Below are positions 1 through 64,000 of a DNA stretch of 64,000 nucleotides, piece by piece. Source of the DNA: Pseudothauera nasutitermitis (GTDB taxonomy: Bacteria; Pseudomonadota; Gammaproteobacteria; Burkholderiales; Rhodocyclaceae); the NCBI RefSeq assembly GCF_004801295.1, contig NZ_SSOC01000004.1, positions 186,001 to 250,000 of the forward strand, written 5' to 3'. The translations under genes were made by a program, and so were the position numbers. Each line of letters begins with the position of its first letter. The stretch's first letter is position 1. The notes under the pieces were generated by a model. It saw only the letters and a program-made list of their open reading frames with translations. It was not told where the DNA came from and made no database searches.

Positions 1-210
1 TACCTCGGCGATCAGGGAAGGCGTGATGCGGCCCGGCAGCTCGAGCACCAGCGGCACGCTGGCGGACCGCACCTCGACCACCGACACCTTGGGGGCCTGG
101 GGCGCGGCGGCGGCCTGCTCGGATTGCCCCTTGCCGCAGGCGGCGAGGCTCAGGGCGGCGGTCAACGCCAGTACCAGCACGGCCGGCTGCCGGCTCTTGT
201 CGATCTGCAT
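1..210 (-). CDS. RND efflux periplasmic adaptor (membrane fusion) lipoprotein, N-terminal part
   Basis: The gene starts at the ATG at 210 and runs off the left edge of the window, so only about 70 residues are visible. They show a basic N-terminus, a hydrophobic signal and a lipobox (LSLAAC, Cys at about residue 25). An Ala/Gln-rich linker follows, then VSVVEV and LPGRI, typical of the start of AcrA/MexA-type adaptors that join an inner-membrane RND pump to an outer-membrane channel. It is transcribed away from the TetR gene at 380, the usual repressor-pump layout. The pump and the substrate are outside the window and unknown. Confidence 0.82.
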   Translation of the reverse strand, partial: MQIDKSRQPAVLVLALTAALSLAACGKGQSEQAAAAPQAPKVSVVEVRSASVPLVLELPGRITPSLIAEV

Positions 211-279
211 GGGGAAACCTCTCGTCATATTGAAAGCGGCCGGTACGCGCGAGCGGGCCGGCCGATGGAACACATGGGT

Positions 280-312
280 TAGAATGCTTATTCTAGATTG
301 AGCGCTCATTCT
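280..312. promoter_or_regulatory. Tandem palindromic operators between efflux adaptor and TetR gene
   Basis: Two inverted repeats lie in the 169-bp divergent spacer. The first has arms TAGAAT (280-285) and ATTCTA (290-295) around GCTT. The second is the perfect 10-bp palindrome TGAGCGCTCA at 299-308. TetR repressors of RND pumps usually bind such sites in the shared promoter region, so control of both the pump and the regulator is inferred. Binding is not demonstrated. Confidence 0.5.
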
Positions 313-379
313 ATGCTAGCCTTCGATCACCCGCAAGTACGGCGAATCAGTAGATGTTGCAACGCAATAGGAGTTCCAG

Positions 380-1033
380 ATGAGCGCAGATCCGTGCTCC
401 CAGACCGAATGTTCGCGGAGCGAAGCCCGCCGGACGCAGATTCTGGATGCGGCCAGGGACTGCTTCCGGCAGTATGGTTTTCATGGCGCGAGCATTTCGC
501 GGATTTGTAAACAGGCTGGTATGAGCCCCGGCCATATCTACCACTATTTCGAGAACAAGGAAGCGATCATCGCGGCCATCGTCGAGCAGGATCTGAGCCG
601 CCTGCTCACCATGACCGCCGGGCTGCACCAGTGCACGGATCTGCACAATGTAATTCGCAACTGCAGCGCGGAAGGCGTGCATGAGAACCTGAACGGCGAC
701 GTTGCCGCACTCAAGCTGGAAATATACGCCGAAGGCTCGCGTAATCCGCGGGTGGCCGAGATTGTGCACGCCGCCGACCGCAGCACCCGCGAGACCATGA
801 AAGAAACCATGCGGGCCACCCGCGCCAGTTTCGGCTTTCACGATGACGATTCCTGGCTGGACGGCCTGGTGGAATTCTTCGCCACGCTCTATGACGGCCT
901 GCTGGTACGTTCGGTGCGCAACCCACAAGTCTCCCGCGAGGCACTCGTGACCCTGTTCCAGCGGGTCACCATGGATCTGTTGACGTCGCCTGCGCTCGAC
1001 AACGGAGTTTCGTCACACGCCAGGTCGCGTTAA
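380..1033 (+). CDS. TetR/AcrR family transcriptional repressor, probable regulator of the divergent RND pump
   Basis: 217 residues, the normal TetR length. The N-terminal helix-turn-helix is clear: RTQILDAARDCF at about residues 19-30, then ASISRICKQAGMS and GHIYHYFENKEAII, with the canonical YHYF recognition segment. The remaining helical part would bind ligand and dimerise. The gene is divergent from the efflux adaptor with palindromes between them, so it probably represses the pump until a substrate binds. The ATG at 380 follows AGGAG-like bases with good spacing. The inducer cannot be told from the sequence. Confidence 0.88.
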   Translation: MSADPCSQTECSRSEARRTQILDAARDCFRQYGFHGASISRICKQAGMSPGHIYHYFENKEAIIAAIVEQDLSRLLTMTAGLHQCTDLHNVIRNCSAEGVHENLNGDVAALKLEIYAEGSRNPRVAEIVHAADRSTRETMKETMRATRASFGFHDDDSWLDGLVEFFATLYDGLLVRSVRNPQVSREALVTLFQRVTMDLLTSPALDNGVSSHARSR

Positions 1034-1077
1034 GCATTGACCGGGTCTTCCTCTCATGCGAGCCTGCAATCCGTGCA

Positions 1078-3201
1078 ATGTGTTGCGGAATGTATTCGGC
1101 AGGGAGGAGGCACTTGGATTGCTTGGGACGGCGTTCGGTGGGCTGGCGCAGGGATGGCGTGCGGGCTCGTCTGCGCGGCCGGCTTCCAAGGCGCTTGCTG
1201 AGCGGCTTTCTGTTTTCGTCCCTGACGGTGTCCGGCGGACAGCTGCAGGCCGCGGAAGAAGTGTTCTTCACCGATCTGCCCATCGTCGCTTCGGTGAGCC
1301 GCCTGCCCCAGCGGCTGGCCGATACGCCTTCGTCGGTGACGGTCATCGACCGGGAGATGATCCGGGCCTCCGGTGCCCGCGCGCTCAACGACGTGCTCCG
1401 CCTGGTACCTGGCTTCCAGACCTTCACCGCCAGTGACAAACCCACGCGGGTCAATTACCACGGCATCACCGACGACTCGGATTTCTCCCCGCGCGTGCAA
1501 GTGCTGGTCGACGGCCGTTCATTGCATTCGCCGCTGTTCCGCGGCGGCATGAACTGGGAACTGCCGCCCGTCGCCTTGGAGGATATCGAACGTATCGAGG
1601 TGGTGCGCGGTTCCAATACCACCTCCTATGGAACGAACGCGTTCCTCGGGGTGGTGAATATCATTACCACCGATCCCGCCCTGGCTCACGGCACTTCCAT
1701 TTCAGCCAGCAACGGCACCCAGGGCGTGCGCGACTACACGCTGCGCACGGCGGGCGCGCTGGGGATGGCCGGGCACTTCCGGCTGACGATGCAGGAGCAG
1801 GCGGACGAGGGCCTGGATCATCGTGCCGTTCCCCTGGAGGATCAGAACTGGCGGGACAGGAACCGTACCCGCCTGCTCGATCTGCGCGCCAATTTCCAGC
1901 TGGACACCCGCAATCACCTCGACCTGCAATTCGGCCGGGTGGAAAACCGCCGCCTGACCGGCCGGGTGGATGTGTCGACGGGAGCGCCCAGGCCCAGCGA
2001 CCCTTTGCGGCCACTGGACCAGTCATCGACCTGGATGCAAGGGCGCTGGCTGTACACCATCTCCCCGGAAGCCGATTTTTCCCTGCGCTATACCTACAAC
2101 GAGGATCGGCTGGAGAATGCCGTCATGCTTCCGCAGTACGGGAAGTACGATCCAGGCGGAGGGCGTGGCGTACGCCATGAAATCGAGGCTCTGCACACAC
2201 TCCTGCCCAGTGAACATACGCGCTTGGTGTGGGGGGCGAGTTGGCGGTACGACACGCTGAAGTCTCCCTCCATGCTGGACGATGTGGGAGAGGTCAGCCG
2301 GCGGGTTGGCAGAGTCTTCGTGAATGGCGAGTGGCGGCCGTGGGCCTGGTTCACCGGTAACCTGGGCGTATCGTACGAATACGATGCGTTTGCCGGACGA
2401 CATACCGCGCCGCGTGCCAGCGCGGCATTCCATCTGACGCCGGAGAACACGCTGCGCCTGGGCTATTCGCGGGCATGGCGCAATCTCGACACGCTGGACT
2501 ACCGTGCCCGGCAGCGAATCAGCCCGACGGAGTTCGAGTGGCTTGGCAACCCCGATTTGCCCGCCGAAGGCCTGGAGAGCTGGGAACTGGCCTATCTGGG
2601 CGACTGGCGGGCGCTGCGGATGAGTCTGGATGTGCGCCACTTCCGCGAGCGCGTGTCGGACCGTCCGATCCAGCGCATCAGGGCTGTCGCCGGCGAGCCC
2701 TACACCGTGCAGCCCGTCCACGATCTGCTCGTCAAAGGCTATGAATTCCAATGGAAATGGCAGCCGGTCAAGGATACCCGGCTCGCCGTCTCCCATGCCC
2801 GCGTCCGTATCGACGGGGAGCTTACGAGTGTCGGGCGGCGTCTGGCGGATCCGGCCACGGGCAGCAATTTCTCGAGGCCTGCCAACCTTATCCTCTATAT
2901 GGATCTGTCCGAGCAGTCCGCGCCGAGCCGATCCTCTTCGCTGCTGCTCATGCAAAGGCTGCCCTGGGGGGTCGAATTCTCCCTGGCGCGCTATTGGGTG
3001 CGCGACATCAAATGGACGCGCAATACGAACACCGGAAAGTACAACCGGACGGATGCGCGGATCGGCTACCCGTTCGTGATCGGCCGGCAGCGCGGGGAAC
3101 TGGCCTATACCGTCCAATCGCTGGATGGCGCGCATGCGGAGGAACGCATGGAGCGCATCGTTGAGCGGCGGCACTGGATGACACTACGACTCGACTTCTA
3201 G
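1078..3201 (+). CDS. TonB-dependent outer-membrane receptor
   Basis: Up to 707 residues. A signal region ends near QLQAAEE. It is followed by a plug domain (TPSSVTVIDREMI, then ALNDVLRLVPGFQ, then VQVLVDGRS and IERIEVVRGSNTTSYG) and a beta-barrel ending in a C-terminal Phe (MTLRLDF), as expected for outer-membrane insertion. There is no N-terminal STN domain, so it is a transporter rather than a transducer type. The true start is uncertain: the ATG at 1078 gives a long arginine-rich leader, and an in-frame GTG at 1159 gives a more usual signal peptide. It lies 28 bp upstream of a binding-protein gene and is probably in one operon with it and the cyclase. The substrate is unknown. Confidence 0.86.
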   Translation: MCCGMYSAGRRHLDCLGRRSVGWRRDGVRARLRGRLPRRLLSGFLFSSLTVSGGQLQAAEEVFFTDLPIVASVSRLPQRLADTPSSVTVIDREMIRASGARALNDVLRLVPGFQTFTASDKPTRVNYHGITDDSDFSPRVQVLVDGRSLHSPLFRGGMNWELPPVALEDIERIEVVRGSNTTSYGTNAFLGVVNIITTDPALAHGTSISASNGTQGVRDYTLRTAGALGMAGHFRLTMQEQADEGLDHRAVPLEDQNWRDRNRTRLLDLRANFQLDTRNHLDLQFGRVENRRLTGRVDVSTGAPRPSDPLRPLDQSSTWMQGRWLYTISPEADFSLRYTYNEDRLENAVMLPQYGKYDPGGGRGVRHEIEALHTLLPSEHTRLVWGASWRYDTLKSPSMLDDVGEVSRRVGRVFVNGEWRPWAWFTGNLGVSYEYDAFAGRHTAPRASAAFHLTPENTLRLGYSRAWRNLDTLDYRARQRISPTEFEWLGNPDLPAEGLESWELAYLGDWRALRMSLDVRHFRERVSDRPIQRIRAVAGEPYTVQPVHDLLVKGYEFQWKWQPVKDTRLAVSHARVRIDGELTSVGRRLADPATGSNFSRPANLILYMDLSEQSAPSRSSSLLLMQRLPWGVEFSLARYWVRDIKWTRNTNTGKYNRTDARIGYPFVIGRQRGELAYTVQSLDGAHAEERMERIVERRHWMTLRLDF

Positions 3202-3229
3202 GGCTGTTGATGCTCAGGCCGTGTGCCCC

Positions 3230-4204
3230 ATGAAACGCATGTTAACAGACCCCAGGCCGCGTGCCTTCTCCGGGAGCCGAACAGGGCATATGCTTCTCGG
3301 GCTCCGATGTCTCGCCGTGGCATGGCTGGCCGCCACCCTGGGTGCGGCGCCAGCCCATGCGCTGGATGTTGCGCTCGTGCTTTCCAATGGCGGAGGCGTG
3401 TACTCCCTGTTTGCGGAAGCGATGCAAGCGACGAGGCCGGACGCGGGATACTCCATTACTGCAGCGGGCAATGTGGAAGATGGCGTGGATGGTCGGGTCT
3501 TGGAGAGCGCGGATTTGATCCTTGCCGCCGGTGCGCCGGCGGCCGAGGCCGCGCTGAGTCGTTCCCGGACACCCGTGTACGCTGTGCTGATCGGGCAGAA
3601 AGTGTTCCAGGATCTGCGCCTGCGCTATCCGGATGCCAAGTTGTCCGCCGTACTCCTCGACCAGCCCCTCGAACGCCAGCTTGCCCTCATGCGCGCGGTG
3701 CTGCCCGAAGCGCAGCGGGTTGGCGTGCTGCTGGGGCCGGATACCGGGGCGCTGCGTGGGCGGCTGGAAAATGCGGCGGCGGCGGCGGGCCTGCGTCTGG
3801 CTGCCTGGCCGGTATCCACGCAGGCGGAGATACTGCCCGCGCTGGAGCGGGCGCTCGACGCTTCCGACGCGCTGCTCGCCTTGCCGGATCCGTTGGCTGC
3901 CGGCCCGGGCGCCGCGCGCACCATCCTGCTCACCAGCTATCGCTACCGCAGGCCGGTGTTCGCGTATTCGCGCGCCTATGTGGAGGCCGGCGCGCTGGCG
4001 GCGGTGTTCAGCACACCGGGCGATGTCGCACGCGAGGTGGCGGACTGGCTGCGCGGCACACGCGGCGGCGTCCGCCTGCCGCCGCCGCGCCCCGCACGGC
4101 ATTTCGACGTGGCGCTCAACCGGCAGGTGGCGCGCGCACTCCATCTCGACCTGCCGGACGAAGCCACCGTGCTCGCCCGTCTGCGCGAACGGGAGCAGCC
4201 ATGA
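3230..4204 (+). CDS. Periplasmic ABC-type substrate-binding protein (ABC_sub_bind-like), orphan
   Basis: 324 residues from the ATG at 3230; an in-frame GTG lies at 3221. A signal peptide ends near GAAPAHA|LDVALV. The body has the two-lobed binding-protein pattern seen in ABC_sub_bind proteins: VLSNGGGVYSLF, ILAAGAPAAEAAL, YAVLIGQKVF, then PEAQRVGVLLGP and a C-terminal SYRYRRPVFAYS stretch. No ABC permease or ATPase lies nearby. It sits between a TonB receptor and a membrane diguanylate cyclase, so a sensory role, presenting a ligand to the cyclase, is inferred rather than transport. Confidence 0.72.
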   Translation: MKRMLTDPRPRAFSGSRTGHMLLGLRCLAVAWLAATLGAAPAHALDVALVLSNGGGVYSLFAEAMQATRPDAGYSITAAGNVEDGVDGRVLESADLILAAGAPAAEAALSRSRTPVYAVLIGQKVFQDLRLRYPDAKLSAVLLDQPLERQLALMRAVLPEAQRVGVLLGPDTGALRGRLENAAAAAGLRLAAWPVSTQAEILPALERALDASDALLALPDPLAAGPGAARTILLTSYRYRRPVFAYSRAYVEAGALAAVFSTPGDVAREVADWLRGTRGGVRLPPPRPARHFDVALNRQVARALHLDLPDEATVLARLREREQP

Positions 4205-4302
4205 GCGCCCCCGCCCGGCCGCCCGAAGGGGGCGCTCGCCCTCCCTTGGGGAGGATGTCGCGCAGCGACAGGAGGGTAGTCCAGTGAGCGCCCCCGTCCG
4301 GC
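4203..4302 (+). repeat. REP-like GC-rich element with duplicated cyclase start region
   Basis: The segment begins inside the ATGA at the end of the binding-protein gene. GAGCGCCCCC (4203-4212) pairs perfectly with GGGGGCGCTC (4228-4237), and a second small hairpin is built on CCTCCC/GGGGAGG. The first bases, TGAGCGCCCCCG, recur at 4285 at the real cyclase start, followed in both copies by CCGGCCGCCCG. The ATG at 4201 opens only a 28-codon dead-end frame. This looks like a short repeat insertion that displaced an original ATGA gene overlap. It is seen once in this window. Confidence 0.5.
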
Positions 4303-6431
4303 CGCCCGGGTTGCAGGTGGCCTCCCCTGTGGAGGCGGTGCATGACGAAAGGAGCAGGCGCCCGTTGAGTGTGCTGCCCCGCCTCACGCTGCGCCAGCGT
4401 CTGTTGCTGGTGGTCCTGCTGCCGGCCGCCGTGCTGGCTGGCGTGATCGCCTCCCTGTTTGTCGCGCGTGGCACCCAGGCCGCCGATGACGCGCTCCGCG
4501 AGCGCGGTCTGGCGATCGTCAGTTTTCTGGCGCCGGCCGCCGAGTACGGGGTGATCTCGGGCAATCGCAGTACCCTGACGACGTTGATCCAGGCGGTACT
4601 CGAACAGCGCGATGTGGCCGCCGCGGCGATCTACGACCGTGCCGGCGAATTGCTCGCGATCAGTGGACGGCCGCGCCTGGCGGCGCCGGAGCGCATCCGT
4701 GCCGCGAGCGAGGCGGGTGTGCTTGAAAAGCGCGACGACCGCCTCACCCTGGCCGCGCCGGTGATCACCGCACCGCTGGTGGTGGATGACCTGGATGGCG
4801 GCTTTGCGGGCAGCCCCGCCCTGCAACCGGTCATCGAGGTGGGCTGGGTGTATGTCGAACTCGACACCCGTGCGCTGAGCAGTGAAAAGCGCACCATCGT
4901 GTTCACCACCCTGGCGCTCTCCCTGGGGGTGCTCGCGCTGACCGCCGCGCTCGCGGTGCGCCTCGCGCGCGCGGTGACCGAACCGGTGGGCAGGCTCGCC
5001 GCCGCGGTCAGCAGCGTGGCGGCCGGGCGCCGCGAGATCACCGTGCCGGACAATGCCGACATCGACGAGATGCGCGCCCTGCAGCGCGGCTTCAACGCCA
5101 TGGCGCGCTCCATCGACGAGGCCCAGCAGACCCTGCAGTCCAAGGTCGATGAGGCCACCGCCCAGCTTGCCTACCAGGCCATGCACGATCCGCTGACCGG
5201 CCTGCCCAACCGGCGGGCCTTCGAACAGGCGCTGGAGGAATCGGTGGCCGGTTCGCGGCGTATCGGCGATCAGGGGGCGCTGTGCTTCATCGATCTGGAC
5301 CGCTTCAAGGTCGTCAACGACACCTGCGGTCATGCCGCCGGTGACGAACTGCTGCGCCGCATCGCCCGCCTGATCCATCAGCGCGTGCGCGCCAACGATC
5401 TGATCTGCCGGGTCGGCGGCGACGAATTCGCGTTGATCCTGCACGGCTGCAACGCCGAGGAGGCGCTGCACATCGCCGAAGGGCTGCGCGAAACCGTCGC
5501 GGCCTTCCGTTTCAACTGGCAGGGCCGGCGTTTCTCGGTGGGGGCCAGCGTGGGGCTGGTGCGCATCGACGGTGCGCTGGACAGTGCCTCGGATGTGCTG
5601 GTGGCGGCCGATCTGGCCTGCTATGCGGCCAAGAAGAGCGGGCGTAACCGCGTGGTGGAGCACGAGCATGCCTGCGGCCCGGCGTGCCATGGCGGCGATG
5701 GGCCGGCGGGCGGCGACGTGCTGTCGTTCGACCGCCTGCATCTGTTCGTCCAGCCCATCGTCAGCTTGCAGGGCGATGCGGCGATGCCCTGGCACGAGGT
5801 GTTGTTGCGTGTGAGCGATGAGAAGGCCGGCGAGGCGCGCTCGTCCGGCGATCTGCTCGCGCGCCTGGAAAGCGCGGCGGCAGGCTATGCCCTGGACTTG
5901 TGGGTTGCCGAGCAAACCTGCCGGCGTCTGGCCGTGGAAACCGTCGAGGGGGGAGAGGCGCTGGCGCGTTGCGGCCTCAATCTCACGCGTGCGACCTTGC
6001 TGCGTGCCGGGCAGTATCTGCAGGAGCTGGCTGCCACGCTGCAGCGTTACCACGTGGCGCCTGCACGGATACTGCTGGAGTTTCCCGCCGCGCTCGCGGA
6101 ACAGTGCCCGGCGGAGAGCGCCGAGCTGGTGCGCGGCGCGCGCGAACTGGGTTGCGGCGTGGTGCTGGAGCGCCTGGACGGCGGCAATGCCGCCGTGCTT
6201 GCCAGGCTGCGCCCGGACTATGCCAAGATCAGCCTGAAAATGCTCGCCGAGCATTACGGCCTGGAGGCCGCCAGCAATCTCGCCCAGGCCCTGTGCAGTA
6301 CGGCCGCCGTGCTGGCCATCTCGACCATCGCCTCGGAAGTGGAGGACGAGGCCCAGCGCGAATCCCTGCGCGATTTCGGCTTCGACTGGGTACAGGGTTT
6401 TTCGGCAGGGGTGCCGCGCCCCCTGGACTGA
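4284..6431 (+). CDS. Membrane-bound diguanylate cyclase with BarA-type periplasmic sensor, HAMP, GGDEF and degenerate EAL domain
   Basis: 715 residues from the GTG at 4284. TM1 is at about 38-60. A periplasmic sensor resembling the sCache_4/BarA input domain follows (AAEYGVISGNRS at about 85-96). TM2 is at about 204-226, then HAMP and GGDEF at about 295-460. The active site is intact (RVGGDEF, residues 376-382) and an inhibitory I-site RAND sits five residues upstream, so c-di-GMP synthesis with product inhibition is likely. The C-terminal EAL region keeps HEVLLR but lacks the DDFG and KID metal-binding motifs (LERLDGG and KIS instead), so phosphodiesterase activity is unlikely. It probably forms an operon with the upstream binding protein and receptor. 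Confidence 0.87.
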   Translation: MSAPVRPPGLQVASPVEAVHDERSRRPLSVLPRLTLRQRLLLVVLLPAAVLAGVIASLFVARGTQAADDALRERGLAIVSFLAPAAEYGVISGNRSTLTTLIQAVLEQRDVAAAAIYDRAGELLAISGRPRLAAPERIRAASEAGVLEKRDDRLTLAAPVITAPLVVDDLDGGFAGSPALQPVIEVGWVYVELDTRALSSEKRTIVFTTLALSLGVLALTAALAVRLARAVTEPVGRLAAAVSSVAAGRREITVPDNADIDEMRALQRGFNAMARSIDEAQQTLQSKVDEATAQLAYQAMHDPLTGLPNRRAFEQALEESVAGSRRIGDQGALCFIDLDRFKVVNDTCGHAAGDELLRRIARLIHQRVRANDLICRVGGDEFALILHGCNAEEALHIAEGLRETVAAFRFNWQGRRFSVGASVGLVRIDGALDSASDVLVAADLACYAAKKSGRNRVVEHEHACGPACHGGDGPAGGDVLSFDRLHLFVQPIVSLQGDAAMPWHEVLLRVSDEKAGEARSSGDLLARLESAAAGYALDLWVAEQTCRRLAVETVEGGEALARCGLNLTRATLLRAGQYLQELAATLQRYHVAPARILLEFPAALAEQCPAESAELVRGARELGCGVVLERLDGGNAAVLARLRPDYAKISLKMLAEHYGLEAASNLAQALCSTAAVLAISTIASEVEDEAQRESLRDFGFDWVQGFSAGVPRPLD

Positions 6432-6450
6432 CCGGGGCGCGGGCCGTGTT

Positions 6451-6621
6451 TCAACGGCGCCAGAACGGCTTGTCGGCCTCGCGCAGCGCCTGTTCCCGGC
6501 TGATCCCCACGTCGCGCAGCAGGCGTTCGTCGAGTTCGCGCAGTTCCCTGCGCGCCGCGTTCCGCCTGGCCGCTGCATTCAGCGCATTCCGCAATGCGCA
6601 CGCCAGTTGCACCATCCACAT
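6451..6621 (-). CDS. DUF1127 (YjiS-like) small basic protein
   Basis: A 56-residue arginine-rich protein. The central motif LRELDERLLRDVGISREQAL and the C-terminus READKPFWRR match the DUF1127 domain. Family members are small regulatory proteins, in some alphaproteobacteria linked to phosphate, carbon or RNA metabolism; the role here is unknown. It is convergent with the cyclase gene, 19 bp away. The stop is the tca at 6451-6453. Confidence 0.8.
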   Translation of the reverse strand: MWMVQLACALRNALNAAARRNAARRELRELDERLLRDVGISREQALREADKPFWRR

Positions 6622-6787
6622 GACATGTATCCCCAGGCAGAAACCATCGACGGGTCTACGATAGGGCGGCGGCGTTCTTGGTTACAGCTTCAGTATCATA
6701 GAATTGTGCAGGATACAGATTAGAGGCAGGACACACTGTTTGGCCGACGCCGGACCACATCTGTGCCCGTGTGGATCCGTGGGGCCT

Positions 6788-8311
6788 TCAATCGGCCAGC
6801 ACGCAGCGTTCATGCGCCCAGGCACGCAGCGCCGCGACGCGTTCGGCCATCACCACCGAGAGCGGGCGGGTGCGTGCCAGTTCGGCGAGCAGCATGGCCA
6901 TGTCCGGCTCGCGTCCGTCCGGCAGGGCCTCGTAGATGGCCGATACCACGGCCTGCTCGATCTCCGCACCGGACATGCCCGTGGAGTGCTCCGCCAGCGC
7001 GCGCAGGTCGAATGCCGCCAGTGGCAGGCGCTGGCGGTTGAGGTGGATGCGGAAGATGGTCTCGCGTGCCGGGGCGTCCGGCAGGTCGACGAAGAACAGC
7101 TCGTCGAAGCGTCCCTTGCGCACCAGTTCCGGCGGCAGTTCGCGCACTTCGTTGGCGGTGGCGACGATGAACACGCGCGCCGTGCGCTCGGCCATCCAGG
7201 TCAGCAAGGTGCCGAGCACACGGCGCGACACTCCGCCGTCGTGCTCCGCCGAGCCGCTGGCCAGGCCCTTTTCGATCTCGTCGATCCATAGCACCGCCGG
7301 CTGCATGCCCTCGGCCGCGCGCAATGCCTCGCGCAGCTTGCGTTCGGTCTCGCCCTGGAACTTGTCGTACAGCGCGCCGAAATCCAGGCGCAGCAGCGGC
7401 ACGCCCCAGGCGGCCGCGGTGGCCTTGGCCGCCAGGCTCTTGCCGGTGCCCTGCACGCCGGCGATCAGCACGCCGCGCGGCACCGGCAGGCCGGGGCGTT
7501 CGACCTCGCCGAGGAACACCGGGCGGCGCTGTGCCAGCCAGCGCCGCAGGCGCAGCATGCCGCCGATGGCGTCGGCGTTGTCCAGCACCACCTCCAGGCT
7601 CAGGCCGGGCAGGGATTGCTGCTTGTAGGCGGCGGCGCGCTGCAGGTCCTCGCGGGTCAGCGCGCCGTCGTCGCGGATCGCCAGGCGCAGCTGGTGGCGC
7701 ACGTCTTCCTCGCACAGGCCGTTCACGTAGCGCACCATGGCGTCTTCCACGGCGCGTTCGCGCCGCGCCGGCCTGCCGCTCTGGCGCTCGTACAACTGGA
7801 ATTCGCTGTCCAGCAACTGGCGGATGCGCGCTTCGTCGGGCAGCGGCAGGCTCAGCCGTGCGGCGTGGCGGGCGAGTTTGGCCGGCAGGGTGAGCGCGGG
7901 CGACACCAGCACCAGGCTGCGGCCGTCCACCGGGTGGTCGAGGGCGATCTCGCGCAGCAGGCGCACGGCCACCGGGTCTTCCAGATAGGGGTGGATGTCG
8001 AGCAGCACATACAGGCCGGGTTGCCCCCGGCCGTCGATGTGGGTCAGGGCGGCTTTCAGGCTGGCGGTGTCGTCGATGCGCCATTCGCGCGCATCGGCGG
8101 GGGCGGCCGGCGCGGTGCCGGGGATGGCACCGCCGTAGCGGAAGTTGGTGTGCACCAGCCCGCCGGCCGCCGACCAGCGGTACAGCGGCAGGCGGCGTTC
8201 CTCGGCGATGCCGGCGAGCAGGCGCAGGGCGCGCTGCTCTTCCAGGGTTTCGATGACGATGATCGGCACGCGGGCACGTACCAGGGCGGCGAGATCGCGC
8301 GAATCGTTCAT
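6788..8311 (-). CDS. Ycf46-like AAA+ ATPase
   Basis: 507 residues. The N-terminal half (about 1-240) is a poorly conserved helical region, as in cyanobacterial/plastid Ycf46. The C-terminal AAA+ module has Walker A GVQGTGKS, Walker B VLWIDEIEK, sensor FIVATAN and an arginine-finger region RKGRFDE. In cyanobacteria Ycf46 has been linked to inorganic-carbon use, but in betaproteobacteria the role is not established. It is a monocistronic minus-strand gene with 112 bp to the next minus gene upstream. The start at 8311 gives MNDSRDLAALVRARVPI, the usual beginning of these proteins. Confidence 0.82.
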   Translation of the reverse strand: MNDSRDLAALVRARVPIIVIETLEEQRALRLLAGIAEERRLPLYRWSAAGGLVHTNFRYGGAIPGTAPAAPADAREWRIDDTASLKAALTHIDGRGQPGLYVLLDIHPYLEDPVAVRLLREIALDHPVDGRSLVLVSPALTLPAKLARHAARLSLPLPDEARIRQLLDSEFQLYERQSGRPARRERAVEDAMVRYVNGLCEEDVRHQLRLAIRDDGALTREDLQRAAAYKQQSLPGLSLEVVLDNADAIGGMLRLRRWLAQRRPVFLGEVERPGLPVPRGVLIAGVQGTGKSLAAKATAAAWGVPLLRLDFGALYDKFQGETERKLREALRAAEGMQPAVLWIDEIEKGLASGSAEHDGGVSRRVLGTLLTWMAERTARVFIVATANEVRELPPELVRKGRFDELFFVDLPDAPARETIFRIHLNRQRLPLAAFDLRALAEHSTGMSGAEIEQAVVSAIYEALPDGREPDMAMLLAELARTRPLSVVMAERVAALRAWAHERCVLAD

Positions 8312-8423
8312 GACGGGCGGGCAGGGCGGCAGAGGCGAACCGCGCCATTATGCGCGCCCGCCCGGCGCCGCGCATGTTTACGGCATCGGCCGCCCACGTG
8401 CCGCGCCGGCCCGCCGCGCGGGG

Positions 8424-9002
8424 TCAGCCCTTCGGCAGACGGCCCATCAGATAGAACGCCTCGTTGGGCGGCGTGCTGGTCAGGTGCACCAGCCGGTTGC
8501 TCATCGCGAAGAAGGCGGTGATCGCACCGATGTCCCAGATATCCTCTTCGTCGAAGCCCTGCGCGCGCAGGGCTTCCAGATCGCCGTCCTCCACCTCGGC
8601 GCCGCGCGTGCTCAGCTTGAGGGCGAAATCCAGCATGGCGCGCTGGCGCGGGGTGATCTCCGCCTTGCGGTGGTTGGTGGCCAACTGGTCGGCCACGCGC
8701 GGGTTCTTGGCGCGGATGCGCAGCACCGCGCCGTGCGCGATCACGCAGTACAGGCATCCGCCGGCCGCCGAAGTGGCCACCACGATCATCTCGCGCTCGG
8801 CCTTGCTCAATCCGCCTTCCTTCTCCATCAGCGCATCGTGGTAGTCGAAGAAGGCGCGGAATTCGGCCGGGCGGTGGGCCAGCATCAGGAACACGTTGGG
8901 GATGAAGCCGGCCTTTTCCTGCACGGCGAGCAGGCGCGCGCGCAGATCGTCCGGCAGCTGGTTCAGGTCGGGTACGGGAAAGCGGCTGATCGATGTGGTC
9001 AT
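8424..9002 (-). CDS. Carboxymuconolactone decarboxylase/AhpD-like peroxidase-related protein
   Basis: 192 residues. The AhpD-type redox motif GGCLYCVIAHG carries a CxxC pair followed by His. This matches the peroxidase-related branch of the CMD family (ISRFPVPDLNQLPDDLR near the N-terminus, FFAMSNRL near the C-terminus). Such proteins reduce peroxides through the cysteine pair. The ATG at 9002 follows a GGAGGAGACCC ribosome site. The gene lies 41 bp downstream of acuI on the same strand, so it is probably the last gene of an acuR-acuI operon and may counter electrophile or peroxide stress. Confidence 0.83.
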   Translation of the reverse strand: MTTSISRFPVPDLNQLPDDLRARLLAVQEKAGFIPNVFLMLAHRPAEFRAFFDYHDALMEKEGGLSKAEREMIVVATSAAGGCLYCVIAHGAVLRIRAKNPRVADQLATNHRKAEITPRQRAMLDFALKLSTRGAEVEDGDLEALRAQGFDEEDIWDIGAITAFFAMSNRLVHLTSTPPNEAFYLMGRLPKG

Positions 9003-9043
9003 TTCGTGGGTCTCCTCCTGGTCATGGTCTTGGTTCGGGTGGT

Positions 9044-10027
9044 TCAGCGGTTCACGTCCACCACCACGCGGCCGCGCACCTGGCCGGCGAGCAGGCGGGG
9101 GGCGGTGTCGATGGTCTCGCTCAGGCCGATTTCGCTGGTGATGGCGTCCAGCAGGGCGACGTCGAGGTCGCGCGCGAGGCGCTGCCAGGCTTGCAGGCGC
9201 AGGTCGCGCGGGGCCATCACGCTGTCGACGCCGGCCAGGGTCACGCCGCGCAGGATGAAGGGCGCCACCGTGGCGGGGAAATCCATGCCCTGAGCCAGCC
9301 CGCAGGCCGCCACGGTGCCGCGGTAGCGCATGCCGGCGCACACGTTGGCGAGAGTGTGGCTGCCCACGGTGTCCACCGCGCCGGCCCAGCGTTCCTTGCC
9401 CAGCGGCTTGCCGGGCGCCGAGAGGGTGTCGCGTTCGATGATCTCGGCGGCGCCCAGGGTCTTGAGGTATCCGGCTTCCTCCGGGCGTCCGGTGGAGGCC
9501 ACGACGGTGTAGCCCAGGCGCGCCAGCAGGGCCACGGCCACGCTGCCCACGCCACCGGCCGCGCCGGTCACCAGCACCTCGCCCTGGTCGGGCGTCACGC
9601 CATGGCGTTCGAGCGCCAGCACGCACAGCATGGCGGTATACCCGGCGGTGCCGATGGCCATGGCCTGACGGGCGCTGAAGGCGGCCGGCAGCGGCACCAG
9701 CCAGTCGCCATCGAGGCGCGCGCGCTGCGCCAGCCCGCCCCAGTGGGTTTCCCCCACGCCCCAGCCGTTGAGCACCACGGCGTCGCCGACGCGCACTTCC
9801 GGGTGGCTGCTGGCCTCCACCGTGCCGGCCAGGTCGATGCCCGGCACCATGGGGAACTTGCGCACCACCGGCATCTTGCCGGTGATCGCCAGCCCGTCCT
9901 TGTAATTGAGCGTGGACCAGGCCACGCGCACGCTCACGTTGCCCTCGGGCAGGGCGTCGTCGGCCAGTTCGGTGAGCCGGGCGCGGTAGCCCGCGTCGTC
10001 CTTGTCGATCAGTACTGCCTTGAACAT
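9044..10027 (-). CDS. acuI: Acrylyl-CoA reductase (AcuI/YhdH family, NADPH)
   Basis: 327 residues, medium-chain dehydrogenase/reductase without structural zinc. Recognisable segments are [39 protein letters not shown] and the nucleotide-binding [13 protein letters not shown]. AcuI enzymes reduce the toxic intermediate acryloyl-CoA to propionyl-CoA with NADPH; YhdH is the E. coli homologue. The gene lies 49 bp downstream of an AcuR-like TetR gene, as in the DMSP/acrylate loci of Rhodobacter. No DMSP lyase is nearby, so the role here is probably acryloyl-CoA or reactive-carbonyl detoxification. Confidence 0.88.
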
Positions 10028-10076
10028 GGGTCTGTCCTCCAGGTGGTGCCGGACGGGCTCCGGCGGGCCGTTGCGA

Positions 10077-10712
10077 TCAGCGCGGCAGGCCGGCCAGGAA
10101 GCCGGCGGCGAAGCGCCGCAGCGGGGCCTCGCCGCCCACCAGCTTGGCGCGCAGCACCGCGCCCTCCCAGCCGATCCAGAAGAATTCGGCGAGCGCCTCG
10201 CAGTCGGCTTCGGGGGCGATCTCGCCGGCCGCGCGCGCGGCGCGCAGGCAGGCCGCGAGGCGGGCCTGCCAGTCGGCGAACACTTCTTCCAGACGGGCGC
10301 GATAGCTTTCCGGCAGCACAGCCATTTCCTGCCCGAGGTTGCCGATCAGGCAGCCCCGGCGGAAGCCGTGGCGTGCCATGCCGGCGCAGGCATCGTCGAT
10401 GAAGGCGCGCACGCGGGCGAGCGGCGGCAGCGCGGGGTCGAGCAGCGCGCGGTCGAGCTTGCGGGCGAAGTAGGCGGCATAGGCGTCGATCACCGCCCGG
10501 CCGAAGGCTTCCTTGCTGGCGAAGTAGTGATAGAACGAGCCCTTGGGCACGCCCGTGGCACGCAGCACTTCGTCCAGGCCGGTGGCGGCGAAGCCCTTTT
10601 CGGTGAGCACCGCGGTGCCGTGCCGGATCAACGCCTCGCGGGTTTCGAGACGGTCGTCGATGCGCTTGGGCGGGCGGCCGGGCCGGCGGCGGGCAATGAG
10701 GTCTGCGGTCAT
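10077..10712 (-). CDS. acuR: TetR family regulator, AcuR-like
   Basis: 211 residues from the ATG at 10712. A basic PGRPPKR tail precedes the helix-turn-helix ([15 protein letters not shown], then [17 protein letters not shown]). The C-terminal part contains [11 protein letters not shown], seen in NemR/AcuR-type TetR proteins that sense reactive electrophiles. It is the first gene of the acuR-acuI-peroxidase unit. A palindromic site lies about 11 bp upstream of the start, over its probable -10, so autorepression released by acrylate-like compounds is inferred. The symbol follows the neighbour acuI. Confidence 0.75.
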
Positions 10713-10722
10713 GCGCCGAATA

Positions 10723-10742
10723 TTAGACCGATCGTCTCTAAA
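10723..10742. promoter_or_regulatory. Operator-like site upstream of acuR (NemR/AcuR-box-like)
   Basis: The sequence TTAGACCGATCGTCTCTAA has outer arms TTAGA/TCTAA and inner arms AGAC/GTCT. It resembles the TAGACC-N4-GGTCTA boxes bound by NemR-type TetR proteins. On the minus strand it overlaps TAATAT, a probable -10 for acuR. Confidence 0.5.
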
Positions 10743-10772
10743 AATACAGGCGCGCTTCACCGACGGCGTCGA

Positions 10773-10802
10773 TTGCCGGGCTTCGGACGATTGCCGTATA
10801 TT
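10773..10802 (+). promoter_or_regulatory. Probable promoter of the cobalamin operon
   Basis: A -35-like TTGCCG (10773-10778) and a -10-like TATATT (10797-10802) are separated by 18 bp. They lie directly upstream of the cobalamin riboswitch and face the cobO operon. Confidence 0.45.
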
Positions 10803-10804
10803 GG

Positions 10805-11020
10805 CGCGGTATCGATCAGGGAGCCCCGCCGCGCGTCCGCGCCCGGGGTGAAACGGGAAGTCCGGTGCCCTCGGCGAATCCTTCGCCGCGCATTCCGGCG
10901 CAGCCCCCGCTGCTGTAAGCCTGACGGAACCGCCACCCATGCCACTGGGCCCTGCCCGGGAAGGCGGCGGATTCCGGAAGACGGCGAGCCAGAAGACCGA
11001 CCCCGGTCGATGACGAAGGT
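10805..11020 (+). promoter_or_regulatory. Cobalamin (AdoCbl) riboswitch
   Basis: The conserved landmarks occur in order: GGTGAAACGGGAA (about 10848), GCAGCCCCCGCTGCTGTAA in the middle (about 10901-10919), CCACTGG...GGGAAGGCGG (about 10942-10970), and the B12-box-like GAGCCAGAAGACCG (about 10987). Cobalamin riboswitches shut off uptake and synthesis genes when coenzyme B12 is plentiful. This one precedes cobO and the btuFCD uptake genes. The 160 bases between it and the cobO start contain GCCGCC-A-GGCGGC (11105-11117), a possible part of the expression platform. Whether control is at termination or at translation cannot be read with confidence. Confidence 0.93.
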
Positions 11021-11183
11021 AGGTGCCCCGGGGTGTGGGCGTTCACCGACGGTCTTTGCGGCCCGCGCGCCGCTGTTTCTCCCAAGACCGCTCGATCTCG
11101 GCGTGCCGCCAGGCGGCGCGGCCTGCATGTGAACGCAGTGGCCATCGTGGGCATCTTGTGCAGCATGCCAGGAGTGCCCGGAG

Positions 11184-11795
11184 ATGGATGAAGACCGCAA
11201 GCAGAGTCACAACGAGCGCATGCAGCGCAAGAAGGAAGTGGTCGATGCGGCGATCGGGCGGGCGCAGGAAGAACGCGGCATCGTCATCCTGATCACCGGC
11301 AACGGCAAGGGCAAGACCACCTCCGCCTTCGGCACCCTGTACCGCGCGCTGGGCCACGGCCAGCGTGCCGGCGTGGTGCAGTTCATCAAGGGCACCCAGG
11401 CCACCGGCGAAGTCATCTTCCTGCAGCAGCACCCGGCCACCGCCGCGGTGCAGTACCACGCCATGGCCACCGGCTTCACCTGGAACACGCAGAACTGGGA
11501 GGCCGACAAGCGCGCCGCCGACGAGGCCTGGGCGCACGCCCGGCGCATGCTGGCCGACCCGGCGCTGAACCTGGTGCTGCTCGACGAGCTGACCTACATG
11601 CTCAAGTACAACTATCTCGACACCGCCGAGGTCGTCGCGGCCATCCGCGCGCGGCCGGCCATGCAGACCGTGCTCGTCACCGGGCGCGCGGCGAAGCCGG
11701 AACTGGCCGAACTGGCCGATACGGTCAGCGAGATCGCCGACCGCAAGCACGCCTTCAGGGCCGGGGTGAAGGCGCAGGCCGGCATCGACTTCTGA
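11184..11795 (+). CDS. cobO: Cob(I)yrinic acid a,c-diamide / cob(I)alamin adenosyltransferase
   Basis: 203 residues, normal for CobO/BtuR. The P-loop is GNGKGKTT at about residues 38-45. FIKGTQATGE, TWNTQNW and LVLLDELTYML follow, all family hallmarks. The enzyme transfers the adenosyl group of ATP to the Co(I) corrinoid in the cytoplasm and serves both de novo synthesis and salvage. It is the first gene after the riboswitch. An AGGAG lies 9 nt upstream of the ATG at 11184. The stop overlaps the btuF start (TGATG), indicating translational coupling. Confidence 0.95.
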   Translation: MDEDRKQSHNERMQRKKEVVDAAIGRAQEERGIVILITGNGKGKTTSAFGTLYRALGHGQRAGVVQFIKGTQATGEVIFLQQHPATAAVQYHAMATGFTWNTQNWEADKRAADEAWAHARRMLADPALNLVLLDELTYMLKYNYLDTAEVVAAIRARPAMQTVLVTGRAAKPELAELADTVSEIADRKHAFRAGVKAQAGIDF

Positions 11796-12655
11796 TGCGC
11801 CCGTGGCTGGCCGTGCTGTGCGGCGCGGCGCTTCCCCTGCTGGCCACGGCGGCCGACGCGCTGCCACGGGTGATGTCGACCAATCTGTGCGCCGACATCG
11901 TGCTGCTGTCGCTCGCCGACGCCGCCCAGGTGGTCTCGGTGTCGGCACGCAGCCAGGACCCGGCGCGTTCCTCGCTGGCCGCGCTTGCGCGCCGGCATGC
12001 GTCCAACGACGGCACGGCGGAGGAAGTCATCGCTGCGCGTCCGGACGTCGTGCTCGCGTCGCGGCGCTGGCAGGCCCGCCACCAGGGCGCGTTGCTCGCG
12101 CGCCACGGCATCCGCATCGTCACCGTGCCCTTTCCCGACGACTGGCCGGGCATCTTCGACAGCACCCGCAAGATCGGCGTAGCAATCGGCCGCGAGGCCG
12201 CCGCCGAGGCGCTGATCGCCGAACTCGAAGGGCGCCTGGCCGCATTGCGCCCGGCGCAGCCGGAAGACGCGCCGCGCGCCCCGCTGCGTGCTCTTTATCT
12301 GCGCCCAAACGGCGGCACCGCCGGGGCGAAGACGCATGTGGACGCGGTGCTGCGGGCCGCCGGCCTGGCCAACCACGCCGCGCTCGGCGGCCGCGTCGGC
12401 TGGGGCCGCGCCAGCCTGGAAGAGGTGGTGGCCGACCCCCCGGAACTGCTGGTCACCAGCCAGATGGTGCATGACACCGCCTATGCGCGCGCCGGCTTCT
12501 CGCGCCACCCGCAGCTGCGCGCCTTGGCCGATGGCCGGCCGGCGCTGGCGCTGGCCCACAACGACTGGGGTTGCAGCAACTGGCAGTTGATCGAGGCCGC
12601 CGAGGAACTCGCCGACGGCCGGCGCCGGCAGGCGCATGCCGGGGTGGCGCAATGA
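11795..12655 (+). CDS. btuF: Cobalamin ABC transporter periplasmic binding protein (BtuF-like)
   Basis: 286 residues. A signal peptide ends near ATAADA|LPRVMS. The body has the class III binding-protein layout: VMSTNLCADIVLLSLA at the first lobe, then RPDVVLASRRW, a long connecting helix, and SNWQLIEAAEEL at the end. BtuF delivers corrinoids to BtuCD. Its position between cobO and btuC under a B12 riboswitch supports corrinoid over siderophore or haem. It overlaps cobO by 1 nt and btuC by 4 nt. Confidence 0.85.
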   Translation: MRPWLAVLCGAALPLLATAADALPRVMSTNLCADIVLLSLADAAQVVSVSARSQDPARSSLAALARRHASNDGTAEEVIAARPDVVLASRRWQARHQGALLARHGIRIVTVPFPDDWPGIFDSTRKIGVAIGREAAAEALIAELEGRLAALRPAQPEDAPRAPLRALYLRPNGGTAGAKTHVDAVLRAAGLANHAALGGRVGWGRASLEEVVADPPELLVTSQMVHDTAYARAGFSRHPQLRALADGRPALALAHNDWGCSNWQLIEAAEELADGRRRQAHAGVAQ

Positions 12656-13662
12656 GTGCGCTGCGCCTCAACCTGCTGCTGCTCGCCGCGCTGCTCGTGC
12701 TCGGCCTCGCCTCGCTGGCGGTCGGCCCGGTGGCCATCGGCCCCGGCGAAGTCGCCCGCGCGCTGCTGCCGGCCGACCCCGCCGCCAGCGAGCTGGTGCA
12801 GCGCCAGCACACCATCGTCGCCGAAATCCGCCTGCCGCGCGTGCTGCTCGCCATCCTCGTCGGCGCCGCGCTGGGCATGGCCGGCGCCGCGCTGCAGGGC
12901 CTGCTGCGCAACCCGCTGGCCGAGCCCGGCCTGCTCGGCGTGAGCGCCAGCGCCAGCCTGGGTGCTGTGCTGTGCCTGTACTTCGGCCTGGCCGCGCTCA
13001 ACATCTGGCTGCTGCCGGCGGCGGCGATGGGCTGCGCCGCGCTCGCCACCCTGGTGCTCTACCTGGTCGCCCGCCGCGGCGCCGGCAACCTCACGCTGAT
13101 CCTCGCCGGCATCGCGCTGTCGGCGCTGGCCGGCGCGCTCACCTCGCTGGCGATCAACCTCGCGCCGAATCCGACCGACGTGCAGGACATCGTGCTGTGG
13201 CTGCTCGGCTCGCTCGCCGAGCGCAGCTTCGACGACATCGCCCTGGCCCTGCCTTTCGTGCTCGCCGGCCTCGGCCTGCTGCTGTCCTGCGCCCGCCAGC
13301 TCGACGCGCTGACCCTGGGCGAGGACGAAGCCGCCAGCCTCGGCGTCAACCTCGCCCGCCTGCGCGCCCGCATCGTGCTCGGCACCGCGCTCGCGGTCGG
13401 CGCCAGCGTCGCGGTGACCGGCGCGATCGGCTTTGTCGGCCTGGTGGTGCCGCACATGCTGCGCCGCGCGGTGGGCTACCACCCGGCCCGCCTGCTGGTC
13501 GCCAGCGCGCTCGGCGGCGCGCTGCTGCTGCTCGCCGCCGACCTCGTGCTGCGCCTGGTGAGCGGCGGCTTCGAACTGATGCTGGGCGTGGTCACCGCGC
13601 TGATCGGCGCGCCCTTCTTCCTGTTCCTGGTGCTGCGCGAGCAGCTCGGCGGCAGCGCATGA
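12652..13662 (+). CDS. btuC: Cobalamin ABC transporter permease (BtuC/FecCD family)
   Basis: 336 residues with about ten hydrophobic segments. Family signatures are IRLPRVLLAILVGAALGMAG, GLLRNPLAEPGLLGV and GFVGLVVPHMLRR. It forms the inner-membrane channel paired with BtuD and fed by BtuF. The start is the ATG at 12652, in an ATGA overlap with the btuF stop; a longer frame beginning at 12571 has no support. The next gene again begins in an ATGA overlap, so the whole btuFCD set is translationally coupled. Confidence 0.92.
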   Translation: MSALRLNLLLLAALLVLGLASLAVGPVAIGPGEVARALLPADPAASELVQRQHTIVAEIRLPRVLLAILVGAALGMAGAALQGLLRNPLAEPGLLGVSASASLGAVLCLYFGLAALNIWLLPAAAMGCAALATLVLYLVARRGAGNLTLILAGIALSALAGALTSLAINLAPNPTDVQDIVLWLLGSLAERSFDDIALALPFVLAGLGLLLSCARQLDALTLGEDEAASLGVNLARLRARIVLGTALAVGASVAVTGAIGFVGLVVPHMLRRAVGYHPARLLVASALGGALLLLAADLVLRLVSGGFELMLGVVTALIGAPFFLFLVLREQLGGSA

Positions 13663-14483
13663 ACGCCCGCACGCCCATCCCGCCCGAGGCGCCGGCGGCC
13701 ATCGCCGGCGGCGCCAGCCTGCTGCGCGTCGACGCCCTGAGCGTGCGGCGCGGCGCGGCCACGCTGGTGGATGCGGTCTCGCTCGAACTCGAACGCGGCG
13801 AACTGTTCGGCCTGATCGGCCCCAACGGCGCCGGCAAGAGCAGCCTGCTGCGCGCCATCGCCCAGCTCATTCCGCACGGCGGTGCCTGCCGGCTGGATGG
13901 CGATGCGCTCGGCGCACTGCCGGCGGAAGTCCGCGCCCGCCGGCTGGCCTACTTGGCGCAGGGCGACCACGTGGTGTGGCCGCTGCGCGTGCGCGACTTC
14001 GTCGCCCTCGGCCGCCAGCCGCACGGCCGCAAGGATGCCAACGGCGCGGCGGCGGTGGAGGCCGCGCTTGCCCGCATGCACCTGCGGGAACTCGCCGGCC
14101 GCCGGCTCGACGCCCTGTCCGGCGGCGAACGCGCGCGTGCCCGGCTGGCGCGTGCGCTCGCGGTCGAGGCGTCGCTGCTGCTCGCCGACGAACCGGTGGC
14201 CGCGCTCGACCCCTACCACCAGTTGAGCGTCATGGAACTGCTGCGCCAGCAATGCGCGCGTGGCCACAGCATCGTCGTGGTGCTGCACGACCTCACCCTG
14301 GCCAGCCGCTTCTGCCACCGCGTTCTGCTGATGCACCAGGGCCGCGCGGTGGCCTGCGGCGCGCCCCGGCAGGTACTCACCCCGGCCAACCTGCAGCGCG
14401 TCTACCAGGTGCAGGCCATGCACGGCGAGCACGAAGCCCAGCCCTACGTGCTGCCCTGGCGCTGCGAACCCACCAACGGATAA
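13659..14483 (+). CDS. btuD: Cobalamin ABC transporter ATP-binding protein
   Basis: 274 residues. Walker A is GPNGAGKSS, the signature is LSGGERARA, Walker B is LLLADEP, and the switch His lies in VVLHDLTLA. This is a complete iron/B12-type ABC ATPase. The start is the ATG at 13659 in an ATGA overlap with btuC; longer upstream frames run through btuC out of phase. It energises corrinoid import through BtuC. cobW begins 22 nt after its stop. Confidence 0.92.
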   Translation: MNARTPIPPEAPAAIAGGASLLRVDALSVRRGAATLVDAVSLELERGELFGLIGPNGAGKSSLLRAIAQLIPHGGACRLDGDALGALPAEVRARRLAYLAQGDHVVWPLRVRDFVALGRQPHGRKDANGAAAVEAALARMHLRELAGRRLDALSGGERARARLARALAVEASLLLADEPVAALDPYHQLSVMELLRQQCARGHSIVVVLHDLTLASRFCHRVLLMHQGRAVACGAPRQVLTPANLQRVYQVQAMHGEHEAQPYVLPWRCEPTNG

Positions 14484-14505
14484 GCCATCTTCCCCGGAGA
14501 CCCCG

Positions 14506-19348
<4,843 letters not shown>

Positions 19349-19352
<4 letters not shown>

Positions 19353-20374
19353 ACGACCCGCTCGCCGCCGCCCCGCCGGCCTTTCCCTTCAGCGCCCTGC
19401 ACGGTCAGCCGCTGCTGCGCCGTGCCCTGCTGCTGGCCGCCATCGACCCGCTGATCGGCGGCGTGCTGGTCGAAGGCCCGCGCGGCACCGCCAAATCCAC
19501 CGCCGCCCGCGCGCTCGCCGCGCTGCTGCCGGGCGGGTACTTCGTCAACCTGCCGCTGTCGGCCAGCGAGGAACAACTGGTCGGCTCGCTCGACCTGGAA
19601 GCCGCGCTGCGCGACGGCCAGGTGCGCTTTCGCCCCGGCCTGCTGGCCCGCGCGCACGAAGGCGTGCTGTATGTGGACGAGGTCAATCTGCTCGCCGACG
19701 GCTTGGTCGACCTGCTGCTCGACGTCAGCGCCAGCGGCATCAACCGCATCGAACGCGACGGCATCAGCCACGCCCACCCGGCGCGCATCGCCCTGGTCGG
19801 CACGATGAACCCGGAAGAAGGCGAACTGCGCCCGCAACTGCTCGACCGCTTCGGCCTGTTCGTGCGCCTGGAAGCAAACCTGCCGCCGGCCGAGCGCGAA
19901 GCCATCGTGCGCACCCGGCTCGCCTTCGACGCCGACCCGGCGGCCTTCGCCGCCCGCAGCGCGGCGGCCGAGGGCGAACTGGCCGCGCGCATCGCCGGCG
20001 CGCGCGCGCGGCTCGCCGCCATCGCCTTCGACGACGCCAGCCATGCGGAGGTCGCCGCGCGTTGCCACGCCGCTGCGGTGGAAGGCGTGCGCGCCGACCT
20101 GGTGATGCTGCGCGCCGCGCGCGCCCACGCCGCGTTCGCCGACCGCGACCACATCACCGCCGAGGACATCGACGCCGTGGCCGAACTGGTGCTCGCCCAC
20201 CGCCGCCATGCGGATCAAGCCCCGACTGCCGAGCCACCGGCGCAGGGCGGCGAGACGCCGGATGCGGCGCCTGCGCCATCCAGGCGCGACGAAGACTGGG
20301 GCGCGCTGCCGCCGCAGGCGGTGCCGACCGCCACGGTCAAACCACTGAGGCCGCTCCATGCAAAAAAGCCCTGA
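19349..20374 (+). CDS. Cobaltochelatase AAA+ small subunit, zero-frame product of the chlI/D gene
   Basis: 341 residues in the normal frame. Walker A is GPRGTAKST, Walker B is [10 protein letters not shown], and [19 protein letters not shown] is the ChlI/BchI sensor region. This is the AAA+ motor of the Mg/Co chelatase family. No separate cobS, cobT, chlI or chlD gene is present in the cluster. The frame ends HAKKP-stop exactly over an A AAA AAG heptamer followed by a strong hairpin, so a fraction of ribosomes should shift to -1 and make the longer medium subunit (next entry). The start is the ATG at 19349 in an ATGA overlap with cobN. Confidence 0.9.
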
Positions 20375-21030
20375 CGCGTCCGGCGGCCCCCGGCTGGGCC
20401 GCCGGACGCGGCCCCCATCCCGCGCAACGCGGCCGCAAGGCGCGCCGCCCCGGCACGCGCATCGACTGGCCGCGCACCCTGGCCGCCAAGGGCCCGGCGC
20501 CGCTCGCGCGCGAACACCTGCGCCGGCGCCCGCCGCCGGCCGGCGGCGCGCTGCTGCACTGCCTGCTGCTCGACTGCTCGGCCTCGATGCTGCGCGGCCG
20601 GCGCCTGGCGCTGGCCAAGGGCCTGCTGCAAGCCTGGGCCGCGCGCTGCTACCGGCGCCGCGAGACGCTGATGGTGATCGGCTTCGCCGGCGAGCAGGCG
20701 CGCCTGCTGCACGCGCCGGGCAAGGCGGCGGCCTTCAACGAACGCTGGATCGCGCCCATCGCCGGCGGCGGTGCAACCCCGGCGGCGTCAGCCATTGCGC
20801 TGGCCGACCGCGTGCTCGCGCAACGCCGGCGCAGCGCGGACGAGCGCGTGGAACTGTGGCTGCTGTCGGACGCCCGCTTCGCCACCTTGCCGCCCCGCCC
20901 GCAACGGGCCGACCACTGCACCGTGATCGACTTCGACGACGGCCCGCGCGCGCTCGGCCGCGCCGCCCGGCTGGCCGCCGCCTGGGGTGCGGACTGTTTG
21001 CCGGTCCGGGCTGTTGTCGCTTCACGCTGA
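19349..21030 (+). CDS. chlD: Cobaltochelatase medium subunit (ChlD-like AAA+/VWA), made by -1 frameshift
   Basis: Predicted frameshift product of about 560 residues: 340 from the AAA+ frame to 20368, then 220 from the -1 frame (20368-21030). The second part begins ALTRPAAPG, runs through an Arg/Pro-rich linker ([14 protein letters not shown]) and ends in a VWA domain with the MIDAS motif LLDCSASM. This is the ChlD/CobT architecture. The -1 frame has no ATG, GTG or TTG near its beginning; the ATG at 20358 is in another frame. Independent initiation would therefore need a CTG at 20371. The frameshift signal described at 20347-20410 explains the arrangement better. Antonov (Mol Biol Evol 2020, recalled) reported such chlD frameshifting in cobalamin producers. 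Confidence 0.82.
20347..20410 (+). promoter_or_regulatory. Programmed -1 ribosomal frameshift signal in chlI/D
   Basis: The parts are in order. An SD-like GAGG lies at 20347-20350, with an 11-nt spacer. The slippery heptamer A AAA AAG (20362-20368) is in the correct phase for the zero frame (GCA AAA AAG CCC TGA). A 6-nt spacer contains the zero-frame stop at 20372-20374. A perfect 15-bp GC-rich hairpin follows, with arms 20375-20389 and 20396-20410 and a CCGGCT loop. This is the same architecture as the E. coli dnaX site. The -1 frame continues without a stop to 21030 and encodes a VWA domain. Confidence 0.88.
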
Positions 21031-21082
21031 CCCGATTCACCCACGTTCCAGCCACCACGTTTCATCACAGGAGAAAACAACC

Positions 21083-21763
21083 ATGCATATCGAACCCGGA
21101 ATCGTCGAAGGCGGAAAGATTCTGCTGAGCTACGGCACCGCCGCCGCCGCCATCGGCTACAGTGCCAAACTGGCGGTGGATACCATCAAGCGCGACGGCA
21201 TCGCCTCGCTGGCGGTGCGCGCACTGATCGCCGCCGTGCTCGTGTTCGCCTTCTTCGAAGTCCTGCCCACCAAGCCGGTGGGCGTCTCGGAGGTGCACTT
21301 CATCCTCGGCTCCACGCTGCTGCTGCTGTTCGGCGCGGCTCCGGCGGCCATCGGCCTGATGGCCGGCCTGCTGATTCAGGGCCTGTTCTTCGCGCCCGAC
21401 GATCTGCCGCAGTACACCATCAACGTCACCACCCTGCTGGTGCCGCTGTTCGCCATCGCCGCGCTCGCCCGCCGCATCATCCCGGCGGAGACCGCCTACG
21501 TGGACATCCGCTACGGCCAGGCCTTCAAGCTGTCGCTGGCCTACCAGGGCGGCATCGTCGCGTGGGTCGCCTTCTGGGCGCTCTATGGTCAGGGCGTGGG
21601 CGCAGAAAACCTGCAGAACGTGCTGAGCTTCGGCGCGGCCTACATGGCGGTGGTGATCCTCGAACCGCTGGTCGACCTGGCCGTGCTCGCCGCCGCCAAG
21701 GCGCTGCACCAGCTCAAGGGCAGCATCGCGCTGGAGAAGCGGCTGTACGACACCGGTAACTGA
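21083..21763 (+). CDS. CbiM-like energy-coupling-factor permease (cobalt uptake candidate)
   Basis: 226 residues from the ATG at 21083, with an AGGAG 9-10 nt upstream. The protein is hydrophobic with about six to seven membrane segments. It begins Met-His (MHIEPGIV), the N-terminal metal ligand pattern of CbiM/NikM S-components. Other family-like segments are IAALARRIIP and EPLVDLAVLAA. It closes the B12 operon, so cobalt supply for CobN is the likely role. No CbiN, CbiQ or CbiO lies in the window; CorA at 21982 is the only other possible cobalt carrier nearby. Distant CbiM members without partners occur in proteobacteria. Confidence 0.75.
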   Translation: MHIEPGIVEGGKILLSYGTAAAAIGYSAKLAVDTIKRDGIASLAVRALIAAVLVFAFFEVLPTKPVGVSEVHFILGSTLLLLFGAAPAAIGLMAGLLIQGLFFAPDDLPQYTINVTTLLVPLFAIAALARRIIPAETAYVDIRYGQAFKLSLAYQGGIVAWVAFWALYGQGVGAENLQNVLSFGAAYMAVVILEPLVDLAVLAAAKALHQLKGSIALEKRLYDTGN

Positions 21764-21779
21764 GCTGCACGGGCCGAGA

Positions 21780-21822
21780 GGGGGCGTGGGCTGCCGAGAC
21801 AGGCGGCCCGCGCCCCCTTTGT
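21780..21822 (+). terminator. Rho-independent terminator of the cobalamin operon
   Basis: GGGGGCGTGGGCTGCC (21780-21795) pairs with GGCGGCCCGCGCCCCC (21802-21817) with one G-U pair and a small bulge; the loop is GAGACA. TTTGTGTTT follows. It lies 17 nt after the cbiM-like stop. Confidence 0.75.
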
Positions 21823-21981
21823 GTTTCGGACCCCGATCGGCAATTCAGCCGCGCGCGGCATCGCATGGAACCGGTATCGCATCGTGTGGCGGCTCTGCAA
21901 CGCGGGCTTAGAATTGGCGCTCGGGCGGCTCGGGGCATGCGCGCGATGGGCAACCCCGCAGCCTTCGGAGAGGAGCCGGTC

Positions 21982-22947
21982 ATGCTGATCAACTGCACTG
22001 CCTACCAGAATGGCCGCAAGCTGGCCGATCTGCCGACCGAGGAAATCGGCACCTATCTGCGCCTGCCCGGCTGCTTCGTCTGGGTGGCGCTGAAGGACGC
22101 CACACCCGAAGAGATGGCGAGCATGAAGGCCGCCTTCGGCCTGCACGAACTCGCCGTCGAAGATGCTGACCACGGTCACCAGCGCCCCAAGCTGGAGGAG
22201 TACGACAGCGACATGTTCGTCGTCATGCACCTGATCGAAGAGTCGAACAACCGCCTCAAGGTAGGCGAGATGCATGTCTTCGTCGGCGCCAATTACGTCC
22301 TGTCGGTGCGCAACCTCAGCGAGCAGAACCTGCTGGGCGTGCGCGCACGCTGCGAGCGTGAGCCGAAGATGCTCGCCAAGGGCTCGGGCTACGTGCTGTA
22401 TGCATTGATGGACGCCGTGGTCGACCGCTACTTTCCCATCATCGAGAAGCTGGAGACGGAACTGGAAGCGCTCGAAGAACGCATCTTCACCAAGGGCGCG
22501 GCGCGCTCCAACATCCGTCGGCTGTACCAGCTCAAGCGCAAGGTCACCGTACTCAAGCATGCGGTCGCGCCCTTGATGGAAGCCGCCGGCAAGCTGCAGA
22601 GCGGGCGCGTACCGGAGGCCTGCGCCGGCAGCCAACATTACTTCCGCGACGTGTATGACCACCTGGCGCGTTCGAGCGCTTCCCTGGACAGTATCCGCGA
22701 CACCATCACCACCGCCATCCAGGTCAATCTGTCTATGGTCGCCATCGATCAGACCGAAGTCAGCAAGCGGCTCGCCGCCTGGGCGGGAATCTTCGCCGTG
22801 GCCACCGCCTTCGCCGGCATCTGGGGGATGAACTTCAAGTACATGCCGGAGCTCGACTGGCGCTACGGCTATCTCTTCGGCCTGGGCATCATCGCCGTAT
22901 CGAGCGGTTTCCTGTACTGGCGCTTCAGGAAAGCCCGCTGGCTGTGA
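21982..22947 (+). CDS. corA: CorA-type Mg2+/Co2+ transporter
   Basis: 321 residues from the ATG at 21982, with GGAGAGGAG just upstream; the frame is open back to 21865 but without support. The large soluble N-terminal domain is acidic and helical. Two C-terminal membrane segments are joined by the selectivity motif GIWGMNFKYMPEL (GMN near residue 279). CorA channels pass Mg2+ and often Co2+ or Ni2+. It sits downstream of the B12 operon behind a terminator, so co-transcription is unlikely, but a cobalt link is possible. Confidence 0.92.
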   Translation: MLINCTAYQNGRKLADLPTEEIGTYLRLPGCFVWVALKDATPEEMASMKAAFGLHELAVEDADHGHQRPKLEEYDSDMFVVMHLIEESNNRLKVGEMHVFVGANYVLSVRNLSEQNLLGVRARCEREPKMLAKGSGYVLYALMDAVVDRYFPIIEKLETELEALEERIFTKGAARSNIRRLYQLKRKVTVLKHAVAPLMEAAGKLQSGRVPEACAGSQHYFRDVYDHLARSSASLDSIRDTITTAIQVNLSMVAIDQTEVSKRLAAWAGIFAVATAFAGIWGMNFKYMPELDWRYGYLFGLGIIAVSSGFLYWRFRKARWL

Positions 22948-22957
22948 GCGGAGCGCG

Positions 22958-22989
22958 AAAAAAGGGCCAGACCGACACTGGTCTGGCCC
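22958..22989 (-). terminator. Terminator of tRNA-Arg (minus strand)
   Basis: A perfect 10-bp stem, GGGCCAGACC (22964-22973) with GGTCTGGCCC (22980-22989), is followed on the minus strand by a T6 run (the A6 at 22958-22963). It lies 11 nt past the tRNA 3' end and 10 nt past the corA stop. On the plus strand it lacks a T run, so it serves mainly the tRNA. Confidence 0.8.
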
Positions 22990-23000
22990 ATCGAGATGTT

Positions 23001-23077
23001 TGGCGCGCCCGAGACGATTCGAACGTCCGACCCCTGCCTTCGGAGGGCAGTACTCTATCCAGCTGAGCTACGGGCGC
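23001..23077 (-). tRNA. tRNA-Arg (anticodon CCG)
   Basis: 77 nt with an encoded CCA. The acceptor stem GCGCCCG/CGGGCGC is perfect, and the anticodon stem CTGCC/GGCAG carries the loop CTCCGAA. The anticodon is CCG (plus-strand CGG at 23041-23043), reading CGG codons. The T-loop is TTCGAAT. All four arms fold. Confidence 0.97.
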
Positions 23078-23120
23078 GGGGGCTTTCAGAGGAAGATGAG
23101 CTTCCCCAAAGAGGCGGGGA

Positions 23121-23149
23121 AGCATATACCGGAACAGGGACGAAGTCCA
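23121..23149 (-). promoter_or_regulatory. Probable promoter of tRNA-Arg
   Basis: On the minus strand, TGGACT (23149-23144) and TATGCT (23126-23121) are 17 bp apart, 44 bp upstream of the tRNA. An 8-bp perfect hairpin, GCTTCCCC/GGGGAAGC (23100-23107 with 23116-23123), lies between promoter and tRNA, overlapping the end of the -10. Confidence 0.5.
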
Positions 23150-23223
23150 TGGCGCGCCGCCACAAGCGGCGGCTGGGCCGTTATAATCCGCGTTTCGTTT
23201 CCTGCCCAGTCAAAGGACCCAGC

Positions 23224-23685
23224 ATGTCGGAACATCGCGCTACTCGTGCCGCCCAGCGGCCCCTTCGTCGTGCCCTGCCTGTTGTTGCCGTGGTCGCGGC
23301 CGCGCTGCTGGCTGGCTGTGGCAAGCAACAGGCGGTGGATCATGAAGTGACCGCCGCGGCCATCCTGCCGGTGGCCCAGCTTCATATCGTGCTGCAGAAG
23401 GCCACACCGGGCAGCCGTACCGGCGAGGAAATCTACAAGGCCGTGTGCACCACCTGTCACGGCGCCGGCGTGCTGGGCGCGCCGACGACCGGCGATGCCG
23501 ACCAGTGGGCGCCGCGCATCGCCAAGGGGCTGGACGCGCTGGTGGCTTCGGTGCACGACGGCCTGGGTGCGATGCCGCCGAAGGGTGGCGCGGCCGATCT
23601 GACCGACGCCGAACTGGTGCGCGCCACCGCGTATCTGGCCAACACTGCGGGTGCCGGTTTCACCGAACCGCCGGTGGAGCAGTAA
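23224..23685 (+). CDS. Lipoprotein c-type cytochrome (cytochrome c5-like)
   Basis: 153 residues. A signal with lipobox (LLAGCGK) is followed by a single haem site CTTCHG at about residue 79 and a probable axial Met in GAMPPKGG. This pattern fits the c5 family of small electron carriers. The protein would be anchored on the periplasmic side and pass electrons to an oxidase or reductase; the partner is unknown. A TATAAT at 23182-23187 suggests a promoter 37 bp upstream. The start is the ATG at 23224. The open frame back to 22996 merely translates the antisense of the tRNA. Confidence 0.85.
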   Translation: MSEHRATRAAQRPLRRALPVVAVVAAALLAGCGKQQAVDHEVTAAAILPVAQLHIVLQKATPGSRTGEEIYKAVCTTCHGAGVLGAPTTGDADQWAPRIAKGLDALVASVHDGLGAMPPKGGAADLTDAELVRATAYLANTAGAGFTEPPVEQ

Positions 23686-23724
23686 GCTTTTCGGTGCGGC
23701 CCCACGGGGCCACAGCAGATTCGG

Positions 23725-23750
23725 ACGGGCGGCCTGCGGGCCGCCCGTTT
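23725..23750. terminator. Hairpin terminator between convergent cytochrome and rep genes
   Basis: ACGGGCGGCC (23725-23734) pairs perfectly with GGCCGCCCGT (23739-23748) around TGCG, followed by TTTGCGTT on the plus strand. It lies between the cytochrome stop (23685) and the rep stop (23755). Confidence 0.65.
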
Positions 23751-23754
23751 GCGT

Positions 23755-25743
<1,989 letters not shown>

Positions 25744-25750
25744 CGACGCC

Positions 25751-26434
25751 TTACTGGATGGCGCCGAAGATACGCTTGGCCCAGGTACCGGCGGCCTGCA
25801 CCGGGTTGGCGCGGATGGCGCGCTCTTCCTCGGCGATCATCAGGTACAGGCCGTCGAGTGCCTTGCGCGTCACGTAGTTCTCGATCTGTGCGTCCTCGGC
25901 CTTCAGCAGGCCCACGCTGGAAGCCTGGCCGGCCAGCTTGTTGTACTGCCCGGCCAGCGCCAGGCGGTCGGTGTTCTGCTTCACCACCGGCAGGAAGCGC
26001 TCGGTGAGCCGCGTTTCGGTGTGCTGGCGGAAGTACTGGGTGACCGAATCGTCGCCGCCGGTGAGGATCTTTTTGGCGTCTTCCACGGTCATTTGCCTGA
26101 CTGCATCGGTGAGCAGCGTACGCGCTTCGGGCACGGCAGCCTCGGCGGCACGGTTCATGGTGGTCACCAGGTTGTCCAAGTCCTTGCCGCGCCCGGTCAT
26201 GCGCAGCAGCGGCTCGGCCTTTTCCAGCACTTCGGGCAGCGGGATACGCACCTTGGCGTTGCCCAGGAAGCCATCCTGGCGGCCGAGTTGGTCGATGGCA
26301 CGCCCGGCGCCTTGGCTGAGCGCCTCGCGCAGCGCGGTAGCCGTGTCGGCCTGGGTGAAGTTGCCCAGGCCGGAAGCCGCCCAGACCGGCGTGCAGATGA
26401 CAAGCAGGGCGAAAGCTCGCAGAATCGGACCCAT
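25751..26434 (-). CDS. DUF4197 periplasmic protein
   Basis: 227 residues. A signal peptide ends near VWAASG. The rest is mainly helical: TALREALSQGAGRAIDQLG, DGFLGNAKVRIPLP, LVTTMNRAAEAAVPEA, AKKILTGGDDSVTQYF and YNKLAGQA are all DUF4197 hallmarks. The function of the family is not known. It precedes rep on the minus strand and is divergent from the TlpA-like gene, with only 29 bp between the starts. Confidence 0.87.
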   Translation of the reverse strand: MGPILRAFALLVICTPVWAASGLGNFTQADTATALREALSQGAGRAIDQLGRQDGFLGNAKVRIPLPEVLEKAEPLLRMTGRGKDLDNLVTTMNRAAEAAVPEARTLLTDAVRQMTVEDAKKILTGGDDSVTQYFRQHTETRLTERFLPVVKQNTDRLALAGQYNKLAGQASSVGLLKAEDAQIENYVTRKALDGLYLMIAEEERAIRANPVQAAGTWAKRIFGAIQ

Positions 26435-26463
26435 GGGGCACCCCCTCTTTGATTGGTAGGCAG

Positions 26464-26961
26464 ATGAAGGTCAAGATTATCGCCGCGATCGCGGTCCTGG
26501 TTCTCGGCGTTGCCGGATTTTTCGTTTTTACCCAGAAACCGGTCGCGCCGGACGTGGCCTTCACCACGCTGCAGGGTGAAACCTTCCGTACCGCGGACCT
26601 GCGTGGACAAGTGGTACTGGTGAATTTCTGGGCGACCACCTGCACCACCTGCATCAAGGAAATGCCGGCGCTCACCAGCACGCACGAAAAATTCGCCCCG
26701 CGCGGCTACCGCACCATCGCCGTGGCCATGGATTACGACCCGCCCGCACAAGTGCGCGCCTACGTGGAACGCAGCGGCCTGCCGTTCACCGTCACGCTGG
26801 ATGCCTCCGGCGACGTGGCGCGTGCTTTCGAAGGGGTGCGCCTGACGCCCACCACCTACCTGCTCGACAAGCGCGGGCGCATCGTGCAGAAGTATCTGGG
26901 CGAACCGGACTTCGACAAGCTGCACGCCCTGGTCGAGCGTCTGCTCGCCGAATCCGTCTGA
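26464..26961 (+). CDS. TlpA/ResA-like membrane-anchored thioredoxin
   Basis: 165 residues from the ATG at 26464; a TTG at 26449 is in frame but lacks a better ribosome site. One N-terminal membrane anchor (about 3-22) is followed by an AhpC/TSA-thioredoxin fold with the redox motif WATTCTTC (CTTC) and the cis-proline segment LTPTTYLLD. Such proteins reduce or resolve disulfides in the periplasm, often for cytochrome c maturation. A c-type cytochrome gene lies 3 kb away, but there is no ccm cluster. Confidence 0.86.
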   Translation: MKVKIIAAIAVLVLGVAGFFVFTQKPVAPDVAFTTLQGETFRTADLRGQVVLVNFWATTCTTCIKEMPALTSTHEKFAPRGYRTIAVAMDYDPPAQVRAYVERSGLPFTVTLDASGDVARAFEGVRLTPTTYLLDKRGRIVQKYLGEPDFDKLHALVERLLAESV

Positions 26962-26972
26962 AGGAGCACACC

Positions 26973-27164
26973 GTGCGGCTTGTTCTTGCGTTACTGCTTC
27001 CCTGGCTGCAGTTCTTCACGATCGGCAGGCCATTCGCTGGCATTTTCTGCCTCGTGCTGCAGCTCACGCTGATCGGCTGGATTCCGGCGGCGATCTGGTC
27101 CGTGTATGCGCTCAGTCAGTACAAGACGGACCAGAAAATCAAAAAGGCGCTGGAAGGCAGATAG
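26973..27164 (+). CDS. Small membrane protein, YqaE/Pmp3-like
   Basis: 63 residues with a GTG start at 26973 and AAGGAG 8 nt upstream. Two hydrophobic segments (LVLALLLPWLQFF and GIFCLVLQLTLIGWIPAAIW) and a lysine-rich tail resemble the Pmp3/YqaE proteolipids, which affect membrane potential and stress tolerance. It begins 11 nt after the TlpA-like stop, so the two are probably one transcript. Confidence 0.65.
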   Translation: MRLVLALLLPWLQFFTIGRPFAGIFCLVLQLTLIGWIPAAIWSVYALSQYKTDQKIKKALEGR

Positions 27165-27194
27165 TGCTGCCACCGAGTGCGAAGGTGGCGAAGA

Positions 27195-27214
27195 GCGGCC
27201 CCGCGGGGCCGTTC
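27195..27214. terminator. Palindrome between convergent yqaE-like and lipA genes
   Basis: CGGCCCCGCGGGGCCG (27196-27211) is a perfect 16-bp palindrome 31 bp after the small membrane gene and 17 bp after the lipA stop on the other strand. The T run is poor (TTCC), so termination is plausible but weak. Confidence 0.4.
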
Positions 27215-27228
27215 CGCAAGCTTGGAAT

Positions 27229-28176
27229 TTACACGACCCCGGCGCCGTGGGCCTGCTGGTCCGCCCAGTAAGACGAGCGCACCATCGGGCCGCAGGCGGC
27301 GTTCTTGAAGCCCATCTTGAGTGCTTCGCTCTCGAACATCCTGAAAGTGTCCGGATGCACGTAGCGCAGCACCGGCAGGTGGCCGCCGGAGGGTTGCAGG
27401 TACTGGCCGATGGTGAGCATGTCCACGTCGTGGGCGCGCAGGTCGCGCATGACTTCGAGGATTTCCTCGTCGGTCTCGCCCAGGCCGACCATCAGGCCGG
27501 ACTTGGTGGCAACCTCGGGCTGGCGGGCCTTGAACTCCTTCAGCAGTTTCAGCGACCAGGCGTAGTCCGCACCGGGGCGGGCCTGCTTGTACAGGCGCGG
27601 CACGGTTTCCAGGTTGTGGTTCATCACGTCCGGCGGGGCCTGGTCGAAGATTTCCAGGGCGATCTCCATGCGCCCGCGGAAGTCCGGCACCAGCACTTCG
27701 ATGCGGGTGCGCGGCGAGGCGGCGCGGGTCTCGCGGATGCAGTCGACAAAGTGCTGCGCGCCGCCGTCGCGCAGGTCGTCGCGGTCCACCGAGGTGATCA
27801 CCACGTAGTTCAGGCGCATGGCACCGATGGTGGCGGCCAGCTCGCGCGGCTCGTCGGGGTTGAGCGGATCGGGGCGGCCGTGGCCGACGTCGCAGAACGG
27901 GCAGCGCCGCGTGCAGATGTCGCCCATGATCATGAAGGTGGCGGTGCCCTTGCCGAAGCATTCGTGGATGTTCGGGCAGGAGGCTTCCTCGCACACGGTG
28001 TGCAGCTTGTGGTCGCGCAGGGTGCCCTTGATCTCGTTGAAGCGTTCGGCTTCCATGCCGGCGCCGAGCCGGATGCGGATCCACTCGGGCTTTTTCAGGC
28101 GTTCCGCGGGGACGATCTTGATGGGGATGCGGGCGGTCTTGTCGGCGCCGCGCTGCTTGCGCACGGGGGTTTCCAT
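27229..28176 (-). CDS. lipA: Lipoyl synthase
   Basis: 315 residues. Both iron-sulfur clusters are present: the auxiliary motif [12 protein letters not shown] and the radical-SAM motif CTRRCPFC. The C-terminal [10 protein letters not shown] provides the conserved RSS-Y serine ligand. LipA inserts two sulfurs into octanoyl groups on the lipoyl domains of 2-oxoacid dehydrogenases and the glycine-cleavage system. It lies 49 bp downstream of lipB, the usual pairing, at the 3' end of the long minus-strand block that starts at mreB. Confidence 0.97.
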
Positions 28177-28225
28177 GAGCGGTTCTCTGTGTTGTTGCGC
28201 GTGGGGTGGGCGTTATTGTGCCCGT

Positions 28226-28897
28226 TTATGCGCCGGCCGGCACATCGGGGGAAACCGCGCGGCGGCCGGCATCGACCGGCGGCAGCCGGCGCAGCAGGTG
28301 GGCGAGCAGGCGTTCGCCCACGGCGGCCACGTCGTCGGCCACGCCGAAATCCTTCAGGCGGATGGTCTGCAGGCCTTCGTAGCCGCAGGGGTTGATCCAG
28401 CCGAACGGCGCCAGATCCACATCCACGTTGAGCGCCAGGCCATGGTAGCTGTGGCCGTTGCGCACGCGCAGGCCGAGTGCGCCGATCTTGGCGCCATCGA
28501 TATACACGCCGGGGGCGCCGGGCTTGCGTTCGGCGGCCAGGCCGTACTCAGCCAGGCAGTCGATGATGGCCTGTTCCATCAGATTGACCAGCTCGCGCAC
28601 CTTCAGGCGGCGGCGCGCCAGGTCGATCAGCAGGTAGGCGACGAGCTGGCCGGGGCCGTGGTAGGTGATCTGTCCGCCACGGTCGATATTGACCAGCGGA
28701 ATGCCGGATGCGCGTCCGGCGGGCAGCAGGTGCTCGGGCCGCCCGGCCTGGCCCAGGGTGTACACCGGCGGGTGTTCGAGCAGCCAGATTTCGTCGTCGG
28801 TGTCGTCCCTGCGGGTCGCGGTGAAGTGGCGCATGGCCTCCAGGGCCGGGGCGTAGTCCACGCGGCCCAGGTGCTTCACGCGCAACCTGGCGGTCAC
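28226..28897 (-). CDS. lipB: Octanoyl-[ACP]:protein N-octanoyltransferase
   Basis: 223 residues. The core RGGQITYHGPGQLVAYLL, the catalytic lysine region VYIDGAKIGALG and the catalytic Cys in INPCGYEGL are all intact. LipB moves octanoate from acyl carrier protein to lipoyl domains, making the substrate of LipA. It overlaps the ybeD stop by 4 nt. Confidence 0.96.
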   Translation of the reverse strand: MTARLRVKHLGRVDYAPALEAMRHFTATRRDDTDDEIWLLEHPPVYTLGQAGRPEHLLPAGRASGIPLVNIDRGGQITYHGPGQLVAYLLIDLARRRLKVRELVNLMEQAIIDCLAEYGLAAERKPGAPGVYIDGAKIGALGLRVRNGHSYHGLALNVDVDLAPFGWINPCGYEGLQTIRLKDFGVADDVAAVGERLLAHLLRRLPPVDAGRRAVSPDVPAGA

Positions 28898-29175
28898 AGC
28901 ACCACCTTGACCATGGGGTGCGCGGTCAGCTCCCGGTAGAGGTTGTCCACCTGGTCCTGCGACAGGGCGCGGAAGGTACAGGTGATGGCCAGGTAGTTGC
29001 CCTTGGCGGAGGGGCGCATTTCCGCGCTGCCGGCGTCGAAGTCCGGCGCGTGGCGCTGCACCACCTCGACCACGGCCTGGGCAAAGCCTTCCACGCGCAG
29101 GCCCATGGCCTTGATGGGAAAGTCGCAGGGGTATTCGATGAGGGTCGTACGGCCCCCGGCGGGTTGGTCAGCCAC
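28894..29175 (-). CDS. ybeD: YbeD/DUF493 regulatory protein
   Basis: 93 residues. The DUF493 fold is an ACT-like small domain; FPIKAMGLRVEGFAQAV and YLAITCTFRALSQDQVD are typical. It lies immediately before lipB, as in E. coli and most betaproteobacteria. The function is undefined, though lipoate or aminotransferase regulation has been proposed. It overlaps the aminotransferase stop by 8 nt and lipB by 4 nt. Confidence 0.9.
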   Translation of the reverse strand: MADQPAGGRTTLIEYPCDFPIKAMGLRVEGFAQAVVEVVQRHAPDFDAGSAEMRPSAKGNYLAITCTFRALSQDQVDNLYRELTAHPMVKVVL

Positions 29176-30025
29176 TGCGCATCACCGTGTTCTTGAAGTC
29201 CTGATACAGGGCGTGCATGCGCCGGCCCAGCGGGCCGGGCCTGCCGTCGCCCACCGGGCGGCCATCCAGCGTGGTGACGGCCAGCACTTCCTTGGTGGAG
29301 GACGTCATCCAGATTTCGTCGGCGCCGCGCACTTCGTCTTCGAGGATTTCGCGTACCTCGTGCGCCACGTCGTGGCGGGCGGCCAGTTCCAGCACCACGT
29401 CGTAGGTGATGCCGGGCAGCATCAGGTGGCTCTTGGGCGGGGTGAGCACCACGCCGTCGCGCACGATGAAGATGTTGGAGGCCGAGCCTTCGGTGAGGAA
29501 GCCGTCGCGGAACAGGATGGTTTCCGCGCAGCCCTGCGCCACCGCGTGCTGGCGCAGCAGGCAGTTGGCCAGCAGGGCCACGGTTTTCAGGTCGCAGCGC
29601 AGCCAGCGGAAATCCGCCGCGCTCACCGCCGCCACGCCGGATGCGAGCTGGTCGGCGGGCGGGGTGAGCAGCGCGTCGCTCATCAGGAACACGGTGGGGG
29701 TGACCTGCGCCGGAAAGGCGTGGTTGCGCTTGGTGTCGGCGCCGCGCGTGACCTGCAGGTACACCGACTGGTCTTCCCAGTCGTTCGTTGCCACCAGTTC
29801 GCGGATGATCACCGCCCATTCGCCGGCATTGTGCGGATCGGGCAATTGCAGCGCGGCCAGCGTGTTGCCCAGGCGGGCGATGTGCTCTTCCAGGCGGAAG
29901 GGCCGGCGCGAGTAGACCGGGATGACTTCGTAGGCGCCGTCGCCGAACAGGAAGCCGCGGTCCATCGGCGAGATGCGGGCTTGGTCCAGCGGCAGATAGC
30001 GGCCGTCGAGATAGCAGGTGCTCAT
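29168..30025 (-). CDS. D-amino-acid aminotransferase (class IV PLP enzyme)
   Basis: 285 residues. GFLFGDGAYEVIPVY, a conserved aromatic/arginine region, SEGSASNIF-like GSASNIFIV and MTSSTKEVLAVTTLDG give the class IV aminotransferase pattern, with LLTEGSASN near the PLP. The enzyme interconverts D-alanine and D-glutamate, feeding peptidoglycan. Its location between a DD-carboxypeptidase and lipoate genes supports D-amino-acid use over branched-chain (IlvE) or aminodeoxychorismate (PabC) roles. Confidence 0.87.
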   Translation of the reverse strand: MSTCYLDGRYLPLDQARISPMDRGFLFGDGAYEVIPVYSRRPFRLEEHIARLGNTLAALQLPDPHNAGEWAVIIRELVATNDWEDQSVYLQVTRGADTKRNHAFPAQVTPTVFLMSDALLTPPADQLASGVAAVSAADFRWLRCDLKTVALLANCLLRQHAVAQGCAETILFRDGFLTEGSASNIFIVRDGVVLTPPKSHLMLPGITYDVVLELAARHDVAHEVREILEDEVRGADEIWMTSSTKEVLAVTTLDGRPVGDGRPGPLGRRMHALYQDFKNTVMRSG

Positions 30026-30053
30026 CGGTGTCTCGGCAAGAGGCGGAAAGCGC

Positions 30054-31184
30054 TCAGAGGCTCTTGATCCACATGACCAGGGCGTCCCACAGGCGGCCGA
30101 AGAAGCCGGCCAGCGGCACTTCCTGCAGCGCCACCACAGGATATTCGCCCAGCACGCGGCCGTCGAGCGCCAGTTGCAGGGTGCCGACCTGCTGGCCCTT
30201 CTGCACCGGGGCGACGAGCGGTTGCCGGCTGGTCAGCGTGACGGCGATCTTGTCGGCCTGGCCCTTGGGCAGCGACATGACGAAATCGCTGGTGAAGCCC
30301 ACCGGCACTTCCTTGGCCTTGCCTTTCCAGATCTGGAACTTGCTCAGTTCCTGCTCGGCGGCGTACAGCTGCACGGTGTCGAAGAACTGGAAGCCGAAGT
30401 TGAGCAGCTTGAGCGATTCCTGCGCGCGTACGGTGTCGGAGTCGGTGCCCACCACCACCGAGATCAGCCGGCGCGGGCCGCGCAGCGCGGAGGCCACCAG
30501 GCAGTAGCCGGCGCTGCTGGTGTGGCCGGTCTTCATGCCGTCCACGGTGCCGTCCAGCCACAGCAGGCGGTTGCGGTTGGGCTGGGTGATCTTGTTGTAG
30601 GTGTATTCCTTCTCCGAATACATGCCGTAGTACTCGGGAAAGTCGCGCACGATGGCGGAAGCCAGCGTGCCGAGATCCTTCACCGTGGTGTACAGCTGTT
30701 CATCCGGCAGGCCGGTGGAGTTGGTGAAGTGGGTGTTGGTCATGCCCAGGCGGCGCGCTTCGCGGTTCATCAGCTCAGTGAACGCGGCCTCGCTGCCGGC
30801 GACCAGTTCGGCCAGCGCCACGCAGGCGTCGTTGCCGGATTGCACGATCATGCCGCGCAGCAGTTCCTGCACGGTGACCGGCTTGCGCGGTTCGATGAAC
30901 ATGCGCGAGCCGACCTGCCGCCAGGCCGCCTCGGACACCGGCACCGGCTGATCCAGGGCGATGGTGCCGGCCTTGAGCGCCGAGAAGGCCACGTAGGCGG
31001 TCATCAGCTTGGTCAGCGAAGCCGGCTCGATGCGCGTATCCGGTTCGTGCGAGGTCAGTACCTGGCCGGTGGCGTAGTCGAGCAGCAGCCAAGCGCGCGC
31101 GGCGAGCACCGGCGAGGGCGTGGTCTGGGCGGAGGCGGTGAGGGCGAACAGCGAAAGCAGCAAGGGCAGGATGAAGCGCAGCAT
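30054..31184 (-). CDS. dacC: D-alanyl-D-alanine carboxypeptidase (PBP5/6 type)
   Basis: 376 residues from the ATG at 31184; the frame is open to 31484 but only this start gives the signal peptide (LLLSLFALTASAQ). The penicillin-binding motifs are SLTK, SGN and KTG. A PBP5-type C-terminal domain and an amphipathic membrane anchor (GFFGRLWDALVMWIKSL) follow. It trims the terminal D-Ala from peptidoglycan stem peptides in the periplasm. It lies 28 bp upstream of the D-amino-acid aminotransferase. dacA would be an equally valid name. Confidence 0.92.
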   Translation of the reverse strand: MLRFILPLLLSLFALTASAQTTPSPVLAARAWLLLDYATGQVLTSHEPDTRIEPASLTKLMTAYVAFSALKAGTIALDQPVPVSEAAWRQVGSRMFIEPRKPVTVQELLRGMIVQSGNDACVALAELVAGSEAAFTELMNREARRLGMTNTHFTNSTGLPDEQLYTTVKDLGTLASAIVRDFPEYYGMYSEKEYTYNKITQPNRNRLLWLDGTVDGMKTGHTSSAGYCLVASALRGPRRLISVVVGTDSDTVRAQESLKLLNFGFQFFDTVQLYAAEQELSKFQIWKGKAKEVPVGFTSDFVMSLPKGQADKIAVTLTSRQPLVAPVQKGQQVGTLQLALDGRVLGEYPVVALQEVPLAGFFGRLWDALVMWIKSL

Positions 31185-31296
31185 GAGCGGGTGAACCTGT
31201 GGAAACTGGGAAATGCCGGGGAACGGCGTGCGGGAAAAAGTCAAAAACGATACACGCCCCAGCACGGACCGGGGCGCCGTGGGTTGGTTCAAAGTG

Positions 31297-32232
31297 TTAC
31301 CGGACGACGACAAAGGGCTGCAGGTCGAGCACGCGGTGGATCTGCTCGGCCACGCCGCGCGCCTCGCTCTCGCTGTGCCAGGGGCCGACCTGCAGGCGGA
31401 AGCGCTCGCCGTCGGCGAACAACTGCACGCGGTCGGCCATGCTGGCCATCTCGCGCATGATGCGGCCGCGCAGATCCTCGGCATTGGTGCGCGAGGAGAA
31501 CACGCCGACCTGCAGGAACACGCCCTGGCCGGGCAGCATGGCGACCGGCTCGTTGCGCGCCACCGCCGGCGCCGCCGGGGTGTCGGTGCTGGCGGCGATG
31601 ATCGACTGCCCGCCGCCGGGCACGATCAGTTCGACTTCGACTTCGGCATGCCCGGCGTTGATGTAGCCCAGCCGGTGGGCCGCCGCGTAGGACAGATCCA
31701 TGACGCGTCCGCGCAGGAAGGGGCCGCGGTCATTCACGCGCACCACCACCGAGCGCCCGTTGGCCACGCTGGTGACCCGCGCGTAGCTCGGGATGGGCAG
31801 CGTGGGGTGGGCGGCGGTCATCGCGTACATGTCGTAGATTTCGCCGCTGGAGGTCGGCTTGCCGTGGAAGCGCCGGCCATACCAGCTCGCCACCCCACGC
31901 TGGCGGAACGGGCGCACCGAGGTGGCCGGTACGTACCGTTCGCCGAACACGCTGTACGGGCGGTTGGCGAAGCGGTGCAGGGGTTCGGCGCGCGGCACCG
32001 CATCGGGAATGCGGTCGAGGTTGGGCGGCGGGTTGTTGCCCGGGCCGTCGTCCTTGTAGTAGCCGCCGCCGCGCGTCGGTGCGCTGGCGGTGGAGGACGG
32101 CGAGGATTCGCCGGCGCGCGATTCGGGCGTGCGCGGGGTGCTGCCGCAGGCTGCCAGCAGCAGGCTGAACAGGGCGGCGGCCAGCGGCGCGGCGGCGCGG
32201 CGGGCGAGATGGAAGCGGGGGGAAATCGTCAT
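31297..32232 (-). CDS. rlpA: RlpA, septal-ring lytic transglycosylase lipoprotein
   Basis: 311 residues. The lipobox is LLLAACGST. A double-psi beta-barrel domain runs from GVASWYGRRFHGKPTSSGE to VNDRGPFLRGRVMDLS with its acidic/His catalytic site. A C-terminal SPOR domain (FLQVGVFSSRTNAEDL) targets denuded septal glycan. It starts 15 bp after rodA and belongs to the shape operon. Confidence 0.93.
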   Translation of the reverse strand: MTISPRFHLARRAAAPLAAALFSLLLAACGSTPRTPESRAGESSPSSTASAPTRGGGYYKDDGPGNNPPPNLDRIPDAVPRAEPLHRFANRPYSVFGERYVPATSVRPFRQRGVASWYGRRFHGKPTSSGEIYDMYAMTAAHPTLPIPSYARVTSVANGRSVVVRVNDRGPFLRGRVMDLSYAAAHRLGYINAGHAEVEVELIVPGGGQSIIAASTDTPAAPAVARNEPVAMLPGQGVFLQVGVFSSRTNAEDLRGRIMREMASMADRVQLFADGERFRLQVGPWHSESEARGVAEQIHRVLDLQPFVVVR

Positions 32233-32247
32233 AGGGAGGGCTCGGCG

Positions 32248-33393
32248 TCAGTCCGGGGAACTCGCCCGATGGCGGTGGATGCTCATCAGGATACCTACCC
32301 CCAGACACAGCGTCACCAGTGCGGTTCCCCCGTAGCTGATGAAGGGCAGCGGCACCCCCACCACCGGCAGGATGCCGCTGACCATGCCCATGTTCACGAA
32401 AGCGTAGGTGAAGAAGATGGCGCTGATCGACCCCGCCATCAGGCGACTGGCCAGCAGCGGGGCGTGCAGCGCGATGTGGAAACCGCGCAGGAACAGCAGG
32501 AAATACACGCCCAGCAGCACCAGCGCGCCGACCAGGCCGAACTCTTCGGCGAGCACCGAGAAGATGAAGTCGGTGTGGCGCTCGGGGATGAACGCCAGGT
32601 GGGTCTGCGTGCCTTCCAGCCAGCCCTTGCCGAACAGGCCGCCGGAGCCGATGGCAATGGTGGACTGGATGATGTGGAAGCCCTTGCCGAGCGGATCGCG
32701 CGTGGGGTCGAGCAGGGTGCACACGCGCTGCTTCTGGTATTCGCGCATGCCGTGCCAGTCCACGTCGGGTTGGCACAGCTGGTCGCCGAAGATGACGATG
32801 GAGCCGATGCCGGTCACGCCGAGGATCACCACCGGCACGATGAGCTTCCACGACAGGCCGGCGAAGAAGATCACGTACAGCCCGGCGCCGGCCACCAGCA
32901 GGCTGGTGCCCAGGTCCGGCTGGTGCAGGATCAGGGTGACCGGCAGCGCCAGCAGCATGCTGGCGACGAGGTAATCGCGCAGGTTGATGGCGCCTTCGCG
33001 CTGCTGGAAGTACCAGGCCAGCATCAGCGGCATGGAGATCTTCATCAGCTCCGAAGGCTGGATGCGGGTGATGCCGATGTCCAGCCAGCGTTGCGCGCCC
33101 TTGGTGGTCTCGCCGAAGAATTCCACGCCGAGCAGCAGCACCACGCCAACCAGATACAGCGGCACGGCGAGCGACAGCAGGCGCTGGGGTGACAGGCGGG
33201 CGGCGGCCCACATGGCGCACAGCGCGACCCCGGTGTTGATCAGCTGGTTTTCCAGGCGCTCGGGCGAGGCCGACATCATCAGCAGGAAGGAGGCGCCCAG
33301 CAGCACCGCCAGGATCGCCAGCAGCACCGGATCGATGGGCCGTACGAAGGCGCGCAGCAGGTTCAGCGGGTGGAAGCGCTGCTCGGTCATCAT
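32248..33393 (-). CDS. rodA: RodA peptidoglycan glycosyltransferase (SEDS)
   Basis: 381 residues with about ten membrane segments. SEDS signatures include TTKGAQRWLDIG, RIQPSELMKISMP, HQPDLGTSLLV and VGVPLPFISYGGTA. RodA polymerises lipid II together with PBP2 in the elongasome. The start is the double ATG at 33393/33390, in an ATGA overlap with the mrdA stop, so production is coupled to PBP2. The longer open frame to 33996 lies inside mrdA. Confidence 0.96.
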   Translation of the reverse strand: MMTEQRFHPLNLLRAFVRPIDPVLLAILAVLLGASFLLMMSASPERLENQLINTGVALCAMWAAARLSPQRLLSLAVPLYLVGVVLLLGVEFFGETTKGAQRWLDIGITRIQPSELMKISMPLMLAWYFQQREGAINLRDYLVASMLLALPVTLILHQPDLGTSLLVAGAGLYVIFFAGLSWKLIVPVVILGVTGIGSIVIFGDQLCQPDVDWHGMREYQKQRVCTLLDPTRDPLGKGFHIIQSTIAIGSGGLFGKGWLEGTQTHLAFIPERHTDFIFSVLAEEFGLVGALVLLGVYFLLFLRGFHIALHAPLLASRLMAGSISAIFFTYAFVNMGMVSGILPVVGVPLPFISYGGTALVTLCLGVGILMSIHRHRASSPD

Positions 33394-35273
33394 TGGTTTT
33401 CTTCTGCCCCCTCGTCCTCGCTGGCGGGCTGGGTGGGCTTGCTGCCGAGCAGGTGGTAGTCGAGCACCTGGCGGGCGATGGGCGCGGCCGACTGCGAGCC
33501 GAAGCCGCCGTTCTCCACCAGTACCGCCAGGGCGATGGTCGGTGCCTCGGCCGGAGCGAAGGCGATGTAGACCGAATGGTCGCGCAGGCGCTCGGCCACC
33601 TTGCCTTCCACGTAGCGCTGCCCGCGCAGGGAGAACACCTGCGCGGTGCCGGTCTTGCCGCCCACTGCGTACGGCGCGCCGGCGAACGCGCGTGCGCCGG
33701 TGCCGGCCTTGTTCACCTCCACCATCGCCTTGCGCACCGCCTCCAGGTGGGCGGGCTTGAACGGAATCGTGCGCACGGGCTCGGGCGCCACCGCACGGCG
33801 CTCGCCGGTGGTGGCATCCACCACGTGGCGCACCAGATGCGGACGGAACACCTTGCCGCCATTGGCCAGCGTGGCCAGCGCGTGCGCGAGCTGCAGCGGG
33901 GTATAGGCGTTGTAGCCCTGGCCGATGCCCACCGAGATGGTCTCGCCGCCGTACCAGCGCTGCTGTTCCGGGGTGCGGAAGCGCCGACGCTTCCATTCCG
34001 GCGAGGGCAGCACGCCCTCGGCCTCGCCCGGCACGTCGATGCCGGTGCGCGAACCGAAGCCGAACTGGCTCATGAACCCGGCGATGCCGTCGATGCCCAG
34101 GTCGTTGGCCAACTGGTAGTAATAGGTGTTGCTGGAAACCACGATGGATTCGTGCAGGTTCACCGTGCCACGCGCCTTGTGGTCCATGAAGCGGTGGCCG
34201 CCATAGACGAAGAAGCCGGGGTCCGGCATGCGCTGCTCCAGCGTGCGCTTGCCGCTTTCCAGCCCGGCCATGGCCATGAAGGGCTTGAAGGTGGAGCCGG
34301 GCGGGTAGGCGCTGTAGATGGCGCGGTTGAGCAGCGGGTGATCGGGCGAATCGTTGAGGGCCTGCCAGTCCTGCGTGGAGATGCCATCGACGAACAGATT
34401 GGGGTCGAAGGTGGGCATCGAAACCAGCGCCAGCACCCCGCCGGTGGATGGCTCGATGGCCACCAGCGCGCCGCGCCGCTCGCCGAAGGCGGCTTCCGCC
34501 ACCTTCTGCAGTTCGATGTCCAGTGTGAGTTCGAGGTCGTTGCCCGGTGCGGCGGGCTGGCGCGCCAGCAGGCGTACCGCGCGCCCGCCGGCATTCACCT
34601 CCACCTGTTCCACGCCGGTGGTGCCGTGCAGCTCGTTCTCGTAGGAGAGCTCCAGGCCTGCCTTGCCGATGTAGTCGGAGCCGCGGTAGTTGGCGGTTTC
34701 GCCGCGTTCCTCGATGCGCTGCTGGTCGCGCTGGTTGATGCGGCCGATGTAGCCGATCAGGTGCGAGGCCACGCTGCCCAGCGGGTAATCGCGGAACAGG
34801 CGGGCCTGCACCTCCACGCCGGGAAAGCGGTAGCGCTCGGCAACGAAGCGTGCCACCTCCTCGTCGCTCAGCCGGGTGCGGATCGGCACGCTCTCGAAGT
34901 TGCGGCTTTCCTCGAGGATCTTGCGGAAGCGCCGACGGTCGCGCGGCTGGATGTCGATGAACTGGGCCAGCGCGTCGATGGTTTCATCCAGCCTGCGCAC
35001 GCGCGAGGGGTTGATCTCCAGCGTGTAGGCGGCGTAGTTGCGCGCCAGCAGCTGGCCGTTGCGATCCACGATGGTGCCCCGGTTGGGCACCACCGGCAGC
35101 AGGGCGATGCGGTTGTCCTCGGCGCGGGTGTGGAAGTACTCGTGGCGTACCACCTGCAAGTAGTAGAAACGCCCCGCCAGCACGCAGAAGCAGGCCAGGA
35201 TGAACAGCAGCGCCACCACCACGCGATGGCGGAAGCCCTTGGTCTCCTGGTCGGGCGAGCGGAACTCGGTCAT
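33390..35273 (-). CDS. mrdA: Penicillin-binding protein 2, peptidoglycan transpeptidase
   Basis: 627 residues. One N-terminal membrane anchor (VVVALLFILACFCVLAG), a pedestal region and a transpeptidase domain with STFK, SSNT and KTGT motifs. PBP2 cross-links side-wall glycan with RodA. It sits between mreD (12 bp) and rodA (overlap). The acidic C-terminal tail (SEDEGAEENQ) is not unusual. Confidence 0.96.
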   Translation of the reverse strand: MTEFRSPDQETKGFRHRVVVALLFILACFCVLAGRFYYLQVVRHEYFHTRAEDNRIALLPVVPNRGTIVDRNGQLLARNYAAYTLEINPSRVRRLDETIDALAQFIDIQPRDRRRFRKILEESRNFESVPIRTRLSDEEVARFVAERYRFPGVEVQARLFRDYPLGSVASHLIGYIGRINQRDQQRIEERGETANYRGSDYIGKAGLELSYENELHGTTGVEQVEVNAGGRAVRLLARQPAAPGNDLELTLDIELQKVAEAAFGERRGALVAIEPSTGGVLALVSMPTFDPNLFVDGISTQDWQALNDSPDHPLLNRAIYSAYPPGSTFKPFMAMAGLESGKRTLEQRMPDPGFFVYGGHRFMDHKARGTVNLHESIVVSSNTYYYQLANDLGIDGIAGFMSQFGFGSRTGIDVPGEAEGVLPSPEWKRRRFRTPEQQRWYGGETISVGIGQGYNAYTPLQLAHALATLANGGKVFRPHLVRHVVDATTGERRAVAPEPVRTIPFKPAHLEAVRKAMVEVNKAGTGARAFAGAPYAVGGKTGTAQVFSLRGQRYVEGKVAERLRDHSVYIAFAPAEAPTIALAVLVENGGFGSQSAAPIARQVLDYHLLGSKPTQPASEDEGAEENQ

Positions 35274-35285
35274 CGCGCTGCCGGC

Positions 35286-35807
35286 TCAGATCGGCCGGTT
35301 GTCATCGCGGTCCACCGGCTGGTACTGGGGCAGCAGCAGCAGGAAGGTGAGCGGCGTCCACAGCGCCGCGCCGCTGAAGCTGGAAAGGAAGTACCACCAG
35401 CCGGGGAACTCCGCGCCGGCCAGCAGGCGCGCGAGCACCATCAGCGCCTGGGCGAGCAGCAGCACGGGCAGCAGGTGCAGGGCCTGCAACAGCGGCGGGA
35501 ACCACAGCATGCGGCGCGACAGCGCGCTGGCCAGATAGACCAGTACCACGTAGCTCAGCGCGTGCTGGCCCATTGCCGCGCCGTGGCCGATATCCACCAG
35601 CAGGCCGAACACGAAGGCGCTGCCCATGCCGATGCGCAGCGGCTCGCGGATGCACCAGAAGGCCAGCACCAGGGCGACGAAGTCCGGCACGGCGGGCAGG
35701 CGGCCGGTGGGCACGAAATTCAGCCCGAGCGCGACGATCAGGCTGAACCAGATGAACCACAGCTTGACCGGCAGCAGAATGCGGCGGGAGCGGTTGGTGG
35801 GCTGCAT
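35286..35807 (-). CDS. mreD: Rod-shape membrane protein MreD
   Basis: 173 residues with five to six membrane segments. The conserved PDFVALVLAFWCI stretch lies near residue 45. MreD links MreC to RodA/PBP2. It starts 3 bp after the mreC stop and lies in the invariant order mreB-mreC-mreD-mrdA-rodA. Confidence 0.95.
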   Translation of the reverse strand: MQPTNRSRRILLPVKLWFIWFSLIVALGLNFVPTGRLPAVPDFVALVLAFWCIREPLRIGMGSAFVFGLLVDIGHGAAMGQHALSYVVLVYLASALSRRMLWFPPLLQALHLLPVLLLAQALMVLARLLAGAEFPGWWYFLSSFSGAALWTPLTFLLLLPQYQPVDRDDNRPI

Positions 35808-35810
35808 GGT

Positions 35811-36698
35811 TCAACGGCCTCCGCTGCTGCCGGCTGCGCCGGGGACGGGGGGCGGGGGCGGCAGCTCCTGGCGGCCCAGCACCAGCACCTGCACGCTGCG
35901 CTCGATGCCGGCGGCCGGTTCGCAGGCGATGCTGGCGAAGGCCTGGCCCTCGCGCTCCACGCTGCTCACCGTGGCCACCGGCAGGCCGGGCAGGAACACG
36001 CCGTCCAGCCCGGAGGTGAGCAGCGTGTCGCCCGCACGGATGTCCGCGCCGACCAGTACGAAGCGCATTTCCAGCTGGCCCTGGCCGGTGCCGAACAGCA
36101 CGCCGCGCAGGCCGTTGCGCGCCACTTCCACCGGAATCGCCTGGTTCTTGTCGGTGAGCAGGGTGACGTCGGCCTGCACCGGATACACGCGGGTGACCTG
36201 GCCGATCACTCCGTGCGCGTCCACCACTGCCAGCCCGGGCTGGATACCGTGCTGCGCGCCGCGGTTGAGGATCACCTTGCGGGTGAACGGGTCCGGCGCG
36301 TTGTAGAGGATTTCCGCGCTCACGCTGATCACCGGCACGCGCTGCGCCATGCCGACCAGGCCGCGCAGCTCCTCGTTCTCGCGCTGCAGGTGCTCGAAGC
36401 GCAGCAGCGACTGTGCGGCCTCCAGCAACTGGCGGCGCAGATCGGCGTTCTCCAGCTGGACTTCGAGCAGGGTGGCAAAATAGCGCGAGGCGTTGAGCAC
36501 CACGTCGGCCGGCGCGGCGGCGGCCATCTGCAGCGGGTAGGTGACCACCGACAGGCCCTGGCGCAGGACGTCGACATAGCGGTACTTGATGTCCGCCACC
36601 ATCATCGCCAGGCAGATCGAGACGAACACGATCAGGCGGACCAGCGGGGTGGGCCCACGGCGGAAGATGGGAGGCGCCTGATGACCGACCAGGGACAT
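35811..36698 (-). CDS. mreC: Rod-shape-determining protein MreC
   Basis: 295 residues. One membrane anchor (about 20-40), a coiled coil (LLEVQLENADLRRQLLEAAQ and neighbours), and the periplasmic beta domain (GAQHGIQPGLAVVDAHGVIG, DKNQAIPVEV). A short proline-rich tail ends the protein. MreC activates PBP2. It lies 54 bp downstream of mreB. Confidence 0.95.
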   Translation of the reverse strand: MSLVGHQAPPIFRRGPTPLVRLIVFVSICLAMMVADIKYRYVDVLRQGLSVVTYPLQMAAAAPADVVLNASRYFATLLEVQLENADLRRQLLEAAQSLLRFEHLQRENEELRGLVGMAQRVPVISVSAEILYNAPDPFTRKVILNRGAQHGIQPGLAVVDAHGVIGQVTRVYPVQADVTLLTDKNQAIPVEVARNGLRGVLFGTGQGQLEMRFVLVGADIRAGDTLLTSGLDGVFLPGLPVATVSSVEREGQAFASIACEPAAGIERSVQVLVLGRQELPPPPPVPGAAGSSGGR

Positions 36699-36752
36699 GG
36701 TTCGTGTTCGGGCCAGGCCGGCGGTGAGGAGGTCCGCCGGCCGTGTGCAGCG

Positions 36753-37991
<1,239 letters not shown>

Positions 37992-38279
37992 ATGTCGCTC
38001 TCCCTCGAAGAGGTCCGCCACGTCGCCCGGCTGGCCCGCATTGAACTCACCGACGCCGACGCGGCAGCCACCCAGGCCAAGCTCAACGGCATTTTTGCGC
38101 TCATCGAAGAGATGCAGGCCGTCGACACCACCGGGGTCGAGCCGATGAGCCACCCGCAGGATCTCGCCACCCGCCTGCGCGCCGACGCGGCCACCGAAGC
38201 CGACCGCCGCGATGCCTTCCAGCGCGTCGCTCCGCAGACCGAAAACGGGCTCTACCTGGTGCCCAAGGTCATCGAATAA
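37992..38279 (+). CDS. gatC: Asp-tRNA(Asn)/Glu-tRNA(Gln) amidotransferase subunit C
   Basis: 95 residues: [24 protein letters not shown] and [12 protein letters not shown] are the conserved GatC parts. GatC wraps around and stabilises GatA. It is the first gene of gatC-gatA-(lipoprotein)-gatB and implies that Gln-tRNA and/or Asn-tRNA is made by transamidation. Confidence 0.96.
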
Positions 38280-38333
38280 GAAAGACGTTCCCCCGCGCGC
38301 CGTCGCCGGCCGCCCCCTACCGTTGCGCACACC

Positions 38334-39791
38334 ATGATCAACGCCCCGCTTTCCGAACTGCGCCGCGCCCTCGACGCGCGCCAGATCTCCGCCGTCGAAC
38401 TCGCCACGCTGTTCCTCGACCGCATCGACGCTGCCAATCCGGCGCTCAACGCCTTCATCACCGTGGACCGTGAGGGCGCGCTGGCCGCCGCGCACGCCGC
38501 CGACGAACGCATCGCCGCCGGCCGCGCCGGCCCGCTCACCGGCATCCCGCTCGCCCACAAGGACGTGTTCTGCACCGAAGGCGTGCTGACCACCTGCGGC
38601 TCGAAGATGCTGGGCAACTTCGTCAGCCCCTACGACGCCCACGTCGTCACCCTGCTGAAGAACGCCGGTGCGGTCGGCCTGGGCAAGACCAACATGGACG
38701 AATTCGCCATGGGGTCGAGCAACGAGAACTCCCACTTCGGCCCGGCCAGGAACCCCTGGGACACCGCGCGCATTCCCGGCGGCTCGTCCGGCGGTTCGGC
38801 GGTGGCCGTGGCCGCGCGCCTGGCGCCCATCGCCACCGGCACCGACACCGGCGGCTCGGTGCGCCAGCCCGCCGCCATGACCGGCGTCACCGGCATCAAA
38901 CCCACCTACGGCGTGTGTTCGCGCTACGGCATGGTGGCCTACGCCTCCTCGCTGGATCAGGCCGGCGCCTTCGGCGCCTCGGCGGCCGATTGCGCCGCCC
39001 TGCTGACCGCCATGGCCGGCTTCGACGAACGCGATTCCACCAGCCTGGAACGCCCGGCCGAAGACTACGCCCGCGATCTGGACAAACCCCTGACCGGCCT
39101 GCGCATCGGCCTGCCCAAGGAATTCTTCGGTCCCGGCATGGCCGACGACGTGCGCGCCGCCGTCGACGCCGCGCTGGCCGAATACCGCAAGCTGGGCGCC
39201 ACCACGGTGGAAGTCAGCCTGCCCAACGCCAAACTGGCCATTCCGGCCTATTACGTCATCGCCCCGGCGGAAGCCTCCAGCAACCTCAGCCGTTTCGACG
39301 GCGTGCGCTACGGCCACCGCGCGGCGGAATACGGCGACCTCGCCGACATGTACCAGAAGAGCCGCGCGCAAGGCTTCGGCGCCGAGGTCAAGCGCCGCAT
39401 CCTGGTGGGCACCTACGTGCTCTCGCACGGCTATTACGACGCCTACTATCTCAAGGCGCAGAAGCTGCGCCGGCTGATCGCGCAGGACTTCCAGGCCGCC
39501 TTCCAGCACTGCGACGTGATCGCCGGGCCCACCAGCCCCACCACCGCCTGGGCCATCGGCGAGAAGAGTGAAGACCCGGTGCAGATGTACCTGTCGGACA
39601 TCTACACCATCGCCGTCAACCTGGCTGGCCTGCCCGGCCTGTCGCACCCGGCCGGCTTCGGCGCCGGCGACCTGCCGGTGGGCCTGCAACTGATCGGCGA
39701 CTACTTCGCCGAAGGCCGCCTGCTGAATGCTGCGCACCGCTTCCAGCAGGCCACCGACTGGCACACCCGCCGCCCGGCCGCCTTCGCCTGA
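38334..39791 (+). CDS. gatA: Asp-tRNA(Asn)/Glu-tRNA(Gln) amidotransferase subunit A
   Basis: 485 residues. The amidase-signature Ser-cisSer-Lys triad is visible in PLAHKDVF and in the [12 protein letters not shown] glycine/serine loop with [13 protein letters not shown]. GatA frees ammonia from glutamine and passes it through a tunnel to GatB. It starts 54 bp after gatC. Confidence 0.97.
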
Positions 39792-39796
39792 ACGCC

Positions 39797-40303
39797 ATGC
39801 GGTACGCACGTCCGACCGGTACCGGCCTGCTCGCGGCGAGTGCGGCGGCGCTGATGCTGGCCGCCTGCGGCACACCCAGGGTGGCGCCGCCCGCGCCCCA
39901 GGTACCGGAAGAAGTGCTGGAACACCCTTCGCAAGCCCGCGAACGTCTGCGCCCGATGCCCGTGCGCCCGCTCGACGTGCAGGCCGAATGCCGCTTCACC
40001 GATGCCGCCGGCTACAAGGTCGACGCCAGCGTGGACATCCGCCAGTCCGACGTACGCGCCTTCTCCGCGCGCATCGACGTGCCCCGGCGCGGCGCCTGCC
40101 GCTTCGATCTGGCGGATTTCCGCCAGGTGCGCAAGGCGCCCAACGTGGAACTGCGCGCGGCGGACGGCTGTTCCGTGCTGGTGTGGGAACAGGGCGATCA
40201 GGTCACCGTCGGCTTCAGCCGCTGCGCCAGCCGCTGCGACCGGGGCACTTTCGATTATGTATGGCCGCTCCTGGTGGACCGGCCGAGCGGTCGCTGCAGC
40301 TGA
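39797..40303 (+). CDS. Hypothetical lipoprotein inside the gat operon
   Basis: 168 residues. A signal with a clear lipobox (LMLAACGTP, Cys at about 26), a proline-rich linker, then a domain with five cysteines (AECRFTDAAG, GACRFDLADF, DGCSVLVWE, CASRCDRGTF, SGRCS), probably disulfide-bonded in the periplasm. No function is recognised. It sits 5 bp after gatA and 24 bp before gatB on the same strand, so it must share their transcript. Confidence 0.78.
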   Translation: MRYARPTGTGLLAASAAALMLAACGTPRVAPPAPQVPEEVLEHPSQARERLRPMPVRPLDVQAECRFTDAAGYKVDASVDIRQSDVRAFSARIDVPRRGACRFDLADFRQVRKAPNVELRAADGCSVLVWEQGDQVTVGFSRCASRCDRGTFDYVWPLLVDRPSGRCS

Positions 40304-40327
40304 CCGCACGTCACAACGGAAACGATC

Positions 40328-41797
40328 ATGAGCAGAACCGATTGGGAAGTCGTCATCGGGCTGGAAGTCCACGCCCAGCTCAACACCGCCAGCAAGATCT
40401 TCTCGGCCGCCAGCACCGCCTTCGGCGCCGAAGCCAACCGCCAGGCCAGCGCGGTGGATATCGCCCTGCCCGGTGTGTTGCCGGTGCTCAACCGCGGCGC
40501 GGTGGAGCGCGCCATCCGCTTCGGGCTGGCCATCGGCGCCACCGTGGCGCCCAGGAGCGTGTTCGCGCGCAAGAACTACTTCTACCCGGACCTCCCCAAG
40601 GGCTACCAGATCAGCCAGTTCGAACTGCCCGTGGTGCAGGGCGGCGCCATCACCATCCGCGTGGGAGAGGGCGACAAAGCCTATGAGAAAACGGTGACGC
40701 TGACCCGCGCCCACCTGGAAGAAGACGCGGGCAAGAGCCTGCACGAAGACTTCCACGGCATGAGCGGCATCGACCTCAACCGCGCCGGCACGCCGCTGCT
40801 GGAAATCGTCTCCGAGCCGGACATGCGCTCCTCGGCCGAGGCCGTGGCCTACGCTCGGGCGCTCCACGCCCTGGTGCGCTGGATCGACATCTGCGACGGC
40901 AACATGCAGGAAGGCTCTTTTCGCTGCGACGCCAACGTCTCCGTGCGCCGCCCCGGCGGCCCGCTCGGCACCCGCCGCGAAATCAAGAACCTCAACTCCT
41001 TCCGCTTCCTGCAACAGGCCATCGACTTCGAAGTGCAGTGGCAGATCGACACCCTGGAAGACGGCGGCAAGATCCAGCAGGCCACCGTGCTGTTCGACCC
41101 GGACACCGGCGAAACCCGCATGATGCGCAGCAAGGAAGACGCCCACGATTACCGCTACTTCCCCGACCCCGACCTGCTCCCGCTGGTCATCGAACCCGCC
41201 TGGATCGCCCGCGTGCAGGGCGAAATGCCCGAACTGCCCGGCGCCATGAAGGCCCGCTTCGTCGAACAACTCGGCCTTTCCGCCTACGACGCCACCACGC
41301 TGACCGCCAGCAAGGAAGTGGCCGAATACTTCCAGGCCACCGTCAGCGCCGCCGGCCAGGCACTCGCCAAGCTGTGCGCCAACTGGGTCATGGGCGACCT
41401 GGCCGCGCGCCTCAACAAGGCTGAACTGGACATCGCCGACTCCCCCGTCGACCCCGCCCAGCTCGCCGGTCTGGTGCGCCGCATCGCCGACAACACCATC
41501 TCCAACAACATCGCCAGGAAAGTCTTCGAAGCCCTGTGGAACGGCGAGGGCGGCACCGAAGCGGACGCCGCCGACCGCGTCATCGACGCCCAGGGCCTCA
41601 AGCAGGTCACCGACAGCGGCGCCATCGAAGCCATCGTGGAAGAAGTGCTGGCGGCCAACCAGAAGTCGGTGGAGGAATTCCGCGCCGGCAAGGAAAAGGC
41701 TTTCAACGCCCTGGTCGGCCAGGTCATGAAGGCCAGCAAGGGCAAGGCGAATCCGGCGCAGGTCAATGAAATTCTGCGGAGCAAGCTGGGCGGGTGA
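40328..41797 (+). CDS. gatB: Asp-tRNA(Asn)/Glu-tRNA(Gln) amidotransferase subunit B
   Basis: 489 residues. [52 protein letters not shown] and [12 protein letters not shown] are invariant GatB segments. The C-terminal YqeY-like tail domain is complete. GatB activates the misacylated tRNA carboxylate with ATP and amidates it. The translation stop lies 3 bp before the double-hairpin element. Confidence 0.97.
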
Positions 41798-41800
41798 GTC

Positions 41801-41896
41801 GCCCCAGCCTGAAGGCTGGGGCTTGCTCATCACGAGCTTGTGGCGTCTTCGGCTCCAGGCACGCTGGTCTCGCTGACCCCGCCATGAATGGCGGGG
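41801..41896. mobile_element. Double-hairpin remnant resembling IS200/IS605 ends, no transposase
   Basis: Two perfect hairpins 54 bp apart flank a short non-coding core: GCCCCAGCCT-GA-AGGCTGGGGC (41801-41822) and CCCCGCCAT-GA-ATGGCGGGG (41877-41896). Subterminal hairpins of this kind mark the ends of IS200/IS605 elements, but no TnpA or TnpB frame is present. It may be a palindrome-associated non-autonomous element or a scar. The first hairpin, 3 bp after gatB, may also act as a terminator. It lies exactly between the housekeeping gat operon and the cassette island. Confidence 0.5.
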
Positions 41897-41918
41897 ATTG
41901 CGCTCGACCCGTGGTCAG

Positions 41919-42910
<992 letters not shown>

Positions 42911-42935
42911 GCTTTCTCCTGGTGGACAATGCTCG

Positions 42936-42993
42936 GCATAACGACAAAGCTCAGCAGACGCCGAAGGCGGCCCGCTGGAGTGAATTGTTAGAT
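42936..42993 (-). other. attC recombination site C (integron cassette)
   Basis: 58 bp, the classical size of a short attC. Minus strand: left core ATCTAAC (fits RYYYAAC) with AATTC next to it, then CCAGCGGGCCGCC-TTC-GGCG, then the partly complementary CTGCTGAGC arm and right core GTTATGC. The arms fold into the imperfect hairpin recognised by integron integrases. The TAA stop of the upstream gene lies inside the left core. Confidence 0.78.
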
Positions 42994-43263
42994 TGACGAT
43001 CTTCTGGAGCGCATCCAAGCAACAAGGCGTCCCAGTGCGAGACCAATCGACAAACCGCATAGCGCACCGACGCCTATACTTTCATCTGTGAAAGATGCGA
43101 CGGCGTAGCCAATGATCAGTCCAAAGACTGCGAACGAGGAAAGGTCTCGGAGTTTCTCCCTGCGTTCGAATTCGGCGGCGTGCTTATTTTTGCGCTTATC
43201 GAGTTCCTGGACGTGTGGCTCCAGTATCGCTTGAGCAACTGCATCCGCTTGTGCTTTATTCAT
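42988..43263 (-). CDS. Small membrane protein of the cassette island
   Basis: 91 residues. The N-terminus NKAQADAVAQAILEP resembles a widespread family of small cassette-borne and chromosomal proteins of unknown role. It is followed by a charged helix (about 25-40) and a glycine-rich hydrophobic pair of helices (about 42-80). AAGGTGTAG precedes the ATG at 43263. The TAA stop lies in the left core of attC site C, as in many integron cassettes. Confidence 0.72.
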   Translation of the reverse strand: MNKAQADAVAQAILEPHVQELDKRKNKHAAEFERREKLRDLSSFAVFGLIIGYAVASFTDESIGVGALCGLSIGLALGRLVAWMRSRRSSI

Positions 43264-43280
43264 TTCTACACCTTATTGCA

Positions 43281-43349
43281 ATCTAACGTGGAAACCGCCG
43301 AATGGCAAAGGCGTAGCTTTTGACGGTCCACTGTAAGCGCGGGTTAGCC
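43281..43349 (-). other. attC recombination site B (integron cassette)
   Basis: 69 bp. Minus strand: left core GGCTAAC and right core GTTAGAT. The inner sequences GTGGACCG and CGGCGGTTTCCAC are partly complementary. The TAA stop of the upstream gene lies within the left core. The start of the next small gene is 18 bp beyond the right core, the usual cassette geometry. Confidence 0.62.
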
Positions 43350-43781
43350 GTTATTTGGGGGCTTGTTTTTTGCTGCAGCCTCGCCTTCCAATATCGCCAC
43401 TTCTGCCGTAATTTTGCGCAACTGAAGCTCTGCAAGTTGGTCGTCTCGCTGCTGAACAGTCTGGTGCCACCTGGTGGCGCCAAAGACGCTAAATGCTATG
43501 CCAAAGGTGAGCGTCACAGCAATTACATGGCTTGCGGTGCTTTCGTTCGACAGCGTCACCTCGATAAGCTTCTTGTTCAAAGCAAGAAGGTCTTCTTCTG
43601 TCTTGGTTCGATCTGCTTTTGCCTCTAACGGGATGATACTCTCTGAGTACTTTACCTTTCGATCAAACGAAGAACTGTAAACCAGCACGAACGAGAAGAT
43701 TGCGGAAACGATCAGAGCTAGCCCAAAGAGACATGCGAACTTGTAGATGTTGTCAGTTGGAATCGGGATAGATGGTTGCAT
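43344..43781 (-). CDS. Membrane protein of the cassette island
   Basis: 145 residues. Two membrane segments (about 14-36 and 86-104) flank a charged stretch rich in Lys/Glu/Leu (EAKADRTKTEEDLLALNKKL), and a C-terminal coiled coil (QQRDDQLAELQLRKITAEVA) follows. No family is recognised. GC content is visibly below that of the flanking genes. The ATG at 43781 lies 10 bp from attC-like site A, and the TAA stop lies in the left core of site B. Confidence 0.72.
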   Translation of the reverse strand: MQPSIPIPTDNIYKFACLFGLALIVSAIFSFVLVYSSSFDRKVKYSESIIPLEAKADRTKTEEDLLALNKKLIEVTLSNESTASHVIAVTLTFGIAFSVFGATRWHQTVQQRDDQLAELQLRKITAEVAILEGEAAAKNKPPNNG

Positions 43782-43790
43782 GATATAAAC

Positions 43791-43835
43791 GGCTAACAGT
43801 TGTAATGGACGGAAAGGGCCGATATCAAGTTAGAC
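43791..43835 (-). other. attC-like (or attI-like) recombination site A
   Basis: 45 bp on the minus strand with left core GTCTAAC (perfect RYYYAAC) and right core GTTAGCC. TTGATATCGG and CCATTACAAC between them are weakly complementary. At 45 bp it is short for an attC, so it may be degraded or belong to an attI. It is the upstream edge of the recognisable array. Confidence 0.45.
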
Positions 43836-44183
43836 GGATTCCACATATCACTCTTATGCGGAAGGCTTCGTCTTCGCCCCCCTTCTTTCCCGGCATATCC
43901 CAATGACCGGACGGTAGCCCGCGCTCATTCCCATGTCAAACAGCTTTTCTCCACCATCGGTTCGTGCCGTGCATCATCGCTAAGCATCGAGTCGCCTGCC
44001 CTGATGGGTAGGGAGTTCGCCCCTGCTCCCTCTGCTTTCGCCAAGCGCAAGTCCGCAGCGGCGAGCCGTTCCGATTGGAGCGACAGATGGTATCGTCAGG
44101 CGGTACTTGATTCGGCGGTGCTGCAAAGAAGTGCATCGAAGAATATCCTTCACGCATCTTCAACACCGCAGCCCCCCCCCACC
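43836..44183. other. 348-bp stretch without a supported gene
   Basis: This region separates the cassette array from the HTH regulator. A minus-strand frame of 76 codons (43936-44166) and shorter pieces exist, but they lack a ribosome site and a recognisable domain. No integron integrase, attI or Pc promoter could be identified. A run of eight C lies immediately before the regulator start. Confidence 0.5.
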
Positions 44184-44945
44184 ATGAGCACTTCCGCCGA
44201 TCTCGTCGCCGCCCTCAAGTCGGAGTTGCGCGACGCTCACATTACCTATGCTGCGCTGGCCGAGCGCATCGGGCTGGCCGAATCTTCGGTCAAGCGCATG
44301 TTCTCGCGGGGCGGCGACATGCCGCTTTCCCGCGTGGATGAGATCTGCCGCGTGCTGGGGCTGGATTTCGCCGACCTCGCCCGCCGTGTGGCGGACCACC
44401 AGCCGTTGCTCGCCGAACTGACCCTGGAGCAGGAACAGGCCGTGGTGGCGGACCGCCGCCTGCTGTTGGTGGCGATCTGCTGCCTGAGCCTGTGGAGCGC
44501 GGAGCAGATCGTCGCCACCTATCGCATGGACGCGGCGGAATGCACCGCCCACCTGCTGCGCCTGGACCACCTGGGCATCATCGAGCTGCGCCCGCTCAAC
44601 CGCTACCGCCTGCGCGTGGCCAAGGGGTTCCGCTGGCGCGCCAACGGGCCGGTGATGCAGTACTTCCGCGACGAGGTGCTGGACGACTACTTTGCCGGCG
44701 GTTTCGATGGCGAGGCCGAGATGCTCTCGGTGGTGCACGGGCAGATCGGCGCCGGACTGGCGAACAGTTTCCGCGAGCGCCTTGCGCGGGTGTGCGAAGA
44801 CTTTGCCCGTCAGCACATCGTCGACCAGAAGCTGCCCGCCGCGCAGCGCCGCCCCTACACGCTGGTGATCGCCATGCGTTCCTGGCTGCTCGCCGCCTTC
44901 CGCGATCTGAAGCGCGACGACGTGGCCTGGCCGGACATCCGCTGA
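44184..44945 (+). CDS. Cro/CI-type helix-turn-helix transcriptional regulator
   Basis: 253 residues from the ATG at 44184; the frame is open to 44004 but the added part is not conserved-looking. The XRE domain spans about 1-70 (LVAALKSELRDAHITYAALA, then IGLAESSVKRMFSRG, then VDEICRVLGLDFADLA). The C-terminal region has a winged-helix-like segment (AAECTAHLLRLDHLGIIELR) and no enzymatic motif. It lies 58 bp upstream of the phospholipid operon on the same strand and is a likely regulator of it. No clear ribosome site is seen because the C8 tract precedes the ATG. Confidence 0.8.
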   Translation: MSTSADLVAALKSELRDAHITYAALAERIGLAESSVKRMFSRGGDMPLSRVDEICRVLGLDFADLARRVADHQPLLAELTLEQEQAVVADRRLLLVAICCLSLWSAEQIVATYRMDAAECTAHLLRLDHLGIIELRPLNRYRLRVAKGFRWRANGPVMQYFRDEVLDDYFAGGFDGEAEMLSVVHGQIGAGLANSFRERLARVCEDFARQHIVDQKLPAAQRRPYTLVIAMRSWLLAAFRDLKRDDVAWPDIR

Positions 44946-45003
44946 CCGCTCGCGACTTTTCGCCGCATTTCCCCTTCCCTTTTTCTGCTACTGGAGCCAC
45001 ATC

Positions 45004-47157
45004 ATGCTGCGTTCCCTGGCCAAGTTCGTTCTGCGCGCGGTGGCCCGCGTGCTGTTCCGCGTGCGCGTGGAGGGCTGCATGCCCGCGCCGCAGGACCGCC
45101 TGCTGGTCATCGCCAACCACGAATCGCTGCTCGACGGCCTGCTGCTCGGCCTGTTCCTGCCGCTGGACCCGGTGTTCGTGGTGCATACCACGGTGATCCG
45201 CAACCCCTTCTACCGACTGGTGCTGATGCTGGTGGATCACCTCACCGTCGATCCCACCAGCCCGATGGCGATGAAGCGCGTGGTGCGCCTGCTGGAGTCC
45301 GGCCGCCCAGTGGTGATCTTTCCGGAAGGGCGCATCACCACCACCGGCAGCCTGATGAAGACCTATGACGGCCCGGCCTTCGTGGCCGCGCGCACCGGCG
45401 CCACCCTCCTGCCGGTGCGCATCGACGGCGCCGCGCGCACCTATTTCTCGCGCCTCGACGGGCGTTACCCGCGCCGCCTGCTGCCGCAGATCAGCCTGTA
45501 CATCCAGCCCACCACGCGCATCGAGATGCCCGCCGCGCCTACGGCGCGCGAGCGCCGCCGCAAGGCGGGTGAGGCCATGCGTCGCATCATGCAGGAGATG
45601 ATCTTCGCCAGCCGTCCGCGCCAGACGCTGTTCGAGGCGTTGCTGGACACCGCCGCCATCCAGGGCCGTTCGCGCCGGCTGGTGGAAGACCTGAAGCGGC
45701 AGGAGTACTCCTATGCCGAACTGGTGCGCATGGCGCTGGCGCTCGGCCGCCTGGTTGAGCGCGAAACGGCGCCGGACGAGAACGTCGGCGTGCTGCTGCC
45801 CAACCTGGCGCCCACGCTGGCGCTGGTGTTCGGCCTCAGCGCGCGGCGGCGCGTGCCGGCCATGCTCAACTACACCGCCGGGGTGGAAGGCATGCAGGCC
45901 GCCTGCGACGCGGCGCGCATCCGCACGGTGATCACCTCGCGCGCCTTCGTCGAACAGGCCAAGCTGGGCGACAAGCTCGCCGCCTTGCACGATCTGCGCG
46001 TGCTCTACCTGGAAGACCTGCGCGCCAACATGAAGCTGGCCGACAAGCTGTGGCTGCTGCTGTGGGCGGCGCATTTTCCGCGCGCGGCCAGCCACATCGG
46101 CGACGCCGAGGACCCGGCGGTGGTCCTGTTCACCTCCGGCTCCGAGGGCAAGCCCAAGGGCGTGGTGCTCTCGCACCGCGCGCTGCTCGCCAACATCGCG
46201 CAGATCCGCGCGGTGGTGGATTTCTCGGTGGATGACAAGGTGCTCAACGCCCTGCCGCTGTTCCACTCCTTCGGGCTCACCGCCGGCGGGCTGCTGCCGG
46301 TACTGTGCGGCGCGCGGGTGTTCCTCTACCCCAGCCCGCTGCACTACCGGGTGATTCCGGAACTGGCCTACGACCGCGCGTGCACGGTGCTGCTGGGCAC
46401 CTCCACCTTCCTGGGCAACTACGCCAGGCACGCCCACCCCTACGATTTCCACCGCCTGCGCTACGTCATCGCCGGGGCGGAAAAGCTGGCCGAGCTGGTG
46501 CGCGAGCAGTGGTTCGACAAGTTCGGCATCCGCATCTTCGAAGGCTACGGCGCCACCGAAACCGCTCCGGTGATCGCGGTGAACACGCCGATGGCCTTCC
46601 GGCGCGGCACTGTCGGCCAGGTGCTGCCCGGCCTGCACGCCAGGCTGGTGCCGGTGCCCGGCATCGACGCCGACGGCGGGCGGCGCGGCATGCTGCACGT
46701 GAGCGGCCCCAATCTGATGAGCGGCTACCTCAAGGCCGATGCGCCGGGCGTGCTGCAGGCGCCGGCCTCGGAAATCGGCGAGGGCTGGTACGACACCGGC
46801 GACGTGGTGGAGATCGACGACGAAGGCTTCGTGCGCATCGTCGGCCGGGTGAAGCGCTTCGCCAAGATCGCCGGCGAGATGGTCAGCCTGGAAGTGGTGG
46901 AGAAGATCGCCGCCACCGCCTCGCCGGCCGCCCAGCACGCCGCCAGCAGCCGCCCGGATGAGGGCAAGGGCGAGGCGCTGGTGCTGTTCACCACCGACCG
47001 CGCGCTGACCCGCGAGGCCCTGGCCGCCGCCGCACGCGCCAGCGGCGCGTCCGAACTGGCCGTGCCGCGTATTCTCGTCGGCGTGGAAACACTGCCGTTG
47101 CTGGGCACCGGTAAGATCGACCATGTCATCCTCAAACAGCGTGCGGAGGCCGCCTGA
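45004..47157 (+). CDS. aas: Bifunctional PlsC acyltransferase / acyl-ACP synthetase (Aas-like)
   Basis: 717 residues, as in E. coli Aas. N-terminal PlsC acyltransferase: HX4D motif NHESLLDG and FPEGRITTTG. The C-terminal AMP-binding synthetase has the phosphate loop TSGSEGKPKG, EGYGATETAPV and GWYDTGDVV. Aas re-acylates lyso-phosphatidylethanolamine in the inner membrane using fatty acid activated onto ACP. Its stop overlaps the next start (TGATG), and an LplT-type lysophospholipid flippase is encoded two genes on, the expected partner. Confidence 0.9.
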   Translation: MLRSLAKFVLRAVARVLFRVRVEGCMPAPQDRLLVIANHESLLDGLLLGLFLPLDPVFVVHTTVIRNPFYRLVLMLVDHLTVDPTSPMAMKRVVRLLESGRPVVIFPEGRITTTGSLMKTYDGPAFVAARTGATLLPVRIDGAARTYFSRLDGRYPRRLLPQISLYIQPTTRIEMPAAPTARERRRKAGEAMRRIMQEMIFASRPRQTLFEALLDTAAIQGRSRRLVEDLKRQEYSYAELVRMALALGRLVERETAPDENVGVLLPNLAPTLALVFGLSARRRVPAMLNYTAGVEGMQAACDAARIRTVITSRAFVEQAKLGDKLAALHDLRVLYLEDLRANMKLADKLWLLLWAAHFPRAASHIGDAEDPAVVLFTSGSEGKPKGVVLSHRALLANIAQIRAVVDFSVDDKVLNALPLFHSFGLTAGGLLPVLCGARVFLYPSPLHYRVIPELAYDRACTVLLGTSTFLGNYARHAHPYDFHRLRYVIAGAEKLAELVREQWFDKFGIRIFEGYGATETAPVIAVNTPMAFRRGTVGQVLPGLHARLVPVPGIDADGGRRGMLHVSGPNLMSGYLKADAPGVLQAPASEIGEGWYDTGDVVEIDDEGFVRIVGRVKRFAKIAGEMVSLEVVEKIAATASPAAQHAASSRPDEGKGEALVLFTTDRALTREALAAAARASGASELAVPRILVGVETLPLLGTGKIDHVILKQRAEAA

Positions 47158-48425
47158 TGCGCCTTGCTTCCTCTCCGATTTTGCCGGCGCGCCGGCGTTG
47201 GCTGCGTGCCGGGCTGGCCGGTGGCGCACTGGTGGCGGCCGGTGGCGTGGCGGCCGTGCTGGCTCGCGGCAAGGTGCTCAACCCCTGCCTGTCCGGCCTG
47301 CCGGCCGAACTGTCCAGCCACCCGCTGGTCGCCGCTTCCTGGCAGGGCCTCGACCCCGCGCAAGTCTGGGACGCCCACGCCCATCTGGCGGGCAGCGGCG
47401 ACGGTGGCTACGGTGTGGCGCTGGGGCCGGACATGACCCGTCTGCGCAATCCGCTGCGTTATCTGCAGACCCATGTGTTCCTCAACGCAGCATGCGCCAA
47501 CACGGAACCCGGCGGCGTGGATGACCGCTACGTCGAGCGCCTGCACACCCTGATGGCCGACATGGCGCCCGGCTACAAGACCGTGCTGTTCGCCTTCGAC
47601 CGCGTGCATACGCCGGACGGCATGCCGGTGCCCGAATACAGCACCCTGTACGTGCCCAACGAATACGCCCGCGACGTGGCACGCGCCGCACCGCAGCGCT
47701 TCGAGTGGGTGTGTTCGGTGCACCCCTACCGTGCGGATGCCGAGGACGCCCTGGAGCGCGCGGCGGAAGAAGGCGCCCGCGCGGTCAAATGGTTGCCTCC
47801 GGCCATGGGTATCGATCCGGCCGTTCCGGCCTGCGAGCGTTTCTACCGCGTCCTGGCCCGCCTGGACCTGCCGCTGATCACCCACGTCGGCGAAGAACGC
47901 GTGGTGCATGGCCTGGGCCGCGCGGAATGGGGCAATCCGCTGCTGCTGCGCCGTGCGCTCGACCAGGGGGTGAGGGTGGTCATGGCGCACTGCGGGACGG
48001 CCGGCGAGGACATCGATCTGGACCGCGGCGTGCAGGGTCCGCGTGTGTCCAGCTTCGAACTGTTCCTGCGCATGATGGGCGACGAGCGCCATCGCGGGCT
48101 GCTGCATGGCGACATCGCCGCCGTCCTGTTGCGCAACCGTCCGCCCGAGGTGCTGCGCACGCTGCTGGAGCGCGACGATCTGCATCCCCGCCTGCTGTAC
48201 GGCACCGACTACCCCCTGCCTGGCATCCTGCCGGTGATTTCGCCCGCAGCGCTGGCACGCGCCGGCCTGCTGGCCGAGGAGGCCGCACCGGTGCTTGAAA
48301 CGATCCGGCGCTACAACCCGCTGCTGTTCATCTTCGTGCTCAACCGCCACCTGACCAGCCACGGCCGCCGCCTGCCGGCGAACGTGTTCGAAACCCGCCG
48401 CTTCTTCGACCGGAAGTCCAAATGA
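47157..48425 (+). CDS. Amidohydrolase-family TIM-barrel protein, membrane-anchored
   Basis: 422 residues. An arginine-rich start and a hydrophobic segment (GLAGGALVAAGGVAAVLA) suggest a Tat-like signal or anchor. The amidohydrolase-2 fold shows metal-ligand patterns WDAHAHL, ITHVGEE, VMAHCGT and YGTDYPLPG. A hydrolase or decarboxylase acting on a lipid-related product is possible, but the substrate is unknown. It is coupled to aas by a 1-nt overlap and to the LplT gene by an ATGA overlap, implying a shared task in phospholipid turnover. Confidence 0.78.
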   Translation: MRLASSPILPARRRWLRAGLAGGALVAAGGVAAVLARGKVLNPCLSGLPAELSSHPLVAASWQGLDPAQVWDAHAHLAGSGDGGYGVALGPDMTRLRNPLRYLQTHVFLNAACANTEPGGVDDRYVERLHTLMADMAPGYKTVLFAFDRVHTPDGMPVPEYSTLYVPNEYARDVARAAPQRFEWVCSVHPYRADAEDALERAAEEGARAVKWLPPAMGIDPAVPACERFYRVLARLDLPLITHVGEERVVHGLGRAEWGNPLLLRRALDQGVRVVMAHCGTAGEDIDLDRGVQGPRVSSFELFLRMMGDERHRGLLHGDIAAVLLRNRPPEVLRTLLERDDLHPRLLYGTDYPLPGILPVISPAALARAGLLAEEAAPVLETIRRYNPLLFIFVLNRHLTSHGRRLPANVFETRRFFDRKSK

Positions 48426-50308
48426 GCTCCCAGTTCAAACTGATGCGGGAACGCCGTTTCCTGCCCTTCTTCCTGACCCAGTTCCTCGGCGCGTTCAACG
48501 ACAACTTCTACAAGAACGCCCTGGTGGTGCTGATCACCTTCCAGGCCGCGCGGCTCACCACCCTGTCGCCGGGCGTGCTGGTGAACCTGGCCGCCGGGCT
48601 GTTCATCCTGCCCTTTCTGCTGTTCTCCGCCACCGCCGGGCAGTTCGCCGACAAGTACGAGAAGAGCCGGCTGATCCGCTTCACCAAGCTGCTGGAAGTG
48701 GTGATCATGCTGCTCGCCACGGCGGCCTTCGCGCTGTCTTCAGTGGGGCTGATGCTGTTCTGCCTGTTCCTCATGGGCACGCAGTCGGCCATCTTCGGGC
48801 CGGTCAAGTACGCCATCCTGCCGCAGGTGCTCGACGAAACCGAACTGGTGGGCGGCAACGCGCTGGTGGAGTCCGGCACCTTCCTCGCCATCCTGCTCGG
48901 CACCATCGTCGGCGGCCTGCTGATCGCCGTGCCGTCGGGCAGTGTGTGGGTGTCGGCCGGCACGCTGGCGGTGGCGGTGCTGGGGTATCTGGCCAGCCGC
49001 GCCATCCCGCCGGCCGCGGCGGTCGATCCGGGCATGAAGATCGACTGGAACCCGGCCACTCAGACCTGGCAGATGCTTGGCTTCGTGCGCGAGAACCGCA
49101 CGGTGTTCCTGTCCATCCTGGGCATCTCGTGGTTCTGGTTCTACGGCGCGGTGTTCCTCTCGCAGTTTCCCGGCTTCGCCTCCACCGTGCTGGGTGGCGA
49201 CGAGAAGGCGGTGACCCTGCTGCTGGCGGTGTTCTCGGTGGGCATCGCGGCGGGTTCGCTGCTGTGCGAGCGCCTGTCCGGCAAGCACGTGGAAATCGGC
49301 CTGGTGCCCTTCGGCTCCATCGGCCTCACGGTGTTCGGCCTGGACCTGTGGTGGGCCAGCTCGGCGATGGATGCCGGCGGCGCCACGCTGCGCCCGCTTG
49401 CCGAACTGCTGGCCGAACCGGCCACCTGGCGCATCCTCTTCGATCTGGTCATGGTGGCGCTGTGCGGCGGTTTCTACATCGTGCCGCTGTACGCGCTGGT
49501 GCAGAGCCGCTCCGTGCCCTCGCACCGCTCGCGCATCATCGCCGCCAACAACATCCTCAACGCGCTGTTCATGGTGGTGGCCGCCGGCATGGGGGCGGGC
49601 CTGCTGGCCGCCGGGGCCAGCGTGCCGCAGCTGTTCCTGATTACCGCGCTGCTCAACGCCGCGGTGGCGATCTACATTTACACCCTGGTGCCGGAATTCC
49701 TGCTGCGCTTCATCGTCTGGCTGCTGGTGCACACGGTGTATCGCCTGCGCGTACAGGGCATGGAGCACGTGCCGGAGCAGGGCGGTGCGGTGATCGTCGC
49801 CAACCACGTGAGCTTCGTCGATGCGTTGATCATCATGGCGGCCTGCCGTCGGCCGATCCGCTTCGTCATGGACCATCGCATCTTCCGCTGGCCCATCCTG
49901 TCCTTCGTGTTCCGCACCAGCCGGGCGATTCCCATCGCCCCGGCGAAGGAAGACCCGGCGATGATGGAGCGCGCCTTCGACGAGGTCGCCCGCGCGCTGG
50001 AAGCCGGCGAACTGGTGGGCATCTTCCCGGAAGGGGGCATCACCGGGAACGGCGAACTGCAGCCCTTCCGCCCCGGCATCGCGCGCATCGTCGAGCGCAC
50101 CCCGGTGCCGGTGGTGCCGCTGGCGCTGCGCGGGCTGTGGGGCAGCTTCTTCAGCCGCAAGGACGGCCCGGCGATGACCCGGCCGTTCCGCCGGGGGGCG
50201 TTCAGCCGCGTGGAGCTGCTGGCCGCGCCGCCGGTGGGGGCGGCGGAAGCGACGCCCGAGGGCTTGCGGGAGAAGGTGGTGGCCTTGCTAGGGGGCGTGC
50301 GCTATTGA
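48422..50308 (+). CDS. LplT-like lysophospholipid MFS transporter fused to a PlsC acyltransferase
   Basis: 628 residues. The first ~430 are an MFS transporter of the LplT type (FLGAFNDNFYKNALVVLITF at the start). The last ~190 are a PlsC acyltransferase with NHVSFVDA (HX4D) and FPEGGITGNGELQPFRPG. The fusion could flip lyso-lipid inward and re-acylate it at once. With the PlsC domain of aas, the operon has two acyltransferases. The start at 48422 overlaps the amidohydrolase stop (ATGA). Confidence 0.88.
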   Translation: MSSQFKLMRERRFLPFFLTQFLGAFNDNFYKNALVVLITFQAARLTTLSPGVLVNLAAGLFILPFLLFSATAGQFADKYEKSRLIRFTKLLEVVIMLLATAAFALSSVGLMLFCLFLMGTQSAIFGPVKYAILPQVLDETELVGGNALVESGTFLAILLGTIVGGLLIAVPSGSVWVSAGTLAVAVLGYLASRAIPPAAAVDPGMKIDWNPATQTWQMLGFVRENRTVFLSILGISWFWFYGAVFLSQFPGFASTVLGGDEKAVTLLLAVFSVGIAAGSLLCERLSGKHVEIGLVPFGSIGLTVFGLDLWWASSAMDAGGATLRPLAELLAEPATWRILFDLVMVALCGGFYIVPLYALVQSRSVPSHRSRIIAANNILNALFMVVAAGMGAGLLAAGASVPQLFLITALLNAAVAIYIYTLVPEFLLRFIVWLLVHTVYRLRVQGMEHVPEQGGAVIVANHVSFVDALIIMAACRRPIRFVMDHRIFRWPILSFVFRTSRAIPIAPAKEDPAMMERAFDEVARALEAGELVGIFPEGGITGNGELQPFRPGIARIVERTPVPVVPLALRGLWGSFFSRKDGPAMTRPFRRGAFSRVELLAAPPVGAAEATPEGLREKVVALLGGVRY

Positions 50309-50338
50309 TATGGGATGATTCGGGGGTGGCGCCCCTCC

Positions 50339-51031
50339 TCAGAGGCGCCGCCCGGACCACACCACGCGGCCGACGACGGTCAGGTCGGATTGTTCCAGTT
50401 CGGCCAGTTTGATCAGCCAGGGAACGAAAGCCGCGTTGTCGCTGGAAATCTGCAAGGTGCCGCCAGGCATGGCCTGGATGCGCTTGACCAGCAGCATGCC
50501 GTCCATGCGCAGGATGTAGACGCCCTCCCGGTTGGGGTGGCGGGCGCGGGTATCGACCAGGATCACGTCGCCCGCACGCAGCATGGGCTCCATGGAGTCG
50601 CCGCTGACGCGGATGAAGCACAGGTCGGACGGCGCGGCGTCCAGCTCGATCCGGATCCAGTCTTTCCTGAACATCAGCGCATCGCCGCAGGCCCCGGAGT
50701 CGGCGCGCTCGCCGGGGTCCGCCGCGTCCCGTGCTGCGCTGCAGGGCGGGAGCGCGACGTAGTCGGCGGACGCGCCCTGGGTCTCCAGCTCCTGCGCGGA
50801 ATCCGCCACCGGGCATGGCTGCCCGTCCAGCAGCATCGCCCCCGTCCCCGTCAGCAGCCAATGGGCATTGATCCCGAGCCGGGTGAACCGGACGATCGCC
50901 TCCGCCCCCGGCTGGCTCGGGCCATGCTCGTATTTGCGTAGCGTCCCCAAAGGTATCCCGGATATCCTCGCCGCCTCGGACTGCGACAATTTGAGCACAT
51001 CACGGGCTTTTTTGATCCGCTCGGCGATCAT
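50339..51031 (-). CDS. XRE/S24 LexA-like repressor with self-cleavage domain
   Basis: 230 residues from the ATG at 51031 (GGAAGAG upstream); a TTG at 51046 adds five residues. The N-terminal HTH (LKLSQSEAARISGIPLGTLRKYE) is of the phage-repressor type. The C-terminal S24 peptidase domain has the catalytic Ser in VSGDSMEPM and Lys in LLVKRIQ. Such proteins repress until RecA-stimulated or other cleavage. It is divergent from the minor pilin operon, and the spacer carries repeated palindromic sites, so it may control itself and/or the pili. Confidence 0.85.
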   Translation of the reverse strand: MIAERIKKARDVLKLSQSEAARISGIPLGTLRKYEHGPSQPGAEAIVRFTRLGINAHWLLTGTGAMLLDGQPCPVADSAQELETQGASADYVALPPCSAARDAADPGERADSGACGDALMFRKDWIRIELDAAPSDLCFIRVSGDSMEPMLRAGDVILVDTRARHPNREGVYILRMDGMLLVKRIQAMPGGTLQISSDNAAFVPWLIKLAELEQSDLTVVGRVVWSGRRL

Positions 51032-51165
51032 GCTGCTCTTCCGCAATGAAAGCGCGACGCCCGGGACAGACGGACACCCATGTGCCGTTCTGCCAGGAAA
51101 ACCGATATACGCCTCGATTTCAGCGCCACATCAATCCTCACCGGATGGCACTGAAGCAGATGGTT

Positions 51166-51212
51166 CAAATTTGAATATGCATCGTTGTTGACAGTTAGCA
51201 AATTTGAGTATG
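51166..51212. promoter_or_regulatory. Pair of CAAATTTG-centred repeats, candidate operators
   Basis: CAAATTTGAATATG (51166-51179) and CAAATTTGAGTATG (51199-51212) are direct repeats 33 bp apart, close to three helical turns. Each contains the 8-bp palindrome CAAATTTG. The second lies inside the spacer and -10 of the promoter at 51188-51216. They are AT-rich in a GC-rich genome and lie between the S24 repressor gene and the pilin operon. Confidence 0.55.
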
Positions 51213-51216
51213 TAAT
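51188..51216 (+). promoter_or_regulatory. Strong sigma-70-type promoter facing the minor pilin operon
   Basis: A perfect TTGACA (51188-51193), a 17-bp spacer and TGTAAT (51211-51216). No gene begins within the next 400 bp on this strand, so it would give a long leader ahead of fimT at 51625 or a small RNA. Confidence 0.6.
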
Positions 51217-51624
51217 CCATCCAACGCACCTGCCAAGGGAGGTAAAGGGCATGCACTGCTCCTGCGTGGAAAGCCGGTCGAACGGTTTGACGCCCAGCCG
51301 GCATCGGCACCTCCCCTGGAAAAGGGCAGGCGCTGTATGCACGCTGGTACATCCGGCTGACACCACAGCCTGAGGCCTTTCGCTTCGCTTGCGCATGCCC
51401 CCGCCGCGTTTTGCGTCGGCCAACAAACGGCCCGCCGGGAGACGCATGGCGTCCCCGGGCAGGAAATCCGGCCGGATTGCGACAACGATAACGAACGCCG
51501 AGGCCGCACGGGCTTCGGGGAATGCATGGGCTCGCCCAGTCTACCGCGAGCGTACGCCAGCGCAATGGTAATCAACAGGCAGTGGCGCAGACACCCGCTG
51601 CATCGCTAGCGATCGAACCAAACT
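51217..51624 (+). other. 408-bp leader without a supported gene upstream of fimT
   Basis: Short frames exist on both strands, but none has a ribosome site or a recognisable product. The stretch is downstream of the strong promoter at 51188 and upstream of the pilin operon, so it may be an untranslated leader or encode an unrecognised small RNA. Confidence 0.4.
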
Positions 51625-52080
51625 ATGCGCATGGACAAGCATGCCGGTTTCACGCTTATCGAACTGATGGTGGCGCTTGCCATTCTCGCGGTCATCGCCG
51701 GGCTGGCGGCACCGTCCTTCACCCAGATGATCCAGCGCAACCGGGTCGCGGTGGCCGCCAATGAGTTGCTGGCGGCGCTGCAACTGGCCCGTACGGAAGC
51801 CATCCGGCAGCGCAAGCCGATCACCGCCTGCCGGCGCAACGAAGCGGGGGATGCCTGCGAGGACGGCACCGACTGGTCGGCGGGCTGGCTGGTCCTGAGT
51901 GCGAATGGCGTGATCCGTGTATGGGATCCGTCTCAAGTCGTTTTCACGGGCCCGGAAGGGGGCGCGGTGTTTCTGGCCGACGGACGCGCCGGCGGCGCCC
52001 GGGTCTTTACCGTCGAATCCGGCAACGCTTCACGGGGCGTCAACCTCGACGCCACTGGGCGGGCCGGCATCGCGCACTGA
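51625..52080 (+). CDS. fimT: Type IV minor pilin, FimT/GspH-like
   Basis: 151 residues. The prepilin cleavage site is G|FTLIELMVALAILAV with Glu at +5. The C-terminal GspH-type domain has paired cysteines (ACRRNEAGDACEDG). FimT/FimU pilins prime pilus assembly and in some species bind DNA for uptake. It is the first gene of fimT-pilV-pilW-pilX-pilY1-pilY2-pilE. An alternative ATG at 51631 gives a shorter leader. Confidence 0.9.
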   Translation: MRMDKHAGFTLIELMVALAILAVIAGLAAPSFTQMIQRNRVAVAANELLAALQLARTEAIRQRKPITACRRNEAGDACEDGTDWSAGWLVLSANGVIRVWDPSQVVFTGPEGGAVFLADGRAGGARVFTVESGNASRGVNLDATGRAGIAH

Positions 52081-52127
52081 CCTCACGCCCCGGACCGCGG
52101 CAGGCCATTCACAACTCAAGGCCCAGC

Positions 52128-52538
52128 ATGAACAAGCAAACAGGCTCCTCGCTGCTCGAAGTACTGGTGGCCATGCTCGTCCTTGCGTTCGGCCTGCTCG
52201 GGCTGGCAGGGCTGCAGGCCACCTCGGTGCGGAGCAACCACAGCGCCTATCTGCGCACCCAGGCCACCCTGCTTGCCTACGATCTTGCCGACCGCATGCG
52301 CGCCATGCAGGCAGCCGTGGAAAACGGCGATTACGACGACAGCAGCACCGGGGACGAGCGCAGTGCCTGGAACCAGAGCGTCACGCGCGCACTCGGCGCC
52401 GGGGCCACGGGTACGGTCGTGCGCAACGGCGGCTTCGTCACCATCACCATCGCCTGGGACGACAACCGCGGCCGTATCCGCCAGAGCGGCGCGGCCGACG
52501 AAAACGCCCAGTCCTTCGTTTATGAAACGGAGCTTTAG
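52128..52538 (+). CDS. pilV: Type IV minor pilin PilV
   Basis: 136 residues from the ATG at 52128. The prepilin site is G|SSLLEVLVAMLVLAFGLLG with Glu at +5. QATSVRSNHSAYLRTQATLL and YDLADRMRAM are typical of PilV. The longer frame back to 51921 overlaps fimT and is not used. It helps form the pilus-tip complex. Its last 17 nt overlap the longest version of pilW. Confidence 0.9.
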   Translation: MNKQTGSSLLEVLVAMLVLAFGLLGLAGLQATSVRSNHSAYLRTQATLLAYDLADRMRAMQAAVENGDYDDSSTGDERSAWNQSVTRALGAGATGTVVRNGGFVTITIAWDDNRGRIRQSGAADENAQSFVYETEL

Positions 52539-52542
52539 CGCC

Positions 52543-53640
52543 GTGCCGGCCATCCAAGCATCCCAACGGGGCCTGACCATCGTCGAGCTGATGATCGGCC
52601 TGCTGCTCGGCGTGCTGCTGCTGGGCGGCGTGCTGTACGTCTATCTCGGCAGCAGCCAGACCTACCGCAGCACGGAGGCGCTGTCCCGCGTGCAGGAAAG
52701 CGGCCGCTTCGCCATGGATTTCCTTTCCTCCGACCTGCGCCAGGCCGGCTACAAGGGAGTCTGTAGCCGCGATACCGAGGTCGTGAGCCACCTGAACACG
52801 GGCGGCACCGGCTACACCGCCGAAAAATTCGAACTGGACGAAGGCATTCGCGGCTGGAACGGCGGAAACGGCGGGTACGCGCTGACCGGCTACCGCGCCG
52901 GCAGCGATACCCTGCTGCTGAAGCACGCGGCCGCGCCGGCCGGGGTGAGCATCGCCGACGACGACATCCCCACCAGCGCGGAAGAAATCAACCTCACCGC
53001 CAGCAGCGGCATCCCCGCGGGCCAGATCGTCCTGATTTCCGACAGTGAAGGCTGCGACCTCTTCCAGAACAGCGCGCAGAGCAGTGCCAGTGTATTGGCC
53101 CGGCAAGGCGGGGCAGGCGAGGGCACGGAGGAGGAAGGATCGGGGGAAGAAGGGGAAGCGGAAGAAACGGCGCTCGAACCGGGCAACAGGTCCGGCTCCC
53201 CGCTCAGCCACGACTACACCGGGGACACGGACGTCCACCTCTTCCGCAGCGCCATCTATTACATCGGCGACGGCGCGGGCGGCCTGCCCGCACTCAGGCG
53301 GCTGCGCTTCGACCGGGGCGCCCCCATCGGCGAGGAGCTCGTCGAAGGCATCGTCGACATGCAGATCTGCTACGGCGTCGACACCGACCAGGACAGCGAC
53401 GCGGACAACTACGTCGCCGCCGGCGCGGTGGCCGACTGGGACGAGGTCGTCGCCGCGCGCGTCACGCTGGTGGCGATCAGCCCGGAATCCAACGTGGCCA
53501 CGGGAGCCCCCACGGTCTCCTTCGCCGACTGCGACGGCACGGTGCTGACCCGCGACTCCACCCACTACCCCGCACTGGGCGAGCTCCGGCTCGCGCGGGT
53601 GTTCACCTCGACCATCGCCCTGCGGAACAAGCTGCCATGA
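52543..53640 (+). CDS. pilW: Type IV minor pilin PilW
   Basis: 365 residues from a GTG at 52543, which has GGAG about 10 nt upstream. An ATG at 52522 is in frame, overlaps pilV and lacks a ribosome site. The prepilin site is G|LTIVELMIGLLLGVLLLG. RVQESGRFAMDFLSSDLRQAGY is the PilW signature. Roughly residues 175-205 form an acidic low-complexity loop (EGTEEEGSGEEGEAEE) not usual for PilW; pilX next door has a similar one. The stop overlaps pilX (ATGA). Confidence 0.88.
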   Translation: MPAIQASQRGLTIVELMIGLLLGVLLLGGVLYVYLGSSQTYRSTEALSRVQESGRFAMDFLSSDLRQAGYKGVCSRDTEVVSHLNTGGTGYTAEKFELDEGIRGWNGGNGGYALTGYRAGSDTLLLKHAAAPAGVSIADDDIPTSAEEINLTASSGIPAGQIVLISDSEGCDLFQNSAQSSASVLARQGGAGEGTEEEGSGEEGEAEETALEPGNRSGSPLSHDYTGDTDVHLFRSAIYYIGDGAGGLPALRRLRFDRGAPIGEELVEGIVDMQICYGVDTDQDSDADNYVAAGAVADWDEVVAARVTLVAISPESNVATGAPTVSFADCDGTVLTRDSTHYPALGELRLARVFTSTIALRNKLP

Positions 53641-54251
53641 TGCACGGCCTCCTCCCTCAAGACCGGCGGCAATCCGGCACCGTGCTGCTGATCGCCCTGG
53701 TCATGCTGCTGGTCATGACGCTGCTGGGACTGAGCAGCATGCGCGGCACCGCGCTCGAAGAGCGCATGGCGGGCAACTGGCGGGACCAGAACATCGCCCT
53801 CCAGGCCGCCGAAGCGGCCCTGCGCGCCGCGGAAACGGCGATCGCTCCGCTGATTTCGCCGCCCACGCCCAGAAGTTTCCCCTGCGCCACGGAATCGGAC
53901 ACCGGCTGCCAGGTGTTCGAGTTCGACCCGGCGCACACCAGCGTGCTGCTTTCCAGCGATCTGGACGAGCTTCATGCGTGGATCGCGGGATTCACGCAAT
54001 ACGGAAGCGGAAGCGAAAGCGAGGATGAAGGCGAAGGCGAAAGTTCAGGCGGAAACAGCATGACCAGCACGGTGGAGGCCCCCCGCTACCTGATCGAGCA
54101 CCGCGGCTACCTGCGCGACCACCTGGGCGTCGGCCACGGCGCCGACAAGGAAACCGGCCGCGACCTGTATCAGACCACCGCCGTGGGCAGCGGGCAGACC
54201 AGGGAAGCCGTGCGCCTCCTGCAATCCATCTATGCCAAACGCTACAACTGA
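53637..54251 (+). CDS. pilX: Type IV pilus assembly protein PilX
   Basis: 204 residues. It begins with G|TVLLIALVMLLVMTLLGLS, lacking the Glu at +5 as is usual for PilX. GTALEERMAGNWRDQNIALQ and AAEAALRAAE are conserved PilX features. Residues about 122-140 form an acidic Ser/Glu/Gly tract (GSGSESEDEGEGESSGG) coded by near-repeats of GGCGAA. It starts in an ATGA overlap with pilW. Confidence 0.9.
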   Translation: MMHGLLPQDRRQSGTVLLIALVMLLVMTLLGLSSMRGTALEERMAGNWRDQNIALQAAEAALRAAETAIAPLISPPTPRSFPCATESDTGCQVFEFDPAHTSVLLSSDLDELHAWIAGFTQYGSGSESEDEGEGESSGGNSMTSTVEAPRYLIEHRGYLRDHLGVGHGADKETGRDLYQTTAVGSGQTREAVRLLQSIYAKRYN

Positions 54252-54264
54252 AGGAGCCGCGACG

Positions 54265-57200
54265 ATGAGAGCCGGTGGCACTGCCCGTACCCTGCGAATC
54301 GCGCTGGCCCTGTGCGCGGCCAGCGCCGCGGGCGCGTTTGCCGGGCCCCTGGCCCTGTCCGACACCCCGCTGACGGTGTCGACCTCGATCGACCCCAACG
54401 TCATGCTGCTGATCGACAACTCCGGCAGCATGGACCACATGATCTGGCACGAGGATTTCGACCAAGCAGGCAGCTATGGCCACTGGCAATACCGCAGCGG
54501 CAATTCGTGGGTCGATATCGATGCCGAGACGACGTATTACCCGAACAACCTCGGGCGCGACAGCTGTTCAAGCGGATACAGCCGGTTCCGCCTGGGCAGT
54601 TCGAGCACGTACAAATGCCTCAGGCTGCCACAGCCCCGCGGCAGCGGCAGCACGCGCTACCTGGGCAACTACCTGCGCTTCCTGCTCGACAGATTCCTCG
54701 ACGGCGACACTGACCTGACCCAGGGGCAGATTCCCGCCGACTATCGCATGAACGTGGCACGCGACGTCGCCAAGGATCTCGTCCAGAACACGCCGGGCAT
54801 GCGCTTCGGCGTCAGCCGTTTCAATTACGGTTACGAGAACACCCGGAACGGCTACAGAGACGGAGGGAGCATCCTTGCCAACTGCGGCAGCGGCACGAGC
54901 ACGCTGGTCAGCGCGATCGACGGGCTGAACGCGGACAACTGGACGCCGCTGGCCGAGAGCCTGTACGAAGTCACCCGGTATTTCCGCGGCCTGTCGAGCG
55001 CCTACAACACCGGCGTCAGCTACACCAGTCCCATCCAGTACCGCTGCCAGAAGAATTTCACCATCGTCATCACCGACGGTCTGCCCACCTACGACGCCAC
55101 CTTTCCCACCAACGACCCGGACGACCCCGACGGGAAACTGCCCAACTGGGATGGCATCGACAACGACGGCTCCAATCCGACGGTGGAATCCGCCACCGAA
55201 GGCCATGCGCTTTTCCTCGACGACATCGCCAAGTTCGCCTGGGACATCGACATGCGCAAGGGTGGGACCGATGCGGCCGGCGAGAGCTTCGACGACCCGC
55301 GCTACCCCCAGCAGAACATGTACACCTATACCGTCGGTTTCACCACGGACAACGATATGCTGCGGGATGCGGCCGCCTACGGAAACGGCCTCTACCTGAC
55401 CGCGGACAACGCCGAGCAATTGAGCGAGGCACTGGGCGGGGCACTGGCCGACATCCAGGGCAAGCTCGGCTCCGCCTCCTCTGCTGCGGCGTCCGGCGGC
55501 TTCATTTCCGACGGCACCAAGGTCTATCAGGGCCGCATGAACAGCGAGTACTGGACGGGCCAACTGCTCGCCTTCGGCATCAATACCACCCCCGGCCCGA
55601 CGTTCGGGCAACTGCTGAAAAACGGCCCGGGCCCGGACGGTTCGCTGTGGGACGCCGGCAGCCTGATCAATGGCGCCAACTGGGGAACGCGGACCATCAT
55701 CACCAACAAGGCCGGCGGCATTCCGTTCCGTTGGGATGGGTTCACCGCCACCGAGCGCAACGACTACTTCAACGGCCAGCAGAACCTGCTCGAATACCTG
55801 CGTGGCAGCAGCGTCGCCGCCTACCGCAGCCGGCCCAGCCTGCTCGGCGACATCGTCAACTCCGCGCCGCAATATGTCGCCGCGCCCAGCGCGCGCTACC
55901 CAGACAGCCTTGAAACCGCCCCCTACAGCGCATTCAAGCAGGCCCGGGCCAACCGGACGCCGATGATCTACGTGGGCGCCAACGACGGCATGCTGCACGG
56001 CTTCAACGCCCAGACGGGGGCCGAAGGCCTGGCCTACATTCCCGGCCATCTGCTGGGCCGCCTGAAGCTGCTGGCGGACCCCGATTACAACGACAACCAC
56101 AAGTTCTACGTGGACGGCACCCCGACGGTGGTGGACGCCTTCATCGGCGGGGCCTGGAAAACGGTGCTGGCCGGCGGGCTCAACAAGGGCGGCCAGGCAA
56201 TCTATGCGCTGGACGTGACCAATCCGGCGCAGTTTTCCGAGGCCAATGCGTCCTCCATCTTCCTGTGGGAGTTCACCGACGCGGATGACGCCGACCTGGG
56301 CTATACCTACAGCCGGCCGGCCATCGTCAAACTGCGCAACGGCACCTGGGCCGCGGTGTTCGGCAACGGCTACAACAACACCATCGCCGACGGCCATGCG
56401 AGCACCACCGGCAACGCGGTGCTCTACATCGTCGACCTGCGCACCGGAGCGCTCATCAAGAAGATCAGCACGGGAGTGGGCACGGCGCAGGACCCCACCG
56501 GGCAGAATCGCCCGAACGGCCTGGCGACGGTCACGCCGATCGACCTCAACGGCGACAACCTGGTCGATTACGTCTACGCCGGCGATCTGTTCGGCAATAT
56601 GTGGAAGTTCGACCTGAACGACAGCAGCGCCAGCAACTGGACGCTGGCCTACAAACTGTTCCAGGCCTGCGCGGCAAACACCTGCACCGCCGACAACCGT
56701 CAGCCGATCACCACCGCGCCAACGGTGATCCGCCACCCGAACCTCGGCGGCCAGATCGTGCTGTTCGGCACGGGCAAATACCTCGAACAGGCGGACAACA
56801 TTTCCCAGAACGGCGGCGTGCAGTCCTTTTATGCCATCTGGGATCGAAACACATCGACCTCCATGCCGGTCGGCCGCAACCTGCTGCGCCAGCAGCGCAT
56901 CCTTTTCGAATCGACGTACACGTTCACCGATCCGGACGGCGAGGAGATCGAGGAGGGCCTGCGGGTCACGACGGACCATGCGGTCAACTGGGCCAGCCAG
57001 CGCGGCTGGTACATCGATCTGGTCTCGCCGCACGGTTTCGAGGGCGAACGCCAGGTCACCGAATCGCTGGTGCGCAACGGCCGCCTGGTGTTCACCACCA
57101 TGATTCCATCCAATTCGAGCGACCCCTGCGCACCGGCGGGCACGAGCTGGATCATGGAGATGAATGCCGTCACGGGCGCGCGCCTGACCTATTCGCCATT

Positions 57201-57450
57201 CGATCTCGACCGCGACGGCCAGTTTTCGGCGACCGACTACGTGACCGTGACCATCGACGGCGAAACGTTCAGGGTGCCCGCCACCGGCAGAAAGACCGAG
57301 GGCGGCCATGCGCAAACCCCAACGGTGGTGTCCGCCGACGGACGGGAACTCAAGTACGTCTCGTCGACCGAGGGCCTTGAAGTGATCGTCGAAAATCCCG
57401 GGCACCTTCTCACCGGCCGCCAGAGTTGGCGCGAACTCTTCCTCCAGTGA
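54265..57450 (+). CDS. pilY1: PilY1, pilus-tip adhesin and assembly factor
   Basis: 1061 residues from the ATG at 54265 with AAGGAG upstream. A signal peptide ends near AFAGPLALS. A VWA domain follows with the MIDAS motif DNSGSMD (about residue 53). The C-terminal beta-propeller begins near PLLG-like SRPSLLGDIVNSAPQY, includes IYVGANDGMLHGFNA and carries the Ca2+-binding loop DLNGDNLVDYVYAGD. PilY1 sits at the pilus tip, regulates extension and retraction, and signals surface contact to c-di-GMP. Confidence 0.95.
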   Translation: MRAGGTARTLRIALALCAASAAGAFAGPLALSDTPLTVSTSIDPNVMLLIDNSGSMDHMIWHEDFDQAGSYGHWQYRSGNSWVDIDAETTYYPNNLGRDSCSSGYSRFRLGSSSTYKCLRLPQPRGSGSTRYLGNYLRFLLDRFLDGDTDLTQGQIPADYRMNVARDVAKDLVQNTPGMRFGVSRFNYGYENTRNGYRDGGSILANCGSGTSTLVSAIDGLNADNWTPLAESLYEVTRYFRGLSSAYNTGVSYTSPIQYRCQKNFTIVITDGLPTYDATFPTNDPDDPDGKLPNWDGIDNDGSNPTVESATEGHALFLDDIAKFAWDIDMRKGGTDAAGESFDDPRYPQQNMYTYTVGFTTDNDMLRDAAAYGNGLYLTADNAEQLSEALGGALADIQGKLGSASSAAASGGFISDGTKVYQGRMNSEYWTGQLLAFGINTTPGPTFGQLLKNGPGPDGSLWDAGSLINGANWGTRTIITNKAGGIPFRWDGFTATERNDYFNGQQNLLEYLRGSSVAAYRSRPSLLGDIVNSAPQYVAAPSARYPDSLETAPYSAFKQARANRTPMIYVGANDGMLHGFNAQTGAEGLAYIPGHLLGRLKLLADPDYNDNHKFYVDGTPTVVDAFIGGAWKTVLAGGLNKGGQAIYALDVTNPAQFSEANASSIFLWEFTDADDADLGYTYSRPAIVKLRNGTWAAVFGNGYNNTIADGHASTTGNAVLYIVDLRTGALIKKISTGVGTAQDPTGQNRPNGLATVTPIDLNGDNLVDYVYAGDLFGNMWKFDLNDSSASNWTLAYKLFQACAANTCTADNRQPITTAPTVIRHPNLGGQIVLFGTGKYLEQADNISQNGGVQSFYAIWDRNTSTSMPVGRNLLRQQRILFESTYTFTDPDGEEIEEGLRVTTDHAVNWASQRGWYIDLVSPHGFEGERQVTESLVRNGRLVFTTMIPSNSSDPCAPAGTSWIMEMNAVTGARLTYSPFDLDRDGQFSATDYVTVTIDGETFRVPATGRKTEGGHAQTPTVVSADGRELKYVSSTEGLEVIVENPGHLLTGRQSWRELFLQ

Positions 57451-57461
57451 CAGGAATGAAC

Positions 57462-57800
57462 ATGTCCATACGGCTCAACAGGGCGCTATGCGCGGCCCTT
57501 TTCCTTGGATTCGTGGCCTCTCCGCCATCCGGTGCGCAAAGCGGCGGTGATGCGGACTTCCCGCAAAACGACGAAATCCGCCGGACCGGCATCGTGGAGA
57601 GCCTGGACGGGGCCCGCGTCGTCATCAGTGGCGAACCCTTCCAGATTCCCGCCCTGACGCCGATCAGGGAACCGTCCGGCCACATTCACCACGACCCGCA
57701 GAGCCTCGGCACGGGCATGCACGTCGAATTCACCGGCGAACCCCCCGCCGGCCCGGACGGCGTGGGCATCATCAAGACGATTCGCATCATCCCGAACTGA
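57462..57800 (+). CDS. Small exported protein, PilY2-like
   Basis: 112 residues from the ATG at 57462, which has AGGA six nt upstream; another ATG at 57456 is in frame. A signal peptide ends near PPSGAQS. The mature part (EIRRTGIVESLDGARVVISG, then LTPIREPSG) is a small beta-rich domain. Position directly after pilY1 and size match PilY2 of Pseudomonas, which is needed for efficient pilus formation. Sequence similarity cannot be confirmed here. Confidence 0.65.
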   Translation: MSIRLNRALCAALFLGFVASPPSGAQSGGDADFPQNDEIRRTGIVESLDGARVVISGEPFQIPALTPIREPSGHIHHDPQSLGTGMHVEFTGEPPAGPDGVGIIKTIRIIPN

Positions 57801-57814
57801 AGGTGATACGCCCT

Positions 57815-58264
57815 ATGATGCAGACCCGCTCCCACGGCGCGCAGCGGCCACCGGGCCAGCGCGGCTTTTCGCTGATCGAACTGATGATCGTCGTCGTCAT
57901 CGTCGGCGTGCTGGCATCGATCGTCTATCCGTCCTATCAGGAACACGTCCGCAAGACCCGCCGGGCTGACGCCCAGGCGGCCTTGATGGAACTGACGCAG
58001 TTCATGGAACGCCGTTACACGACGAACGGCCGTTACGGCGCCGCGGGCTGCGCGGGCGTTGCCCTGCCGTTCACCCGTTCCCCCAAGGATGGCGGAACCG
58101 TGTTCTACAACATCGGCATCGTGTGCAACGCCGACACGTTTACCCTGACGGCGGTGCCGACCGGCCCGATGGCCAACGACGCCTGCGGCAATCTGGCCAT
58201 GACCCACACGGGCGCGAGGGGCCGCTCGGGAGGTGCCCCGATGGAGTTGTGCTGGCGGCGTTAG
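57815..58264 (+). CDS. pilE: Type IV pilin, PilE-like minor pilin
   Basis: 149 residues from the ATG at 57815 (AAGGTG about 9 nt upstream). The prepilin site is G|FSLIELMIVVVIVGVLASIV with Glu at +5. YPSYQEHVRKTRRADAQAAL and ELTQFMERRYTTNGRY are PilE hallmarks. A C-terminal cysteine pair lies in NDACGN and ELCWRR. It ends the pilin operon. In betaproteobacteria and pseudomonads this position holds the minor pilin PilE, not the major pilin. Confidence 0.88.
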   Translation: MMQTRSHGAQRPPGQRGFSLIELMIVVVIVGVLASIVYPSYQEHVRKTRRADAQAALMELTQFMERRYTTNGRYGAAGCAGVALPFTRSPKDGGTVFYNIGIVCNADTFTLTAVPTGPMANDACGNLAMTHTGARGRSGGAPMELCWRR

Positions 58265-58329
58265 AGCCGGCCTTTGGCAATACAGTTTGATCACGCCGGG
58301 CAAAGCCCCTCCCGTGGGAGGCGGGCCGT

Positions 58330-59031
58330 TCAGCGGCGCAGCACCAGCAGGCCGCCGAGGGAGCGCAGGCCGACGACTTCCTCCAGCACCAGCCCGGCGC
58401 GTTCCTCCAGCCCGGCCAGCGTCCAGCCCTCGCCGAGCAGCAGCATGCGGGTGTGCAGATCCTCGCGCACGGTGGGTTCCACGCTTTCGCCCAGGTAGCG
58501 CAGGGTCTTGCAGCGCAGGTCGACGAAACCCAGCGGGTGCCGGCGGCCCAGGCGCAGCCACAGCGCGTGGGCGCCGGGGGATTGGCGCGCGCCGCTGAGC
58601 AGGCAGAAGCCGCGCGCCAGCGCCCAGCCGTAGATCGCCGTGGCGATGCCGCGCCGGCGGTATTCCGGGCGGTATTTGGAGTGCGGCGCGCGCAGATGGC
58701 GGTCGGCGCGGCGGTCGATTTCGATCAGGCGGTTGAACACGGTGTAGCCCGCCAGGCGGCGCCGTTGCGGGTCTTCCACGTAGACGTAGTGTTCGCCGTC
58801 GGCCTCGCGGTAGTGGAAGATCAAGTCCGGCAGCAGCGGAGTCAGCCGTTCCAGGCCGTGCAGGATGTCGTCCGGCGTGTTCAGGCGCTGTTCCAGCGTG
58901 GCGAGTTCGTTTTCCAGGGTGTCCGGCGGGTGCTGGACGTCGATGCGCAGTTCCAGCCAGGGCCGCAGCAGCGCGCGCACGGCGGCTGCCCAGTCGCCGG
59001 CGGGCACGGCCGGCCATTCCAGAGTGTGCAT
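58330..59031 (-). CDS. GNAT-like acetyltransferase
   Basis: 233 residues. A GNAT acetyl-CoA loop is visible at YRRRGIATAIYGWALARG (about residues 125-142), preceded by a beta strand region (LAGYTVFNRL). The N-terminal ~90 residues are helical and not recognised. The substrate is unknown. It starts 10 bp after the beta-helix protein stop, so the two are probably co-transcribed and may act on the same structure. Confidence 0.68.
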   Translation of the reverse strand: MHTLEWPAVPAGDWAAAVRALLRPWLELRIDVQHPPDTLENELATLEQRLNTPDDILHGLERLTPLLPDLIFHYREADGEHYVYVEDPQRRRLAGYTVFNRLIEIDRRADRHLRAPHSKYRPEYRRRGIATAIYGWALARGFCLLSGARQSPGAHALWLRLGRRHPLGFVDLRCKTLRYLGESVEPTVREDLHTRMLLLGEGWTLAGLEERAGLVLEEVVGLRSLGGLLVLRR

Positions 59032-59041
59032 GGGCGGCGCC

Positions 59042-59914
59042 TCATCGACCGGCTTCCGGCCCGGTCCACAGGCCGCTCATCAGGCCGTCCGGGCGTCGCG
59101 CGGCGACGATGCGCGCCGAGCTTTCCCAGTCCGCGCGCTGCACGTCCAGCCCGGCGAAGATGCCGTAGTCGCGCCCGGCGCGGATTTCCCCGCCCGCTTC
59201 CAGCCCCTCGCCGCTGCGGATGGCGCCGCCGGCCGTGATGGCGTCGCCCGCGCGGATGCCCCAGCCGGCTTCCAGGTGGGTACCGCATTCGATGGATTGT
59301 CCGGCAAGGATGCCCTGCGCCGCGCGGATGCGCGCGGCGATCAGGTCTTCGCCGCATTGCAGGCCCTTGCCGCAGCGCACCTCGCCGTCGGCCTGCAGCG
59401 TGCCGCCGACGTGGGCATTGCCGCCCAGCGCGAGGCCGCCGCCGCAGGTCACGCCCCAGCCGCTGCGCAGTTCCCCGCCCACGTTCATGTCGCCGTGGGC
59501 GTCGATGCTCCAATGCACGCGCAGGTCGCCACCGACTTCGAGCTGGCCGCCGACGTGCAGCGCGCCTTCGCAGCGCAGGTCTTCGCCGGTGCGCAGGTCG
59601 CCGCCGCAGCGGATGCCGCCGTCCACGTGCAGGCTGCGCCCGCAGCGCAGGAGTTGCCCGGCGTCGACGTGGCCGCGCACGATCAGCGTGCCGGCGAACA
59701 CCATCGCCTCGGCGTCCAGGCTGTCCAGTTCGCGCACCCCGTCGGTGGGGCCGAACTGGTCGAGCAGCCAGCAGGCGTCGTTGGCGCGCCCGTCCGCGAC
59801 CAGCGCGTCGAGGGTTTCCTGATAGTTGCTGACATCCGGGCAGTGGCGGATGTACCAGCGGAACCCGTCGGTGCACGGGCGCTTGGCTTTGAGAAAGTGC
59901 TTGCTGAAATCCAT
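59042..59914 (-). CDS. Glycine-rich beta-helix repeat protein of unknown function
   Basis: 290 residues. The N-terminal ~65 residues are globular (DGFRWYIRHCPDVSNYQETL). From about 70 to 250 a hexapeptide-like repeat of the form G-G-x-L-x-x/G-E-x-L-x recurs about 15 times (VDGGIRCGGDLRTGEDLRC, VGGQLEVGGDLRV, AGGAIRSGEGLEAGGEIRAG). This predicts a right-handed beta helix, somewhat like bactofilins or left-handed hexapeptide enzymes. No catalytic residues are recognised. It precedes a GNAT gene by 10 bp. Confidence 0.75.
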   Translation of the reverse strand: MDFSKHFLKAKRPCTDGFRWYIRHCPDVSNYQETLDALVADGRANDACWLLDQFGPTDGVRELDSLDAEAMVFAGTLIVRGHVDAGQLLRCGRSLHVDGGIRCGGDLRTGEDLRCEGALHVGGQLEVGGDLRVHWSIDAHGDMNVGGELRSGWGVTCGGGLALGGNAHVGGTLQADGEVRCGKGLQCGEDLIAARIRAAQGILAGQSIECGTHLEAGWGIRAGDAITAGGAIRSGEGLEAGGEIRAGRDYGIFAGLDVQRADWESSARIVAARRPDGLMSGLWTGPEAGR

Positions 59915-60401
59915 GGCGGGGCCTTGTGTGCGTGCCGGCGCCGTACATGGGGTACGGCGCTCTGATCGCAGCCGGGGTGGCCCTGTGGTGTCTCTTTCCG
60001 CCTGGCCTTAAAGGCCGGTGCCGCCCGGTATGGGGCGGAAAGTGCGGAATTGCGTGGGGTGCTTGAGGAACCGCTCCGGCTGCACGTTGAACGGGGCGTG
60101 TCGCGGGTGCCCCGGGCAAGGTGCCGTGCGGGGCGGCCGGGTTTCAGTCCCCGAACCGGCCCCGCACGGCCATGGAAAGCACGGCGGGCGACCCCTTGAC
60201 CTTGAAAGCCAGCTCCGGGCCGACGCAGCGCAGCGCCTGGGCGGCCCGGCCGGCGCCCACGCGCCCGCCCGCGCGTTGCGGCGCGGGGAATACGGCGGCG
60301 TGGGAGAAGGCGGTCATGTTCGGAAGTGAAGGCGGAGGGTGTTCAGCAACGGCTATTGTAGGCGAAGCGGCGGCGAGCAGGGACAAGCGCCGCGTCCTGC
60401 C
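59915..60401. other. 487-bp stretch between beta-helix gene and SMR gene
   Basis: No recognisable gene. It contains the 13-bp palindrome GGCCTT-A-AAGGCC (60004-60016) and one possible small minus-strand frame (60144-60317, separate entry). Promoters for the beta-helix gene should lie near 59920-60000 on the minus strand, but none stands out by eye. Confidence 0.4.
60144..60317 (-). CDS. Possible small protein, unrecognised
   Basis: 57 codons from an ATG at 60317 (MTAFSHAAVFPAPQR...). It ends LAFKVKGSPAVLSMAVRGRFGD. No domain is recognised and the ribosome site is weak, so coding status is doubtful. It is included because the C-terminal half does not look like random GC-rich translation. Confidence 0.25.
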   Translation of the reverse strand: MTAFSHAAVFPAPQRAGGRVGAGRAAQALRCVGPELAFKVKGSPAVLSMAVRGRFGD

Positions 60402-60749
60402 TCAATGCGAGATCGACCTGGAGAACACGTTGATCACCACCACGCCGGCGATGATCAACCCCAGCCCGATGATGGCCGGCAGGTCCAGCGACTGGCGAAA
60501 CACCACGTAGCCCACTAGCGAGATCAGCACGATGCCCAGCCCGCTCCAGATCGCATACGCTAGCCCCACCGGGATCACCCGCAGCGCCAGCGAGAGAAAG
60601 TAGAACGCCCCCAGGTAGCACACGGCCATGACCAGCGTGGGCATCAGACGGGTGAACTGTTCGGACTTCTGCAGGAAGGTGGTGCCGATGATTTCCAGCA
60701 CGATGGCCACGCCGAGCACGGCGTAGGCGGAGAGCAGGGGGTTCATCAT
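60402..60749 (-). CDS. Small multidrug resistance (SMR, EmrE/QacE-type) transporter
   Basis: 115 residues with four membrane helices. The essential Glu is in VAIVLEIIGTTFLQ (Glu at about position 19). AYAIWSGLGIVLISLVGY is the TM3 motif. SMR dimers exchange cationic drugs for protons. The double ATG at 60749/60746 is preceded by CCAACCCACCCG with no strong ribosome site. The frame open to 60854 has no support. Confidence 0.9.
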   Translation of the reverse strand: MMNPLLSAYAVLGVAIVLEIIGTTFLQKSEQFTRLMPTLVMAVCYLGAFYFLSLALRVIPVGLAYAIWSGLGIVLISLVGYVVFRQSLDLPAIIGLGLIIAGVVVINVFSRSISH

Positions 60750-60930
60750 GGTTCGCGGGTGGGTTGGGGGAGGCAGTGTACCGCTGCCGCCCCGGATTCC
60801 GGCAGTGATGGCCGGCCAGGTCGCGGATGTGCCGTCCGCCCGGGTACGATCCATCTGTACCTATAGATAGTCCAGCGTTGCAGTGGCCGCCGGCCACTGA
60901 TTCAAGCAAGCCTTCGCAAAGGAGAACACC

Positions 60931-61737
60931 ATGTCCATCCCCATGCCCGCCATCGGCCTCGGCACCTTCCGCCTGAAGGGCCAGACCGCCATCGATTCCG
61001 TGCGTACCGGCCTGGAACTCGGCTACCGCCACATCGACACCGCGCAGATCTACGGCAACGAGGCCGAGGTCGGCCAGGCCATCGCCGAAAGCGGCGTGGC
61101 GCGCGAACAGCTCTTCCTCACCACCAAGATCTGGACCGACCGCTACACCCGGGACAAGCTCATCGCCAGCCTGGAAGAAAGCCTCGCCAGGCTGCGCGTG
61201 GAGCAGGTCGACCTCACCCTGATCCACTGGCCCTCGCCGGATGCTGCGGTGCCGCTCGCCGAAACGCTGGGTGCGCTGGCTGAAGCCAAGCGGCGCGGGC
61301 TGACCCGGCTGATCGGCGTCTCCAACTTCCCCATCGCCCTTCTGCGCGAAGCCATCGCACTCGTGGGCGCGGGCGAGATCGCCACCAACCAGGTGGAAAT
61401 CCACCCGCTGCTGCAAAACCGCGTGCTGGCCGAGTTCGCCCGCAGCCAGGGCATCCACCTCACCGCCTACATGCCGCTGGCCTACCGCAAGGTGCTGGTC
61501 GAGCCGGTCATCCAGCGCATCGCCCAGTCCCGCAGCGCCACGCCCGCGCAGGTGGCGCTGGCCTGGCTGCTGCAACAGGGCTACGCGGTGATTCCGTCTT
61601 CCACCAAGCGCGAGAACCTGGCGAGCAACCTGGCCGCCGCCGGCCTGCAACTGAGCGAGGCGGAGATGGCGGAAATCACCGCGCTGGACCGTGGCGAGCG
61701 GGTGGTGAATCCGGATTTCGCGCCGGCCTGGGACTGA
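60931..61737 (+). CDS. dkgB: 2,5-diketo-D-gluconate reductase B, aldo/keto reductase
   Basis: 268 residues, as in E. coli DkgB. The aldo/keto reductase barrel has the catalytic Asp-Tyr pair in [15 protein letters not shown], the Lys in LTTKIW and the His in LTLIHWP. The NADPH site is [14 protein letters not shown]. It reduces keto-sugars and aldehydes such as methylglyoxal. AAAGGAGAACACC precedes the ATG. The gene stands alone. Confidence 0.93.
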
Positions 61738-61871
61738 GGGAAGCAGCCCGTCCGCCCTACCGGAGCCGTACGCGGCGGGCTCCGGTGGGGCATGTGCGCC
61801 ACGCAAACAGGAATGCATCTCAATAAGCTTATCCGCTACCATGCGGATGCTCGTTCCTCCCGCCTCTTGCC

Positions 61872-63263
61872 ATGAATCCGCCCGCGCCCTGCACCGCCCC
61901 CACCACTGCCGACGTCTCGCCGAATGGCGCCAGCGATGGCCTGCTCGCGGTCTTCCAGCACCAGTACGGCGCGCTGCTGCGCTACGTGGCGCGGCGCCTG
62001 GGCAACGGCGACGACGCGCAGGAAGTTGTACAGGAACTCGGCGCCCGGCTCAGCCTGGGTACTGAGCAGACCCGCCCGGACAACCCGCGCGCCTATCTCT
62101 TCGCCATGGCGCACAACATGGCCGCGGACCATCTGCGCCAGCTCCAGCGCAAGCGCCAGCTCTTCGTCGCGCACGCAGGCGATGCGCTGCCGGAGCCGGA
62201 AGGCCACGCCAGCGCCGATACGCTGGACCGGCACCTGCACCGCGAAGCCCTGCGGGAAGTCGCCCTTGCCCTGCATGCGCTGCCGGAACGCACGCGCGAA
62301 ATTTTCCTGCTTTCCCGTGCCGAAGGCATCGGCCACGACGAACTGGCCGTGCGCTACGGCGTCACCCGCAGCACCATCGAGCGCGAAGTCATCCGCGCGA
62401 CCGACCGCCTGCACAACGCCCTCGGGCACTGGCGCGGCGATGCGCCCGCCGGCCTGGCCGAACGCGGGCGCAAGCGGCGCAGCCTGCAAGCCCTGCTCGG
62501 CATGCTGGTACTGGGCGTCGGCGCGGGTGGCGCGGCCTGGCAGGCGCAGCGCGAAAGCCGTGTGGAATGGCGGCAGGCGTGGCGCAACCCGCAGCGCTGG
62601 GCGCAGCCGTACGGCCTGCCCGACGGTTCGCAGATCGTCCTCGATGCCGGCAGCGCCGCCGAAATCGTCTTCGAAGCCGGCCGCCGCCACGTGCGCTTGC
62701 TGCGCGGTAGCGCCTGGTTCGACGTCGCCCATGCGCCGGAACGGCCTTTCGTGGTGGACATGGCCGACGTGCGTGTCACTGTGCTCGGCACCCGCTTTGC
62801 CGTGGAAAGCGAGCGCACGGCGCAGGACGACGGCTGGATCGAGGTGCACGTTGCCGCCGGCCGAGTTGCCGTGACGCCGCGCGGCTGGCGTGCCTGGCTG
62901 AGCGGCGAGCGGGAAGTGGTGCTGGGCGCGGCGCAGCGCATGCGCATCGTTCCCGGCCTGCCTTGGCAGGCCGCCCCCGCGCAGGCCGGCGCGGCGGAGG
63001 AAGTCGCCCCGTGGCGGAATGGCCGCATCGGCTTCAGCCGCGTGCCGTTGAAGGAAGCCGTCCAAAGGCTGGCGCGTTACCACGACCGTAGCGTGCAGGT
63101 GGATGAAACCGTGGCCGCGCTGCCGGTCAGCGGCGATGTCCGCCTGGATCGCGTCGAGGACTGGCTGCGCGCGCTGCCTGCCGCCTTGCCGGTCGAACTG
63201 CGGGACACCGCCGCCGGCTTCTTCATCGACGCCAGCACGATACCGGCGCGGCCCTTGGGGTGA
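61872..63263 (+). CDS. Single-chain FecI-type sigma factor fused to FecR-type anti-sigma factor
   Basis: 463 residues in one uninterrupted frame. About 20-100 is sigma region 2 (LLRYVARRLGNGDDAQEVVQ, PRAYLFAMAHNMAADHLRQ). About 130-190 is region 4 (LPERTREIFLLSRAEG, YGVTRSTIEREVIRA). An RGRKRRS stop-transfer signal and one membrane segment (LQALLGMLVLGVGAGGAAW, about 207-225) follow. The rest is the periplasmic FecR domain (LPDGSQIVLDAGSAAEI, then VTVLGTRFAV with the Gly-Thr self-cleavage pair of FecR proteins) and its C-terminal receptor-contact region (NGRIGFSRVPLKEAVQRLARY). The usual cytoplasmic anti-sigma domain of FecR is absent. The sigma factor would be membrane-tethered and released by proteolysis. 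P. putida IutY is a known precedent. The next gene encodes the STN-containing receptor. Confidence 0.9.
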   Translation: MNPPAPCTAPTTADVSPNGASDGLLAVFQHQYGALLRYVARRLGNGDDAQEVVQELGARLSLGTEQTRPDNPRAYLFAMAHNMAADHLRQLQRKRQLFVAHAGDALPEPEGHASADTLDRHLHREALREVALALHALPERTREIFLLSRAEGIGHDELAVRYGVTRSTIEREVIRATDRLHNALGHWRGDAPAGLAERGRKRRSLQALLGMLVLGVGAGGAAWQAQRESRVEWRQAWRNPQRWAQPYGLPDGSQIVLDAGSAAEIVFEAGRRHVRLLRGSAWFDVAHAPERPFVVDMADVRVTVLGTRFAVESERTAQDDGWIEVHVAAGRVAVTPRGWRAWLSGEREVVLGAAQRMRIVPGLPWQAAPAQAGAAEEVAPWRNGRIGFSRVPLKEAVQRLARYHDRSVQVDETVAALPVSGDVRLDRVEDWLRALPAALPVELRDTAAGFFIDASTIPARPLG

Positions 63264-63394
63264 GGCGCGGCGCCCGGCGGACTCGGTGCTTTGTCACCCC
63301 GACAGGCCGGCGATCCAAAAATTCGTGCTGGAATCCGCGCGCAAATCCGACTTGTGGACGGTAAGCCCAACCACGACCGATCGGAGTCTTGCCC

Positions 63395-64000
63395 ATGAAA
63401 CCGCACAAATGCCGTGAACCCCGGCCCTTCCTCACCCGTCGCACGCTCGCCCGGTGGATCGCCGGCGCCCTGCTGGCCGGCGCCCAGGCCGCCCACGCGC
63501 AAAATTTGAATCTCGACCTGCCGGCACAATCGCTGGAAGGCGCCCTGGCCAGCGTCGCCCGCCAGAGCGGCCTGCAGCTGGCACTGGACCCCGCGCTCGC
63601 CGCCGGCCGCGCCGCGCCGGCGCTCAACGGCCAATACACCACCACACAGGCCCTTGACCGCCTGCTCGCCGGCACCGGCCTGCAGGCCGTGCGGCGAGGG
63701 GAGACGCTGGTGATCCAGCCCGCGCCGAGAGGCGGGGATGTGCTGCTGGCGTCCGTCACGGTCACCGCCGGCACCGGCTACAGTGGCACCACCGAGGGCA
63801 CCGGCAGCTACACCCAGCAAGGCCCCAGTCGCGCGGCGACCAGGCTGGCGCTGACGCCGAAAGAAACGCCGCAGTCCGTCAGTGTCGTCACGCGCCAGCG
63901 GCTGGATGATCAGCGGCTGGAAAAAATAGTCGATGTGCTGGAGGCAACCGTTGGTGTTTCGACTTTCCGCCAAAGTGTCGGGGCCGACCTGGACCAGCCC
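63395..64000 (+). CDS. TonB-dependent siderophore-type receptor with STN signalling domain (N-terminal part)
   Basis: The gene starts at the ATG at 63395 and runs off the right edge; about 202 residues are visible. A signal peptide ends near AAHAQN. The STN domain (about 40-110) is clear: LDLPAQSLEGALASVARQSG, then LNGQYTTTQALDRLLAGTGL and GETLVIQPA. A linker and the start of the plug (KETPQSVSVVTRQRLDD) follow. The STN domain contacts FecR-type anti-sigma factors when the receptor is loaded. It lies 131 bp after the sigma/anti-sigma fusion, which is therefore its partner. Iron-chelate uptake is the likely task. Confidence 0.93.
   Translation, partial: MKPHKCREPRPFLTRRTLARWIAGALLAGAQAAHAQNLNLDLPAQSLEGALASVARQSGLQLALDPALAAGRAAPALNGQYTTTQALDRLLAGTGLQAVRRGETLVIQPAPRGGDVLLASVTVTAGTGYSGTTEGTGSYTQQGPSRAATRLALTPKETPQSVSVVTRQRLDDQRLEKIVDVLEATVGVSTFRQSVGADLDQP

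Follow-up and report, generated by a model that had tools for sequence, protein, structure and literature searches.

A probable frameshift-type chlD gene beside cobN in Pseudothauera nasutitermitis, with codon-level support for an SD-like upstream element

Frameshift-type chlD genes (fs-chlD) are known in Pseudomonas, Burkholderia, Delftia, Herpetosiphon, Methanocaldococcus and Methanococcus (PMC3711429; PMC9227772). An A_AAA_AAR site has been published for chlD (PMC5009743), and published fs-chlD cassettes gave 63% (A11), 40% (A9) and 10% (A7) frameshifting in E. coli (PMC3711429). At stage 8 of PMC9227772, some fs-chlD members are accompanied by cobN but by no separate gene for the small subunit. 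The family, its site, and its proposed function and evolution are already in print (PMC3711429, PMC5009743, PMC9227772). Two further systems invite comparison. The dnaX gene of E. coli combines an A_AAA_AAG site with an upstream SD-like element and a downstream hairpin (PMC3711429, PMC5009743). Single-frame ChlD/BchD-like AAA+-VWA proteins, found in Larsenimonas and others, have the same domain order with no frame switch.

We analyzed a stretch of 64,000 nucleotides (hereafter the window) from contig NZ_SSOC01000004.1 of Pseudothauera nasutitermitis. It contains, next to cobN, a gene that very probably is an fs-chlD, in which programmed -1 frameshifting would yield both the small and the medium subunit of a cobalt chelatase of the CobN type. 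The support comes from its sequence elements, their conservation, covariation, the gene neighborhood, and the finding of no other subunit genes. The genes and the regulatory element of this locus are listed here.

10802..11019, + strand: cobalamin riboswitch that heads the run of genes (Rfam RF00174, 91.2 bits)
11184..11795, + strand: cobA-type cob(I)yrinic acid a,c-diamide adenosyltransferase, the first gene past the riboswitch (TIGR00708, 210.5 bits, over the cut-off)
14506..15582, + strand: cobW (TIGR02475, 509 bits, over the cut-off)
15582..19352, + strand: cobN, the large cobaltochelatase subunit (TIGR02257, 1615 bits, over the cut-off)
19349..20374, + strand: zero-frame AAA+ (ChlI-like) gene (N-terminal half of TIGR02442, 385 bits; ChlI model TIGR02030, 300 bits; AAA lid PF17863)
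20368..21030, + strand: -1 frame segment with an Arg/Pro-rich linker and a VWA domain (TIGR02442 positions 474-583; PF13519 VWA_2; start-codon scan)
20572-20586, + strand: MIDAS motif DCSAS of the VWA domain (read from the sequence)

The co-directional run after the riboswitch comprises cobA, btuF-, btuC- and btuD-like genes (labels that are best matches under the cut-off), cobW, cobN, the AAA+/VWA gene and a gene at 21082. The stop codon of cobN and the ATG of the AAA+ gene overlap by 4 nt. The original prediction had tied the gene to cobN under a B12 riboswitch; both are present, with the correction that the riboswitch is upstream by about 8.3 kb, ahead of the first gene of the run. The gene directly 3′ of the VWA frame (21082-21762) matched neither Pfam nor NCBIfam at E 0.001, and its N-terminus, MHIEPG, is one that we take to recall CbiM-type cobalt transporters. 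Elsewhere in the window, positions 49069-49192 matched the Burkholderia sRNA family Bcj11 (Rfam RF02835) with 57.5 bits, above the gathering score.

The gene has the layout of fs-chlD genes, with a ChlI-like AAA+ zero frame and, after it in the same gene, a VWA domain in a different frame. The zero frame runs for 341 codons from the ATG at 19349 to a TGA and scored higher against the ChlI model (300 bits) than against the ChlD model (224 bits), its scores for TIGR02442 and the ChlI and ChlD models each falling under the whole-protein cut-off. TIGR02442 describes a putative cobaltochelatase and has a curated cut-off of 779 bits; scanned separately, the two halves scored 385 and 55 bits. By hand count, the fusion product of both frames is 560 aa long. 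The elements around the junction are listed next.

20347..20350, + strand: GAGG, putative SD-like upstream stimulator at 11 nt from the heptamer (read from the sequence; in relatives, choice of AGG for Arg and a control over positions)
20362..20368, + strand: slippery heptamer A AAA AAG in -1 phase (read from the sequence; AAAAAAG in 15 and AAAAAAA in 15 of 30 junctions)
20372..20374, + strand: zero-frame stop TGA (read from the sequence)
20375..20410, + strand: 15-bp hairpin with a 6-nt loop, putative downstream stimulator (folding; covariation in 11 related sequences)

The zero frame closes with GCA AAA AAG CCC TGA, so that an A_AAA_AAR site stands right before the stop, as in fs-chlD. The sequence agrees with the original prediction on the exact -1 phase of A AAA AAG within these codons and on the GAGG 11 nt upstream. 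The predicted perfect 15-bp hairpin, beginning 6 nt downstream, is likewise borne out, its arms being 100% complementary. The window thus has all the sequence elements of a dnaX-type three-element -1 cassette: A_AAA_AAG, an SD-like element upstream and a hairpin downstream. It differs from E. coli dnaX in that the dnaX shift gives the short product and the window shift would give the long one, and the functions are unrelated. With the published fs-chlD genes (PMC3711429, PMC9227772) it shares the gene, the -1 direction, the A_AAA_AAR site and the downstream structure. The three published cassettes have runs of A7, A9 and A11 (PMC3711429), whereas the window has A6G and a GAGG 11 nt upstream, and its efficiency cannot be read from those cassettes because of their longer runs.

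On this model, some ribosomes would read the zero frame to the TGA and release a 341-aa ChlI-like AAA+ ATPase, and others would move back by one base at A AAA AAG and continue into a 560-aa AAA+/linker/VWA protein. The slipping unit would be tRNA-Lys on the heptamer, stimulated from both sides as in dnaX, with the GAGG acting behind the site through base pairing to 16S rRNA and the hairpin acting ahead of it. The 341-aa product would be the small motor subunit and the 560-aa product the medium one for CobN, and CobN with both motor subunits would insert cobalt in the aerobic B12 route. What we infer from these features is that the shift takes place in the source organism, how efficient it is and what the two products do.

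AAAAAAG occurs three times on the two strands of the window against 1.06 expected, and five of 100 shuffles reached three. As the motif is not rare enough in the window, the heptamer by itself is weak evidence, and the case rests on its phase, place and conservation. We turn to the junction in relatives, the comparison that the original prediction had proposed. Searches with the VWA part matched 4 of 6 genomes in the genus, 34 of 297 in the family and 32 of 369 in the class, the family and class genomes having been drawn evenly from larger groups. The contigs of named genomes gave 23 loci by VWA search, and all VWA searches together gave 82; eight family and class matches with no assigned locus lie outside this survey. 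The first set comprised 46 loci, for the most part the stronger matches: 14 genus and family loci (L012 being the window), 23 from named genomes and nine from the class. Four were dropped as the junction was off the contig (L018, L019, L043 and L044). In the 42 with a complete junction, the VWA part was in the -1 frame in 36, in the same frame in six and in the +1 frame in none. Removal of six duplicates (L042, L045, L047, L049, L050 and L051) left 36 loci, 30 with a -1 frame switch, including the window, and six with a single frame.

The A6R heptamer and the -1 relation are kept in all 30 distinct frame-switching junctions, as AAAAAAG in 15 and AAAAAAA in 15, always exactly 10 nt before the zero-frame stop (TGA in 28, TAG in two). 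Besides the window, these junctions come from Azoarcus, Thauera, Parazoarcus, Azomonas, Variovorax, Delftia, Diaphorobacter, Paraburkholderia and MAGs, among others. Across 10,561 codon positions of the same ORFs, only two other -1-phase A6 sites occur, each one codon earlier within the A10 run of the slippery site itself (L023 and L079). Twelve of the 14 genus and family loci have a complete junction (the window included), and all 12 switch to the -1 frame; none is continuous and none has fewer than six A. Where the junction is complete, the nearest relatives carry genes of the frameshift type. Among these, the 11 family loci besides the window are 66-79% identical to it in the AAA+ part and 61-77% in the VWA part.

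These results bear on the reading that a pseudogene or a sequencing indel accounts for the split. Runs of A are common places for indels, but the same frame relation and heptamer recur in 30 distinct junctions, including family loci at the identities just given, and we consider this reading to have a negligible chance of being right.

Single-frame genes are also present in the survey. The remaining 36 of the 82 loci include 20, mostly distant, with both domains, all in a single frame, and 16 with no match to one or both domains. The AAA+ part of those 20 is 23-32% identical to that of the window in 14 and 44-59% in six; one of the single-frame genes (L026, 46% AAA+ identity) is from the family of the window itself. 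Both gene types therefore exist.

The main rival to frameshifting is that the locus holds two separate genes, the VWA protein arising from an internal start or from ribosomes that re-initiate once they have terminated. Members of the family have been entered in RefSeq as two adjacent genes (PMC3711429). In Comamonas antarctica a gene pair lies beside cobN on a 643-kb plasmid (L134:2993-4710), where the record annotates an “ATP-binding protein” and a “VWA domain-containing protein” as two CDS. Another four of the 20 listed plasmid rows carry a two-CDS annotation too. In 28 of the 30 junctions, that of the window among them, a CTG shares bases with the stop (CTGA), and 21 of the 30 have an ATG, GTG or TTG in the VWA frame between -150 and 90 nt into the VWA match (ATG at +23 in L017 and at +32 in L054, for instance). 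Several points count against this rival: the other nine junctions have none of these codons in the scanned stretch, in two junctions with a TAG stop (L048 and L054) the overlapping codon is CTA, the GAGG of the window is 20 nt from the CTG, and in the Comamonas antarctica plasmid copy seven A in a row directly precede the stop of the first CDS.

The start codons of the window itself argue against a separate VWA gene. Between the upstream stop and 260 nt beyond the TGA, the only ATG, GTG or TTG codons in the VWA frame are a TTG at -310 and an ATG at +215 (20587), so the frame has no normal start between these positions, in line with the original prediction. With these as sole candidates, and the ATG situated past the MIDAS motif, an independent start could hardly yield an intact VWA protein. 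Re-initiation would also leave the -1-phase A6R in 30 of 30 junctions unexplained. We judge that two separate genes are improbable here.

The arms of the downstream hairpin (20375-20389 and 20396-20410) are 15 nt each and form 14 G-C pairs and one A-U pair, starting 6 nt past the heptamer. Positions 20369-20425 fold with a minimum free energy of -37.9 kcal/mol (z = -3.32), which none of 200 shuffles equaled. The spacer between heptamer and stem is exactly 6 nt in 28 of the 30 junctions, and the outer six pairs form at the exact expected place in 28 of 30 compared with 7289 of 45,345 control positions (16%). Junction hairpins have a mean of 11.9 pairs compared with 7.2 at control positions; for 13 of the 30 loci, at least 5% of control positions equaled or beat the hairpin. 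Across clades the stem sequence changes and the pairing is retained.

Covariation was assessed in an alignment of 11 of the 30 junctions, from the Azoarcus-Thauera group and with hairpin spans of 36 to 42 nt; L048 (Azomonas, span 37, pair 1 broken), L023 and L024 (span 48) and the other clades were left out. The covariation score was 0.243 (n = 11) against a shuffled mean of 0.102, with 0 of 500 shuffles as high and slid controls at or below 0.067. In this alignment seven of the 18 pairs vary on both sides and 89.7% of cells are paired, a figure that leans towards L013, from which the consensus structure was mainly drawn. Most of the signal comes from the middle and inner stem: in 14 Azoarcus-Thauera-Azomonas loci, four of the outer eight pairs are invariant, and Azomonas L048 breaks pair 1. 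The downstream RNA structure of fs-chlD is thus present in the window as a predicted and covarying hairpin with a putative stimulatory role. We also considered the triplex idea raised for purine- or pyrimidine-rich stems (PMC5009743); it is a poor fit, as nine of the 15 bases in the 5′ arm of the window are pyrimidines.

The upstream element is more restricted. An SD-like core lies 7-11 nt upstream of the heptamer in 17 of the 30 junctions, compared with 430 of 9511 control positions (4.5%). At codon -24 from the stop, 13 of the 30 junctions encode Arg. Twelve of these have Arg before Pro-Leu (R-P-L), and in all 12 genes this Arg is AGG, compared with five of the 332 other Arg codons in the same ORFs. 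The result is GAGG at 11 nt in ten of them and CAGG in two. That a rare codon is kept at this position is a sign of selection at the RNA level in the R-P-L clade, and the AGG choice supports a predicted SD-like stimulator there; the 12 cases are not independent, as the sequences are related. The element appears limited to this clade, since the motif is missing in 13 of the 30 junctions, the thirteenth Arg junction (L053) has CGG in a different context, and in the Variovorax loci L052 and L055 the R-P-L stands further upstream, its Arg being coded CGT or CGC. The accessible text of PMC3711429 and PMC5009743 names no SD-like stimulator for chlD.

Both flanking elements bear on a further reading, in which transcriptional slippage on the A run gives mixed mRNAs that are then read normally. 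Runs of up to 10 A occur in L023 and L079, and published efficiency climbs with run length (PMC3711429). In the window, however, the run is six A followed by G, and the runs given for transcriptional slippage are longer, An with n > 7 (PMC3711429) or nine A or T (PMC5009743). It would also leave unexplained the covarying hairpin at a fixed spacer and the AGG choice. We regard slippage by the polymerase as very improbable at this locus.

Programmed frameshifting would also supply subunits that we did not find elsewhere in the source genome (4.72 Mb, 20 contigs, completeness score 100%). The original prediction had reported no cobS, cobT or separate chlI or chlD nearby, and profile searches extend this to the whole genome. 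The CobS and CobT models had no match anywhere in it, and the ChlI model TIGR02030 found no gene besides that of the window. Beyond the window gene, TIGR02442 gave just 26.7 and 21.8 bits and the ChlD model 11 matches, all at or below 36.4 bits; no other convincing small or medium subunit gene, and so no separate complete chlD, emerged from these profile searches. The broader Pfam family PF01078 had one strong match elsewhere (contig C11, 309 bits, 514-aa frame), which we take to be of the YifB/ComM type; the PF01078 search was also positive in 14 of 14 control genomes. As in some fs-chlD members, cobN is present in the source genome and no convincing separate small subunit gene was found. Together, the conserved A6R, the hairpin covariation and the genome searches support the gene and mechanism first proposed, an AAA+/VWA chelatase gene with a probable programmed -1 frameshift.

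Two other genes of the source genome are of note. A second CobN-like gene (L132:2821-6729 on G000:C1, minus strand) encodes 1302 aa and scored 1713.8 bits against NF004644, over the cut-off. By eye its product has a signal-like N-terminus and a hydrophobic C-terminus, and a TonB-dependent receptor gene (6729-8777) adjoins it. The genome searches found no small or medium subunit gene for this protein but that of the window. Weaker second CobN-like matches occur in G001, G004, G038, G181, G214 and G618. The dnaX gene of the source genome (L129, G000:C8:100-1155) runs off the end of contig C8.

We compared the subunit genes of frameshift-type and single-frame genomes. Among 17 frameshift-type genomes, 15 have no convincing separate ChlI or CobS; the exceptions are G618 (ChlI, 526 bits) and G214 (CobS, 553 bits, just under the cut-off). 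The check covered six single-frame genomes, those of the 20 later single-frame loci lying outside it. All six have cobN, two have CobS, and four (G661, G575, G665 and G666) have neither CobS nor a separate ChlI; the single-frame chlD loci L063, L064, L068 and L072 belong to genomes of this kind, where cobN is present but neither CobS nor a separate ChlI was convincingly matched. In Larsenimonas, for one, the search recognized no small subunit gene to go with its single-frame chlD. Weak matches were set aside throughout (CobS at or below 38 bits; ChlI at or below 28.4 bits outside chlD and chlI genes). The association of the frameshift type with absence of a small subunit gene (15 of 17 versus four of six lacking one) is not decisive. 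Given the four of six single-frame genomes with cobN and no CobS or ChlI, a single continuous protein may suffice in some bacteria. In such genomes the need for both products is directly testable.

In 22 of the 25 genomes checked, cobN was found. Two genomes of the same genus (G002 and G003) have neither cobN nor an AAA+/VWA gene, which fits their joint loss. The third without cobN (G005) is 86% complete and has its AAA+/VWA gene near a contig end.

Literature searches found nothing on chelatase frameshifting in Thauera, and a search on chlD frameshifting in Azoarcus returned no title on the Azoarcus-Thauera clade; the authors' Chelatase DB or supplements may list the window gene. Frameshifting in chlD is also said to have been described by Antonov in 2020, reportedly in Mol Biol Evol 37:2268.

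A wider interpretation, which we hold to be doubtful, is that the chlD signal of this clade is a dnaX-like three-element cassette whose SD-like element is kept as nucleotides by AGG choice. Such a cassette could set the ratio of small to medium subunit near 1:1 and be responsive to cobalt or corrinoid supply, and the second CobN-like protein, for which the searches found no dedicated subunits, might draw on the AAA+/VWA pair as well.

We conclude that the window gene is very likely one more well-formed fs-chlD, and that the modest addition made here is codon-level support for a putative SD-like stimulator in its clade. For annotation, an fs-chlD gene may be split into two unrelated CDS, and the medium chelatase subunit then goes unseen. 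For the family, one clade would be added to the small set of conserved bacterial recoding genes, in which codon choice and covariation show which RNA elements selection keeps.
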